A stretch of DNA of 52,878 nt, taken from positions 1 through 52,878 of the forward strand of contig JAKEFB010000133.1 in assembly GCA_022616275.1 (NCBI GenBank). Reading direction: 5' to 3'. The first letter of the stretch is position 1. Each line of letters starts with the position of its first letter. The notes under the pieces were generated by a model. The model was not told the origin of the DNA and searched no databases. It saw nothing but the letters and a program-made list of their open reading frames with translations. The position numbers and the translations under genes are program-made. Below are positions 1 to 52,878 of the stretch, in pieces. This stretch comes from Chloroflexota bacterium. GTDB taxonomy: Bacteria > Chloroflexota > Anaerolineae > Promineifilales > Promineifilaceae.

Positions 1-50
1 AGGTAAACTTACCTCTGGCCACCGCCACATTAGGGGAAATTCAACGTTCG

Positions 51-79
51 TTGCCCGGCAGGGAAGCCAATGCTACACT
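51..79 (+). promoter_or_regulatory. Promoter of rlmI
   Basis: A -35 box TTGCCC (51-56) lies 17 bp from a -10 box TACACT (74-79). The TGC just before the -10 box makes it an extended -10. The -10 box ends only 7 nt before the ATG at 87, so the transcript should start at or almost at the start codon, with no room for a Shine-Dalgarno sequence. Confidence 0.6.
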
Positions 80-86
80 TTTTTGC

Positions 87-1292
87 ATGGAAAAAACGAC
101 GGCTACCCTACAGTTGAAAAAAGAACGGGACAAGCCGATTGTAAACCGCCACCCCTGGATTTTTTCTGGCGCGATTGCCGGAATGGCCGGCCGGCCGGAA
201 CCGGGCGACCTGGTAGATGTGACCGCCAGCGACGGCCGGTGGCTGGCGCGAGGCTACTACAATCCCCATTCTCAAATTCGAGTCCGCCTTCTCACCTGGA
301 ACCCAGACGAGGTCATTGACGAGAACTTCTGGGGAAGCAAAATTGCCCGGGCCGTTACCGGCCGGGAAGCACTCCAACTGGAGCCGGAGACCAACGCCTA
401 TCGCCTGATTTACGGCGAAAGCGACGGCCTGCCGGGCCTGGTGGTGGACCGGTATGGCAGCTACCTGGTCATCCAATGCCTGACGCTGGGTATTGACCGG
501 CGCAAAGAGATGTTGATTGACACCCTGGCCGACATGCTCAAGCCGGCCGGCATCGTCGAACGGTCGGACGTAGGCGTTCGCGAAAAGGAAGGGTTGACCG
601 AGATTGCCGGCGTTCGCACCGGCCGGAAGCCCCCCGACGAACTCCTGGTGCGAGAACAAGGCCACCAGTTCAGCGTGAACCTGCTGGAAGGACACAAGAC
701 CGGACTTTACCTGGACCAGCGAGAAAACCGGGCTATTGTTTGCCAGCCCCGTTTTGTGGCCGGCCGGGAAGTGCTGAACGTATTTGCTTATACTGGCGGT
801 TTTGCCCTGTACGCGGCCGCGGCCGGAGCCAAATGCATTATTAATGTGGACGATTCGGCCGATTTGCTCGTCCAGGCGGAACGAAATACCCAGCGCAATG
901 GCCACGCTCGCCCCCAGGACGAATACATCGCCGGCGACGCTTTCCAGGTCTTGCGCCACTACCGCGACAGGCAGCGGCAATTCGACGTGGTTATCCTGGA
1001 TCCGCCCAAATTTGCCTACAGCCAGCACGATGTCGAGGCCGCCTGCCGGGGTTACAAAGATCTGAACTGGCTGGGGATGCGCCTGCTGCGGGCGGGTGGC
1101 CTGTTGGCTACCTTTTCCTGTTCCGGCCTGGTCGGCGCCGACCTGTTCCAAAAGGTGCTGTTTGCCGCCACCATAGACGCCGGCCGGGATGCGCAGATTA
1201 TTCAGCAACTATCCCAGGCGGCCGACCACCCCGTTTCGCTCACCTTCCCCGAATCCGCTTACCTGAAAGGCTTCTTATGCCGCGTCTGGTAG
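87..1292 (+). CDS. rlmI: Class I SAM-dependent 23S rRNA (cytosine-5) methyltransferase, RlmI family
   Basis: 401 residues, normal for the RlmI/RlmK-like family that makes m5C at position 1962 of 23S rRNA. The N-terminal 80 residues form a PUA RNA-binding domain (NRHPWIFSGAI). A Rossmann methyltransferase domain follows, with SAM motif FAYTGGFALYAA, the DPPKFA motif, and TFSCSG carrying the expected catalytic cysteine. An in-frame extension upstream to position 51 exists, but ATG 87 is chosen because family homology begins there and a promoter sits directly in front of it. The 3' end overlaps the convergent kinase gene by 18 bp. Specificity for C1962 is assumed from the family; a related m5C site cannot be excluded. 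Confidence 0.85.
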   Translation: MEKTTATLQLKKERDKPIVNRHPWIFSGAIAGMAGRPEPGDLVDVTASDGRWLARGYYNPHSQIRVRLLTWNPDEVIDENFWGSKIARAVTGREALQLEPETNAYRLIYGESDGLPGLVVDRYGSYLVIQCLTLGIDRRKEMLIDTLADMLKPAGIVERSDVGVREKEGLTEIAGVRTGRKPPDELLVREQGHQFSVNLLEGHKTGLYLDQRENRAIVCQPRFVAGREVLNVFAYTGGFALYAAAAGAKCIINVDDSADLLVQAERNTQRNGHARPQDEYIAGDAFQVLRHYRDRQRQFDVVILDPPKFAYSQHDVEAACRGYKDLNWLGMRLLRAGGLLATFSCSGLVGADLFQKVLFAATIDAGRDAQIIQQLSQAADHPVSLTFPESAYLKGFLCRVW

Positions 1293-4200
1293 GAACGGCC
1301 GGACTCCCGGCAAAGCCGTGAAGGCGGCCCGCAACGCGGGTTCTGGCAAGTGGTCCAGGAGATAAGCAAAAACCTCACCGGCCTCCTCAACCAGTTGAGC
1401 TGCCTGTTCTTGCTTCCCCAACTTTAACCGCGCCTGATACAGGGGCCAGAACACCTGCCACAACCGATAGCGCGCTCCAAAGTGGACGGCTACGTTACGC
1501 GCTTCCACCAGGCAAGCTTCAGCTTCTGCCAAACGTCCCATGGCCAAGAGCGTCTGCCCCCTCCAGCGCAGCAAGTTAGACAGGTCCGGTTGAACGCCGC
1601 GTTCCTGGACTTGCCGAATTGGCTCTTCCAGGTCAGCTAATATCCACTCGTATTGTCCTTCTTGTAGGGCTATGTCTCGCTCCACCTGGGCAATGGTGAA
1701 AGCCGTACCAGTGTTCGGAGGGGCCTCTACATCGGCCAGCAACGACCGGGCGGCCGCCACTTCTCCTTGTTTCACATGTAGCCGGGCGCGGATAGCCAGA
1801 GCATATGGGCGCATTTCAGGGCGCTTATGCTCGGCCATCTGCAATGCTTTTTGGACCATCTCCACGCCGGCGGCCACGTCACCCAGGTCGGCCAGATACC
1901 AGCCCAGGGTGGCGCGGATAGCTACCGTCCAGGATAACCCGCCGCTCTCGCTCAAGCGAACGCACTCCTGCAGGTAACCGAGCGCTTCGGCCAGGTGGCC
2001 ATATTCCAGGTTGGTGAAACCCAGCGCCCACATTCCGTAGGCCCTACCCCAGAGGTTATCGCTGGCCTCGCTGATTTCCAGGATTTCCTGCCCATAGGCC
2101 ATCGCCTTCTCAAAATTACCACTGTCCAGGTAATGGCCAGCCAGGTTACCCAGATTATCGGCCAGAATAGGCATGTTGCCCTGCTCACGCAAAAGCTCAC
2201 GGGCCTCTTCCAAAGCCAGGCGGGCTTTTTCGGCGTCTTCCAGGACAATATAGGGGACGTACAGATCATTGAGCGTATAAGCCAGTTGTTCGCGCAGGTT
2301 ATCTTCGCGGGCAATGGCCAGGGACTGCTCGCCGTAGGTTAGCGCCTGTTGTGGATCTCCCTGAATACGGTAAGCCAGGAGCAGCGTCCACAGCGCTTTG
2401 GACTCGGCCGGCCGGTCGTTCAAGGCGCGGCTGATAGCCAGAGCCTGCTCGGCTGCTTTTTGCCCCTCCTGGGGCTGAGACACAGAGGTATTCGTCGAAA
2501 GAATTACAGCCTGGGCCAGTAAGGCTTCCATTTCCAGCGCCTGGTCGTCACGCGCCTGGGCTACCTGCTGCATCGTCCGGTAGTTGTCCAGCGCCTGTTC
2601 AAACTCGGTACACAATTCCAGGCAGCGGCCACGCCGGCCGTAGAGGTGGTTCAATTGTTCGCGGCTGGGTGGCAACCCCCGAGCTTCTTCGACCCGGGCC
2701 ATCTCCAGCGCCCGGCTATAATGGGCCACCGCCTCGGCGTGAGCGTATACTTGCCCGGCCGCGTCCCCGGCCAGGGTAAAGTACTTCAACGCCCGGCTGG
2801 CGTCGCCGGCCTCGGCAAAGTGGTAGGCCAGCGCCGGCCAGAAGCGCGGCTGGCTGGTGTCGTACAGGCTCTGCATAAACTCACCCGTCCGCTGATGCAG
2901 CAGCCGCAGCCGGCGGTGGCTGATGGTGTTTAAGAGCGCCTGGCGTAGCGACTCCTGGCTAAAACGGTAGCGGTCCTCGCTACCCACCAACGGTAATTCT
3001 TCGATGAACCGGGTTGCTAACAAACGCTCAATGGCGTCAATGAGCCTGTTTTCGTCCAGTTGGGCCACTTCCTGGAGCAATCCAAAACTGAACTCTGGCC
3101 CAATCACGGCCGCGGCCGTCAGGATGGCCCGATCGTCGGCTGAGAGGGCCTGCAGCCGGCGCTCGGCCAGGGCCAGCACACTCTTGGGTAGCTGCAAGGC
3201 TGTCCCCGGCAGGCTCAACGTCGTCCACTGGCTCCGATCGTGGTCGCGCCAGTTGGTCACCTGGCCTTCGGCCGCCAGGGCCTTTAACGTCTCTTCAATA
3301 AATAGGGGGTTGCCGTCGGTAGCCGTGTGGAAGCTATCCACCAGCCATTCCGGGACGCGTTCCCAGTTAAGGGCAACGCGTAAAAAATCACGCACCTGGT
3401 CTCGCACCAATAGCGGTACAGCCACCTTTTCGACTACCGGGTTTCGGTCGAGGTCGTGCAGCAGGTTCAATAATGGCTTGTTGGTTTCGGCCTCCTCCGG
3501 CCGGTAGGTGAGGGCCAGCAGGATACGGGACTGCTCTACCCGGCTGGCCAGGTAACCTAGCAATTCCAGCGTCGTCGGGTCGGCCCATTGCAGATCTTCG
3601 ATGGCCAGGAACAGCGCCCGCTGCCCGGCCGACTGGCGGAGCACGTTCCAGCAAGCGGCAAACAACCGCTGCCGGGCGTCGCCCGCGTTGGCGGCCGGCT
3701 CATCTCGCGAACTTTCGCTAATACTGGGCAGCAGCCGGGCCAATTCGGCCGGCAACTCGTCACGTTGGCGGGACGGCATCTCCAGAACCAGGCCATCCAG
3801 CGCATCGGTCAAGGGCTGGTAAGGCAAGGAAGCCTGCTCACGACAATGGCCACGCAGAAACCGCTCGGTGCCAATCTGCGCCTGGAGGCCAACCTCGCCG
3901 AGCAGCCGGCTCTTGCCGGCCCCGGCCACGCCAGCCGCCAGCGCTATCTGCCCCTGTCCGGTCTGGACCCTGGCCCAGACGGTGGCCAGGCGTTCTAATG
4001 CTTCTGTCCGGCCGATTAGCGGGATACGGGGAATCAGGTCTACACGCCGGGGCAACGGGTCCAGGGTTGGCGCGCTTTCGTCAGCCAGTTGGGCCAGTTG
4101 CCGGGCGACCACCTCGGTGCTGGCCGGCCGCCGGGCCGGCTCCTTGGCCAGCAGGTGTAAAATCAGCTCGGACAACGGCTCGTCCAACTCCGGCCGGAAA

Positions 4201-4898
4201 TGGCGCGGTGGCAACGGTTGGGCCGTCATTTGCTGCAAGAGGACGGTGGCCGCGTTTTCGTGGACGAACGGCGGCCGGCCGGTGGCCATCTCGTACAGCA
4301 CAATTCCTAGCGCGTACAGGTCGGCCCGGAAATCTACTGCCAGGCCCTGGGCCTGCTCTGGGGCAATGTAGGCCAGTGTGCCCACCGTGCTGCCTTCCTG
4401 GGTCAACTGGACGGACAGGTTGGTCAGCCGCACCAGCCCGAAGTCCATCAATTTAATTTGGGGCGACTCTTCCGGCGGCAAGACCATGATGTTCCCCGGC
4501 TTCAAGTCCCGGTGAACGATGGACTGGCTGTGCAGGTAGAGCAAGGCGTGGCAAATCTGGCGGCCGATGTGGAGGAGACGCTCCCGCGATAGCGGCCCAG
4601 CGGCCAGGACGTCGTTCAACGTCCACCCCGGCAGCCACTCCAGGACCAGGTAGGGAATGTCCTGGTAAGCGCCGTAATCGTAGGCGCGGACAATGTGGGA
4701 GTGGTCCAGCCGGGTGAGCACGCGAAACTCCCGGTAAAAGCGCGTGGGCGTAACTCCGGAGACCAGGTTAAAATGCAGTGATTTGATGGCTACCGGCCGC
4801 TTCTCCGCCAGGTCGGTGGCCCGGTAGACGGTGCTCATCCCACCCCGTCCCACTAACGCCTCCACCTGGTAGCGACCATTAATTGTCTGACCGATCAT
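1275..4898 (-). CDS. Ser/Thr protein kinase fused to STAND-type AAA ATPase and TPR repeats
   Basis: 1207 residues. Residues 1-270 are a complete Hanks-type kinase: glycine loop GRGGMS (18-22), catalytic Lys39, HRDLKPGN with Asp131, DFG with Asp152, and APEQ at 179-182. An AAA_16-like ATPase follows, with P-loop GVAGAGKS (323-330) and LAIEDLQWADP resembling a Walker B. The last 550 residues are alpha-helical TPR-like repeats. There is no transmembrane segment, so it is a cytosolic sensor/regulator, and its targets are unknown. The open frame extends to 5018, but ATG 4898 (MIGQTINGRYQ) is chosen because upstream codons only translate the octamer repeat and a promoter lies 9 nt in front of this ATG. 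It is divergent from smc. Confidence 0.85.
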   Translation of the reverse strand: MIGQTINGRYQVEALVGRGGMSTVYRATDLAEKRPVAIKSLHFNLVSGVTPTRFYREFRVLTRLDHSHIVRAYDYGAYQDIPYLVLEWLPGWTLNDVLAAGPLSRERLLHIGRQICHALLYLHSQSIVHRDLKPGNIMVLPPEESPQIKLMDFGLVRLTNLSVQLTQEGSTVGTLAYIAPEQAQGLAVDFRADLYALGIVLYEMATGRPPFVHENAATVLLQQMTAQPLPPRHFRPELDEPLSELILHLLAKEPARRPASTEVVARQLAQLADESAPTLDPLPRRVDLIPRIPLIGRTEALERLATVWARVQTGQGQIALAAGVAGAGKSRLLGEVGLQAQIGTERFLRGHCREQASLPYQPLTDALDGLVLEMPSRQRDELPAELARLLPSISESSRDEPAANAGDARQRLFAACWNVLRQSAGQRALFLAIEDLQWADPTTLELLGYLASRVEQSRILLALTYRPEEAETNKPLLNLLHDLDRNPVVEKVAVPLLVRDQVRDFLRVALNWERVPEWLVDSFHTATDGNPLFIEETLKALAAEGQVTNWRDHDRSQWTTLSLPGTALQLPKSVLALAERRLQALSADDRAILTAAAVIGPEFSFGLLQEVAQLDENRLIDAIERLLATRFIEELPLVGSEDRYRFSQESLRQALLNTISHRRLRLLHQRTGEFMQSLYDTSQPRFWPALAYHFAEAGDASRALKYFTLAGDAAGQVYAHAEAVAHYSRALEMARVEEARGLPPSREQLNHLYGRRGRCLELCTEFEQALDNYRTMQQVAQARDDQALEMEALLAQAVILSTNTSVSQPQEGQKAAEQALAISRALNDRPAESKALWTLLLAYRIQGDPQQALTYGEQSLAIAREDNLREQLAYTLNDLYVPYIVLEDAEKARLALEEARELLREQGNMPILADNLGNLAGHYLDSGNFEKAMAYGQEILEISEASDNLWGRAYGMWALGFTNLEYGHLAEALGYLQECVRLSESGGLSWTVAIRATLGWYLADLGDVAAGVEMVQKALQMAEHKRPEMRPYALAIRARLHVKQGEVAAARSLLADVEAPPNTGTAFTIAQVERDIALQEGQYEWILADLEEPIRQVQERGVQPDLSNLLRWRGQTLLAMGRLAEAEACLVEARNVAVHFGARYRLWQVFWPLYQARLKLGKQEQAAQLVEEAGEVFAYLLDHLPEPALRAAFTALPGVRPFLPDAA

Positions 4899-4907
4899 CG
4901 CGCGCTT

Positions 4908-4937
4908 ATTATCCGCCAAACCCAGGCAAGTCGGCAA
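4908..4937 (-). promoter_or_regulatory. Promoter of the kinase/STAND gene
   Basis: On the minus strand, TTGCCG (4937-4932), an 18-bp spacer and GATAAT (4913-4908) precede ATG 4898 with a 9-nt gap. The -35 box lies inside the first octamers of the tandem array at 4926-4989, so array length or sequence could influence this promoter. Confidence 0.45.
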
Positions 4938-5010
4938 GTTTGCGAGTTGGCAAGTTTGCGAGTCGGCAAGTTTGCGGGTTTGCGAGCCACTTGCCACCTG
5001 CCACCTGCCT
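4926..5010. repeat. Tandem octamer/heptamer array between divergent kinase and smc genes
   Basis: Eight consecutive octamers run from 4926 to 4989: GCAAGTCG, GCAAGTTT, GCGAGTTG, GCAAGTTT, GCGAGTCG, GCAAGTTT, GCGGGTTT, GCGAGCCA. Three heptamers follow (4990-5010): CTTGCCA, CCTGCCA, CCTGCCT. The array ends 2 nt before the smc -35 box. Confidence 0.85.
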
Positions 5011-5012
5011 AT

Positions 5013-5041
5013 TTGCATACTCGCCCCCTTGTCACTATACT
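5013..5041 (+). promoter_or_regulatory. Promoter of smc
   Basis: TTGCAT (5013-5018), an exact 17-bp spacer and TATACT (5036-5041). The -10 box ends 11 nt before ATG 5053, predicting a leader of about 4-5 nt or none. Confidence 0.65.
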
Positions 5042-5052
5042 GCCCGCCGCCT

Positions 5053-8000
5053 ATGAAATTGAAACGCCTCTCGCTGCACGGTTACAAGACGTTCGCCAGC
5101 AAGACTGACTTTGAATTTGACGACGGCATCACTGCCATCGTCGGGCCAAACGGCAGCGGCAAGAGCAACATCGCCGACGCCCTGCGCTGGGTGTTGGGCG
5201 AGCAAAGCTATAGCGCCCTGCGTGGCAAACGGACGACCGACATGATCTTTGCCGGCAGCCAGGGCCGGCCGCGGGCCGGCATGGCCCAGGCTATTCTCGC
5301 CCTGGATAACAGCGACGGCTGGCTGCCGATTGAATACAGCGAAATTGAGATCGGCCGGCGGGCCTATCGCTCCGGCGAAAACGAGTACATCCTCAACAGC
5401 CAGAAAGTCCGACTGCGCGACATTACCGAGCTGCTGGCCACCAGCGGCCTGGCCGAAAGGACCTACACCATTATCGGCCAGGGATTGATTGACCAGGCTC
5501 TATCGCTGCGGGCCGAAGAGCGACGAGCCTTGTTTGAAGAGGCGGCCGGGATCAGCCACTACAAGGCCCGGCGGGCGGAAACGCTGCGCCGGCTGGAGGA
5601 AACACAGCGCAACCTGGAGCGCGCCCACGACATCCTGGCCGAAATCCGGCCGCGCCTGCAGAACCTGAAGCGCCAGGCCAGCCGGGCGCAAAATTACGAG
5701 CAGGTGGCTGCCGACCTGCGCTTTCACCTGCGCATCTGGTATGGCTACCACTGGGACCAGGCCCGGCAAAACTTGCGCCAGGCCCGCCAGGCAGCCCACG
5801 AGGCCCAACGTTCCTGGGAAGAGGGGCGAGCCCAGCAACTGGCCTGGCAAGAACAACTGGACGAACAACGCCGCCAGATCAACCGCTGGCAGCGCCAGGC
5901 CCAGGAAAAGCAGGTGGCCCGCGAAGGATTGCGCGAAAAGCTGGAACAGGCCCGCCGCCAGGTAGCCATCCTTAACGAACGGCAAAACCTGCTGCAGCGA
6001 CAACTGGCCGACGTGGAGGGCGAATTGCCCGGCCTCCAGGAACAGCAGGCGGCCGCTCGCCAGGAGCTGGACCAGGCCCTGGCCGAACTGGAGAAAGCCC
6101 AGGCCGGACTGGCCGGGCAGCAGGCTACCTTGCAGCAGTTCCAGGTCGCTTTTCAAAGCCAGCAGGCGGAAATTGAACGCTGGCAGCAAGAGGTCGGCCA
6201 GTTGGAGCAGCAGCGGCGAAGCGGGCAGGACCGGCTGGCCCAGGCTGAAGGCCAGTTGAGCCAGTTGCGCGAACAGCTACAAGAGCGGCAAGCCGCCCAG
6301 GCGGACCCGGCCGAGATCGGCCAGACCGAAAGCCAGGTGGAACGAGCCACTACGACCGTGGCCGAGGCCCAGGCTGCCCTGGCCGGGGCGCGGCAGCAAC
6401 GAGCCGGGCGGCAACAGCAGCGGCGAGAATTAGTCCAACAATTGAAACAACTGCGCCAGGCGGCCGGCCAGGCCGAGCGCCAGGCTAACGAGCTGGCCAG
6501 CGAAGTGGCCCGGCAACAGGCCCGCTGCGATCTGCTGGACCAGTTGCGGCACAAAGATACAGCAGTGCCGGGCGCCGTCCGGCTACTCGGCCGGCTGGCC
6601 GGCCTGGTGACCATTCTGGCCGAACACCAGGGCGCGGTGGAAGCTGCCCTGGCCAACCGGCTGGCCACCCTGGTCGTGGCCGGCGAAGAGGACCTGTGGC
6701 AGTTAGTCCGAGGCAACGGCCAGGAGGCGGTCACGGCGGCCGTGGCCGGCCGGGTCCAACCTTTGCCGCTGGTGGCTGCCCCGCAACACCCGGCCGTCGT
6801 CGGCTGGGCCAGTGAGCTGGTGGCTGCCGACGACACAATCCGGCCGCTCATTCAACTGCTGTTGGGCCGGGTACTGGTGGTGCAGGAGGCGGCCGTGGCC
6901 TACGAGTTGGCCGGCCAACTGCCGCCTGGCGCTGTGGCCGTGACCCCGGATGGTTTCCTGGCCCACGCCGGCGGCCTGGTGGAAACCCGGCCGCGCGACC
7001 CGCAAACCAGCCTCCTGGCCCGGGAGGAAGCGTGGCGGCAGGCGGCGGCCGAGCTGGGCCAACGGCGGACTGAACTGGCCCAGGCCCAGGCCACGGCCGG
7101 CGACCAGCAAGCCCACGTCGAGCAGGAGCAGGCAGTCGTGGATCGGCTCGGCGAAGAAGAACAACAACTGGCCCGCCAGGAGCAGGAGGCGAGCCAGCGC
7201 CTGGCCCTGGCCCAGCGCGACCTGGACCGGGCCAGGCAACAGCACAATTTCCTGGCCCGGCAGCAGGAGGCCAACGTGGCCGAAGTCGCCCGGCTGGCCG
7301 AACGGGTGGCCGAAGTTGAACGAGCCATGAGCCAATATCAGGTAACGGCCGGCCAGTTGGAAACCGCTCTGGTCGAGGCCCGCACCCGGTTGCAAGGCTT
7401 GCCGGTGGCCGAGGCCCGCGAGCAGCGCCGCCAGTTGCAGCAGCAAGCCGAGGCGGCCCAGACGATTGCTGCCGGCCGGCAGGCCGTGGTGGACAGTCGC
7501 CGGGCGACTCTCAACCAGGTGGACGAGCAACTGCGCCGCCGCCTGGCCCGGCTGCAAGAATTCCAGGCTCAGCGCCGGCAGTTGGCCCTGGAAGAGGCCC
7601 AGGCCACCTTGGAACGGCAACAGGCGGAAATGGACGCCCTGGAGGGGTCGTTAAAACCACTCCGCGCTCGCCTGGCCGAAAGCCAGGCCACGCTGGAACA
7701 GCTTGAAGAAGAAATGGCCCGTAGCCAGAAGGAGGGCCACGAGCTGGAAACCCACTACACCCAGGCCAGGATTGCCCTGAACCGGCGCGAGAGCCAAGTG
7801 GAAGGGCTGCGCGAGCGGATCCAGGCCGACCTGGGGCTGGTGGCCTTGCCTTACGACGACGACGAGGTCGGCCAGTCGCCGCTGCCCATTGCCGAGGTGG
7901 TGGAGGAGTTGCCGGAAGCCGGCGAGCTGCCAGAGGATATTGAGGAGACGATCCAGCGCTATCGCGGGCAATTGCACCGGATGGGGGCTATTAACCCGGA

Positions 8001-8601
8001 CGCCCCGGCCGAATACGCCGAGACGGAGCGTCGCTACGAGTTTTTGACCCAGCAGGTGGAGGACCTGAACAAGACCCAGCTTCAACTACGGCAAGTCATT
8101 GCCGAGCTGGACGACCTGACCTCCCGCACTTTTGCCGAAACGGTCAAGAAGGTAGACGCCGTTTTTGGCGAGACGTTCAAGCGCCTATTTGGCGGAGGCA
8201 CGGCCCAACTGGTGCTGACCGAGCCGGACGACCTGACCATTAGCGGCGTGGACATTGTGGCCCGGCTGCCCAGCCGGCGGGAGCAGGGGTTGGGCTTGCT
8301 CTCCGGCGGCGAGCGCTCGTTGACGGCCGCTGCCCTCATTTTTGCCTTGCTCAAGGTTGCGCCCACCCCCTTCTGCGTCCTGGACGAGGTAGACGCCATG
8401 CTGGACGAGGCTAACGTCAACCGCTTTCGCGAATTGCTGCGCGAGCTGAGCCGGCAGACGCAGTTCATCGTTATCACCCACAATCGGGGAACCGTCCAGG
8501 TGGCCCAGACCGTCTATGGCGTCAGCATGGGCGCCGACAGCACCAGCCAGGTTATCTCTATCCGGCCGGAGGACTACATCAACGGCCGGTCGGCCGAATA
8601 G
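5053..8601 (+). CDS. smc: Chromosome segregation protein SMC
   Basis: 1182 residues, the usual length of bacterial SMC, the core ATPase of the Smc-ScpAB condensin. The N-terminal head has Walker [10 protein letters not shown]. Two very Gln/Ala/Arg-rich coiled-coil arms flank a hinge domain at about residues 500-640. The C-terminal head has signature [14 protein letters not shown] and Walker [15 protein letters not shown] 5053 ([15 protein letters not shown]) is the conserved family start and has a promoter directly upstream. The coiled coil is unusually rich in Gln and Ala. The C-terminus [10 protein letters not shown] is complete. The stop TAG is followed in the same frame by a nuclease-like remnant (8602-8898), which is an independent acquisition and not part of SMC. 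Confidence 0.95.
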
Positions 8602-8898
8602 GTCCAGGCCCTGCTGACCGACGACCAGCCTAGCTGGCGGCCGGACCACTTTGGCTACGAGTTGTTCGGTTGCCGGGTGGCGCTAGACTTCCCGGTGGTC
8701 AAGCTGCTCGACTACGAAGCCCGCTGGGCGGAGCTGGAAGCCAGCGACAACCCCTTCGCCGTGGTGGTCATGGCCCACTTGAAAACGCAGGCGACTCGGG
8801 GCGACATGGCCGAGCGGTACGCGGCCAAGCTGAGCCTGGCCAAGATGCTCTACCGGCGGGGGTACAGCTGGCGTCCGGGTACTTCTAAAGGCTATTGA
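8602..8898 (+). pseudogene. Remnant of an Rpn/YhgA-like (PD-(D/E)XK family) nuclease gene
   Basis: Translating straight on from the smc stop gives about 98 codons that read like the middle of the Rpn/transposase_31-like family common in Chloroflexota and cyanobacteria. Recognisable stretches are WRPDHFGYELFGCRVALDFP, VVKLLDYEARW, NPFAVVVMAHLKTQATRGD and RYAAKLSLAKMLYRRGYS. The N-terminal part carrying the nuclease catalytic residues is missing, and the C-terminus degenerates (WRPGTSKGY) where family members continue. The family call is from memory of its conserved motifs. A TTG at 8662 could start a 78-residue peptide, but there is no convincing ribosome binding site, so a decayed fragment is the better reading. 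Confidence 0.7.
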
Positions 8899-8981
8899 AA
8901 AGCAAGCAGGCGATCAGGACTGAAGACAAATCCCAATGCTGCTCAGCATCTTTGTCGCTCAAGGCGACGATGCAGGTTGGT

Positions 8982-9473
8982 TTAATAAACGAAAGGGATA
9001 AGCTTTCTCACCTTCTGCTGGTAAGCAGCGTAGCCGGCAAACTTCTGCCGCAGCCACTTTTCCTCCCGGCGCGACTTGACGTCGAAGAAAACGAAGAGCA
9101 CCAGGGCATACAGGAACGCCACCGTACTGGCGTTGACGAAAGCCCAGCCCAGACTGGCCAGGATCAGGCCGCTGTAAATGGGGTGGCGCACCAGGCGGTA
9201 GGCGCCGCTCTGCACCAGCGTGGCGTCCTCCTTGGGGTGAGGCACGGCCGTTAGATTTTTCCCCAGGCTGACTATCCCAGCCAGCCCCAGCGCCCCGCCG
9301 GCCGCTCCCAGGGCCAGCCCCACCAGCAGGCCAACTGTTTTCCAGGGCTCAGCCCAACGCGGCAGCCCAGGCAACTCCTTGGGGCCCAGCAGCACCACAG
9401 CAAAGAGCAGAAACTGAACCACGACGTACCACTCGCCGCGCGAGCCTTTCCACCAGGGGGCTGGTTCATTCAT
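8982..9473 (-). CDS. Isoprenylcysteine carboxyl methyltransferase (ICMT)-like membrane protein
   Basis: 163 residues with four to five hydrophobic segments. The C-terminal signature YRLVRHPIYSGLILASLGWA, followed by an RREEKWLRQKFAGYAAYQQKVR tail, is diagnostic of the ICMT/phospholipid methyltransferase (PEMT) superfamily of SAM-dependent membrane enzymes. Bacterial members rarely have known substrates; small lipophilic thiols or phospholipid head groups are possible. It is monocistronic on the minus strand. An inverted repeat (9489-9521) and the terminator of the upstream operon lie in front of it. Confidence 0.75.
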   Translation of the reverse strand: MNEPAPWWKGSRGEWYVVVQFLLFAVVLLGPKELPGLPRWAEPWKTVGLLVGLALGAAGGALGLAGIVSLGKNLTAVPHPKEDATLVQSGAYRLVRHPIYSGLILASLGWAFVNASTVAFLYALVLFVFFDVKSRREEKWLRQKFAGYAAYQQKVRKLIPFVY

Positions 9474-9488
9474 CGTATCCTTCCCAGA

Positions 9489-9521
9489 AGGTGACAGTCA
9501 CTTTTGAAGTGACTGTCACCT
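9489..9521. repeat. Perfect inverted repeat (15-bp arms, 3-nt loop)
   Basis: The arm AGGTGACAGTCACTT (9489-9503), loop TTG, and its exact complement (9507-9521) form a 15-bp hairpin 16 nt upstream of the ICMT-like start codon. No T-run follows on either strand, so it is not a classical terminator. It could be an operator or a dispersed hairpin element. Confidence 0.8.
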
Positions 9522-9529
9522 GAACCAAC

Positions 9530-9564
9530 GAAAAAAGGCCGGTTGTGGAGACAATCCGGCCTTT
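9530..9564 (-). terminator. Rho-independent terminator of the rpsF-rpsR-foldase operon
   Basis: Read on the minus strand, AAAGGCCGG (9564-9556) pairs with CCGGCCTTT (9542-9534) around a 13-nt loop. The transcript then runs into six T residues (9536-9531). It lies 27 bp beyond the foldase stop codon. Confidence 0.8.
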
Positions 9565-9590
9565 CTGCTTTTACAAACAGCAACGCTTAT

Positions 9591-11012
9591 TTACGACCCT
9601 TCCGTCGGTTCAGCCGCTGGTTCGGTTGTAGCCGGCGCGCTGGTCGGTAGCTCTTCCGGTATCTCAACCGGGATCGTCGGCTGGGGCGGCGCCTGCGTCG
9701 GCTGGACCAGGAAGCTGGGATCAAGCACCGGCTGGGTCGGCACGTTCGCCCGCCAACGATCAAACGTCTCCACGTTATTGATCCGCTGGCCTTCCAACCA
9801 CTCGGCCAGTTCTGTTTGCTCAGCGCTGCTAATCTCGCTTTCGCTCAACGGCCGGATTTCTCGGCCACTGACCTGGATAATGAAGTAGCGGTCCGGCGCC
9901 TCCTCACCTTCAGCCGTAGCCGCACCCGGCTGGACCAGGATGTCGCTCGGCTCGTCGAGCGGCAACTCAAAGGCAGCATTGGCCACTTCCTCGCCCAGGA
10001 AACTCTCGTAGTTGTTCTGGCTGCGCCAGAGCAGTTCGCCGGCCGTGGCCGTGCTCTCCGATTCGGGGTCGGGCGGCCGGCTGCGGATGGTATTCCAGAT
10101 CGTCAGGTACTCACCGTCAAGGATCGCTTCCAGCGTCTCCTGGGCTTCTTCCTCGCTTTCAAAGGCAATATAGTAAAGACTGGCTTGCTCCGCTTCGTCG
10201 GTCACTTCGGCATCTACCGCCAGCTCTTCAGTCAGTCGCTCCTCGTACAACTGGGCCCGGATTACCGCCCGGTACGTTTCCTCGCTCACGCCGTAACTGC
10301 CGAAACGAGAAATCATCTCCTGGTAATCTTCCTGGAACGCTTCCTGGCTCACCGGTGTAGACGTCGGCCGGGGCGTGCTGGTGGGGCCCAGGGTCGGCGT
10401 CGGCAGCGGCGTATTGGTGGGCACCACTTCCGTTATCACTTCCGTGGGAATAGGCGTCAGCGACGGCGTCGGTTGAACCGTAGCCGAGGCTGTGGGCAGG
10501 GGTGTGGGCGACAGGCCGCCAAAGAAGCTAAACTGCTCCTCAATCGCCTTTTGCACGTCCTCGTCCGTCACCCGAATCCCTCGCGCCTCGGCCCCCTGGC
10601 GGATCAATTCCTGGTCAATCATCTCGTCCAGGACCACCTGCCCCAGGGTTGGCGGATCCAGCAAGAGGTTGATCTGTTGCCCGGCGTACTGCTGCACCAG
10701 GCCCACGTCGCCGCCAAACGTCGTCGCCAGGTCTTCCAGGCCAAGAACAATCTGGGCCCGCTGGAAGCGAACGCGATCACGCCACTCACCCATTGTAATG
10801 GCCTGGCCATTGACAACCGCCACCGGCTGTTGCGGCTTGATAACCAGCTCATTTACCAGGCCCACGGCCACAATGATAATTAAAAAGCCCAGCACGCCCA
10901 GGATAGCCAGGCGTATCTGCCGGGTCTGGCGTTCTTGCCGGCGAGCCAGGAGAATTTCCTTGCGGCTCTGGCGTTGTTGCTCTTCTACGTCTACTCTACG
11001 CTTCTTAGCCAT
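9591..11012 (-). CDS. SurA/PrsA-like membrane-anchored foldase with Thr/Pro linker
   Basis: 473 residues. A basic N-terminus is followed by a transmembrane helix (about residues 33-53, LAILGVLGFLIIIVAVGLV) placing the rest outside the membrane. A SurA_N-type chaperone domain follows (PVAVVNGQAITMGEWRDRVRF, LDEMIDQELIRQGAEARGI). It is interrupted at about 165-225 by a Thr/Pro-rich linker before the helical domain resumes. The region 275-400 resembles a parvulin domain (ESEEEAQETLEAILDGEY, VANAAFELPLDEPSD), but the usual catalytic His motif is replaced by LYYIAF, so isomerase activity is doubtful. A Pro/Thr tail ends the protein. Last gene of the rpsF-rpsR operon, 20 nt after rpsR. Role: folding of exported proteins (inference). 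Confidence 0.75.
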   Translation of the reverse strand: MAKKRRVDVEEQQRQSRKEILLARRQERQTRQIRLAILGVLGFLIIIVAVGLVNELVIKPQQPVAVVNGQAITMGEWRDRVRFQRAQIVLGLEDLATTFGGDVGLVQQYAGQQINLLLDPPTLGQVVLDEMIDQELIRQGAEARGIRVTDEDVQKAIEEQFSFFGGLSPTPLPTASATVQPTPSLTPIPTEVITEVVPTNTPLPTPTLGPTSTPRPTSTPVSQEAFQEDYQEMISRFGSYGVSEETYRAVIRAQLYEERLTEELAVDAEVTDEAEQASLYYIAFESEEEAQETLEAILDGEYLTIWNTIRSRPPDPESESTATAGELLWRSQNNYESFLGEEVANAAFELPLDEPSDILVQPGAATAEGEEAPDRYFIIQVSGREIRPLSESEISSAEQTELAEWLEGQRINNVETFDRWRANVPTQPVLDPSFLVQPTQAPPQPTIPVEIPEELPTSAPATTEPAAEPTEGS

Positions 11013-11032
11013 ACTGTTTCCTGCGGCCGGCT

Positions 11033-11293
11033 TTAGTCAGCAACAAACGGCAGCAGGGCCAGATGCCTGGCCCGCTTCACGGCCGCAGCCAGGCTACGCT
11101 GGTGTCTGGCGCAGGTGCCGGTTTGCCGCCGCGGCCGTATCCGGCCGTGTTCGGTAACGTAACGCCGCAACATCTCGTGTTGCTTGTAATCAATGTGGTC
11201 TACCTTTTCCACACAAAAAGCGCAGATACGCCGCTTGCGATGGTAAGGACTGGTTGAAAGGGCATCATCGTCTTGCAGATTATCGTCTGCCAT
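11033..11293 (-). CDS. rpsR: 30S ribosomal protein bS18
   Basis: 86 residues with the conserved bS18 core: [56 protein letters not shown]. Four cysteines (CAFC plus later Cys) are compatible with the zinc-binding form. A good Shine-Dalgarno AAGGAG lies 6 nt before ATG 11293. It follows rpsF in the same operon but without the single-stranded DNA-binding protein gene (ssb) that usually sits between them; the spacer instead holds a heptamer array. Confidence 0.95.
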
Positions 11294-11310
11294 CGTTTAC
11301 TCCTTACAAA

Positions 11311-11359
11311 AGCTGTCAGCTATCAGCTATTAGCCATCAGCTTTCAGCTCTCAGCAATC
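11311..11359. repeat. Seven tandem heptamers between rpsF and rpsR
   Basis: Seven exact 7-nt units: AGCTGTC, AGCTATC, AGCTATT, AGCCATC, AGCTTTC, AGCTCTC, AGCAATC. AGC is invariant and the last four positions vary. The array sits 6 nt upstream of the rpsR Shine-Dalgarno sequence, within the transcribed operon. Confidence 0.9.
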
Positions 11360-11400
11360 TCATTTTTCATAACAAGCATCAATCGCCTGGTCCTCTCTAA

Positions 11401-11424
11401 CTCTACCTCTCGCTCTAGCTTTCC
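11401..11424. repeat. Short CTCTNN hexamer array overlapping the rpsF stop
   Basis: CTCTAC, CTCTCG, CTCTAG, CTTTCC run across the last codons of rpsF (stop codon at 11415-11417 on the minus strand). A closely related CTCTNN series occurs upstream of radA at 18507-18536. Confidence 0.5.
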
Positions 11425-11708
11425 TTGCGCACGACCAGGTGGCGCAGAATGTCGTCCACGTACAACATGTTGCGTTCAACATCGTTGATGCGGGCCGGGT
11501 CGAGCTTGGCCTCATAGAAGACGTAATAACCCTCGGTGAACTTCTTGATCGGGTAGGCCAGGGTCCGCTGGCCCCAGTGGTTCACCACCGGCTTGTCCGC
11601 TTCGTCATTGCCGTGGGTCAGCCAGCCCGTCACCCGTTCAATCAACTGCTTGCGGGCGTCATCTTCCAGGCCAGATTTAAAAACAACCGTGACTTCGTAC
11701 TCGCGCAC
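11415..11708 (-). CDS. rpsF: 30S ribosomal protein bS6
   Basis: 97 residues. It starts MREYEVTVVFKSGLEDDARKQL and contains HWGQRTLAYPIKKFTEGYYVFYEA, the conserved bS6 core; bS6 binds 16S rRNA as a heterodimer with bS18. The start is GTG 11708, backed by a near-perfect Shine-Dalgarno AGGAGG 9 nt upstream; an ATG at 11715 is out of frame. First gene of the rpsF-rpsR-foldase operon. It has a leader of roughly 100 nt, in which bS6:bS18 autoregulatory RNA structures occur in many bacteria; none was verified here. Confidence 0.95.
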   Translation of the reverse strand: MREYEVTVVFKSGLEDDARKQLIERVTGWLTHGNDEADKPVVNHWGQRTLAYPIKKFTEGYYVFYEAKLDPARINDVERNMLYVDDILRHLVVRKES

Positions 11709-11817
11709 GTCGCATTACCTCCTTTTCCTTGGAATCACTCTGGCGAGCATTGCCCTTGATCCTTGTCAAGAGCGGAAAACAGCGTCCAATATTGTTGGCA
11801 CTGTGCAACGGGAATGA

Positions 11818-11845
11818 ATCTTATCACAAATGAAATTTTGCACAA
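11818..11845 (-). promoter_or_regulatory. Promoter of the rpsF operon
   Basis: Minus strand: TTGTGC (11845-11840), a 16-bp spacer and TAAGAT (11823-11818) with TGA immediately before it (extended -10). It predicts a leader of about 100 nt ahead of rpsF. A perfect TTGACA lies downstream in that leader but has no acceptable -10 box. Confidence 0.5.
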
Positions 11846-11859
11846 CTTTTTATCTGGAA

Positions 11860-11892
11860 AAACCCCGCAGGTTTTGAAAACCTGCGGGGTTT
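11860..11892. repeat. Perfect 33-bp palindrome between divergent rpsF and tyrS
   Basis: The arm AAACCCCGCAGGTTTT (11860-11875), a single G (11876) and the exact complementary arm (11877-11892). It lies between the rpsF -35 box and the tyrS -10 box and covers where the tyrS -35 would be. With A/T runs on both ends it could act as a bidirectional terminator-like hairpin or as a protein-binding palindrome. Confidence 0.85.
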
Positions 11893-11904
11893 GGCACATT
11901 TGGC

Positions 11905-11910
11905 TATAAT
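11905..11910 (+). promoter_or_regulatory. -10 box of tyrS
   Basis: Consensus TATAAT, ending 8 nt before ATG 11919, predicts a leaderless tyrS mRNA. There is no good -35 box: the position 17 bp upstream (11882-11887) falls in the right arm of the 33-bp palindrome. No T-box leader is possible with so short a leader. Confidence 0.6.
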
Positions 11911-11918
11911 AGCCCGCC

Positions 11919-13136
11919 ATGCTACGACCCATTGACGAACAAGTGGCCATACTCATGCAGGGCACGGAGTATGGCGACGAGACCCTGCGCCAGAATATGG
12001 AAGAAGCGCTGCGCCAGCGGTTGGCCGAGGGCCGCCCGCTGCGCGTCTACTGCGGCTTCGACCCCCGCACCAGCGACCTGCATCTAGGCCATACTGTACC
12101 CCTTTACAAACTGCGCCAGTTCCAGGAGTTGGGCCACCAGGTCGTCTTTCTGGTTGGCACGTTTACCAGCCTCATTGGCGACCCCAGCGACCAGGACCAA
12201 CTCCGGCCGCAACTGACGCTGGAGCAAACACTGGCCAACGCCGCCACTTACGCCGAGCAAGCTTTTGCCGTTCTGGACCGGAAAAAGACGACCATTCGCT
12301 TCAACCACGCCTGGCTGCAGGAGCTGACGTTGGAGGAGTTCATCCACGTGGCCAGCCACTTCACTGTCCAGCAATTTCTGACCCGCGAGAATTTCCGCGA
12401 CCGGTTCGCGGCCGGCGACGCCATCTACCTGCACGAGTTCTTTTACGCTCTGTTGCAAGGGTACGACGCCGTGGCCCTAGAGACAGATGTCCAGGTGGGC
12501 GGTACCGACCAGTTGTTTAACATCGTCACGGCCGGCCGCAAGCTACAAAGCGCCCAGGGCCAGAAACCACAAATCGCCATCATTCACGGCATCCTGCCTG
12601 GCACTGACGGTGTGATTCGCATGTCTAAAAGCCGGGGCAACCACATTCCCATTCGCGCCACGCCAGAGGATATGTACGGCAAGGTGATGAGCCTGCCAGA
12701 CCAGGTCATGCCTCAATTCTTCCGGCTGGTAACCCGCTACGAGCCGGCGGCCATCGCCGCCATCGTCCAGGACCTGGAGAGCGGCCGCCGCCACCCCCGC
12801 GATGTCAAGATGGAGCTGGCCCGCGAAATTGTCAGCATGTTCCATGGCCTGGACGGAGCGGCGGCCGGAGAAGCGCACTTCCGGCAGGTTTTCCAGCAAA
12901 AAGAAGCGCCGGACGAGATGGTAGAGAGGACGCTGGTCGAGCCGGCCGGCCTGGTGGACCTCATTTACGAAGCCGGGTTGGCCTCTAGCAAAAGCCAGGT
13001 CCGCCGGTTAATTCAGCAAGGTGGCGTACGCCTGAACGGACACAAGGTCGAAGACGTCCACCTGGTGCTCGAACCCAATCACGAGCAAATTATCCAGGTG
13101 GGGAAGCGCCACTTTTTACGCATCAAAGGCAAATAA
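11919..13136 (+). CDS. tyrS: Tyrosyl-tRNA synthetase
   Basis: 405 residues, class I aminoacyl-tRNA synthetase that charges tRNA-Tyr. It has the HIGH-type motif HLGH (55-58), the KMSKS-type motif RMSKS (234-238), the tyrosine-site stretch ETDVQVGGTDQLFNI, and a C-terminal S4 RNA-binding domain (SKSQVRRLIQQGGVRLNG, about 335-400). Its motif spacing resembles the TyrRZ-type (shorter catalytic insert) subfamily. The ATG is fixed by the -10 box 8 nt upstream. It is transcribed away from rpsF. Confidence 0.95.
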   Translation: MLRPIDEQVAILMQGTEYGDETLRQNMEEALRQRLAEGRPLRVYCGFDPRTSDLHLGHTVPLYKLRQFQELGHQVVFLVGTFTSLIGDPSDQDQLRPQLTLEQTLANAATYAEQAFAVLDRKKTTIRFNHAWLQELTLEEFIHVASHFTVQQFLTRENFRDRFAAGDAIYLHEFFYALLQGYDAVALETDVQVGGTDQLFNIVTAGRKLQSAQGQKPQIAIIHGILPGTDGVIRMSKSRGNHIPIRATPEDMYGKVMSLPDQVMPQFFRLVTRYEPAAIAAIVQDLESGRRHPRDVKMELAREIVSMFHGLDGAAAGEAHFRQVFQQKEAPDEMVERTLVEPAGLVDLIYEAGLASSKSQVRRLIQQGGVRLNGHKVEDVHLVLEPNHEQIIQVGKRHFLRIKGK

Positions 13137-13157
13137 GGAAGAGGCAGGCGGCATGGC

Positions 13158-13194
13158 GCAAGGCTGCAAGTGGCAAGTAGGCAAGTAGCAAGAT
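13158..13194. repeat. Tandem 7/8-mer array upstream of sppA
   Basis: GCAAGGCT, GCAAGTG, GCAAGTAG, GCAAGTA, GCAAGAT: five units of 8, 7, 8, 7 and 7 nt sharing GCAAG. It lies between the tyrS stop and the sppA Shine-Dalgarno (GAGGAG). Confidence 0.75.
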
Positions 13195-13210
13195 TTGAGG
13201 AGTAAGAAAC

Positions 13211-14248
13211 ATGGAAGAGAAAACGCCACCCATCGTCGCGCGCCCTGCGCCGCCGGCCAGGGGAACGGAGAGCAACCGGACTGTTTTATGGGCGCTGATC
13301 AGCGTTGTGATTGGTTTTATGCTGCCGGTCATTGGTTGCAGCATGCTTATCTTTGTCTCCATGCTCAGCCTGGCCGTGGCCGGAGCCGCTGCCGGCGGCG
13401 GCAACCGCCCGGTATCCAGCGGTGGTCTTGGCGACGCCGTGGCCATTGTGCGGGTGGAAGGGGTCATTAGCGCCAGCGACGATGACGACTACACCGTGGG
13501 GGCAACCAGCGGCGTCGTCATCGCCGACTTGCGCGCGGCCGCGGCCGACCCGAGCGTGAAGGCCATTGTACTGCGCGTGGACAGCCCCGGCGGCACCGTC
13601 ACCGGCTCGGCCCAGATTTACGAGGTGGTCAAAGAGCTTGGCAAGCCGGTCGTCGTCAGCATGGCCAGCACGGCCGCTTCCGGTGGCTACTACGTCAGCG
13701 CCCCGGCCGACTACATTTTCGCCCGGCCAGATAGCGTCACCGGCAGCATTGGAGTCATCTTCACGATTATCAATGCCGAAGAACTTATGAATGAGCTGGG
13801 CGTGGAAGTCGTTACCATCACCAGTGGCCCTAACAAAGATATGGGCAGCCTGTGGGAAGAACTGGAGCCGGAACACCGGGAAATATTCGAGGGCCTGGTG
13901 GCCGAAAGCTACAGCGAATTCGTCCGCGTGGTGGCTGAGGGCCGCAACATGAGTGAGGAAGAAGTCCGGCGCCTGGCTGACGGCCGGATCTACAGCGGCC
14001 GGCAGGCCCTGGCGATTGGCCTGGTAGATGAATTGGGTGACCTGCAGGCTGCCATTGACAAGGCGGCCGAATTGGGCGGCATCAGCGGCGAGCCACGCAT
14101 CGTCGAATACGAACACCCGGCCACTCTCTCCCAGCTCCTGGGAGGGGTTAACAGTCGCCTGAACAGCTCCGACTCGGACCAGGTTCTCCAAGCCATCGAA
14201 GAATTTGCAGCTCCACGGCTTGAATACCGCTACCTTGGCCCGCAGTAG
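13211..14248 (+). CDS. sppA: Signal peptide peptidase SppA, short (67K C-terminal-like) form
   Basis: 345 residues, family S49. An N-terminal membrane segment (about 28-60, ALISVVIGFMLPVIG...MLSLAVAG) anchors the protease on the outer face of the membrane, where it degrades released signal peptides. The Ser/Lys dyad is visible: Ser157 in STAASGGYYVSAPAD and Lys209 in GPNKDMGS, 52 residues apart as in the Bacillus subtilis-type enzyme. DSVTGSIGVIFT is also conserved. Shine-Dalgarno GAGGAG precedes ATG 13211. The next gene starts 12 nt after the stop, so the two are probably cotranscribed. Confidence 0.9.
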   Translation: MEEKTPPIVARPAPPARGTESNRTVLWALISVVIGFMLPVIGCSMLIFVSMLSLAVAGAAAGGGNRPVSSGGLGDAVAIVRVEGVISASDDDDYTVGATSGVVIADLRAAAADPSVKAIVLRVDSPGGTVTGSAQIYEVVKELGKPVVVSMASTAASGGYYVSAPADYIFARPDSVTGSIGVIFTIINAEELMNELGVEVVTITSGPNKDMGSLWEELEPEHREIFEGLVAESYSEFVRVVAEGRNMSEEEVRRLADGRIYSGRQALAIGLVDELGDLQAAIDKAAELGGISGEPRIVEYEHPATLSQLLGGVNSRLNSSDSDQVLQAIEEFAAPRLEYRYLGPQ

Positions 14249-14260
14249 CGACCTGCTCTG

Positions 14261-16051
14261 ATGAGTGATACACGCCTGAGATCCCGGTTGTGGCTCCTGG
14301 CTCTGCTGGCCGGCTGGCTGTTGGCGCTGGCCGGCCGGCCGGCGACGCCCCTCCAACCAGCCACTGCCCAGGGGCAAACGCGCCTGGTCCTGGCCTTCTA
14401 CTACGCCTGGTATAGCCCAGGCTCCTTCGGCCCCGGCCGGACCCCTTTCCAGCCGCCCCAACCCTATTACTCTACCGACGCCGGCGTCATCCAGCGCCAC
14501 GTCAACGAAGCTCGCTCGGCCGGCATAGACGGCTTCGTCCAGAGCTGGTATGGGCCGCAGGCCACCGGCAATCAGACAGAAACCAACTTTCAGGCGCTGC
14601 TCAACATTGCCGGGGGCAGTGGTTTTAAGGCGGCGGTGGACTTTGAGACCGGCGGCCCGTTTTTCAGTAACAACAATGATCGGGCGGCGGCCCTCAGCAC
14701 GCTCCTGGCGACCCATGCCAACCATCCCGCCTACCTGCGCCTGGGCGGCAAGCCGGTCATCTTCTTCTGGGCCAACTGGTTGCTAAGCGTCGGCGAGTGG
14801 GAAGCCATTCGCAACCAGGCGGACCCGAACCGGAATAGCATCTGGATTTCCGAAGGCTCCAACACCGCCTACCTCTCCGTCTTTGACGGCCTGCACCTTT
14901 ATAATACCGCCTGGTCGGACAACCCGGCCGGCACGGCCGCCAGTTGGGCAGCGGCGACGCGCGGTTACAGCAGCTCTAAGTACTGGGTGGCTACGGCCAT
15001 GCCTGGCTTTGACGATTCGCTGCTCGGCCGGGGTGACGCCTCATTTGTCCGTAACCGGGCCGGCGGAGATTATTACCGGGCCAGCTTCGCCGGCGCAGCC
15101 GCCAGCTCGCCGGATATGTTGATCGTCAACTCCTTTAACGAGTGGGCCGAAGGCAGCAACGTTGAGCCCAGTGTAGAGTTTGGGGCCAGTTACCTGGAGC
15201 TGACAGCCGAACTGAGTAGCGGTTTTAAATCGGGCACGCTGGGTCCACCACCGGCCGTCCAGCCAGGGCCTACCGACGGCCCGTCGCCTACGCCGCCCCC
15301 CACCAAGACGCCCGGCCCGTCGCCCACGCCCAGCAATACGCCGGAGCCAACCAGCAGCCCCACCCCCTTTTCGTCGCCCACACCAGGAGCTGACGGCCGG
15401 ATCATTTACGAAGTCGTGGCCGGCGACACGCTGATCAGCATCGCCGCCCGCTTCGGCGTCGAGCTGCAAACATTATACGAGCTGAACAACCTGACCCAGG
15501 ATTCGCTTCTAATCATTGGCCAGCAAATCGTATTGGGCATCGGCGGCAGCAGCCCGGAACCCCAGCAGCCGCTCCTGAGCGGGTTTCCAGATACGGCGGT
15601 CCGGGAAGATGGAGCCATCGTCTATACCGTCAAGGAAGGGGACACGCTCATCAGCATTGCCGTCAAGTACGATCTGACCCTGGAGGAGTTGTACGCGCTC
15701 AATGGCCTGAGCGAGACCAGCCTGCTGCAACTGGGGCAGGAAATCATCGTCGGCCGGCTGCCCACGCCGCAAGAAGTCGGCGGCTCCAGCGACGCGGCCA
15801 CCCCAACGCCGACTATCACCCTGACGCCCCTACCAACCGTCACGCCCACCGTCACGCCGACGGCCACGCCACCCCCACCCACTGCCTCGCCTACCTCGCC
15901 GGCTGTGGACACAGGCGCGCCGGGAGCTTCAGCCTCGGTGTTGCCGGGAGACACGGCCGGCAACGGCATCGTGCCCGTTTTCATCGGCATCGTCGCCCTG
16001 CTGGCCATCACCGGCGGGCTATTCCTCTACCTCGGCCGGCATAGGCAGTAG
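14261..16051 (+). CDS. GH99-like glycosidase with two LysM domains and C-terminal membrane anchor
   Basis: 596 residues. The signal peptide (about 1-37) ends near PATAQG. Residues 40-310 resemble the glycoside hydrolase 99-like (endo-alpha-mannosidase fold) family: [62 protein letters not shown] Pro/Thr linker follows, then LysM 1 (about 384-427, [17 protein letters not shown]) and LysM 2 (about 450-498, [17 protein letters not shown]). A second Pro/Thr linker and a C-terminal helix ending in LGRHRQ complete it. LysM usually binds peptidoglycan or chitin-like glycans. It is probably a wall-attached, membrane-tethered glycan hydrolase; the substrate is unknown. Confidence 0.75.
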
Positions 16052-16059
16052 CTGTCTCC

Positions 16060-17031
16060 CTATTTCAGAAGTGGCAGTAAATACCGACCACAATCATCCA
16101 GGCAATTTGGATCGTTCTCTAGCGGCTGCAACACAATTGAATCTGCGCCTGCCTCTGCCAGCCGCTTGAAACTCGCCGCCGCCTGGTCAGGCGTGCCTGA
16201 TATGGAGAGTTCGTCCAACCATTCTTCCGGAATACGTTCGGCTGCTCCGCTTGCACCATAATCCTGGTACAGCTTCATTGCCTCTGCCGCGATTCCCAAC
16301 GGTTCAAGCAGCGGACTGCCCCAGGCGAATCGGGGCGCAAGTGCATGGCGAACTTTCTGGCGTGCTGTGCCATCCGCGCCGATGATAGTATGCAAGTAGA
16401 CAACCACATGGTTCTTAGTGCGGTCGCCTTCTGCCATGCCTGCCGCAATCTGTTCCCGCGCGAAGCGTACATAGGCGGGCGATGACATCTCGGTCAGGAT
16501 CGTTCCATCACCTACACGTCCGGCTAACCGCAGCGTTTTCTCACGCATCGCACCGATAAACAGGGGCGGTACTTTGTGCGGCGTCAGATGCATGGTTACA
16601 TTGTCCAGGTGAACTTGATCGCCGGGCATCGTGACGGTTTCTCCTTGTAAGAGAGCACGGACTGCAATCACCGTTTCTTCAATGGCTTTCATCGTCGATT
16701 TAGGGTAAGCGCCGATCTGCTTCATCCATGCGGCTGAACCGTGTCCAAAACCCGGCAGGAAGCGGCCTGGGAATAACCGTGCCAGGGTCGTGATTTCCAT
16801 CGCGATAAACAATGGATTGCGCACCGTCACAGGCATGATGCCAATGCCGACTTTCAGGTGCTGCGTTCCGGCGAGCGCCAACGCCGCAGAAGTCAACGCC
16901 CCTGCGAGGAAAGAATCTTCCCACAACCACAGTTCATCGAATCCGAGTGCTTCCGCACGACGGGCATAATCGACAAAGGTTTCTGGTGGAAACTGCGGAT
17001 GAAAAATCACGCCGAGGGAAGGTTTGACCAT
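16060..17031 (-). CDS. LLM-class (luciferase-like) flavin/F420-dependent oxidoreductase, probably acquired
   Basis: 323 residues with the bacterial luciferase-like TIM barrel. Recognisable stretches are YARRAEALGFDELWLWEDSF, GIGIMPVTVRNP, FPGRFLPGFGHGS, PPLFIGAMREKTLRLAGRVGDG and SISGTPDQAAASFKRLAEAGAD. Many such proteins use F420 (MTD/FGD/MSMEG-type) rather than FMN; substrate unknown. The gene stands out: no GGCCGG, GCCGGC or CGGCCG occurs in it or in its upstream spacer, although neighbours carry them every few dozen bases, and its codon choice is more mixed. This suggests recent horizontal transfer. SD AGGAG precedes ATG 17031. No inverted repeats or integrase mark the edges. Confidence 0.85.
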   Translation of the reverse strand: MVKPSLGVIFHPQFPPETFVDYARRAEALGFDELWLWEDSFLAGALTSAALALAGTQHLKVGIGIMPVTVRNPLFIAMEITTLARLFPGRFLPGFGHGSAAWMKQIGAYPKSTMKAIEETVIAVRALLQGETVTMPGDQVHLDNVTMHLTPHKVPPLFIGAMREKTLRLAGRVGDGTILTEMSSPAYVRFAREQIAAGMAEGDRTKNHVVVYLHTIIGADGTARQKVRHALAPRFAWGSPLLEPLGIAAEAMKLYQDYGASGAAERIPEEWLDELSISGTPDQAAASFKRLAEAGADSIVLQPLENDPNCLDDCGRYLLPLLK

Positions 17032-17123
17032 CGAAACTCCTAGGTTAGATGCGGTTGCAAAATGGCCTTTTCTGCATAAAGCCCCGAAAAATGTGACATT
17101 GGCGTACTAAGTAGAAATCTCAA

Positions 17124-18503
17124 CTACTCCGGCAGCAACGCTATCTGAAGTGCTTCGGGGAGGGAACGGCAGCCGATGACTTCCAGCCCTTCGGGGAAGA
17201 TGGCTGCCTGTTTGCGAGTGGAACGAGGCACGACGCAGCGCTTGAAGCCCAGCTTCAGGGCCTCGCGCAGGCGCGTCTCCAGTTGGCTGACGGCGCGCAG
17301 CTCACCACTCAGGCCGATCTCACCGATAAAAGCCATGTCGGCGTGGACCGGCCGATCCCTGACGCTGCTGGCAATGGCCACCGCCACCGACAAATCGGCC
17401 GCCGGTTCGTCAATTTGCAGGCCGCCGATGACGTTGGCGAAAACGTCCTTGTCGTGCAGGCGTAAATTCACCCGCCGTGTTAACACGGCCGTCAATAATA
17501 GCAGCCGGTTGTAATCAATGCCGTTAGCCGTTCGCCGCGGGTTGGTAAAGGTGGTCGTGCTGGCCAGGGCCTGGATTTCTACCAGCAACGGCCGGGTGCC
17601 CTCAATCGTCACGGCAATGGCCGAGCCGGGCGCGTTCACCTGGCGCTCGGCCAGGAACGCCTCCGAGGGGTTCAGCACTTCCTTTAGCCCCTGTTCGACC
17701 ATCTCAAATACCCCTACTTCACTGGTCGCCCCGAAACGGTTCTTCACGCTACGCAGCAGGCGATAGGTATGAAACGGGTCCCCTTCCAGGTAAAGGACCG
17801 TGTCTACAATGTGCTCCAGGACACGTGGCCCGGCAATTGCCCCCTCCTTGGTCACGTGGCCGACCAGGAAAACAGTCACCCCCAGGTTCTTGGCCAGTTC
17901 CTGGAAACGGCTGGCGCACTCTCGCACCTGGCTCACGCTGCCGGCCGAGGACTGGAGGTCGTCCAGGTAAGTGGTCTGGATACTGTCTACAATCACCAAT
18001 AACGGCTGAAACTGCTCAATGTGTTGTAGCATAACGTTCAGGTTTGTTTCGGTGACGAGGAACAGCTCCTGGGCATTAATACTCAGCCGGTCGGCCCGCA
18101 TTTTGATCTGGCGCAGGCTTTCCTCGCCGGAGATATACAACGTCCGGCCGTGGTTGTTAGCCACCATCGCCGCCACCTCCAGCAACAGGGTGGACTTGCC
18201 AATGCCCGGGTCGCCACCCACCAGAACCAGTGAGCCGGGCACGATCCCACCCCCCAGCACCCGAGAAAACTCGGCCAGGGGCAAGGGCAACCGGGTCAGG
18301 CCGTCGCTGGTAATATCGGCCAGCCGCTGGGGCGTGCTCAAAGGACCGGCTGTCGGCCGCCGGGCGGCGGTAGTTCCAGCAGGGGCCGCAATGACCTGCT
18401 CAACCATCGTGCCAAATTCGCCGCACTGGGGGCACTTACCTACGTAAGCGGCCGTTATCCGGCCGCACCGCTGACAAACATATTGGGTGTGTGATTTAGC
18501 CAT
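17124..18503 (-). CDS. radA: DNA repair protein RadA
   Basis: 459 residues, the usual length. N-terminal zinc finger with Cys10, Cys13, Cys24 and Cys27 (CQRC...CPQC). RecA-like ATPase with P-loop GGDPGIGKST (96-105). The RadA-specific KNRFG motif lies at about residue 255. The Lon-protease-like C-terminal domain has IGEIGLSGELRAVSQLETRL. RadA is a DnaB-like branch-migration helicase used in recombination. It is transcribed alone on the minus strand, divergent from the envelope locus at 18582. The leader has a purine-rich stretch; TACAAT (18554-18549) is a plausible -10 box. Confidence 0.95.
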   Translation of the reverse strand: MAKSHTQYVCQRCGRITAAYVGKCPQCGEFGTMVEQVIAAPAGTTAARRPTAGPLSTPQRLADITSDGLTRLPLPLAEFSRVLGGGIVPGSLVLVGGDPGIGKSTLLLEVAAMVANNHGRTLYISGEESLRQIKMRADRLSINAQELFLVTETNLNVMLQHIEQFQPLLVIVDSIQTTYLDDLQSSAGSVSQVRECASRFQELAKNLGVTVFLVGHVTKEGAIAGPRVLEHIVDTVLYLEGDPFHTYRLLRSVKNRFGATSEVGVFEMVEQGLKEVLNPSEAFLAERQVNAPGSAIAVTIEGTRPLLVEIQALASTTTFTNPRRTANGIDYNRLLLLTAVLTRRVNLRLHDKDVFANVIGGLQIDEPAADLSVAVAIASSVRDRPVHADMAFIGEIGLSGELRAVSQLETRLREALKLGFKRCVVPRSTRKQAAIFPEGLEVIGCRSLPEALQIALLPE

Positions 18504-18506
18504 TTA

Positions 18507-18536
18507 CTCTGCCTCTACCTCTTGCTCTCGCTCAAC
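18507..18536. repeat. CTCTNN hexamer array upstream of radA
   Basis: Five hexamers: CTCTGC, CTCTAC, CTCTTG, CTCTCG, CTCAAC. Read on the minus strand it is a purine-rich leader directly before the radA start and includes GAGG sequences that may serve as ribosome binding sites. Confidence 0.55.
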
Positions 18537-18581
18537 TTTGTAATACAAATTGTAAGGCGAATCTGTTAGAATGTAAAAATT

Positions 18582-19043
18582 GTGGAGATACGGCAACAAA
18601 AACACCCACCTCGGGTGATGCTCCTTCTAGGCAGCCTGTGGTTGGTGCTGGCCGTGGCCACCCTGCTCATTCAGTTGCTAACGCCACCTAAAATCGAGAT
18701 TGAGTGGATTACGGAAACGGAATTCGAGACGGCCGGTTTTAACATCTACCGGAGCGAATCGGCCGCTGGTGAATTTGTCAAAATTAACGAACGCCTTATC
18801 CCCAGCCAGGCCGATGCCCAATCCGGAGCTACGTACCTCTACGTGGACGAGGGCGTAGAGCGCGGCAAGAGCTATTACTACCGGTTGGAGGACGTGGAAT
18901 ACGACAATTCCACGGAGCAGCACGAGGTGCTTTCCGGCGCCACGCCGTTGGTAGCCTGGTGGGTCGTGGCCCTGGCAGCGCTTAGTAGCTTCATTGGCCT
19001 CTTTTTACTCTTTTACGGTTTAAAAGCGAGGTCTGAGGAATGA
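18582..19043 (+). CDS. Small bitopic membrane protein with FnIII-like extracellular domain
   Basis: 153 residues, not assigned to a named family. The N-terminal transmembrane helix (about 13-33, VMLLLGSLWLVLAVATLLIQ) is followed by a beta-rich domain of about 75 residues: EWITETEFETAGFNIYRSES, FVKINERLIPSQ, YLYVDEGVERGKSYYYRLEDV. This pattern resembles fibronectin type III-like modules of secreted bacterial proteins. A second helix (about 125-147) and a basic tail follow. The gene at 23345 carries the same module (TASEFNTAGFRLERA). The start is GTG 18582, with a TAGAAT -10-like box ending 9 nt upstream. Its stop overlaps the PqqD-like start (ATGA), implying translational coupling. First gene of the envelope locus. 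Confidence 0.6.
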   Translation: MEIRQQKHPPRVMLLLGSLWLVLAVATLLIQLLTPPKIEIEWITETEFETAGFNIYRSESAAGEFVKINERLIPSQADAQSGATYLYVDEGVERGKSYYYRLEDVEYDNSTEQHEVLSGATPLVAWWVVALAALSSFIGLFLLFYGLKARSEE

Positions 19044-19315
19044 ACCTGGATCAAATTCCCAGCCCAACACCAGAGCTTATCTGGCGCGTTTTGGAAGACG
19101 GCGCTGTCATAGTTACCCCGGAAAGTGGCCGGGTGACTGTTTTCAACGACGTCGGTACCTTTATCTGGGGTTTAATGGACGGCAACAACCGGGTGACCGA
19201 TATTATCAGCCGCCTGGTTCAACAGTACAAAGTAGAGAACGAACAGGCTCAAAATGATGTCCTGGCCTTCCTGGGCGATTTAGACGAACGAGGGCTGTTG
19301 ATCTGGAAAAATTAA
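19040..19315 (+). CDS. PqqD-like (RiPP recognition element fold) protein
   Basis: 91 residues. VLEDGAVIVTPESGRVTVFNDVGTFIWGLMDGNNRVTDIISRLVQQY and VLAFLGDLDERGLL match the PqqD/winged-helix pattern (an xxNxxGxxIWxLLDG core followed by a helical part). PqqD-type proteins bind a peptide and hand it to a radical-SAM or other modifying enzyme. No radical-SAM, precursor or PQQ gene is in the window. Instead it is translationally coupled to the FnIII-like membrane protein and lies 22 nt before a C25 protease gene. A role in guiding an exported protein or peptide to processing is inference only. Confidence 0.7.
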   Translation: MNLDQIPSPTPELIWRVLEDGAVIVTPESGRVTVFNDVGTFIWGLMDGNNRVTDIISRLVQQYKVENEQAQNDVLAFLGDLDERGLLIWKN

Positions 19316-19337
19316 AACAGTATAGGAAAACGGATTT

Positions 19338-22300
19338 ATGCCTAATAGACAATTTGCCGCAATCGCCCTCGTGCTGGTTGCCTCTTTATTCTTTTCGCTT
19401 TCTACAGCCAGCAGCAACTCGCTTCCGGCCGGCCGTGACCATCATCCGGCGTTGGATGCCAGGCCGGGTGCAGGTGATGTGGTATTTTTGGATAATGGCC
19501 TCAGCTTCTCTCTGAATATCCCTTCTTTTACGACCAACGGCCAGGGCGACGTCAAAGCGGCCGGACTCAACGGCCAGGTAAAAACGCCCGGCGCGCCCGC
19601 CTTACCTTATTACACCACTCTGATTATCCTGCCGCCAGAAGCCGGGGTGCAGGTTCGGGTAGACGAGACCGGGCCAACCAGCCGGTCGGCGGCTCTGGTC
19701 CGGCCGGCGCCCGACCCGGCCACTGTCCAGGTCAGGGAAGCGCCGGAAGGTCTGCCGGAGGGCCTGGCAGCTATAGACGAAAGTTTGTTGGCGGCCGAAC
19801 CGGACCCAGCTATTTACAACCGCCATACTCTTTACCCAACCCAAAGCTACGAACTGTCCGAGCCGATGTATTACCGGGACGTGCGCCTGGTCCGGTTGTC
19901 ACTTTTTCCCTTGCGCTATAACCCGGTGGCCGAAGAAATCGTTCACGTCCGGCAACTACACGTGGAATTAACGTTCACCGGCGGCGAACTGGCTGTTTCC
20001 CGGCCGGCCCATTCTCACGACGACCAGCACGGCCAGGCCCTGGCCCAACTGGCGCTCAACTCCGAACAGGCTAAATCGTGGCGAAGTCTGCCGGCCGATT
20101 TGAGGCAGCCGGCGACTGAGTTACCCATCGGGGTAGACGTTTACAAAGTCGAGGTCAACCAGGACGGTATTTACGAAATCACCTACGCCGACTTGCAGGC
20201 GGCCGGGATGGACGTAGCCAACGCCAATCCCCAGACCTTTGAGATGCTCTATCGCGGCGACCCTGTCGCCTACCAGTTCGTCGGGGATAGCGACACACAA
20301 TTTGAGCCTGGAGAAAAGGTGCGCTTCTACGGCTGGGCCTTTAACGGTTCCCGGTTGGAAAAACAGTTCTTCATTAACAACGTCTACTGGCTGTGGGCCG
20401 GGGGGACGCCAACCCTGGTCAGTTCCATCAATTCACAAAGCGGCTTCCCGTTAGCTACCAGCTTTCGTTCCAGCGTGACCCGCGAACCGGAGCTTTGGTG
20501 GTTTCCGAGCTGGACCGACCAATGGGCCAGCTTCCCCAACGAACCAGACGCCTGGTATTGGGACCGGCTCTCTAAGAGCACGGTTGCCTCCATCACCAGG
20601 ACCTATCCCATCACCCTGCCCAACCCGGCGCTCAGCGGGCCTGATGCTGCGTTTACGGCCGAGTTCTCGTCAAAGTGGAGCCCCTTCAATGGCGGAGTCC
20701 CGCAACCCCACGTGGTCCGGGTCTACATGAATAACCATCCAAACTATGGCTCCCATTCCTGGTATGATAAACAGAACGTCAACATCACCAGCACGGCGCC
20801 GGCGAACAGTGTTGTTGACGGCGTGAACCAGTTTCAGGTCGTCCTGGCCACCAACGCGGTTGTGGGCGCAGGAAACAACGGCGTTTACCCCAACCGAATT
20901 ACCGTGGAATACCAGCGACAGTTCATCGCCGTCAACGATCAGTTATTGTTCAGCGACGAGGTGGGTGGCCAGCGACAGTTCAACGTCCAGGGCTATAGCC
21001 AGGGCGCGGCCGCTAACGTCTTAATCTGGAACGTTACCGATCCGCAAGCGCCGGTCGTCGTTAACGGGGCCACAGTTAGCGGCAGTGGGCCGTATACGTA
21101 CATATTTGGCAGCAATCACCCGTCCGGGGAAACGTTTATCGCCACCTCTACCGGCAATGTTCTGGCGCCCCTGGCCATCAGCCAATACGTGCCCCCTAGC
21201 CTGGAGCCGCCCGGTGGACAGGCTGAGTGGCTGGCCATCAGCTACCACGACTTTATCACCGAAACGAATCGCCTGGCCAGTCACCGGAGTTTGCCCCAGT
21301 ACGGCGGACTGCAAACCCACGTGGTGGACATTGAAGATGTCGTCAACCAATACGGCTATGGCCTGCCTATCCCGGCCGCCATTCACGATTATCTACTTCA
21401 TGCCTTGGCTACCTGGCAGGTGGCTCCCAGCTACGTTTTGTTGGCCGGCGACGCCACGGTCAATCCCCGCGACAACATTGGCTGGTTTGCACCCCAATAC
21501 CTGGTGACGGACCTGGTTTTTGTTGATCCTTACCAGGGCCAGATTCCTTCGGACCACATTTTTAGCCTGCTCAGTGGCAGCGACCTGGTGCCGGACGTGG
21601 CTGTGGGGCGGTTGCCACTGTCTACGCCGGCCGAAGCCACGGCGATTGTGGACAAGATCATTCTTTACGAACAAAATCACCTGGTACCCCAGAGCTGGAT
21701 GTATAACTTGCTCTTTGTCAGCGATGACCCAGACCCCCAGGCCGGCGACTTTTGCCTGGAAAACCAGTTGGTCGCGGCCCATAGCCCGGACGTTTTTAAC
21801 CAGATCCCGCTGTGCCTGCCACCCAGCCCGACGATTGGCGACGTGGATGCCTTACGGGCCCAGATGTTTGGCTATCTCAACAACACCGGCACAACTCTGC
21901 TCAATTATCGAGGTCATGGTTCTCTGAACGCCTGGGCCGGCTCGCCGAAAGTTATCCTTTCCACGGCCGACGTTCCCTTGTGGACCAATTCGGCCCGGCC
22001 GGTCATGATCGTGACCGGCGATTGCCTGGACGGCTACTTTGTTTACCCGACCATAGTCTCTTTGAGTGAAACGTTCTTGAAAGCGGCCGACAAGGGTACA
22101 ATGGCTCACTGGTCTTCGACCGGACTGGGTATCTCTCCTGATCATTCGCTCATCGTGGAAGGTTTTTACGACGGCCTCTTTAGCGCTGGGATGACGGCCG
22201 TGGGCGACGCCACCAGTTACGCCAAGCTGGCTTATAGCCTGAGCCCCGGCCACCCGTCGCTCCTGCATAGCTTCCTTCTGCAAGCCGACCCGGCCATGCA

Positions 22301-23309
22301 GTTGATGCGGCCGGACCTGGAGTTGCAAAAGAGTGCCCTTCAGACCCAGGCGGAACCGGGCGATCAGGTTGACTTTGTCCTGGAAGTCACGAACAACGGC
22401 CTCTATCCGGGCCGCACGGTCATCACCGACACGCTGCCGGCCGGGCTGAGCTTCGTGTCGGCGACTGCGTCCGTTACCACGACGATTAACAACGTTGGCA
22501 ACGACGTGATGGTCGAGTTGCTGTTCGGCGATGACCCGGTGAACCAGGGCATGCCCTGGGGTGGTTCGGCGACGATTACGATAACGGCCGGGGTTGGCAC
22601 AGTTGGGGCTGGCTTAATTACCAACGAGGCCCTGGCCGGCAGCCCAGGGCTGGAAATTGTACCTGGCGACGAGAGCGACACCGCTTCGATCCAGATATTG
22701 AACGTTTCACCGGTGGCCACCGGCGACAGTTATGCCACCGACGAAGAGGTGACGCTGACGGTGAGCGCCCCCGGCGTGCTGGGCAACGATAATGACGGCA
22801 ACGGCGATCCGTTGACGGCGGTCTTACAAACAACCACCAACAACGGCGACCTGGCCTTGAGCGCCAACGGCTCGTTTGTCTACACGCCGGACGACAACTT
22901 TAACGGTGACGATCACTTTACTTACCAGGCCAGCGACGGTCAGGGCGGTTTCAGCGATCCTGTCACCGTGACTATTACGGTCGGCGAGACAAACGATCCG
23001 CCGACGGCGGCCGACGACCTCTATGGGACTGCGGGCGCGCCCCTGATCGTCAGTGCGCCGGGCGTTCTGGCCAATGATAACGACCCGGATGGCGATCCCC
23101 TGACGGCCGCCATCCTGAGCGATCCCACTCACGGGACGCTGGCGCTCAACGCCGACGGTTCATTTATCTATATGCCGGACGCCAGCTACGGCGGCCTGGA
23201 TACATTTACCTATACGGCCGAGGATGGCAATGGTGGTGTGGCCACGGCCACCGTCTATTTGCTCGTCGAGCAAAGGATTTTCTTGCCTATTCTTGTTCGT
23301 GCGCCATAA
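19338..23309 (+). CDS. Secreted gingipain-type (C25) cysteine protease with Ig-like repeats
   Basis: 1323 residues. A signal peptide (about 1-25) is followed by a propeptide/beta-rich region (about 45-250) and a central catalytic region (about 620-1000) of peptidase family C25: VDPYQGQIPSDHIFS, VPDVAVGRLP, NYRGHGS with His860, and TGDCLDGYF with Cys896 (36 apart, as expected for the C25 dyad). A DUF11-like module follows (about 1005-1120, EVTNNGLYPGRTVITDTLPAG), then two cadherin/VCBS-like Ig repeats (about 1123-1215 and 1219-1310). The C-terminus is the short tail RIFLPILVRAP rather than a membrane helix. Secretion and surface association are inferred; the substrate is unknown. Confidence 0.85.
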   Translation: MPNRQFAAIALVLVASLFFSLSTASSNSLPAGRDHHPALDARPGAGDVVFLDNGLSFSLNIPSFTTNGQGDVKAAGLNGQVKTPGAPALPYYTTLIILPPEAGVQVRVDETGPTSRSAALVRPAPDPATVQVREAPEGLPEGLAAIDESLLAAEPDPAIYNRHTLYPTQSYELSEPMYYRDVRLVRLSLFPLRYNPVAEEIVHVRQLHVELTFTGGELAVSRPAHSHDDQHGQALAQLALNSEQAKSWRSLPADLRQPATELPIGVDVYKVEVNQDGIYEITYADLQAAGMDVANANPQTFEMLYRGDPVAYQFVGDSDTQFEPGEKVRFYGWAFNGSRLEKQFFINNVYWLWAGGTPTLVSSINSQSGFPLATSFRSSVTREPELWWFPSWTDQWASFPNEPDAWYWDRLSKSTVASITRTYPITLPNPALSGPDAAFTAEFSSKWSPFNGGVPQPHVVRVYMNNHPNYGSHSWYDKQNVNITSTAPANSVVDGVNQFQVVLATNAVVGAGNNGVYPNRITVEYQRQFIAVNDQLLFSDEVGGQRQFNVQGYSQGAAANVLIWNVTDPQAPVVVNGATVSGSGPYTYIFGSNHPSGETFIATSTGNVLAPLAISQYVPPSLEPPGGQAEWLAISYHDFITETNRLASHRSLPQYGGLQTHVVDIEDVVNQYGYGLPIPAAIHDYLLHALATWQVAPSYVLLAGDATVNPRDNIGWFAPQYLVTDLVFVDPYQGQIPSDHIFSLLSGSDLVPDVAVGRLPLSTPAEATAIVDKIILYEQNHLVPQSWMYNLLFVSDDPDPQAGDFCLENQLVAAHSPDVFNQIPLCLPPSPTIGDVDALRAQMFGYLNNTGTTLLNYRGHGSLNAWAGSPKVILSTADVPLWTNSARPVMIVTGDCLDGYFVYPTIVSLSETFLKAADKGTMAHWSSTGLGISPDHSLIVEGFYDGLFSAGMTAVGDATSYAKLAYSLSPGHPSLLHSFLLQADPAMQLMRPDLELQKSALQTQAEPGDQVDFVLEVTNNGLYPGRTVITDTLPAGLSFVSATASVTTTINNVGNDVMVELLFGDDPVNQGMPWGGSATITITAGVGTVGAGLITNEALAGSPGLEIVPGDESDTASIQILNVSPVATGDSYATDEEVTLTVSAPGVLGNDNDGNGDPLTAVLQTTTNNGDLALSANGSFVYTPDDNFNGDDHFTYQASDGQGGFSDPVTVTITVGETNDPPTAADDLYGTAGAPLIVSAPGVLANDNDPDGDPLTAAILSDPTHGTLALNADGSFIYMPDASYGGLDTFTYTAEDGNGGVATATVYLLVEQRIFLPILVRAP

Positions 23310-23344
23310 TAACCAGCCAGCCTGGTGCGCGTGAGAAATCATTT

Positions 23345-24457
23345 ATGCTTTTTAAGCAGTTACCCTCTTTACGCTGGCTACTCACCGGTGTTTTCATTCT
23401 GGCCTGGACCGGATGGATAGTGGCCGGGGCGCCGGCAGTGGCAGCGCCGGCGGCCGAAGAACCGCAAGCCATCGTCCTGCTCTACTTCCAGGGATTCGGG
23501 CTGGATAACGCCGTCTTGCTACAGTGGGCTACGGCCAGCGAATTTAACACGGCCGGTTTCAGGCTGGAACGAGCGCCGGCCAGCGGCAGTCCCTATCTGC
23601 CGCTCGACAACATCGGTTTTATCCCCGGCGAAGGAGATGGTATTACCGGCGCCGAATACGAAGTCACCGACGATACCGCCATGAATGGCGTGACCTATTG
23701 GTACAAGCTCATTGAAATTGAAAATGATGGCGACGAGAACCCGGTGGACCCGATCCCGGTCACGGCCGGGCCAACCACGCCGACGCCAACAGCCACGGCG
23801 ACGCGGACGCCGACGCCGCAACCGGGCCAGACAGGCACGCCGACGCCCAGCGCCACGTCGCCGGCCGGAGCCACCAGCACGACCACCCCTTCGGCTACGG
23901 CGGCAACCGGCGGCAATAGCCAGTTACCCACCTCGACCCCGGCCGCCGGCCAGACAGCCACGAACACCAGCCAACCACCCACACCGGCCGGCGCTCTACC
24001 TATAGCTACCACCCGGCCGCCGGCCAGCAGCAATCCTACAGCCGCTAGCCAGGGTGTGGCCCAAATTCCATCAGCCACACCGGCCGGCGACGCCTCTCCA
24101 CCGCCACCCGTTACGCCTGGCGTTGTTACGCCGGCCGGCAGCCCTGGCTACCCGGCCGGCGACCAGACAGAGCCGGCCGATCTGGCGGCCTCACCTTATC
24201 CTGGTGGAACGAATTCGCCGGACAACGCCAACGTAGATAGCACACCCCAGCCTATACCTGTCCAGCAATCAACCCAGCCGGCAGCTATCGGCGACGATAG
24301 CGCCCCAGAAGGCCAGAACCAACAGTCTGAAGAAGCTGCCGGGCGAAGCAGCACGCTGATTCTGTGGGGCGGGTTTATTGCCGCGCTTCTCGTCTTTGGG
24401 GCGGGTGTTTTAGGCGCCATCTTGCTCTTCAGCCGGCCAGTCAATAAAGAGCGCTAA
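23345..24457 (+). CDS. Thr/Pro-rich surface protein with FnIII-like domain and C-terminal membrane anchor
   Basis: 370 residues. A signal peptide (about 1-38, ending near APAVAAPA) is followed by an FnIII-like domain (about 40-140: NAVLLQWATASEFNTAGFRLERA, GVTYWYKLIEIENDG) homologous to the one in the 18582 gene. About 190 residues of Thr/Pro/Ala/Ser linker follow, then a transmembrane helix (about 340-362) with a basic end (RPVNKER). It lies between the two C25 protease genes. The linker resembles an O-glycosylated stalk; with glycosyltransferase genes downstream, glycosylation is plausible but unproven. Confidence 0.7.
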   Translation: MLFKQLPSLRWLLTGVFILAWTGWIVAGAPAVAAPAAEEPQAIVLLYFQGFGLDNAVLLQWATASEFNTAGFRLERAPASGSPYLPLDNIGFIPGEGDGITGAEYEVTDDTAMNGVTYWYKLIEIENDGDENPVDPIPVTAGPTTPTPTATATRTPTPQPGQTGTPTPSATSPAGATSTTTPSATAATGGNSQLPTSTPAAGQTATNTSQPPTPAGALPIATTRPPASSNPTAASQGVAQIPSATPAGDASPPPPVTPGVVTPAGSPGYPAGDQTEPADLAASPYPGGTNSPDNANVDSTPQPIPVQQSTQPAAIGDDSAPEGQNQQSEEAAGRSSTLILWGGFIAALLVFGAGVLGAILLFSRPVNKER

Positions 24458-24467
24458 AGCCAGGACA

Positions 24468-26594
24468 ATGAAAGTGAGAAAACGGGCTTATCTTCTAGCC
24501 GGCCTGTTTGTCCTGCTCCTCATTGTCGCCAGCCTGGCCTTTATGCTGGCCCGCCACCAGCCCAGCCGGGTTCCGGCCGAAGGCCAGCTCCGCCCAGACA
24601 CGCTCAAGCTCCTGGTCAGCCAGGATGGTTTTTACCGGGCCAGCCTGGGTAGCCTGCAAAGGGCCGGTCTGTCCCTGGAACGCCTGGCCAGCGACAACGT
24701 GTCGTTGAGCCAGGGTGGCCGGCCGGTCCCTTACCTGCTGGACAGCGACGGGCTCATTTTTTACGGACAGGCGCCCGACAGCCGCTACACCACCCTTCGC
24801 CCCTACCTGCTTCAGACCGGGCAGGCAGGGTTCCTCATGGCGGAAGCAACAGCGGGACCGGCCGGCGCTGCGCCGCTGGCTACCGTGCCGCAGACGCTCC
24901 ACCTGGAAGAGAACCAGGAGTACGACGGCCGGGCACGCGACGACACGGCCGGGGAGCCGTGGTACTGGCACACCCTCCAGGTCCAGAGCCAGGTGACCAT
25001 TGAATTCACTCTGCCGGCCGTGGCCAGTGCGCCGGCCCGGCTGCAACTGAAGCTCTGGGGAGCCACCCACAACGACAGCGTCGAGAACGATCATGATTTT
25101 GACCTGGTCATAAACGGCCAGATAGTGGGCACGGTCCGCTGGGACGGCGAGAGCCACCACCTGGCCGAGGTAGAGGCGCCGGCCGGCGTTTTGCAGGCTG
25201 GCGAGAACACCATTGTCCTCGACAACGCCGCGGAGGGGGCCACGTTGGTAGACATTATGCGCCTGGACTGGCTGGAAGTGATGTACCAGACGCCGCCGGC
25301 GGCCAGCGACGACCGCTTCTTTTTAGCGGGCGTAGAAGGTCAGGTAACGGTTGGTGGCTTTAGCGACCGGCCCTGGCTCTTCGACGTTACCAGGCCAGAA
25401 GCGCCCCTGGCGTTGACCGGCTGGGAGTACGGGGATGGCCAGGCCACCTTTGCCGCCCGGCCGGAAAGCTCACTGGCCCTCGTCGGGCCGGATGGCACTC
25501 TGGAACCGGATAGCCTCCAACCGCTGCGCCAGAGTCACTGGCAGGACAGTCACAACCAGGCCGACCTGCTGATCGTGACCACAGACGCCCTGGCGCCAGC
25601 CCTGGAACCGCTGGCGCAGGCCAGGCGCGAGCAAGGGCTGGCTGTAGCTGTTATTCCTGTGGCCGAGCTTTACGACGAGTTTGGCTCCGGCCAGGAAGGG
25701 CCGGAAGCCATCAACGCTTTTGTCCAGCACGCCCTGACCAGGTGGGCTGAGCCAAGGCCGGCCTATCTCTTCCTGGTTGGCGACGCCACTTATGATTACC
25801 GCCATTATCTGGGCACTGGCCCGGCCAACGTCGTGCCCGCGCCGATGGTCCCGGTCAGCTTTAGTGGTGAGACGGTTAGCGACGCCCGGTTGGCCGATGT
25901 GGATGGCGACTGGCGGCCGGACCTGGCCGTTGGCCGCTGGCCGGTGGGCGACCCGCGCCTGGTCGCCGATCTGGTGAGGCGAACCCTGGCCTATGAGCAA
26001 GAACAAACAGCCGGCCAGGTTATCTTCGCCGCCGACGGGACCAGCCCTGAATTTACCCAGGTCAGCGATAGCTTGATCCAGGCCAGCGCCTTACCAGCCG
26101 GCCAGGTTACGCGACTATATGGTGCGCCGGCGGCCGAGCTGGCCCAGGCCTGGCAGCAAGGAGCGTGGCTGCTCACTTACACCGGCCACGGCAGTCTGGA
26201 ACGTTGGGGGAAAGACGGCGTTTTTTCCAGTGAAGCCGTCGAGGAGCTGGATACCACCGGCTCGCCGCCCATTGTGCTGCAATTGACCTGTCTGACCGGC
26301 TATTTTGCCCACCCGGAAATTACCTCGCTCTCGGAACTGATGCTGGCGTACGAAGAAGGGCCGGTTATAATTATTGCTGCCACCAGCCTGACTTTGTCCG
26401 CCCACCAGGAACCTTTTGGCGCCAACCTGTTAGGTGCGCTGCAAGACCCGGCCGTTTCCCGCATTGGCGACGCCCTCCAGCAGGCCAAGCTGGCGCTGGA
26501 TGTTGCCAGTAATGATGGTTTGCGGGAAATTAGTGACACGTTTGGTTTGTTGGGTGATCCCAGCGCGTTGATTGCCCGGCCAGAAACAAAATGA
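24468..26594 (+). CDS. Membrane-anchored gingipain-type (C25) cysteine protease, PorU-like candidate
   Basis: 708 residues. One N-terminal transmembrane helix (about 7-27, AYLLAGLFVLLLIVASLAFML), then a beta-rich domain (about 150-280), then C25: LLIVTTDALAPALEPLAQAR, YLFLVGDATYDYRHYLG, DVDGDWRPDLAVGRWPVG, YTGHGSLERWG with His574, and LQLTCLTGYF with Cys608 (34 apart). Both catalytic residues are present, so it should be active. The protein ends just after the catalytic domain, with no Ig repeats and no FLP/YLP tail, unlike the 19338 protease. PorU, the C25 sortase of the type IX secretion system, is the best-known functional parallel; whether this enzyme acts as a sortase is inference. It starts 10 nt after the previous gene. 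Confidence 0.8.
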   Translation: MKVRKRAYLLAGLFVLLLIVASLAFMLARHQPSRVPAEGQLRPDTLKLLVSQDGFYRASLGSLQRAGLSLERLASDNVSLSQGGRPVPYLLDSDGLIFYGQAPDSRYTTLRPYLLQTGQAGFLMAEATAGPAGAAPLATVPQTLHLEENQEYDGRARDDTAGEPWYWHTLQVQSQVTIEFTLPAVASAPARLQLKLWGATHNDSVENDHDFDLVINGQIVGTVRWDGESHHLAEVEAPAGVLQAGENTIVLDNAAEGATLVDIMRLDWLEVMYQTPPAASDDRFFLAGVEGQVTVGGFSDRPWLFDVTRPEAPLALTGWEYGDGQATFAARPESSLALVGPDGTLEPDSLQPLRQSHWQDSHNQADLLIVTTDALAPALEPLAQARREQGLAVAVIPVAELYDEFGSGQEGPEAINAFVQHALTRWAEPRPAYLFLVGDATYDYRHYLGTGPANVVPAPMVPVSFSGETVSDARLADVDGDWRPDLAVGRWPVGDPRLVADLVRRTLAYEQEQTAGQVIFAADGTSPEFTQVSDSLIQASALPAGQVTRLYGAPAAELAQAWQQGAWLLTYTGHGSLERWGKDGVFSSEAVEELDTTGSPPIVLQLTCLTGYFAHPEITSLSELMLAYEEGPVIIIAATSLTLSAHQEPFGANLLGALQDPAVSRIGDALQQAKLALDVASNDGLREISDTFGLLGDPSALIARPETK

Positions 26595-26603
26595 GATGAA
26601 CAA

Positions 26604-27641
26604 TTGATTGCTGAAAAACAGGAGATTGCGGCGACACCTTCAGCCGCTTTCCGGCGCATCCCCTGGATGCGCCTCTTGCTGAGCACCCTGGTTGGCATTC
26701 TGGGCCTGTGGTACATCACCCGCAATATTACCTGGGGGGATATCACCGCCGCCTGGCAGCAAGCCCGGATTGGTTACGTCTTCCTGGCGGTGCTGGTCAT
26801 CCTGGCCACTATCCTGACCAAAAGCTGGCGCTGGCGCCTGATGTTTGTACCGCCTGAGGCAGCGCCTCCCCTGGGCTCGCTCTACTCCGCCCTCATTTTG
26901 GGCCAGTTTGTGAACGCCCTCAGCCCGGCGCGGGTGGGCGATCTGGCCCGCATATACGCCCTGGAACGATCGGCCCCTCACGGTAAAGTGCGTATTTTCA
27001 GCACGCTGGTAATTGAAAAAACTTTGGACGTAGTAACTACCCTGGTGACGCTCTTCCTGGTGGGAGCGGCCGTCATCCTGCCAGGTTACGGCAACCACCG
27101 CACCCTGATCATCACTTCGTTAGCCCTGGTCAGCTTCGTTGGTATGCTGCTGCTGGCTTACCAGACCCACCGCGCCCTGCGCCTGGTCGAGTGGCTGGCC
27201 GGCTGGCTGCCGGGTCGGCTGCGACGTCCGGTGATGAAGCTGGTAGCTGCTGGCCTGGAAGGGCTGTCGGCGCTACGGGCGCCTCGATTGACGCTTTTAT
27301 TGATGCTTGTCTCCGCCAGCGCCATGTTTCTGGCGGTGCTGACACCCCGCGTGCTATTCCTGGCTTTTGACATTCCCCTGGGGTTTCGGGCGGCCGCGTT
27401 GGTTCACCTTACCCTGAGTATCGGCTCAATACCGGCCTCCACGCCGGGCAACGTAGGCATCTTTGAAGCGCTGGTTGCTTTTATGCTCCACCAGCTTGGC
27501 CTGGACGACGACGGCGTTATACTTGGTTATGCAATCGTGTATCATTTAGTGGCCGTCACCCCACAAATTGTGCTGGGCGCTGTGGCAGCTACCCAGAGTA
27601 ATTGGGGGTGGTTCTCCAAGAACCGCAACACTCCGGTGTAA
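26604..27641 (+). CDS. Flippase-like/lysylphosphatidylglycerol synthase TM-domain protein (UPF0104)
   Basis: 345 residues with about eight transmembrane helices. It has the UPF0104/LPG_synthase_TM signatures: ILGQFVNALSPARVGDLARIYAL, STLVIEKTLDVVTTL, and SIGSIPASTPGNVGIFEALVAFML. Relatives act in lipid or lipid-linked sugar transfer or flipping (for example AglD-type proteins). The start is uncertain: TTG 26604 fits the spacing after the protease stop (9 nt), with a later ATG at residue 22 as the alternative. It is followed after 4 nt by the GT2/PGT fusion, which supports a role in lipid-linked glycan handling. Confidence 0.8.
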   Translation: MIAEKQEIAATPSAAFRRIPWMRLLLSTLVGILGLWYITRNITWGDITAAWQQARIGYVFLAVLVILATILTKSWRWRLMFVPPEAAPPLGSLYSALILGQFVNALSPARVGDLARIYALERSAPHGKVRIFSTLVIEKTLDVVTTLVTLFLVGAAVILPGYGNHRTLIITSLALVSFVGMLLLAYQTHRALRLVEWLAGWLPGRLRRPVMKLVAAGLEGLSALRAPRLTLLLMLVSASAMFLAVLTPRVLFLAFDIPLGFRAAALVHLTLSIGSIPASTPGNVGIFEALVAFMLHQLGLDDDGVILGYAIVYHLVAVTPQIVLGAVAATQSNWGWFSKNRNTPV

Positions 27642-27645
27642 AGGT

Positions 27646-29247
27646 ATGATTTCTGTTGTTATTCCGGCCCACAACGCCGCCAGGACCATTGGCGACTGCG
27701 TGCAGGCCATTTGCCGGCAAACGCTGGGCAGTGATCAATATGAAATTATTGTGGTGGACGACGGCTCCAGTGACGAGACGGCCCGTCTGGCGGCTGCGGC
27801 CGGGGCTACGGTCATTCGCCAGGCCAGGAGCCGGCCGGCGGCCGCCCGCAACACCGGTATCCAGGCTGCCCGAGGGGAAATCGTTTGTTTTACCGATGCC
27901 GACTGCTTCCCCCGGCCCGATTGGCTGGTGGAAATTGCGACCCCCTTTGCCAACCCCGACATCGTCGGCGGCAAAGGCACCTATGCGACCCACCAGCCGG
28001 AACTGGTCGCCCGCTTTGTCCAGATTGAGTACGAAGATAAGTACGACCGGCTGCGGAAACAACGCCGCATAGATTTTATTGACACTTACTCGGCTGCCTA
28101 CCGGCGCAGCGTCCTGCTGGCCAACGACGGCTTCGACGAGAATTTTCCCTACCTGGAAGACCAGGAGTTGTCTTTTCGCCTGGCCGCCCGGGGTTACGAG
28201 ATGGTTTTCCAGCCTTCGGCCGTGGTCTACCACCTGCACAGCCAGACCATACCTGGTTATTTCCGCAAAAAGTTCACTATAGGCTACTGGAAAGCCCAGG
28301 TCGTGCGCCGCTTCCCGGGTCGGGGCGTCCAGGACTCGCATACCCCCCAGGTGATGAAAGTCCAGATGGGGTTAATGGCCCTCATCTATTTCCTGGCCCT
28401 GGCAACCCTGCTCAGCCTATGGGCGGCGCTGCCGTTGGTGGCGTTGGCGCTGCTGTTCGTCGTGGTGGCTGTTTTTCTGTTGAGCGCAGCGCCATTTGTT
28501 GGCAAGGCCTGGGCCAAAGACCGGACAGTGGCCCTGGCCGCTCCCTTGCTGCTGGCAGTGCGGGCCACGGCTTTGGGCCTGGGCTACACCTGGGGGCTGG
28601 TCCGGCCGCGGCCGGGCATCAGCGGCGAAGAATCTACCATTGGCGGGCTGAACTACCTGGGTAAAAGAGGCATGGACCTGGCTGCCAGCCTGGCTGGCCT
28701 GTCCTTTGCTGGCCTGGTTGGCCCCTTCATTGCCCTGGCGATCAAGCTCAATTCACCTGGCCCGGTCTTTTTCCACCAGCAGCGCATTGGCCAGGGTGGC
28801 CGGCCGTTCACCATCTACAAATTTCGCTCCATGTACGCCAACGCCGAAACGGAGCTGGATAAATTGATTGACCTGGACAGTCTGAACGAGCCGGTATTTA
28901 AGCTGAAGGGTGATCCACGTATCACGGCCGTCGGCCGTTTCCTGCGCCGTTGGAGCCTGGACGAGCTACCCCAGTTCTGGAACGTGCTCAAGGGCGACAT
29001 GAGCCTGATCGGTCCCCGGCCGGAGGAAGCGCGCATCGCCGCCCGTTATAACGACTGGCACCGCCGCCGTCTGGCCATCAAGCCGGGCATGACCGGCCCG
29101 ATGCAGGTCAACGGGCGCGGCGACCTTCCCCTGGACGCCCGCGTCCGGTTGGAGTTGGACTACATTGAAAATTATTCTCTCTGGCGCGACGTGGTTATTG
29201 CCGCCAAGACTGTCCCGGCCATTCTGAAAGGGAATGGGGCGCGTTAG
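27646..29247 (+). CDS. Fused GT2 glycosyltransferase and monotopic phosphoglycosyl transferase
   Basis: 533 residues. Residues 1-235 are a GT-A glycosyltransferase 2 domain ([30 protein letters not shown] motif Asp84-Asp86, [11 protein letters not shown]). Two transmembrane helices follow (about 245-300). Residues 335-533 are a WcaJ/PglC-type phosphoglycosyl transferase: [13 protein letters not shown] re-entrant helix, [46 protein letters not shown] with the catalytic Asp439-Glu440 pair, and [15 protein letters not shown]. The PGT loads a sugar-phosphate onto undecaprenyl phosphate; the GT2 half could add the second sugar. An upstream in-frame extension to 27568 exists, but ATG 27646 starts the GT2 fold. 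It overlaps the next gene by 14 nt. Confidence 0.85.
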
Positions 29248-30712
29248 AAGCGGGAGATTGGAGATTAAGTGGCGCCGGCCGGGCCTGGCTGGCCCGTTGT
29301 TGGTGGGGGTAACAGCCTTTGGCGTGTACTTGCTGACCGTGGCCCCGGACCTGACGGCCGCCCATTATGGCGGCGACGGGGGTGAATTGATTACGGCCGC
29401 GGTCACGCTTGGTGTTCCCCACCCACCTGGCTATCCTACCTACGTTTTGCTAGGTAAACTGTTTAGCTTTTTGCCCCTTGGCCCGGTGGCCTTCCGTTTT
29501 AATCTTTTCTCGGCCGTGGCCGTAGCTGTGGCCGCCGCCCTGGTGACGGTCGTGGCCAATGCCGTTTTAGGGGGCGCCGAAGTGCGCCAACCCCCGAAGG
29601 CAGGCGAACCACGCCAATGGGGCCTACGAACCGATTGGGCCGGGGTGGCGGCCGGGCTCACCTTCGCCTTTACCCCGCTGGTCTGGAGCCAGGCCACCAT
29701 CACCGAGGTCTATGGGCTGAACCTGGCCTTTCTGGCGCTCTTCCTATGGACGCTATTGGGCCGGGTAAGACCTGGGCCACTCAATAGCCGGGGGTGGGCG
29801 GCCGGGCTGGCCGGGCTGTGGTTGGGGCTGGCCATTAGCAGCCACCTCACCTCCCTGCTGATGCTGCCCCTGGCCCTGGCGCTCACGCCCCGGCGGGGCC
29901 GGCTCCTATTGGCGGCCGGGTTGCTCCTCGGGCTGGCGCCTTTGCTGGTCATCCCCTGGCTGGCCCAAAGCGGCAGTCCTGTCGTCTGGGGCCGGCCGGC
30001 CACGTGGCCCGGCTGGTGGTGGCTGGTGAGCGGCCAACTGTACCGTAGCAACACCCTGGCCCTCCCGGCCGGCCAGTGGCCGGCCCGGCTCAACGCCTGG
30101 CAAGCTGTTCTCTTTAACCCGCTTATCTGGTTGGGCCTGCCGCTGGCGGTGAGCGCTGGCGAGACCAGGAACGGGCAGCGGCCGGTCTACGCCTGGCTAC
30201 TGGCTACGGCGGCCCTTTACGCCGTCTACGCTTTCACTTATGCCAGCCAGGACGCCGTCGTCTTTTTTCTGCCCGGCCTCCTGCTTCTTAGTGTTCTATT
30301 AGCGTCTGGCCTGAAACGTCTGGGGTGGGCCGCCCTGCTCTTGCCCGGCGTCCTGCTTGCGCTAAACTTTAATGCTCAAGACATCAGTGATGGACCAACC
30401 ATGCGCGCTCCGGCCGAAAATGTATTGTGGGAAGTTCCTCAAAACGCTGTTTTGTTGACCCCGGGCGACCAGACGATTTTTGCCCTGTGGTATTTCCAAC
30501 AGGTGGAGGGGCAGCGACTGGATATCGTCCTCGTAGACCAAAATCTGTTCCAGTTTGACTGGTACCGGGAGCAGCTCGGTCGCACCTATCCTGATCTGCG
30601 CCACCTGGACCAGGACGACGTGCCCGGCTTCCTGGCCCGCAACCGGGACCAGCGCCCGGTCTGTGTCGCCCCGCCTCTGGCCCGGTCCGACCAAACTGTT
30701 TGTCTTGAGTAA
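29234..30712 (+). CDS. DUF2723 family polytopic glycosyltransferase (TMEM260/PMT-like)
   Basis: 492 residues with about ten transmembrane helices. The first extracytoplasmic loop has the DUF2723 signature YGGDGGELITAAVTLGVPHPPGYPTYVLLGKLF, whose acidic residues match the metal/catalytic position of GT-C enzymes. A soluble C-terminal part follows (about 395-492: ENVLWEVPQNAVLLTPGDQTIFALWYFQ). Eukaryotic TMEM260 is a protein O-mannosyltransferase; bacterial homologues are likely lipid-linked-sugar-dependent transferases. Together with the neighbouring flippase-like and PGT genes, a role in glycosylating surface proteins with Thr/Pro stalks is plausible (inference). Confidence 0.8.
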   Translation: MGRVRSGRLEIKWRRPGLAGPLLVGVTAFGVYLLTVAPDLTAAHYGGDGGELITAAVTLGVPHPPGYPTYVLLGKLFSFLPLGPVAFRFNLFSAVAVAVAAALVTVVANAVLGGAEVRQPPKAGEPRQWGLRTDWAGVAAGLTFAFTPLVWSQATITEVYGLNLAFLALFLWTLLGRVRPGPLNSRGWAAGLAGLWLGLAISSHLTSLLMLPLALALTPRRGRLLLAAGLLLGLAPLLVIPWLAQSGSPVVWGRPATWPGWWWLVSGQLYRSNTLALPAGQWPARLNAWQAVLFNPLIWLGLPLAVSAGETRNGQRPVYAWLLATAALYAVYAFTYASQDAVVFFLPGLLLLSVLLASGLKRLGWAALLLPGVLLALNFNAQDISDGPTMRAPAENVLWEVPQNAVLLTPGDQTIFALWYFQQVEGQRLDIVLVDQNLFQFDWYREQLGRTYPDLRHLDQDDVPGFLARNRDQRPVCVAPPLARSDQTVCLE

Positions 30713-30716
30713 AGAT

Positions 30717-32723
30717 ATGAGTGAATCAACCATCTCCTCTCCGGCAATCGAAGCCGAAAAATCCATTGCCAATCGCCTGCCGCTTTGGCTCGTCCTGGGC
30801 GGGCTGGCCCTGGCCCTGGGCTGGTTGGGTTTCAAAGGGTTCAACACTGCCCACGCCGCCCAATCTTTGCTGTCCCGCCAGGCAGAGATTGAAGCCCTGA
30901 TGGCTGAGGGAGTGGCCAACGCCGACCCGGACCAGACCGAAGCCCTGGTCGTCGCCATCCGGGGTGACATTGCCCGGCTCAAGTCCAACGCTGCCCCATT
31001 TGTGGCCGTTGCCCCTTTATTTGGCTGGCTGCCTAAAGTGGGGCCGCTGCTGGACGCTACCCCGGAACTGATGACAATGGCTGACGCGGGTAGCGAAGCG
31101 GCGGCCTACGCCATGCGTGGCCTGAAGCCGGCCCTGGTGCTCTTGCAACAGCCAGGAGAGCCGGGCGTCTCCCAACTCCCAGTTTTGCTCCAGGTGGTAG
31201 ACGCGGCCGGGCCGGACCTGGTTCAAGCCGCGGCGGCCATGGACAGGGTCATGGCCGCCCGGGCCGCGATTACCAACGTCGAGGGCCTGCCCTGGCGTGT
31301 CCGCACCTTGCTGGAAGCGGCCGACGATAACCTGCCCATTGCCCGTAACGGGTTGAAACTGGCCCAGGTCCTGCCGGAAATCATGGGTAGCCAGGGCCGG
31401 CGGACTTACCTGATTGTCGCCCAAAATGAGGACGAGCTGCGAGCAACGGGTGGCTTTATTAGCGGCGCCGGCCTGATAGTCGTGGAAAACGGCGCTATCC
31501 TGTCCGTCAACTTTGGCGACCCCTACCTGATAGACAATTGGGCTCACAAGCCCTATGATTTTCCGCCTCAGCCACTGTACGACTTCATGGGCTCGGAGTT
31601 ATTTCTCTTTCGCGACGCCAACTACTGGCCGGACTTCCCGACCTCGGCCGAGAAAGTGATGCAGCTCTATACCTACGGGCAGAATGTACCCCTGGATGGA
31701 GCCATCGGCATTGACCAGCGTTTTCTGCAACTGCTTTTGACCTCTACCGGCCCCGTTCAGGTGCCTGAACTGGAGGCCACGATCTCGAGTGAGAACGTCA
31801 TTGCCCAGTTGCGGGCCGAGTGGGGACCGCAACCGGACCAGACCGGCAATTGGGTCGTGCAACGCAAGGCCTTTATGGGGCCACTGGCCAGCGCCATTCG
31901 TGCCCGGCTGGAGATGGGGCTGGCCACGCTGGACCCCATTCACCTGGCGCGCACCATCCAGGCGGCCGTGGACACCGGCCACTTACAAATTTACCTGCGC
32001 GACCCGGCCGTGGCGGCTATCATGGCCGAGACGGGCTGGGACGGGCGGCTGGCCAACCCGGCCGGGCAGGACTTTCTCCTGGTTGTAGACACCAGCGTGG
32101 GCTTCAACAAGGCCAGCGTGGCCATTGAGCGCCAGCTGACCTACCAGGTTACCTTGACCGGGACGGGCGGCGGCCAGGCCGACCTGGCCGTTCAATACAA
32201 CCATCCGATCAACCCCGACGGCCAGCCCTGCCGGCAGGGCGCTACGTACACCGGCGCGACCCGCTACGAAGATCTCATTAACGGCTGCTATTGGGATTAT
32301 GTGCGCATCTACACCCCGGCCGGCAGCACGCTGCTGGAGGCCAGCAGCCACCCGCTGGAAGCGGGCGTTTTGCTGACCGGTCTGGCCTGGGACGGCCAGG
32401 CGCAGGTCGTGACCGACGATCCTGGCCCGATGAGCGTTTTTGCGAACTTCCTGCTGGTGCCCCGGGGCGAAAGCGTCACGACTTCTTTTCGTTACCAACT
32501 GCCGGCCGGCGTGGTCCAGCCGTTGGGCGGCCGGCAACAATATACCCTGACAGTGGCCAAACAGGCTGGCGCCCGGCCGCAACTACTTCAGGTGACGGTG
32601 GTCTTGCCGCCCGGCGCCCGCCTGGCGCAAACGATCCCGGCTGCCGATTCGGTTAACGGCCAGACAGTGCTTTTTTCGGCCGAGCTGGATCAGGATCGCT
32701 CGTTTACTGTTATTTACCGTTAA
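30717..32723 (+). CDS. DUF4012 domain envelope protein
   Basis: 668 residues. One N-terminal transmembrane helix (about 22-42, LWLVLGGLALALGWLGFKGF) is followed by a large extracytoplasmic part. The DUF4012 core is at about 220-420: RTYLIVAQNEDELRATGGFISG, NFGDPYLIDNWAHKPYDFPPQ, LFLFRDANYWPDFPTSAEK, YGQNVPLDGAIGIDQRFLQLLL. The function of DUF4012 is unknown; it recurs beside polysaccharide and glycosyltransferase genes in Gram-positive and Chloroflexota genomes and has similarity to wall-glycopolymer enzymes only in context. Start ATG 30717 lies 4 nt after the previous stop; an in-frame extension to 30555 inside the preceding gene was rejected. Confidence 0.8.
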   Translation: MSESTISSPAIEAEKSIANRLPLWLVLGGLALALGWLGFKGFNTAHAAQSLLSRQAEIEALMAEGVANADPDQTEALVVAIRGDIARLKSNAAPFVAVAPLFGWLPKVGPLLDATPELMTMADAGSEAAAYAMRGLKPALVLLQQPGEPGVSQLPVLLQVVDAAGPDLVQAAAAMDRVMAARAAITNVEGLPWRVRTLLEAADDNLPIARNGLKLAQVLPEIMGSQGRRTYLIVAQNEDELRATGGFISGAGLIVVENGAILSVNFGDPYLIDNWAHKPYDFPPQPLYDFMGSELFLFRDANYWPDFPTSAEKVMQLYTYGQNVPLDGAIGIDQRFLQLLLTSTGPVQVPELEATISSENVIAQLRAEWGPQPDQTGNWVVQRKAFMGPLASAIRARLEMGLATLDPIHLARTIQAAVDTGHLQIYLRDPAVAAIMAETGWDGRLANPAGQDFLLVVDTSVGFNKASVAIERQLTYQVTLTGTGGGQADLAVQYNHPINPDGQPCRQGATYTGATRYEDLINGCYWDYVRIYTPAGSTLLEASSHPLEAGVLLTGLAWDGQAQVVTDDPGPMSVFANFLLVPRGESVTTSFRYQLPAGVVQPLGGRQQYTLTVAKQAGARPQLLQVTVVLPPGARLAQTIPAADSVNGQTVLFSAELDQDRSFTVIYR

Positions 32724-32740
32724 GGAAGAAATAAGCTGTG

Positions 32741-32829
32741 ATTAAGTAATTGGTAATTAAGTAATTGGTTATTGGTTATTGATTCGGCCAGTGCAAATTA
32801 CTCACTTACTCAATTACCCAATTACCAAG
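32741..32829. repeat. AT-rich 7/8-mer tandem array forming an imperfect inverted repeat
   Basis: The left half (32741-32782) reads ATTAAGTA, ATTGGTA, ATTAAGTA, ATTGGTT, ATTGGTT, ATTGATT. The right half (32796-32829) is roughly its reverse complement (TTACTCA, ATTACCC, ATTACCA motifs). The 113-bp spacer between the DUF4012 and SH3b genes is almost entirely this element and is much more AT-rich than its surroundings. Confidence 0.8.
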
Positions 32830-32836
32830 AATCTTT

Positions 32837-33808
32837 ATGTCTAAACGTACCCTCTCCCTCCTTTTTCTGTTCATTCTGGCTTTGTTGTTGCCGTTAGCGC
32901 TACCGGCGCATGGGGAACAGCCGGCCAGCGGCTGGCTGCAAACGGTCCCTTCGCGCACGCCAACGCCTGATACGCCTCCCACCGTTCCACCACCCCCGCC
33001 GACTGATCCGCCCCCTCCACCACCGCCTGGTACGACGGCCACGCCGGTTCCCCCGACGCCTCAACCCGGTTCCAGCCCCACCGCCACCTCGACGACGGCC
33101 GCAGCGACGAATATTGCCGCCACGCCGGTGGGGGGCTATCTGCCGACGGCCGCAGCGTGTGGCCAGCCGCCAACCGTCCAGGCTCGGGGGCGGGTGAACG
33201 TACGTAACGGTCCAGGGTTGGATTATGACGTCGTCGGGGAACTGGTTTTCCTGGAGGTCCGGCCGATTATTGGCCGGGCGGCCGAGGCTCCCTGGTGGCT
33301 GATCCAGTTGCCCGCCAATCAGGAAGGCTGGGTCGCCGACCAGGCCGTGGCTGTCCAGGGCTACACGGGCAACGTGCCGGTGGTGGAATCGCCGTTGCTG
33401 GACGGCAATACACCCACCCCCGGCCCCACCTGGGCGCCGACGCTCCAGCCGGCCTGCACGCCGCTGCCCACCTATACGCCAACGGCCAGCGCCACGGCGA
33501 CGGCCACGCGCAGCCCGGCCGGCAGCAACGCCACACCGGTCCCACCCACCAACACCAGCCAACCGCCGACCGACACGCCGACGGCCACCCAGCCGCCCAC
33601 GGAGACGCCCACAGTGACACCGACGACCACCCAACCGGCCGTGGCCATCGCCTCGGCCGTCACGCCAACCCCGGCCTCTGGTAACGGTGGCGGCGCCGGC
33701 GGCGACGCCTGGATTTTCTATCTCGGGCTTGGGCTGGTCATCGCCGGCGCTGTGGTCTATATTTCCCGCCGCCGTAATAATGGTCCGGCCGGCTCTGAGG
33801 GGAATTAA
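32837..33808 (+). CDS. SH3b-domain surface protein with Thr/Pro stalk and C-terminal anchor
   Basis: 323 residues. Signal peptide (about 1-27, LFLFILALLLPLALPAHG), Pro/Thr linker (about 35-95), bacterial SH3 domain (about 113-178: RGRVNVRNGPGLDYDVVGEL, WWLIQLPANQEGWVADQAVAV), a long Thr/Pro stalk (about 190-285), a transmembrane helix (about 296-312) and a basic tail (SRRRNN). SH3b modules bind wall peptides or proteins. The architecture of signal, domain, stalk and anchor matches the 14261 and 23345 proteins, suggesting one surface-display format. It may be a separate transcription unit because the repeat element precedes it. Confidence 0.75.
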   Translation: MSKRTLSLLFLFILALLLPLALPAHGEQPASGWLQTVPSRTPTPDTPPTVPPPPPTDPPPPPPPGTTATPVPPTPQPGSSPTATSTTAAATNIAATPVGGYLPTAAACGQPPTVQARGRVNVRNGPGLDYDVVGELVFLEVRPIIGRAAEAPWWLIQLPANQEGWVADQAVAVQGYTGNVPVVESPLLDGNTPTPGPTWAPTLQPACTPLPTYTPTASATATATRSPAGSNATPVPPTNTSQPPTDTPTATQPPTETPTVTPTTTQPAVAIASAVTPTPASGNGGGAGGDAWIFYLGLGLVIAGAVVYISRRRNNGPAGSEGN

Positions 33809-33872
33809 GACGCCTCTTACGCCGGTCTAACAAAAGCTGCCTATCATAGTACGCGTTCCAGCAACCGGCACG

Positions 33873-33893
33873 CCAACGCTGAGGGCTGAGAGC
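33873..33893. repeat. Short heptamer array upstream of htpG
   Basis: Three GCTGAnn-type heptamers in a row (GCTGAGG, GCTGAGA, GCTGACA) about 30 bp before the htpG start codon, upstream of its GAGGAGG Shine-Dalgarno. Confidence 0.5.
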
Positions 33894-33921
33894 TGACAAC
33901 GACGCACGAGGAGGATAAAGA

Positions 33922-35838
33922 ATGAGCCAACAGGCAGAAAAGACGCAGGTTGATTCTTACCAATTTAAGGCCGAAATCCGGCAGTTGCTTGATATTCTCG
34001 TTCACTCCCTTTATAAGGAGCGAGACATCTTCTTGCGGGAGCTTATCTCGAACGCTTCGGATGCGCTGACCCGCATGCACTTTGAAATGCTGACCAACCA
34101 GGCAGTACACGAGCCGCAGGCCGAGCTGGCCGTACACGTGGACGTGGTCGAGGACGGCGAGGTGAAACGGCTGGTGGTGAAGGATTCGGGCATTGGCATG
34201 ACGCGGGAGGAGCTGGTGCAGAACCTGGGCACGATTGCCCAGTCGGGGGCGCGGGAGTTTCTCGACAAGGTCAAAGAAGGAGAAGCCAGCCCAGGTGAGA
34301 TTATCGGCCAGTTTGGCGTCGGTTTTTATTCCGTTTTTATGGCCGCCGACGAGGTGCGGGTGGTCTCGCGTACTTTCCGGCCGGACGCCGAAGCAGCCGC
34401 CTGGATTTCGCAAGGCGACGACCAGTTCCGGGTCGAGCCGGCCGACAAAAGCGACCGGGGCACCGAAATTCACATCACCCTGAAAAAGGACGCCGGCGAG
34501 TTCGCCAGCGAGTGGAAGCTCCGGCAAATCGTCAAAAAACATTCCGACTACGTCGGCTACCCCATTTACGTCGGCCAGGAGCAGGCCAACCAGCAGCAAT
34601 CGCTGTGGCGCAAGCCGGCGGCCGAGGCTACCCAGGACGAGTACAAGCAGTTCTACCAACAACTGACGCTGGACTTTGAGGAGCCATTGACCACCATCCA
34701 CCTGGCCTCAGACGCGCCGCTGCACGTCCGGGCGCTGCTCTTTATCCCGGCCAAGCGGGAGAAGAGCGTCCTCCACGCCCGCAAAGAACCGGGCCTGAAG
34801 CTCTACTCGCACAACATCCTTATCCAGGAGTACAACCAGGATCTACTGCCCAGGTGGCTGGCCTTCGTGGACGGCGTGGTAGACTCAGAAGACCTGCCCC
34901 TTAACGTCAGCCGGGAGACGGTGCAAAACACCCGCCTGATCCGCCAGTTGGGCAAGACCCTGCGCGGCCGGGTGCTGCGCGAGCTGGGCGACATGGCTAA
35001 AAACGACGCGGAAAAGTACGGCCGCTTCTGGGCCCAGTTCGGCCGGGCTATCAAAGAGGGACTGGCTATGGACCCGGAGGCGCGCGACGACGTGCTGCCG
35101 CTCTTCCGCTTCTATTCCTCGCACAGCGACGGCAAACTCACCTCCCTGGACGCTTACGTCGAGCGGATGGCCGAGGGGCAGACAGACGTTTATTACGTCC
35201 TGGGCGATGACCTGACCTCGGTGGCCAACAGCCCGCACCTGGACCCGTTTAAGGCCCGCAATCTGGAAGTGCTCTACTGGGTAGACCCGCTCGACCCCTT
35301 TGTCGCCCCCTTGCTGACCGAGTACAAAGGCCAGGCGTTGAAGAACATTGACGACCCTGACTTACAATTGCCCGAAGCCGGAGCCGAGACGGCCGAGGAA
35401 GGTAAGGAAGAGGAAACGACAGTCCCGGTCGAGGCCGATTTCAACCGCTTTATCGGCCGGTGCGTGACCACGCTGGGCGACCGGGTGGTGGAAGTCCGGG
35501 AGTCGAAGGTGCTGAAGAACAGCCCGGTGCGGCTGGTCTCGCCGGAAGGCGGGCCCGGCCGGGAAATGGCCCGCATTTACCGCTTCCTGGACCAGGAATA
35601 CCAGATTCCGAAGAAGATCCTGGAAGTCAACCGCCGCCACCCGCTGGTGGCCAACCTGGCCCGGCTGGTGACGGAAAAGCCGGAAAACCTGCTGATTAAC
35701 CTGGCGATTGAGCAACTGTACGAAAGCGCGCTGGTCCAGGAAGGATTGCACCCCAACCCGACGTTGATGCTGCCCCGCATCCAGCAGTTGCTGGAGCTGG
35801 CGGCCGCGGCGAGTAAGGGCGAGACAACGGGGGAATAG
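33922..35838 (+). CDS. htpG: Hsp90 chaperone HtpG
   Basis: 638 residues, full length. The N-terminal GHKL ATPase has LRELISNASDAL, VKDSGIGMTREEL, NLGTIAQSGAREF and GQFGVGFYSVFMAADEV. The middle domain has LYSHNILI and VDGVVDSEDLPLNVSRETVQ. The C-terminal dimerisation domain follows an acidic insert at about 490-510 (ETAEEGKEEETTV). It is a cytosolic ATP-dependent chaperone. A strong Shine-Dalgarno GAGGAGG lies 8 nt before ATG 33922. A TATCAT (33842-33847) is a weak -10 candidate. Confidence 0.95.
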   Translation: MSQQAEKTQVDSYQFKAEIRQLLDILVHSLYKERDIFLRELISNASDALTRMHFEMLTNQAVHEPQAELAVHVDVVEDGEVKRLVVKDSGIGMTREELVQNLGTIAQSGAREFLDKVKEGEASPGEIIGQFGVGFYSVFMAADEVRVVSRTFRPDAEAAAWISQGDDQFRVEPADKSDRGTEIHITLKKDAGEFASEWKLRQIVKKHSDYVGYPIYVGQEQANQQQSLWRKPAAEATQDEYKQFYQQLTLDFEEPLTTIHLASDAPLHVRALLFIPAKREKSVLHARKEPGLKLYSHNILIQEYNQDLLPRWLAFVDGVVDSEDLPLNVSRETVQNTRLIRQLGKTLRGRVLRELGDMAKNDAEKYGRFWAQFGRAIKEGLAMDPEARDDVLPLFRFYSSHSDGKLTSLDAYVERMAEGQTDVYYVLGDDLTSVANSPHLDPFKARNLEVLYWVDPLDPFVAPLLTEYKGQALKNIDDPDLQLPEAGAETAEEGKEEETTVPVEADFNRFIGRCVTTLGDRVVEVRESKVLKNSPVRLVSPEGGPGREMARIYRFLDQEYQIPKKILEVNRRHPLVANLARLVTEKPENLLINLAIEQLYESALVQEGLHPNPTLMLPRIQQLLELAAAASKGETTGE

Positions 35839-35911
35839 AGCACGGCGGTGTGGGCGCGTCCATCGTTTAGCCCACTACCGGCCCTATCAAATAAGCAAGG
35901 AGGGATATTTT

Positions 35912-37267
35912 ATGCCGAAGCTGGATCGCATTCTGGTTACTGTTGGCCTGCTTATTCTGCTCTCGTTGAGCGTTGCCTGCCAGGGCGGGGAAAGCGACGA
36001 GGCCGAGCAAGAAATCGCCGTTGCTGTGGCTCTGACGCAAACGGCCGCGGCCTTAACAGGCGCGCAACCGGCGGCAACGCCCACAGCGGCAACGCTGCCA
36101 ACGGCAACACTCACGGCAACCTCCAGTGATCCGACCCCATCACCGACGGTTGCCTCGCCGACGGCCGAACCGACGCCAATCCCTGGCGGAACGGCCAGCT
36201 TCCAGGGGGTTTCGCTCACCTATGAGGGCGACGTGGCCGGCGGAGCAGTGACCGGGGAGCTTGTTGCCCGCCAGCCCGGTGGGGAAGGGCCCGGCCACGG
36301 TTCGGGCAGCCCGGAAACGATTCGGCTGGCCTTCCCTGGCGAACTAATGGGCTTCGACAATGTGCAGGACAGGACGGTGGCCGCCGTTGACATTTTTGCG
36401 GTGAATGAATACCTGAGGCTGTTCCCGGCCGAATGGGAGATTGTGGAGGCGCTGGAAAGGATGATTGCCGAACGGCCGGCGGAAGGGTATGGCTCACAGT
36501 TTCCCTTTTTACCGCAGCCCAATTCCAGCCAGGGCTTTCAGGCCCAAACCAGTTATCTTGAGTTTCAAAACGGGGCCGGTGTCCGTTACATTACCCAATA
36601 CGCTCAGGAACCCCGGCCGGTCTCTATTTTCTTCTACACCTTCCAGGGGCTGACGGCCGACGGCCAGTATTACGTCTCCGCCCGGCTACCGGTGAGCACC
36701 GAGGCCTTGCCTGAAATCAGTGAGGAAGAGTTTGGCCAGCTTTTCCAGGACCCTGACCAATTGCTGGCCTACCTGGAGGAAAATAAAGCGCTTTTAGGGG
36801 GTCTGGCGGCGAGCGATTTCTCGCCCGACCTGGCGGCGCTGGACGCGATGATGGCCAGCCTGCTGGTAGAGCCGGAGGAGTTTCCGTCGCCGGGGGCGCC
36901 GGCGGCCGAGGAGGTGGCCTCTTGTGTGTACGACGCAGAATTTGTGACCGACGTGACGATTCCTGACGGCACGCAAATTGAGCCGGGGGCGTCTTTTACG
37001 AAGGTCTGGCGCATACGGAACATCGGGGCCTGTACCTGGCGAGGGGCGTTACCCAGTTTTATCGAGGGGGACACGGAGATTCGCACCCAGAGCATGTCGC
37101 TGTCGCCGGCCGAGGTGCCGCCGGGCACGGAAACAGAAGTGAGTATTACGATGCTGGCCCCGACGGCGGCCGGCCTGTACAACAGTTATTGGCAGATGGA
37201 ATCGCCGGCGCGGGTCTTGCGGTTTGGCGATAGCTTCTTTGTCAGCATTGAAGTGCCGCAGCCTTAG
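35912..37267 (+). CDS. Lipoprotein with C-terminal NBR1-type Ig domain
   Basis: 451 residues. A lipoprotein signal peptide has lipobox LSVAC with Cys23, then an Ala/Thr/Pro linker (about 45-90). A central domain of about 240 residues has no family I recognise. The C-terminal domain (about 339-451: CVYDAEFVTDVTIPDGTQIEPGASFTKVWRIRN, IGACTWRGAL, YNSYWQMESP) matches the NBR1-Ig-like (Ig next to BRCA1) domain often found on Chloroflexota lipoproteins. It is probably an extracytoplasmic binding protein, ligand unknown. A good Shine-Dalgarno GGAGG precedes ATG 35912. Its 3' end runs into the structured leader of the next gene. Confidence 0.8.
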   Translation: MPKLDRILVTVGLLILLSLSVACQGGESDEAEQEIAVAVALTQTAAALTGAQPAATPTAATLPTATLTATSSDPTPSPTVASPTAEPTPIPGGTASFQGVSLTYEGDVAGGAVTGELVARQPGGEGPGHGSGSPETIRLAFPGELMGFDNVQDRTVAAVDIFAVNEYLRLFPAEWEIVEALERMIAERPAEGYGSQFPFLPQPNSSQGFQAQTSYLEFQNGAGVRYITQYAQEPRPVSIFFYTFQGLTADGQYYVSARLPVSTEALPEISEEEFGQLFQDPDQLLAYLEENKALLGGLAASDFSPDLAALDAMMASLLVEPEEFPSPGAPAAEEVASCVYDAEFVTDVTIPDGTQIEPGASFTKVWRIRNIGACTWRGALPSFIEGDTEIRTQSMSLSPAEVPPGTETEVSITMLAPTAAGLYNSYWQMESPARVLRFGDSFFVSIEVPQP

Positions 37268-37319
37268 CTCCCGGAGCACCTTCCCGCAGGTGGCGATTTA
37301 TCGCTTGAACCTCCGGGAG
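37268..37319 (+). promoter_or_regulatory. Three-helix RNA structure sequestering the Shine-Dalgarno of the sacsin-like ATPase gene
   Basis: The 9-bp outer stem pairs CTCCCGGAG (37268-37276) with CTCCGGGAG (37311-37319). Inside it are a 5-bp hairpin (CACCT 37277-37281 with AGGTG 37288-37292, 6-nt loop) and a 4-bp hairpin (GCGA 37293-37296 with TCGC 37301-37304, TTTA loop), directly abutting. Six bases (37305-37310) stay single-stranded. The only Shine-Dalgarno for ATG 37331 (GGGAGG, 37315-37320) lies in the 3' arm. It could be a translational switch, or a hairpin ending the upstream message. Confidence 0.6.
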
Positions 37320-37330
37320 GGTTGGTGGCG

Positions 37331-40300
37331 ATGAGCGACAATAGCCGGTTTCTTTCCCAAAGTGTCAATTACCTGGGGTTTCTGGAGGCCAGGCTGCGGG
37401 ACGTGCAGGGGGTGGCCACGCTGGTGTATGAGCTGGCCCAGAATGCTGACGACGTGAAGGACGAGGATGGGCAGCCGGGGGCACGATGGATTAGCTTTGA
37501 CGTGCGTGACGAGGCGCTGGTGGTGGAGAATGACGGCCGTTTCCGCCCGGTTGACTTTGAGCGCCTGCAAGAGATTGCCGGCGGCAGCAAACGGGCCGAG
37601 GCGGAAACAACGGGCGCTTTCGGCCTGGGTTTTATAGCCGTCTACCAGGTGACGGATAGCCCGGAAATTCTGTCGAGCGGCAAACAGTGGATTATCCGGC
37701 CGGATGCGCCGGCGGAGGAGCGTATCCTGGAACGAGAGGCGCAGACTGAAGGGACGACCTTCCGGCTGCCCTGGGCTTTTGCGGCGACGGCCGTGCGCCG
37801 GGCGCTGCGGCTGGAGACGATAGAGCCGGCCCGGTTGCCGGAGTTGGCGGCCGAGATCGCCGCGGCGCTGCCGCTGGCGGCCCTGTTCCTGAAGCAATTG
37901 CGGGTGCTGGAAGTGAAGCGAAACGGGGCGCCGGTCCGGCGAATTGAGCGGGAAGCAGTGGGGGGCGAACAATTGCGCCTGTGGCAGGGGACAAGCGAAA
38001 TGACCTGGCATCTGTTTAGCGGCGACTTTGCCGAGACGGCGGCAGCGCTGCGGGACGAGCACCGCTGGCAGATTGAAGAGAAACGACGCAGCCAGGTGTG
38101 GCTGGCCGTGCCCGAGCAACCAATCCAGGACGGCCGGCTGTTTGCCACGCTGCCCAGCCAGACGATCACGCCGCTGCCCTTTCACCTCAACGCCGACTTT
38201 TTCCCGAGCAGCGACCGGAAGCGCATTGTCTTGGAGGCCGACTACCAATCGGCCTGGAACCGGGCGGCGGTGAGGTGCGCGGCCGAGACGCTGGCGGCTC
38301 ACTTTGAGCGGTTACCCGCGCTGCTGGGTCCGGCCGGTTTGTGGGGCTTCTTGCAACAGGTGGAAACTGGCCACCGGCAAGCGGCCGAGGGGGCGCTGGA
38401 CGGCGTTTTTGCCGCCTTCTGGGAGGGAGTGGCGCCGCTGTTGGGCCAGCGGCCGATCGTCTTTACCTCGGCCGGGAAGTGGGTCAGGCCGGGCGAAGCG
38501 CGTCTCATTAGCAGCGAGGCGGAGATGGCGGCCGGGCCACTACTGGAAGGGTTAGGGATGGCCATCGTTCACGCCGACCTGCGCCCGTACGCCGCACTGC
38601 TGCGCCGGCCAGAGATTGGCGTGCCGTTGCTGCAAGTGGCGGACGTGACAACGGCGCTGAACGGCCGCATGGCCGCGAACACGCCGCTGGGCCAGGCCCC
38701 GCCGCCGTTCCAGAGCCTGGAGGCCTGGCAAACGGTGTGGCGGGCGCTGGAGGTGTTGCTGCGCCGGGCGCCGACGCCGGCGGCCCGTGACGAGGATAGG
38801 CGGGCGCTGCAACAGTGCCCGCTGACGCTGACGAACAAAGGGACGTTGGCGCCGGCGACGGCGGTGGCCAGGGGGAAGGCAGAAACCAGACGGCTCTTCC
38901 CCGACCGGCTGTGGCTGGACGAGGCGCTCGACGGCGAGACGATGCCCGGCAGCCTGGTGGCCGAATTTGACGCCCGGGGGGCGATCGAATACCTGACCAG
39001 CTATAGCCAGGAGGAGCTGGAAGCAGCCTGGCAGCGCGGCCAACTGGACACGACGGCCCTCTTGCACTGGTTTGAGGCGCGCCAGTGGGAGTTCGTGGAG
39101 GATGTCCGGCTGAAGCAGCAGTTCCGCCGGTTGCCCATTTTCCCGGTTTTCGACCGGCTTTATCCGCTGGCTCTCCTGTACATCCCCGGCGGTTTTGAGG
39201 ACCCGCTGAAGCTCTCCGGGCTGGTGGACGTGGCGGCCCTCGGCGGGCGAAGTGACTTTTTGCAGGATTTGGGGGTGGGACAGCTCACTTTTGAAACGTA
39301 CCTGGCGGAAGAAGTACCGCGCATCCTGGAGCAGCATCCCGACCTGCGCTCGGACGCTCGCAGCCAACTGGTGGCGCTGCTGGCCAGGCGGCTGGGCGAA
39401 TTCCGCGACGACGAGTTGGTGAGGGAGAAATTGCGACCGTTGCCGCTGGTGGCCTGCCTGGATGGCCATTACCGGCCGGCGGAGGAGGTGTATGCGGACC
39501 GGCGGGTGACGGCCGTTTTGGGCGACCGGGTTCAGGTGGCCGAACCGGCCAGTGGGGCAGTGCAGGCGTTGTATGAGTGGCTGGGGGTGGCGAAAGAGCC
39601 GAAGCCGGCCGACGTTATTCGGAGCCTGAGCCAGGTGGGGGAAGGGCGCGGCCGGGCCCCACTGGACGACGAGACGTACCGGCGGGTGCAGAACGGCTGG
39701 CTACACTTAAGCCAGGCGCTGACCAGCGGGCAGGTGGCGGCGGCCGAGCTGGCGCGGCTGGGCGAGAAGGTGGGCGCGCCGGACAGGCGGCGTCGCTGGC
39801 AACAGATGGACGGGCTTTTCTTTGCCGACGATGCCCAACTGGCGGCGAAGTTCCCAGCGGCGCTGCAGGAGCGCCTGCTGGCGGCGGACGAGGCCGCCCG
39901 GCCGGCGCTGGCCGCGGCCGGGGTGCGGCCGTTGAGCCAGGCGGCCCAGATGGAGCCGGCGGAGCCGGTGGAGAGTGAGCCGGATGTGTGGCTGGCGGCG
40001 CGGCTGCAGGAACGCCGGCCGCTGCTGGCGCGGGTGCTGGCGGCCGAAGGAGGCCAGGGAGGCCCGGCCGCGCTGGACGGTCTGCGCCTGGCCCGCGCGC
40101 CGCGCCTGGTCGTCCACTACCGGCTGGAGACGCCCGGCCGGGTTTATACGACCGCCCCGGAAGCGGTCGCCGCCATTTTCGTGGCCGAGGAAAAGACGCT
40201 GTACACGGTCCACGATCAGGAGAACGTTCCCTGGGCGGCGATCGGCCGGATTCTGGCGGCGCAGATGAAACCGGCCGGGCCGATTGGAGGGCTGGCCGGG

Positions 40301-40378
40301 GGGATTAAGGAGGCGTTGGCGAGCAGCAGTGCGGCCGAGGCGGGGCGAGTGTTGGATGAGTTGGGGTACCCTGGCTGA
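37331..40378 (+). CDS. Large sacsin-type GHKL ATPase protein
   Basis: 1015 residues. The N-terminal 200 residues are an Hsp90-like GHKL ATPase of the sacsin N-terminal type: FLEARLRDVQGVATLVYELAQNADD (Glu34, Asn38), VVENDGRF (Asp68), and TGAFGLGFIAVYQ (94-106). The remaining 800 residues show no domain I can name; they are rich in Ala, Leu, Arg and Glu. ATG 37331 is preferred over TTG 37322 and GTG 37325 because of its 10-nt spacing from GGGAGG. Sacsin-like ATPases occur both as chaperones and in some antiphage systems; no nuclease or other defence gene is adjacent. HtpG, another GHKL ATPase, lies two genes upstream. Confidence 0.7.
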   Translation: MSDNSRFLSQSVNYLGFLEARLRDVQGVATLVYELAQNADDVKDEDGQPGARWISFDVRDEALVVENDGRFRPVDFERLQEIAGGSKRAEAETTGAFGLGFIAVYQVTDSPEILSSGKQWIIRPDAPAEERILEREAQTEGTTFRLPWAFAATAVRRALRLETIEPARLPELAAEIAAALPLAALFLKQLRVLEVKRNGAPVRRIEREAVGGEQLRLWQGTSEMTWHLFSGDFAETAAALRDEHRWQIEEKRRSQVWLAVPEQPIQDGRLFATLPSQTITPLPFHLNADFFPSSDRKRIVLEADYQSAWNRAAVRCAAETLAAHFERLPALLGPAGLWGFLQQVETGHRQAAEGALDGVFAAFWEGVAPLLGQRPIVFTSAGKWVRPGEARLISSEAEMAAGPLLEGLGMAIVHADLRPYAALLRRPEIGVPLLQVADVTTALNGRMAANTPLGQAPPPFQSLEAWQTVWRALEVLLRRAPTPAARDEDRRALQQCPLTLTNKGTLAPATAVARGKAETRRLFPDRLWLDEALDGETMPGSLVAEFDARGAIEYLTSYSQEELEAAWQRGQLDTTALLHWFEARQWEFVEDVRLKQQFRRLPIFPVFDRLYPLALLYIPGGFEDPLKLSGLVDVAALGGRSDFLQDLGVGQLTFETYLAEEVPRILEQHPDLRSDARSQLVALLARRLGEFRDDELVREKLRPLPLVACLDGHYRPAEEVYADRRVTAVLGDRVQVAEPASGAVQALYEWLGVAKEPKPADVIRSLSQVGEGRGRAPLDDETYRRVQNGWLHLSQALTSGQVAAAELARLGEKVGAPDRRRRWQQMDGLFFADDAQLAAKFPAALQERLLAADEAARPALAAAGVRPLSQAAQMEPAEPVESEPDVWLAARLQERRPLLARVLAAEGGQGGPAALDGLRLARAPRLVVHYRLETPGRVYTTAPEAVAAIFVAEEKTLYTVHDQENVPWAAIGRILAAQMKPAGPIGGLAGGIKEALASSSAAEAGRVLDELGYPG

Positions 40379-40384
40379 CGTATG

Positions 40385-40393
40385 TGGTACAAT
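40385..40393 (+). promoter_or_regulatory. Extended -10 promoter before the 47-codon ORF
   Basis: TGG followed by TACAAT (40388-40393), ending 8 nt before ATG 40402. No good -35 box is present (TTGGGG at 40361 is 21 bp away). The geometry matches the other near-leaderless promoters in this window. Confidence 0.4.
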
Positions 40394-40401
40394 TTCGCCC
40401 G

Positions 40402-40545
40402 ATGCAGTCGGGCACGATTTGCGACAGTAACGGCGAAGGGGACGTGTGTATTCGCATCCAGCAGAGCGGCCAGCCACGCCTGGTCAGCTTTGCCCAGGGC
40501 TGGGCGACGTCAGCGCCGCTGCCCACGCTGACGCCGACGCCATGA
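40402..40545 (+). CDS. Small 47-residue hypothetical ORF, possibly a gene remnant or leader peptide
   Basis: It reads MQSGTICDSNGEGDVCIRI, then QQSGQPRLVSFAQGW, ending SAPLPTLTPTP. It has no signal peptide and no known family; two Cys lie nine apart. It begins 8 nt after an extended -10 box, and its stop overlaps the start of the propeller-protein gene (ATGA), so its translation could deliver ribosomes to that start. The Pro/Thr ending resembles the linkers of secreted proteins here, so a remnant of such a gene is an equal possibility. Confidence 0.4.
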   Translation: MQSGTICDSNGEGDVCIRIQQSGQPRLVSFAQGWATSAPLPTLTPTP

Positions 40546-42233
40546 AGCAGAAATATCTCGGCTTTCTTGCGCTCGGCAGCGCATTCCTTGTCCTCATCCT
40601 GGCGGCGCGGGCCAGCGTAACGGCCGATGGGACCTTGCCGGTCATACCGGGAACGACCGAACGCGTTAGCCTGGGTCCTGGCGGGGTAGAAGGGGACAAC
40701 GAGAGCTATTTTCCAGATATCTCGGCCGACGGCCGTTACGTCGCCTTCGAATCCCTGGCCAGCAACTTCGCCCCCAATGATTGGAATGAGGCCTTCGACA
40801 TCTTCGTCTACGACCGGCAGGCCGGCGAACTGGAGGTTATCACCCAGGGAACTCCGCTAGGTGATAGCGGGTACCCTGCCCTTTCGGCCGACGGCCGCTT
40901 CGTCGCCTTCTACTCGTGGGCCGGCAATCTGGTGGCCAACGACACGAACTACTACTGCGGTTACCTGGGTAATGAAAACTGCGCCGATATCTTTGTCTAC
41001 GACCGGCAGGCAGAGACGATGGAGATGGTCAGCGTCAGTTCGGCTGGGGTGCAGGGCAATAACGATAGTTTTACGCCGGCTATCTCGGCCGACGGCCGTT
41101 TCGTCGCTTTTGCCTCGGGGGCTAACAACCTGGTGGGCGGCGACTGGAACTATCAGTATGACATCTTCGTCCATGACCGGCAGGCCGGGACGACGGAACG
41201 GGTCAGTGTGGACTCCAACGGCCAGGAGGCCAACAATAGCAGTTTCCTCCCTTCCCTCTCGGCCGACGGCCGCTACGTCGCCTTTCACTCCTCGGCCAGC
41301 AACCTGGTCCCCGGCGACACCAATGGCGACGACGTCTTCGTCCACGACCGGCAGACCGGCCTGACCGAGCGGGCCAGCGTCAACTCGGCCGGCCAGCAGG
41401 CCAACCACAACAGCGGCTACGCCGCCATCTCGGCCGGCGGCCGCTACGTCGTCTTCGCTTCCTATGCCAGCAACCTGGTGACGCCCAACGACACCAACTG
41501 GGTGGCCGACTTCTTTCTCCGCGACCGCTGGATAGGCGTTACCGAGAAGGTGAGCGTGGACTCCAACGGCCAGGGCGGCAACGACAACAGCGGCGGCGGC
41601 GACGTCTCGGCCGACGGCCGCTACGTCGTCTTCTCCTCTGGGGCCAGCAACCTGGTGGCCGGCGATACCAGCTTTACGGTGGACGTTTTCCGCCACGACC
41701 GGCTGACCGGGGCGACCGAACCGTTCAGCCTCAGTTGGGACGGCCAACAACTGGGGAATAATGCCAGCGGCAGCCCGGTCCTGACGCCGGACGGCCGCGA
41801 AGTCGTCTTCTACTCCCAGGCCGACAACCTGGTTATCACCGACACGAGCGGCATTTCCGACATCTTTATCCGCACCCGGCCGCCCATCAGCCTGACGCTC
41901 AACTACCCCTCCGGCGCGCCGGGCAGCTTCTTTACCCTCACGGGTGGCAACTTCCCGTTCAGCGCCACCGCCACCATCGCCGTCAACGGCGTGCCCCTCG
42001 GCAGCCTGCCCACCGACGGCAGCGGCGCTTTCACCGCCCTGTTGAACACGGCTGGGGCCACCCCCGGCCTCTACCGGGTGGCGGCCACGGTCCTGCCCTC
42101 GCGGGAGATCGCCACCTTGGCCCTGGACCCCAACGGCGTCGTCCACCCCCAGGAGGGCAATGGCCCTATTTTCCTTGTCCCGCCGTTTACCTTTGTCTAC
42201 CTGCCGGCCATTTTTTCGCCGGCGCCGCCATAA
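40542..42233 (+). CDS. Secreted seven-bladed TolB/WD40-like propeller protein with YLP tail
   Basis: 563 residues. Signal peptide (about 1-25, YLGFLALGSAFLVLILAARAS), then seven copies of a blade motif of the form [SA]DGR[YF]V[AV]F followed by [SA]N[LF]V and D[IVF]F..DR. This is a PD40/TolB-like beta-propeller of seven blades (about 40-445). An Ig-like IPT/TIG-type module follows (about 450-545: LTLNYPSGAPGSFFTLTGGNF, FSATATIAVNGVPLGS). The protein ends TFVYLPAIFSPAPP, a tail like that of the 19338 protease. Start ATG 40542 sits at the signal peptide; an in-frame extension to 40446 is rejected. Extracellular; partner unknown. The repeated blade coding makes the DNA internally repetitive. Confidence 0.75.
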   Translation: MKQKYLGFLALGSAFLVLILAARASVTADGTLPVIPGTTERVSLGPGGVEGDNESYFPDISADGRYVAFESLASNFAPNDWNEAFDIFVYDRQAGELEVITQGTPLGDSGYPALSADGRFVAFYSWAGNLVANDTNYYCGYLGNENCADIFVYDRQAETMEMVSVSSAGVQGNNDSFTPAISADGRFVAFASGANNLVGGDWNYQYDIFVHDRQAGTTERVSVDSNGQEANNSSFLPSLSADGRYVAFHSSASNLVPGDTNGDDVFVHDRQTGLTERASVNSAGQQANHNSGYAAISAGGRYVVFASYASNLVTPNDTNWVADFFLRDRWIGVTEKVSVDSNGQGGNDNSGGGDVSADGRYVVFSSGASNLVAGDTSFTVDVFRHDRLTGATEPFSLSWDGQQLGNNASGSPVLTPDGREVVFYSQADNLVITDTSGISDIFIRTRPPISLTLNYPSGAPGSFFTLTGGNFPFSATATIAVNGVPLGSLPTDGSGAFTALLNTAGATPGLYRVAATVLPSREIATLALDPNGVVHPQEGNGPIFLVPPFTFVYLPAIFSPAPP

Positions 42234-42267
42234 ATTGAGTAGCTGCGCCTGTTCATCTATGGCCCAT

Positions 42268-42286
42268 TCCTCAGTCCTCATTACTC
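42268..42286. repeat. 19-bp direct repeat, copy 1, over the pseudo-PBP stop codon
   Basis: TCCTCAGTCCTCATTACTC is identical to 43737-43755. Read on the minus strand it is GAG-TAA followed by TGAGGAC, TGAGGA heptamer-like units. Each copy spans the stop codon of its gene. Confidence 0.8.
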
Positions 42287-43663
42287 CGGTGACAACGCCG
42301 TCGTCAACACCCCCCGGCCGATCCGTTCGGCCGGGCTCAAATCGTCGCTGTTTTCAATGACGACCACGACCAGGTAGCGCGGGGCGCCGGCCGGGGCCAG
42401 GCCCAGGTACCAGGCGTTGGTGCTGCCGCCAGGGCCGGAGAGGACGAGGGTGGCGTGCTCGACGAGGCCGTTAAACTGGGGGAGGGCCTGGAGGATGGCC
42501 TGGGCCGCCGCCCCGGAAACGGCCGTGCTCTCCCGCTGCCCGGTCAGGAGGGCCTGCCATTCGCCTGATTCGTCCTCGACGGCGGCCGCCAGTTCGGGGG
42601 TGGGCAGCCGGCCTTCGTTGGCCAGGGCAGCCCAGGCCAGCCCGATTTGCAGCGGCGAGACGGTCAGGTTCTCCTGGCCGATAGCCGCCAGCAGCGGGTC
42701 GTCAATGGCCTGGTTTTCGGCCGACTCCGTGGCCATGGGCAGCTCCGGCGGGACCAGTAAGCCAAAGGCGTTTAATATCTCCAGCAGGCCGGCCGGGCCC
42801 CATTGCCTGGCCAGGGAGAGCATGGGGGCCGGGCAGCGCTGGCGCAAGACCTCGGCCCAGGTGGCCGGCTCAGCCGGCGGTCCGGCGCAGCGAATGGTCG
42901 TACCGTTGACGACGACCGGTGTCGTCGCCCGCTCGACCGGCTGGTCCAGTAAAACGTGGCCCTGGTCCAGCGCCGCGGCCAGGAGAAAGGGCTGCAAGGT
43001 CAGGCCCGGCTGGTACTGGCCCTGGGTGACGCGGTTCAGCAGCGGCGCGTCTTCGTCGGCCGCCAACTGGTCAAACTGCTCGTCCAGCAAGTTGGGATCG
43101 TAGCCGGGGTGGCTGCTCATGGCCCGGATGGCGGCGTCGGGCAGGCTCAGCAGCAGGACCGCCCCCTGCTGCTGGCCGAGCAGGGCCTCGGCTGCGCGCT
43201 GCCAGCGGACGTCCAGCGTCAGGCGCACGTCCTGGCCGACCTGGGGCCGGTGAAGGGTCTGGTAGCGCCAGAAATCGCTCCAGAAGTCGCCGGTCGTGCC
43301 GCGCAGGGCGTCGTCGAAGCCTTCCTCGACGCCGGCCGTGCCGTGGCGAAAGGAGTAGTAACCAACGGCCGGGCCAGCGCCGGCGATGGGGTAGGAGCGG
43401 CGCAAGTTGTCCGGCGGCCCCATCGTTTCGGCCAGGACGGCATCGTTGGTGTCCAGGATGCGGCCGCGCCGGATGCGCAGCTCGGCCTCGACCAGCCGGG
43501 GGTTGTCTTCACGGGCGAGGATGACCGGCCGGCGGGCCACGCCCCAAAAGACCAGCCCCAGGGCCACGGCAAAAAAGGCGAGCAAAATGACCAGGTTTAG
43601 CCGCTCAAGGCGGGCCCGGCGCTGGTCGGATTCGGAATGGGACGCGGATTCACGCAGATTCAT
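42281..43663 (-). CDS. Class B penicillin-binding-protein homologue lacking all catalytic motifs (pseudo-transpeptidase)
   Basis: 460 residues. One N-terminal transmembrane helix (about 22-44) and a short pedestal (VEAELRIRRGRILDTNDAVLAET, GAGPAVGYYSFRHGTAGVEEGFD) are typical of FtsI/PBP2-type class B PBPs. A transpeptidase-fold domain follows. The three active-site motifs are changed: SxxK becomes LxxQ (Leu221, Gln224 in YQPGLTLQP), SxN becomes RxP (Arg276, Pro278), and KTG becomes LSG (Leu408-Gly410). Surrounding fold residues are kept (NAWYLGLAP, QENLTVSPLQIGLAWAALAN). It should not bind penicillin or crosslink peptidoglycan, and probably serves as a structural or allosteric partner of the adjacent SEDS protein. 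Start ATG 43663. Confidence 0.8.
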   Translation of the reverse strand: MNLRESASHSESDQRRARLERLNLVILLAFFAVALGLVFWGVARRPVILAREDNPRLVEAELRIRRGRILDTNDAVLAETMGPPDNLRRSYPIAGAGPAVGYYSFRHGTAGVEEGFDDALRGTTGDFWSDFWRYQTLHRPQVGQDVRLTLDVRWQRAAEALLGQQQGAVLLLSLPDAAIRAMSSHPGYDPNLLDEQFDQLAADEDAPLLNRVTQGQYQPGLTLQPFLLAAALDQGHVLLDQPVERATTPVVVNGTTIRCAGPPAEPATWAEVLRQRCPAPMLSLARQWGPAGLLEILNAFGLLVPPELPMATESAENQAIDDPLLAAIGQENLTVSPLQIGLAWAALANEGRLPTPELAAAVEDESGEWQALLTGQRESTAVSGAAAQAILQALPQFNGLVEHATLVLSGPGGSTNAWYLGLAPAGAPRYLVVVVIENSDDLSPAERIGRGVLTTALSPE

Positions 43664-43693
43664 GTGGTTATGTGGTTGTGTAGTTATGCGGTA
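43662..43693. repeat. Tandem octamer array at the pseudo-PBP start
   Basis: ATGTGGTT, ATGTGGTT, GTGTAGTT, ATGCGGTA: four octamers overlapping the start codon and immediate upstream region of the pseudo-PBP gene (minus strand). Confidence 0.6.
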
Positions 43694-43714
43694 CACACCT
43701 ACACTCAGTCCCTA

Positions 43715-43733
43715 GTTCAGGCTTTGCCTGAAC
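43715..43733. repeat. Hairpin between SEDS gene and pseudo-PBP gene
   Basis: GTTCAGGC, loop TTT, GCCTGAAC: a perfect 8-bp stem in the 86-bp spacer between the SEDS gene and the pseudo-PBP gene. No T-run follows on the minus strand, so it is more likely an RNA processing or attenuation hairpin than a full terminator. Confidence 0.6.
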
Positions 43734-43736
43734 ACG

Positions 43737-43755
43737 TCCTCAGTCCTCATTACTC
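43737..43755. repeat. 19-bp direct repeat, copy 2, over the SEDS gene stop codon
   Basis: Identical to 42268-42286. It includes the TAA stop of the SEDS gene, followed by TGAGGAC heptamer-like units on the minus strand. Confidence 0.8.
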
Positions 43756-45054
43756 TGCTGAAAGGTACAGCAACAACCCCACCATCAGGCTGCTCACCAG
43801 CAGCGAACTGCCGCCGTAGCTAACGAAGGGGAGGGTGACGCCGGTCAGGGGCAGCAACTTGGTCACGCCGCCCATAATGAGTAGGGTCTGGGCGCTGAAG
43901 ACCACGGTGATGCCGGCGGCCAGGTAGAGGCGAAAGGGGCGGCCGGCCCGGCCGGCAATACGGAGGCCGCGGTGGGCCAGCAGGATAAAGCAGGCGACGA
44001 CGCTCAGGCTGCCAACCAGCCCCCACTCTTCAGCAATGGCGGCAAAGGCAAAATCGGAGTGGACGACGGGGATAAAGGTCGGGAAGCCCTGAGCTACTCC
44101 CTGGCCGACGACGCCCCCGGCGGCGATGGCGTACAACGATTGGACGATTTGAAAGCCCCGGCTGTCCGCTTCGGGCCAGGGATTCCACCAGGTATCTACC
44201 CGCAGGGCAACCACGTCGAAGGCAAAGTAGCCAATCACGCCGGCCGCCAGGAGGAGGAGCAGACCGCCCAGGACATACCGGCCGTCGCCGGTGGCCAGGT
44301 AGAGCAGGGCCAGGAAGACGATAAAGAAGAGGGTGGCCGCCCCCAGGTCGCGCTGCCAGACGAGCAGCAGGACGCAAAAGCCCCACATTAGCAGCAGCGG
44401 GGCCAGGTAAGGCAGGGGGCCAAAACGGCCGTTGTTCCGGTTGAGGGCCAACAACTGTTCTCGCTCGCCAAAGTAGCTGGCCAGGAAGACGACCAGCAGC
44501 AGCTTGAGCAATTCCGAGGGCTGAAAGTAGACACGGCCGAGCAGGGGTGTGGGCAACCACAAGGTCGCGCCCGCGCCGGAGGGATTGACGCCATAGACGA
44601 GGGTGGCCGCCAGGAGCAGCAGGCCGAAGGTCAGCCAGGTGTAGCGGTAGCGGCGCAACAGGCGCAGGTTGCGGGGCAGGGCGGCGACGGCCAGCATGGC
44701 AGCCACGCTCAGGGCCAGCCACAAGACCTGCCGCCCCAGGAAGTTGGGGGCCAGGCGGTCGAGGAGTATCAGGCCCCAGCCGGTGAGCAGGCCCACCAGG
44801 GGCAGCAAGAAGGGGTCGCGCTGCGGCCGGTAGCGGCGGAGCAGGGCGTGGGCCACGGCCATGATGGCCAGCCAGGCGGCCGGGGCGACGAGGTGGCGCC
44901 AGGCCAATTGTCCTTCGACGGCCAGGCCGAGGGCCAGGGCGTTGACCAGGACGAAGACAGCGGCCAGCAGGAGCAGCAGCCCCTCGCGGCGGTTGGCGTC
45001 TTCGGCGCCAGCCAGGGCCTCGCCGAGCCGCCACCGGCGAACCAGGAGGCTCAT
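43750..45054 (-). CDS. SEDS-family peptidoglycan glycosyltransferase (FtsW/RodA/SpoVE)
   Basis: 434 residues with about eleven transmembrane helices. SEDS hallmarks: VYFQPSELLKLLLVVFLASYF, QRDLGAATLFFIVFLALLYLATG, FQIVQSLYAIAAGGVVGQGVAQG, and VVHSDFAFAAIAEEWGLVG with the catalytic-type Asp334 (H-S/T-D-F). The C-terminus has LPLTGVTLPFVSYGGSSLL. These proteins polymerise lipid II together with a class B PBP. Start ATG 45054 overlaps the mtnP stop (ATGA); the open frame further upstream to 45396 lies antiphase within mtnP and is rejected. FtsW versus RodA cannot be decided. The partner PBP, next downstream, has lost its catalytic residues. Confidence 0.9.
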   Translation of the reverse strand: MSLLVRRWRLGEALAGAEDANRREGLLLLLAAVFVLVNALALGLAVEGQLAWRHLVAPAAWLAIMAVAHALLRRYRPQRDPFLLPLVGLLTGWGLILLDRLAPNFLGRQVLWLALSVAAMLAVAALPRNLRLLRRYRYTWLTFGLLLLAATLVYGVNPSGAGATLWLPTPLLGRVYFQPSELLKLLLVVFLASYFGEREQLLALNRNNGRFGPLPYLAPLLLMWGFCVLLLVWQRDLGAATLFFIVFLALLYLATGDGRYVLGGLLLLLAAGVIGYFAFDVVALRVDTWWNPWPEADSRGFQIVQSLYAIAAGGVVGQGVAQGFPTFIPVVHSDFAFAAIAEEWGLVGSLSVVACFILLAHRGLRIAGRAGRPFRLYLAAGITVVFSAQTLLIMGGVTKLLPLTGVTLPFVSYGGSSLLVSSLMVGLLLYLSAE

Positions 45055-45944
45055 TGGCCGCTGCCCAGGTATTTGCCGACGAGCGGAGCCAGTTCCTGGA
45101 GGAGGGCGGCCGGGATTTTGCTGCGGTCGGTAATGAGGGCGAACTCCAGGGCGTGGTGGACGGGGTAGTCCCCTTCCCAGGCGACCATGCGGCGGACGAG
45201 GGTGCTGATCGCTTCCTGGGCCAGTTGGGTGTTTTGCTGCAAAATGCGCAGGACCATGTCTACTGTGACCGGCTCGGCCGTCTCGTGCCAGACGTCGTAA
45301 TCGGTGACGTGGGCCATGCAGGCGTAGGCAATCTCGGCCTCGGTCGCCAGGAAAGCCTCGGGGCTGGTGGTCATGCCGATAATGCTCATGCCCCACTGGC
45401 GGTAAAGGTTGGACTCGCCTTTGGTGCTGAAGCGGGGTCCCTCGATGGTAATGAAGGTGCCGCCTTCGTGGACGGCGCCGCCCGCAGCGCGGCCGCCGGC
45501 GGCGCGGGTGGCGCTGGCCAGGGCGGCGCTGAGTTCCGGGGAGAAGGGATGGGCCACGCCAACGTGGGCGACCAGGCCGCGGCCAAAAAAGGTCAACTCG
45601 CGCTTGCCCATGGTGTGGTCGAATAACTGGTCGGGGATGACGATGTCGCCCGGCCGGTAATCTTCGCGCAGCGAACCGCAGGCGCTGACGCCGACGATGT
45701 AACGAACGCCCAGGCTCTTCAGGGCAAAGATGTTAGCCCGGTAGGGGACTTCGCCGGGGGTGAGGACGTGGCCCCGGCCGTGGCGCGGCAAAAAGGCCAG
45801 CCGCCGGCCGTGCAGCGTGCCCACAGTGATGGAGTCTGAGGGACGGCCGAAGGGGGTCGTCAGGTTGAGTTCCTCCACTTCGGCCAACCCGGCCATGTCA
45901 TACAGTCCGCTGCCGCCAATGACGGCCAGTTCAATGTCAGCCAT
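45051..45944 (-). CDS. mtnP: S-methyl-5'-thioadenosine phosphorylase
   Basis: 297 residues, MTAP/PNP family. IELAVIGGSGLYDM, TPFGRPSDSITVG, FLPRHGRGH, VPYRANIFALKSLGV, GSLREDYRPGDIVIPDQLFDHT, and TIEGPRFSTKGESNLYRQWGMSIIGMTTSPEAFLA-type motifs define the family (phosphate- and purine-site residues present). It splits MTA into adenine and methylthioribose-1-phosphate for methionine salvage. ATG 45944 has GGAG just upstream. It is translationally coupled to the SEDS gene by an ATGA overlap, an unusual pairing with no obvious functional link. Confidence 0.9.
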   Translation of the reverse strand: MADIELAVIGGSGLYDMAGLAEVEELNLTTPFGRPSDSITVGTLHGRRLAFLPRHGRGHVLTPGEVPYRANIFALKSLGVRYIVGVSACGSLREDYRPGDIVIPDQLFDHTMGKRELTFFGRGLVAHVGVAHPFSPELSAALASATRAAGGRAAGGAVHEGGTFITIEGPRFSTKGESNLYRQWGMSIIGMTTSPEAFLATEAEIAYACMAHVTDYDVWHETAEPVTVDMVLRILQQNTQLAQEAISTLVRRMVAWEGDYPVHHALEFALITDRSKIPAALLQELAPLVGKYLGSGQ

Positions 45945-45956
45945 ACATACTCCGTA

Positions 45957-46060
45957 AGCTATAAGCTGTTAGCTATAAGCTATTAGCTGTAAGCTATAAA
46001 CTATAAGCTAACTGTCTCCTGTAACCTTTAACCTGCTCCCTGCGACTTGCCCCCTCTTAC
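45957..46060. repeat. Long heptamer array (two unit types, about 15 units) between mtnP and the bactofilin gene
   Basis: Type 1 (45957-46012): AGCTATA, AGCTGTT, AGCTATA, AGCTATT, AGCTGTA, AGCTATA, AACTATA, AGCTAAC. Type 2 follows without a break in the 7-nt phase (46012-46060): CTGTCTC, CTGTAAC, CTTTAAC, CTGCTCC, CTGCGAC, TTGCCCC, CTCTTAC. The array fills the whole 112-bp spacer and overlaps the bactofilin-gene stop codon. Confidence 0.9.
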
Positions 46061-48036
46061 TTCTCTACGTCTTCTCCGCGGCGGCGGCGGCGGTCGAGGT
46101 AAACGGTCAGGTCCTGCAGCTTTTGTTTGGTCTGGGCCAGCTCTGTCTCTAGGGCCTGAATGCGTTGCCCGGCTATTTTCTTAAAGGACTCCAACTGCTG
46201 GGTCTGTTTGGCGCCTGTTTCTCGCAGCCGCCCCAGCTCAATTTCCCGCTCGACCAGCATGGCCTGGATGTCGGCCAGGCGCTTGCTTTGCCCTTCCATC
46301 TCCTGGTGCAGGAACTCGACCTCGGCCTCGTAGGCCTCTAACTGCAACTGGCGTTGGCGCAGGGATTCGCGTAATTCCTCTACCTGGCCGCTGCTGCGGC
46401 CCTGGGCCTGGACGGTGTGGCTCTCCAGCTCCTTGACCTTCTGATCAGCGGTGTACAACAGGTCGGTCATCCGGCCGACGCTGTCTTTCCATTTTTCTAC
46501 CTGGGACTGCTTTTCTTCCAGCTCGGTCTGGAGCCGGTTGACGAAGGTGCTCTGATCCAGGACGACCTTGCGCAACTCTTCGACTTCGGCCCGGGTAGAT
46601 TCCAGGGAAGCTTTATTCCACAAGAACTGGTCGTAATATTCCTGGGCCTCGGTTTCCATGCGGCGCAGCCGGTCCTCCAACTGGCTAATTTTGGCCCGGG
46701 CCGTGGCCAGCTCGGCCAGGGCGTGGCCGTATTCGGCCGGTTGGGACTCAAATTTGAGGCGGAGCGCGGCCACTTCGTCCTGGAGATTGTCGTTTTCCTG
46801 GCGCGCCGCCTGCAGCTCGGCCGTACTCTTCTGCCAGGATTGCTGGAAACCTTCTTGCTCGGCGTGGGCCTCGGCCAGCTCTCGCTGAGTCCTTTCCCAT
46901 TCCCGCTGGACCTTGTCTCGCTGGACGCGCAGCATCTCGACCACCCGGCTGTTTTCGGCCAGTTGGAGGTTGACAGTTTTTAATTCTGCTTCCAACTGCT
47001 TGACCCGGGCCTCGGTCACCTCGGCCAGCTCCTGCCAGCGGACCAGGGATTCCTCCTGCTCGGCCGTGTGCTGCAGGCTCCCCTGGAAGGCGCTTTCCAG
47101 GTTTTCGACCCGCCCCACCAGGCCGTCAGCCCGCTCCGTCTCGCCTTTCAGTTGTTTTTCTAACTGGCGGCGGTGATGTTCCAGGTCAGCCAGCTTTAAA
47201 TTTTGTTTTTCAAAGGCGACCTGCATGTCGTCCAGGGCGGCGGTCCGCTCGTCCAGGGAGCGGCGCAAAGTGGCCAACTCTTCAGTCTGGCTTTGCACCT
47301 GGCCGTCGCGCATCTGGGCTGTTTCCTGGGACTGAGCCAGTCGCTCACGGAGGAGGAGTAGCTCACTACGCGAAGCGACGACCTCTTGCCGCAAGGCGGC
47401 CGCTTCGGAGACGGCTTCGCCGGCAATTTCGGCAATGCGAGCCTCAAAGGCCCGCTCCATTTCGGCCCGGGCCAGCAGTGCCGCCGCTGCTTCGGCTTGC
47501 AGACGGCGCATCACGGCCAGGCGGCGGTTGGCTGGCCCCACGTCGCCGTCGCCAGACCAGTCCAGGTCAGGCTGGCCGGCCAACAGGCGGTCATCCCGTA
47601 AGTCAGGCGGTAAGAGGTGGTGGCCGGCCGAGGGCAAGTCGTCCACGGCCATCTTGCCAGTGCGCAGGGCCAGGTAAGAAGCTTCGTCCAGGGAGCCAAT
47701 CCAGCCATGCACCTTGCCGGTCTCAGAGACCTGGAACGACGTGGCGTAAACGTCGCCCCAGACCTGCCCCTGGCCTTCGACGGCCACTTCGCGAGCGACC
47801 ACGAAGCCGTAGACCAGGCCGGAAACGATGACTTTGGGGGCCATGACTTCCCCAGCCACGGCTGCCCCGGCGGCAACGTGGACCGGCTGCTCGGACTGGA
47901 TGTCGCCGACGTGGTAGTCGTGGACCTCCAGCCAGTTGCGGCCGTGGCGCAAGGCAAAACCCACGCGCTGGAGAAGTCCTGGCTCGTTGTCTCGCTTACC
48001 GGCCGGGGCCAGCGCCGATGGTTTGTTTGTTTGCAT
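46057..48036 (-). CDS. Bactofilin domain fused to a long coiled coil
   Basis: 659 residues. About residues 35-140 form a bactofilin-like polymer-forming beta-helix: VHDYHVGDIQSEQPVHVAAG, AAVAGEVMAPKVIVSGLVYG, VAREVAVEGQGQVWGDVYATSFQVSETGKVHGWI. Residues 180-650 are an almost uninterrupted Gln/Glu/Leu/Arg-rich coiled coil (QSQTEELATLRRSLDERTAAL, QAMLVEREIELGRLRETG) with a basic tail (LDRRRRRGEDVEK). There is no membrane segment. Typical bactofilins are 100-200 residues without such an arm. It could be a cytoskeletal filament with protruding tethers, for example for wall machinery or cell shape. It starts 7 nt after a -10 box. Confidence 0.75.
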   Translation of the reverse strand: MQTNKPSALAPAGKRDNEPGLLQRVGFALRHGRNWLEVHDYHVGDIQSEQPVHVAAGAAVAGEVMAPKVIVSGLVYGFVVAREVAVEGQGQVWGDVYATSFQVSETGKVHGWIGSLDEASYLALRTGKMAVDDLPSAGHHLLPPDLRDDRLLAGQPDLDWSGDGDVGPANRRLAVMRRLQAEAAAALLARAEMERAFEARIAEIAGEAVSEAAALRQEVVASRSELLLLRERLAQSQETAQMRDGQVQSQTEELATLRRSLDERTAALDDMQVAFEKQNLKLADLEHHRRQLEKQLKGETERADGLVGRVENLESAFQGSLQHTAEQEESLVRWQELAEVTEARVKQLEAELKTVNLQLAENSRVVEMLRVQRDKVQREWERTQRELAEAHAEQEGFQQSWQKSTAELQAARQENDNLQDEVAALRLKFESQPAEYGHALAELATARAKISQLEDRLRRMETEAQEYYDQFLWNKASLESTRAEVEELRKVVLDQSTFVNRLQTELEEKQSQVEKWKDSVGRMTDLLYTADQKVKELESHTVQAQGRSSGQVEELRESLRQRQLQLEAYEAEVEFLHQEMEGQSKRLADIQAMLVEREIELGRLRETGAKQTQQLESFKKIAGQRIQALETELAQTKQKLQDLTVYLDRRRRRGEDVEK

Positions 48037-48043
48037 AGGCTAA

Positions 48044-48072
48044 TTTATAACTTGGTTCTGATTATGCATCAA
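48044..48072 (-). promoter_or_regulatory. Promoter of the bactofilin-coiled-coil gene
   Basis: Minus strand: TTGATG (48072-48067), a 17-bp spacer and TATAAA (48049-48044). The -10 box ends 7 nt before ATG 48036, predicting a leaderless mRNA. The -35 box lies inside the first codons of the divergent nucleotidyltransferase gene. Confidence 0.6.
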
Positions 48073-48804
48073 CCCAGCCTGGCAAACCGGGCCGATGGTT
48101 GGCCGCTGCCGGATGGTCCACCGACCCGGGCCGTAATTCTGGCCGCCGGCCGTGGCCGTCGCCTGGCACCTTATACTGATTATACACCTAAACCGCTTTT
48201 ACCACTGCATGGCCGGCCAATATTGGCGACGACGTTGGAGGCGTTGGTTTTTGCCGGCGTCCACCAGGTCTGCCTGGTGACAGGCCACCTGGCCGGACAA
48301 GTCGAGGCGTTCGTCGGTGACGGCCGGGCCTGGGGAGTGGAGGCCACCTGTCTGCGCCAGCCGGCGTTGCTGGGGACAGCCCAGGCGCTGCAAACGGCGG
48401 CGGCCTTTATCCAGGGGCCGACCTTCGTCCTGGCCGCCGACTACGTTCTACCGCCTGACTACCTGGCAGCGCTCAAGCGCGCCTACCAGGCCGGTCCGGC
48501 CGGCATCCTGATCAGCTTGAAGCGGCTCTCCCCGGCTGAGCTGGCCCAACGCAGCAGCGTCCGCCTGGCAGAAGACGGCCGCATTCTGGAAATTGTGGAG
48601 AAGCCGGCGCCAGGCGCGGCCCCCAGCCCCCTCGGTGCCTCCCTCATCTACATCGTCCCGGCCGCCATCCGGGATTACCTGGAGGATCTCAGGCTCTCCG
48701 GCCGGGGGGAGTACGAAATAACAGACGTTATTAACCGGATGATCGGCGACGGCTTTCAGGCGGCCGGGCTGCTCCAGCCTGCGCCCCAGGAATGGACACC
48801 TTAA
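48064..48804 (+). CDS. Sugar-phosphate nucleotidyltransferase (RmlA/GlmU N-terminal-like)
   Basis: 246 residues. NTP_transferase signature TRAVILAAGRGRRLAPYTDYTPKPLLPLHGRPIL near the N-terminus; also LLGTAQALQTAA, LAADYVLPPDYLAAL with a metal-binding Asp, VEKPAPGA and GEYEITDVINRMI. It activates a sugar-1-phosphate as an NDP-sugar; the sugar is not predictable. It lacks the GlmU left-handed beta-helix. The start is ATG 48064, where the 27-bp divergent spacer leaves little room for a leader. It could feed the glycan genes at 26.6-32.7 kb, but no operon link exists. Confidence 0.85.
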   Translation: MHQPSLANRADGWPLPDGPPTRAVILAAGRGRRLAPYTDYTPKPLLPLHGRPILATTLEALVFAGVHQVCLVTGHLAGQVEAFVGDGRAWGVEATCLRQPALLGTAQALQTAAAFIQGPTFVLAADYVLPPDYLAALKRAYQAGPAGILISLKRLSPAELAQRSSVRLAEDGRILEIVEKPAPGAAPSPLGASLIYIVPAAIRDYLEDLRLSGRGEYEITDVINRMIGDGFQAAGLLQPAPQEWTP

Positions 48805-48879
48805 GTGTCAAGTGCTTCCGTGTCAAGTGTCAGGTAATCTACTTCACTTGACACCTGGCACCTGGCACTTGACACCTAT
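48805..48879. repeat. Heptamer arrays in inverted orientation between convergent genes
   Basis: The left side has GTGTCAA, GTGCTTCC, GTGTCAA, GTGTCAGG. The right side (48845-48879) has CACTTGA, CACCTGG, CACCTGG, CACTTGA, CACCTAT. GTGTCAAGTG at 48805-48814 and 48820-48829 pairs with CACTTGACAC at 48866-48875 and 48845-48854, giving nested 10-bp stems. Placed between two convergent stop codons, it could serve as a bidirectional terminator-like hairpin. Confidence 0.85.
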
Positions 48880-49985
48880 AGCTTCCCGGCGGGTACCCGG
48901 CCGGCGTGAATGGCGTCGGCCTGCTGGAGCGTGAAAGGGGCATCGAACAACTGCGTGTTTTGCTGGTGACTGCGGAAGAGGTCCACGGCAAAACTCATCC
49001 GGTCGGCCAGGCTGGCCCAGTTTTCAGCCGCACTGCCGCTGAGGGTGTCCAGGCTGCGATCCCATTGGCGAATCAACTGGCGCAGCCGGGCCTCCTCGAT
49101 GGTAGCCAGGTCGGGCGGGAAGTTACCGGAACCGGCGGGGGCGCGGACGTTCCGGCTCAGCGACATCTCTCCCCAGGGCATGAGAATGAACATGGCGCTG
49201 TGGGTGACCATGGCCGCCACCAGCTTTTTCGACTCGTTGGCCAATCGGTGGCGGAGCAGAACCCCGGCGCTGTTCAGGGAACGGCCGGCCAGGACAGGGA
49301 GTTGTTCGTCGTCTAAGAGCGTATCTATGGGAGCGGCCAGGGCCTGGGCGATGTCCGGCTGGAGGCGGGTCTGCTCGTGCAGGGCGACCAGCAGGTTGGC
49401 CCGGTAAATGAGTTCGGCCTTCCGCTTGTGGCCGGTTTCAAAGCGGGCCTGGTAAAAGGCGGTGAACGCTTCCCTGAGGTACTCCTGCCCGGCCAGCTCC
49501 ATTGGCCCATAGCGGAAAAGGTCGTCCAGGAAATCTTGGAGCTTGATGGGGTCGTAGCGCCAATCGCCGGCAAAGGTGGTGATCATGTGGCTGAAGGGCC
49601 AGGCCAGCTCGGCAAAGACCTTGCGGTTCCCTTCAGAGACGTTGAAGCTGATCCGGGCCAGGGTCTCGCTGATCGGGTTGTCACGGCAACCGCTGTCCGG
49701 CCCGTTCGGCCGGGAGAGGCAATCGCTTTGGAAGGCGGCCGGTTCGGGGTAGCCGGCCATCCTGACCAGGGCCCTGGTGAAGGCCTGGGGCATTACTTCG
49801 TGGCGGATGGCGTAGCCGGCCGTGCGCGAGGCGTGGGTGGCAAAGGTACACCAGTTGACGTTTTTGGCGCCGACAATGCGCCTCATGCCCTGGGACAACT
49901 CGTAATAGCCGTGGGTGATCTTGAGGTTCCGCAACACGTGATTGTCAAGTCTAACGATGTCGCGTATTTCCGGTTTGGTCAGCAT
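48876..49985 (-). CDS. Hypothetical protein with conserved NWCTFATHASRTAG motif
   Basis: 369 residues, largely alpha-helical by composition, with no signal peptide and no clear transmembrane helix. I do not recognise a characterised family. The stretch NWCTFATHASRTAGYAIRHE near residue 45 has the look of a functional motif (Cys, His, Arg), and similar NWCTFATWAS-type motifs recur in uncharacterised actinobacterial proteins (from memory). Other notable parts: FNVSEGNRKVFAELAWPFSHM and LLRHRLANESKKLVAAMVTHSAMFILMPWGEMSLSRN. The start is supported by AGGAG 9 nt upstream of ATG 49985. A heptamer array sits in its leader; AGTATA complement (TATACT, 50065-50060) is a possible -10 box. Confidence 0.6.
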   Translation of the reverse strand: MLTKPEIRDIVRLDNHVLRNLKITHGYYELSQGMRRIVGAKNVNWCTFATHASRTAGYAIRHEVMPQAFTRALVRMAGYPEPAAFQSDCLSRPNGPDSGCRDNPISETLARISFNVSEGNRKVFAELAWPFSHMITTFAGDWRYDPIKLQDFLDDLFRYGPMELAGQEYLREAFTAFYQARFETGHKRKAELIYRANLLVALHEQTRLQPDIAQALAAPIDTLLDDEQLPVLAGRSLNSAGVLLRHRLANESKKLVAAMVTHSAMFILMPWGEMSLSRNVRAPAGSGNFPPDLATIEEARLRQLIRQWDRSLDTLSGSAAENWASLADRMSFAVDLFRSHQQNTQLFDAPFTLQQADAIHAGRVPAGKL

Positions 49986-50003
49986 CTGGTCTACTCCTGT
50001 AAG

Positions 50004-50038
50004 AGCTATCAGCTTTTAGCTTTCAGCTATCAGCGTTT
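50004..50038. repeat. Five tandem heptamers upstream of the 369-residue hypothetical gene
   Basis: AGCTATC, AGCTTTT, AGCTTTC, AGCTATC, AGCGTTT. It is the same AGCTnnn class as the arrays at 11311-11359 and 45957-46012, in different genomic contexts. Confidence 0.9.
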
Positions 50039-50103
50039 TTCTTATGACGGACAGTGCTGAGTATAGGGGAATTGGGGAAGTAAAAGTTGATTTTTCTTAC
50101 ATA

Positions 50104-52878
50104 CTACGTGGATAGGTGCGGGAGTTCGTTGGCGGCCGGCCCCCACTGATCGGTGGGCACGTCTACCCATAGCAGCCAGGGAATGGCGGCGGCCGGCGGC
50201 GGGGTGTCGCTGGCGGCCAGCAACCGCCGGGCGCGCACGGCTTCCAGTTGCCGGCCGGTAGCCTGGGTTCGCTCCAACACGGCGGCCACAGCGTCAGCGA
50301 CGTCGGGTTTGTGACCTTGAGCCAGCGCCACAGCCGCCTTCGTCAAGTTCCACTCTATTTCCACCTCGGGCTGAATGCCGGCTGGAGGGAGTGAACGAGC
50401 CAGCCACGCTTCGGCCGCTTCGAACTCCCCCTGAAGCAAAAGAGCCAGGGCCAGGTCGCGCTGTAACTCGATGTACATTGAGGGAACGTCATAGACGCCC
50501 GGTAGGGCCAGGGCGGACGATAGTGTGGCCTGAGCGCCGGCAAAGTCCCCTTCCAGCATCTGGATCATCGCCAGCTTGCGCAGACGGAAACCATGTTGAC
50601 GCGATTGGCTGAAGCTCTCCGTGCTTTGTAGAACGCGCTCGATAACGTGGCGCGCCTCGGCCAGGCGGTTTAGCGAGAGGAGAACGTTGACGCGCATACT
50701 TTCGTTGATGGCCCAATCCATTAAGTTGCCCAGTTGTTGCAGGAGCTGGCCGGTCTGTTCCATTTTTTCCAGGGCTTTGTGTTGTTCCCCACGCAGGAAG
50801 AAGTAATAGGCGGCGTGGGATTCAAAGCGAGCGGCATTGACAACAGCGCCAATGGCCAGCAGTCCCTCGATGGCTTCCTCGTACAGGAGGAGGCCGATGT
50901 CCAGGTTCGTGTTCGTCTGCAGGTCCGCCAGGTAGACCAGGGAAACATACTCCAGGCGTTTCTGGCCGGAGCGCCGCGCTACGTCGAGGGCTTGCTGGAT
51001 GCAGGTGATGGCCAGAGGAAGATTGCCCCGGTTGCGATGAATGGCGCTGAGCAGGCTGTAAGCTTTGACGCGTGGCTGATCGCCGTAATAGAGCAGAGCA
51101 GGAGGCAACTGGTCGGCCAGGGCCAGGCTTTCGCTGCTCAAGCGGCCAGCCTCGTCAAAGTCGGAGGTCTGATAGGCCACCCGCGCCTGAAGGTTTTTCA
51201 GTTGGGCCAGCAGAAGGGTGTCGGATGGGGAGAGGGTAACGATAGCTGCCTGGCATAGACGCCGGACCTCATCCGTCTGCTCTCTGATGCTGAGATGCTC
51301 GGCCAGGCGAACGGTGACCTGGGCGCGGACGGCCGGCTCGGTGGCCAGAGCCAGGGCCTGGCGGTAATTCTCTTCGGCCTCAGTCGTGCGCATGGTGTAG
51401 GCCAGCAGTTCTCCCCGGATGGTCAACAACTGGCGGCGGAGGGTGGCATTTTTCAGGGAAGGGCGCTGGGGCAGGCGGGCCAGGGCCTGGTCCACCACTT
51501 CCAGGGCGGCCGGCCCCTGCCCCTGGTCGAAGAGCCAGGCGCCCTGGTCCAGCAGTATTTCGACGACCTGGCCCAAATCGTTGAGCTGGAGGGTGTGATA
51601 AGCCGCCTCGACGACATTATCCTGGCTCGTTTCCCACCACTCGGCCGCCGCCTGGTGCAGTTGCCGTTTCCACGGCGCGCTCAGCGCCAGGGTAGCCCGG
51701 ACGTGGTCGCGCACCAAGGGGTGGAGGTCAGCCTGGGCCGGGTGGTGAATCAGTTGACGTCGCTGCAACTCGGCCAGGGCGGCGGGCATATCGTGGATAG
51801 CGGCCGCTTGCCGGACCCGGTCTACCAGGCTGTCGTCGTACAGGTCAACCGGTTGGCGGAAGATAGCCAGCCACTCGACCAGGGCGCGGCTGTCCGGCCG
51901 GAGGTAGTTGAGGACGGTGTCCAGAACGTAGGAAGAAACCTGAGGATGCGTCTCCAGCCGGTCAATGAAAGCGGCCGGCTCTTCGGCTTGGCCATGCAGC
52001 AGGCGGCCGGCGGCCAGGCGGAGAAGCATGGGGCTGTGGCCGGTCTTGGCCAGGAGGCGGTGGGCCAGCTCGGGCGCCAACCGGCTGCCGAGTTGGTCGA
52101 GTAGGGCCAGGGCCTCGGCTTCTTCCAGACCGGCCAGGCGGACGTGAGGCACGCCGGCCAGGGGGACCTCCTCCCGGCTGGTGAACAGCAGCGTAGCCGG
52201 GGTAGCCGCCATCAGGTGGCGGAACAGGCCCAGCGTCGTATCGTCCTGGCCGACCAGGTGAACGTCGTCAAAGCACAACAGGGCCGGCCGGCTAGTGAGG
52301 GCGGCGGCCAGCAAAGCCACCTGCTGGTCGAAGGAGAGGGACGCCCCCTTGTCGGCTGCCAGGGATAAGAGCGGCCGGACCTGGTCCACTCCCTGGGCCA
52401 GGAGGAAAGTAGCCAGGTGGCGGGTGATGGCTTCGACGGGGGTGGTGATACCGCTGGTGAGGGTCAGCCAAAAGACCGATTGCTCCCCGGCCGCCTGGCG
52501 GGCGTAGGCGGCGGCCAGGGTGCTCTTGCCCATCCCGGCCAGCCCAGTCAGGGCCACCCGCCGCTCGGCCGCCAGGTGGCGGTGCAACTTTTCCAGCAGC
52601 GCTGGCCGGGCCACGTGGTAAGCCGGCGCGGCCGGTATCCCGCCGTTGGTGGGCAGGGCGACCTGGGGCGTTGGCGGCGGCCGGGGCGCCCCGGCCGGGT
52701 TCCGCCGGCGAGCCTCGGTGGTCAATTGCAGCAGCCGCTCAGCCCAGGCTGGCTCTCGCTCCAGCTCCAGAGCAGGGACGAAGAGGGCGGCGATGGTCGT
52801 CTCGTCAGGCGGGCGGTAGTTCTTTTCCAGGCGGCAGACGTGGGCCTCGGTGTAGCCGACAGCCAGGGCCAGGTCCCG
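50104..52878 (-). CDS. XRE-family HTH/NB-ARC ATPase/TPR regulator, 5' end beyond the window
   Basis: 924 residues visible; the frame is open to the window edge. The visible N-terminus (RDLALAVGYTEAHVCRLEKN) is the second half of an XRE-type helix-turn-helix. A Pro-rich linker follows, then an NB-ARC/STAND ATPase (P-loop ALTGLAGMGKSTLA; Walker B ALLCFDDVHLVG; GHSPMLLRLAAGRLL), a winged-helix part and about 500 residues of TPR-like repeats. A TTG at 52725 could mimic a start, but homology continues upstream, so that start is rejected. It is a DNA-binding signal-transduction ATPase; ligand and targets unknown. Related in design to the kinase/STAND protein at the other end of the window. Confidence 0.8.
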   Translation of the reverse strand, partial: RDLALAVGYTEAHVCRLEKNYRPPDETTIAALFVPALELEREPAWAERLLQLTTEARRRNPAGAPRPPPTPQVALPTNGGIPAAPAYHVARPALLEKLHRHLAAERRVALTGLAGMGKSTLAAAYARQAAGEQSVFWLTLTSGITTPVEAITRHLATFLLAQGVDQVRPLLSLAADKGASLSFDQQVALLAAALTSRPALLCFDDVHLVGQDDTTLGLFRHLMAATPATLLFTSREEVPLAGVPHVRLAGLEEAEALALLDQLGSRLAPELAHRLLAKTGHSPMLLRLAAGRLLHGQAEEPAAFIDRLETHPQVSSYVLDTVLNYLRPDSRALVEWLAIFRQPVDLYDDSLVDRVRQAAAIHDMPAALAELQRRQLIHHPAQADLHPLVRDHVRATLALSAPWKRQLHQAAAEWWETSQDNVVEAAYHTLQLNDLGQVVEILLDQGAWLFDQGQGPAALEVVDQALARLPQRPSLKNATLRRQLLTIRGELLAYTMRTTEAEENYRQALALATEPAVRAQVTVRLAEHLSIREQTDEVRRLCQAAIVTLSPSDTLLLAQLKNLQARVAYQTSDFDEAGRLSSESLALADQLPPALLYYGDQPRVKAYSLLSAIHRNRGNLPLAITCIQQALDVARRSGQKRLEYVSLVYLADLQTNTNLDIGLLLYEEAIEGLLAIGAVVNAARFESHAAYYFFLRGEQHKALEKMEQTGQLLQQLGNLMDWAINESMRVNVLLSLNRLAEARHVIERVLQSTESFSQSRQHGFRLRKLAMIQMLEGDFAGAQATLSSALALPGVYDVPSMYIELQRDLALALLLQGEFEAAEAWLARSLPPAGIQPEVEIEWNLTKAAVALAQGHKPDVADAVAAVLERTQATGRQLEAVRARRLLAASDTPPPAAAIPWLLWVDVPTDQWGPAANELPHLST

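Follow-up and report, generated by a model that had tools for sequence, protein, structure and literature searches.

Degenerate heptameric and octameric arrays in the intergenic spacers of a Chloroflexota genome share a lexicon of words and a G-first hairpin polarity

The window, by which we mean the whole stretch of 52,878 nt that was analysed, takes up all of contig 32 in the 309-contig assembly (8.53 Mb) of a Chloroflexota bacterium. Its spacers carry short tandem arrays, given here in the order of their coordinates, the focal one taking two lines.

4925..5013, unstranded: octamers GGCAAGTT/TGCGAGTC and, after them, C-rich units (ACTTGCC/ACCTGCC) in head-to-head arrangement; flanked by genes for a protein kinase (minus strand) and SMC (plus strand)
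11309..11359, plus strand: single heptamer array of AGCT[N][T/A][C/T] units
13158..13194, plus strand: short, weak GCAAGT array with mixed 7/8 spacing
18507..18536, minus strand: short CTCTGCC-like array, best period 6
32741..32829, unstranded: RGTAATT and GGTTATT units, a loop and AATTACTC/AATTACCC units, head-to-head; predicted hairpin
33873..33900, plus strand: short heptamer array, GCTGAGR, adjoining a gene start
43662..43693, minus strand: octamer array, ATGTGGTT
45954..46012, plus strand: focal array, part 1, eight heptamers of the AGCTATA type, lying upstream of a gene (minus strand) for a PNP/UDP phosphorylase
46013..46060, minus strand: focal array, part 2, in-phase C-rich heptamers of another word, which reads GGTTACA/GGGAGCA on the minus strand
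48805..48879, unstranded: GTGTCAAG, a loop and CACTTGACACCT, head-to-head, between convergent genes; predicted hairpin
50003..50038, plus strand: single heptamer array of AGCT[A/T]T[C/T] units

Each of the ten spacer stretches singled out by an earlier note on this DNA is tandemly periodic (p 0.003 or less each, against 1000 mononucleotide shuffles and with the best lag taken among 5–12). Our array detector requires 11 matches in 14 at a lag of 6, 7 or 8. Of the 26 window spacers, 9 hold arrays by this rule, which passes over 13158–13194, a stretch that mixes lags 7 and 8. That note had spoken of strict 7-nt arrays, each spacer with its own unit. Strictness fails for half of the stretches, the best lag being 7 in five (11311, 33873, 45957, 48805 and 50004), 8 in four (4926, 13158, 32741 and 43662) and 6 in one (18507). 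Nor are the units private: AGCT-type units are common to 11311, 45957 and 50004, GCAAGT-type units to 4926 and 13158, and the focal word TAAGCTATAAGCT occurs 31 times in the genome against 0 for its read-backwards control. The reported change of unit without loss of phase at 46012 does stand, with lag-7 matches at 37 of 49 positions in 45957–46012 and 24 of 41 in 46013–46060, counts reached by 0 of 1000 shuffles. The focal spacer had no phage match, and no known RNA family was found in the window at gathering score. Three 177-nt tandem repeats lie within a coding region at 41160–41670.

To set the window in its genome, 61 stretches were sampled (990 kb of the 8.53 Mb), comprising 112 kb of spacers of at most 1.5 kb each and 842 kb of coding sequence. 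Genes and spacers were delimited by a purpose-built hexamer gene caller, and some gene starts are misplaced because the spacers derive from it. When a segment is counted if 12 or more of 14 positions match at a lag, the sampled spacers hold 137 at lag 7 and 59 at lag 8, against averages of 0.2 and 0.4 over five dinucleotide shuffles; lags 14 and 16 give 61 and 25 (shuffles 0.6 and 0.2), and lags 5, 10 and 11 give 1, 4 and 2. Coding sequence yielded 24 segments at lag 7 and 28 at lag 8. The excess of 7–8 nt periods over shuffled sequence is present in spacers across the sample, in which the detector finds 200 arrays in 157 of the 553 spacers. These occupy 9.8% of the bases of same-strand spacers and 10.1% of convergent ones, but 3.1% of divergent ones. 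As for the claim that arrays hug gene starts and stops, it is the stops that bear it out: 58 of 119 same-strand arrays start no more than 10 nt from the upstream stop codon (about 26 if placed uniformly), whereas 19 of the 119 end within 10 nt of a start. At L103 and L111 (upstream of a phosphorylase gene) the array overlaps the end of the upstream gene and appears to supply its stop codon, as one also seems to do in G066 (C13, near 109082 of the joined stretch).

The spacers draw on a common lexicon of about a dozen words with periods of 7, 8 or 6. The commonest exact doublets in this genome are AATCTCC, which is GAGATTG after rotation and complementing (17 spacers), AATCTCT (14) and AACCAAT (7), followed by ACTGAGG, ACACCTG and AAAATCC (6 each) and the octamer AATTACCC (5). 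AATCTCC and ACGCATC both recur in the samples g2, g23 and 'others', and the octamer in g23, g5 and 'others'. Period-6 arrays of a like style (CTAGAG, CTCTCC, CAATCG), some of them inverted, occur at L070, L051, L047:3895, L055:7702 and window 18507–18536. No other member of the genus was among the 60 relatives drawn, and a search of genome contigs with the SMC protein found no relative; the focal word is present in 3 of the 60. Within the family, GAGATTRGAGATTR is found in 34 of 53 genomes at 0 to 1303 copies, a count whose read-backwards control is confounded because GAGATTA read backwards is a rotation of itself; two genomes of one genus differ 87-fold (15 copies in G060, 1303 in G062). RGTAATTRRGTAATT is found in 19 of the 53 at 0 to 1084 copies, with read-backwards controls of 0 or 1. 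Across the phylum, GAGATTGGAGATTGGAGATTG with at most one mismatch occurs in 20 of 400 genomes, this one included (control 3). An exact scan of named genomes gave at least 113 stretches; among the 80 listed, 19 lie outside Chloroflexota by title, and most arrays at the non-Chloroflexota loci among the matches listed are direct and form no hairpin.

Some arrays also share a loop module, GGCRACC-AAA-GGTYGC, which lies near 56 places in this genome when up to two mismatches are allowed (9 for the control). Three different words have it in their arrays, and it occurs in 8 of the 53 family genomes. It stands mid-array at L041:8791-8880, L052:4879-4955, L330-L356 and L042:883-942, and at the last of these it occurs as three copies spaced 22 nt apart. 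Around it, the two sides of ACACAGAG and GCGAGT arrays are direct, not inverted. Other dispersed repeats were seen: palindromes without 7–8 nt periodicity in the G000 sample spacers (AACCTCC[C/G]GGAGGTT in up to 15 spacers, together with GCATCCTCAGATGC and GCACGAAGCGTGCC), and a family of repeats of about 75 nt, with dozens of occurrences in G001 on either strand, some of them in tandem (L329:11554-11663 and 12691-12804).

The words are degenerate consensuses that combine fixed and free positions, among them GAGATT[GA], AGCT[AGT][TA][CAT], A[AG]GTG[TG]C and [GA]GTAATT[GA]. With free positions defined as those whose commonest base falls under 80%, a choice made on the same units that were tested, departure from consensus is found in 3–10% of units at core positions and in 26–58% at free ones. 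Adjacent units are no likelier to agree at free positions than units in shuffled order in 9 of 10 words (p 0.14–0.84), the exception being GGTTATT (p 0.02). In 6 of 10 words, units that share an array resemble each other more than units from separate arrays do; the other 4 words, GAGATTR included, show no such excess. Since neighbours show no extra likeness over reordered units in 9 of the 10 words, simple slippage is disfavoured as the whole story.

Many arrays are paired head-to-head, and the pairs have a direction. By a loose rule, whose control rate is 24% (111 of 460), an inverted partner was called close to 87 of 158 arrays. In array hairpins the G-rich arm comes first on whichever strand is read, which holds for 45 of 45 hairpins with periodic arms in this genome, 25 of 25 in g2, 13 of 13 in g5, 25 of 33 in g23 (seven opposite, one tie) and 7 of 8 in the others, or 115 of 124 overall (8 opposite, 1 tie); CGTAATC-type words account for 5 of the 7 exceptions in g23. 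An explicit-word count gave 36 to 0, over 10 of the 16 words searched, and adjacent complementary arrays were G-first in 30 of 30 cases here and 35 of 36 in relatives. At the named Chloroflexota loci listed, 65 cases are G-first, 10 opposite and one tied, for whole loci with coding sequence included. Non-periodic hairpins divide more evenly here (84 G-first to 67 opposite, 11 ties), in g2 (34 to 25) and in the others (13 to 13). They lean G-first in g23 (47 to 11) and g5 (38 to 19), perhaps as decayed arrays that fall below the cut. Head-to-head arrays of mixed words were too few to give an order (4 vs 2).

The two arms of a hairpin share a word without sharing its free letters. Linker bases agree across arms in 26 of 64 paired positions vs 66 of 131 unpaired ones in this genome, and in 29 of 52 vs 102 of 179 in g2. 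With linker bases unmatched in this way, copying from arm to arm is rejected as the main source of the arrays. A weak contribution of such copying is allowed, because variant units agree somewhat more often in the paired register than in the control (3 of 38 vs 3 of 127; 9 of 48 vs 21 of 211).

Comparison of related species shows how quickly the arrays turn over. Over 57.9 kb aligned between the sister species G001 and G023, the latter from the same family as the window's genome, identity is 93.1% in coding sequence, 89.8% in spacers outside arrays and 68.7% in arrays, where 313 gap columns stand beside 386 aligned ones. Arrays lie in 10 of the 42 gene gaps, and one lacks a G023 counterpart. 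Three hairpins carry a like change of word on both arms (GAGATTG to GAGACTG; AAGATTR vs GAGATTR; GTAGAG vs a longer unit). One G023 array has six extra in-phase units, four of them of a new word, CGTGATT, and one G023 loop holds an insertion that bears a hairpin of another word and is flanked by near-identical 8-nt repeats. At G001 C54 62724-63127 (L380), the loop of a GTGATGC hairpin is inverted relative to its G023 orthologue, as if flipped between the arms. Among 222 comparisons of spacers with conserved neighbours, drawn from eight genome pairs with genomes reused, 168 had no array, 31 had one in a single species and 23 in both. Where both species had arrays, the word was the same in 11, partly shared in 6 and different in 6; one of the 11 (G066/G065 at 47581) is an identical non-repeat. 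Flanks of the 31 one-species arrays seldom align to the exact base. An AACCATT hairpin nearly unchanged between G066 and G025, even at its free positions, counts against fast turnover. In orthologous spacers, then, unit number differs and most arrays are not conserved base for base, this hairpin being largely the exception. The earlier note had proposed an active process such as slippage or templated addition. An active process is supported, because arrays are gained, lost or altered in the orthologous spacers of related species; of the two candidates, slippage is disfavoured and templated addition would be the better fit.

The reading that we favour, tentatively, is that the arrays arise by addition of G-rich words to DNA 3' ends at breaks, followed by joining. 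At a break, a degenerate G-rich word would be added repeatedly to the 3' end; where both ends are extended and then joined, the product would be a head-to-head hairpin, and where one end is extended, a single array. The hairpin may itself be prone to breakage, such that the same site would be rewritten with the words current in the lineage. The rarity of arrays in genes and promoters would then reflect selection, and the loop module could, speculatively, be a copied fragment. Such writing would account for the fixed polarity, for one word per hairpin with independent free bases, for the in-phase change of unit, for single arrays and for rewriting at one site. It is favoured by units that act as separate draws, their order being uninformative in 9 of 10 words, by the three hairpins altered alike on both arms between G001 and G023, by the low identity of arrays in that pair (68.7%, coding 93.1%) and by the parallel of vertebrate interstitial telomeric repeats. 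Against it stand the greater likeness of units within arrays in 6 of 10 words, the 9 of 124 hairpins off polarity, the 10 opposite cases at named Chloroflexota loci, the G-first lean of non-periodic hairpins in g23 and g5, the somewhat better agreement of variant units in the paired register and the near-constancy of the AACCATT hairpin. Two candidates for the machinery were rejected. RVT_1 is present in 37 of 53 family genomes with no association with arrays (G061 has 851 word matches and no RVT_1, while G016 and G031 have RVT_1 and no word matches), and classical end joining by Ku meets the difficulty that Ku is found in 1 of the 53.

Ordinary heptameric simple sequence repeats, in which slippage duplicates units, template switching or inversion makes hairpins and mutation degrades both, are a somewhat improbable source, albeit one with points in its favour. 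The period of 7–8 nt could be a polymerase footprint, a hypothesis cited in PMC4692102. Long perfect runs exist, for example about 15 exact GAGATTG units on contig 90 of G023. Slippage also agrees with the variation of unit number between orthologues, with the six added in-phase units of G023 (four of a new word) and with the likeness of units within arrays in 6 of 10 words. However, slippage followed by mutation predicts a gradient of likeness between neighbours and no restriction of variation to certain positions; the gradient is absent in 9 of 10 words and variation is confined to certain positions of the word, such that the process fits poorly alone. It does not explain why identical words recur across the genome and in other genera, nor why hairpin polarity is fixed.

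Selection for hairpins at mRNA 3' ends, for termination, end protection or translational insulation as in a proposal for REPs, would keep pairing while sequence turns over, and we consider this unlikely as the origin of the arrays. It draws on predicted hairpins that are strong in most of the 41 spacers listed, on arrays that begin at stop codons and are depleted in divergent spacers, on the joint changes of both arms between G001 and G023 and on sites that retain arrays though their words change. Nevertheless, T-runs adjoin 4 of 45 array hairpins where 1.7 are expected, which is too few for intrinsic terminators, and we reject that role. Mismatches in the coding-strand RNA show no clear preference for wobble pairs (29 G-U vs 22 A-C), linker bases are unmatched across arms, and tandem words and a polarity that is G-first on both strands are left unexplained. 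Under the favoured model of addition at breaks, arm pairing would be a by-product of the same word being written on both sides, and the pairing may nonetheless be of use at mRNA ends.

Mobile hairpins of the REP or MITE kind, or gene conversion, by which arrays would be copied from site to site and shuffled, appear more unlikely still. Copying would spread words and erase the likeness of neighbours, and it would suit bursts in single lineages (15 vs 1303 matches in two genomes of one genus), the loop module common to several arrays and the G023 insertion between near-identical 8-nt repeats. Yet the arrays have no fixed length or ends, the module occurs in arrays of three different words, and the other matches of the G023 insert in 451 kb of g2 are, among those listed, to the word hairpin only. 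Similar outer flanks, in the 12 examples listed, are nearly all array words or the loop module, but one shared flank of 23 nt is not an array word. The idea that arrays are the ends of some longer dispersed element found no support, the control for it having sampled overlapping windows and being unusable. Finally, uptake-signal-like sequences multiplied by biased DNA uptake are very improbable, for although DNA uptake sequences are arranged as inverted pairs where genes end and hundreds of copies and inverted pairs are seen here, the words are a dozen and degenerate, not one, stand in tandem at 7–8 nt and differ greatly in abundance between congeners.

The kind of repeat described here, the heptameric intergenic repeat, is already known, and the variant is new. 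The closest likeness is to the GGGNATC repeats of Xanthomonas and the GGGGA(C/T)T repeats of Nostoc (Rehm et al., 2015; PMC4692102). As described there, the Xanthomonas repeats have 7-nt units with fixed and free positions (GGGANTN), are intergenic, sit close to the 3' end of the gene before them and are rare between divergent genes. Their sequence differs between close species, and their G-rich heptamers form convergent pairs at that same location (70 and 75 cases), the same polarity in another phylum. That account gives Xanthomonas and Nostoc one G-quadruplex-type word per genome, in contrast to the dozen or so words with periods 7 and 8, mostly free of GGG tracts and replaced on both arms, that we find in a different phylum. 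The leading words AATCTCC, AATCTCT, AACCAAT, ACTGAGG and ACACCTG contain neither GGG nor CCC, and none is a quadruplex-type G-tract unit.

The likeness to cyanobacterial STRR repeats that the earlier note had drawn is sound in kind: both have tandem 7-nt units between genes that can form hairpins, by prediction here (PMC2670836). It is a likeness of kind across phyla. The TAACTGA repeats of Beggiatoaceae are likewise heptameric intergenic direct repeats of patchy distribution over phyla, but are described as one word, mostly just upstream of start codons, with hardly any inverted pairs (one) (PMC4679880). REPs resemble the arrays in being palindromic, in inverted pairs and downstream of coding sequence in same-direction and convergent gaps, and differ in their units of 20–40 bp, GTAG or CGTC tags and links to RAYTs (PMC3733652). 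No fixed REP/REPIN palindrome of 20–40 bp was found among the arrays, in which unit number and word vary.

Telomere fusion yields head-to-head arrays. The arrays share this trait, with the G-rich strand running toward the junction from both sides in 115 of 124 hairpins and by 36 to 0 in explicit words. The interstitial telomeric sequences of vertebrates are internal tandem short words inserted at breaks, as shown by orthologous empty loci, and the insertions include fragments copied from telomerase RNA (PMC8537989). Break insertion, described for those sequences, is proposed for the arrays here; the vertebrate sequences have one unit and a known telomerase RNA, whereas the writer here is a proposed one. 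A broader reading, which would probably not hold, is that Chloroflexota, and perhaps Xanthomonas and cyanobacteria, possess a DNA-end writing activity that adds degenerate G-rich words of 7–8 nt to 3' ends left by breaks, before joining. In that doubtful reading, bacteria would have their own counterpart of the interstitial repeats that telomerase makes, in a lexicon that differs between species.

The origin of heptameric intergenic repeats in unrelated bacteria has been cited as polymerase slippage, as a hypothesis (PMC4692102). Fixed polarity, the absence of neighbour likeness and the change of both arms to the same word are measurable, are not predicted by slippage and constrain any model. 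Together, the word swaps and the polarity hint at a way of writing DNA other than copying slips. If a writing enzyme exists, these bacteria would make new sequence at breaks, of which we found no description in the literature searched. If it does not, the arrays are still fast-changing spacer DNA, and would matter when spacers are aligned and terminators predicted in these bacteria.
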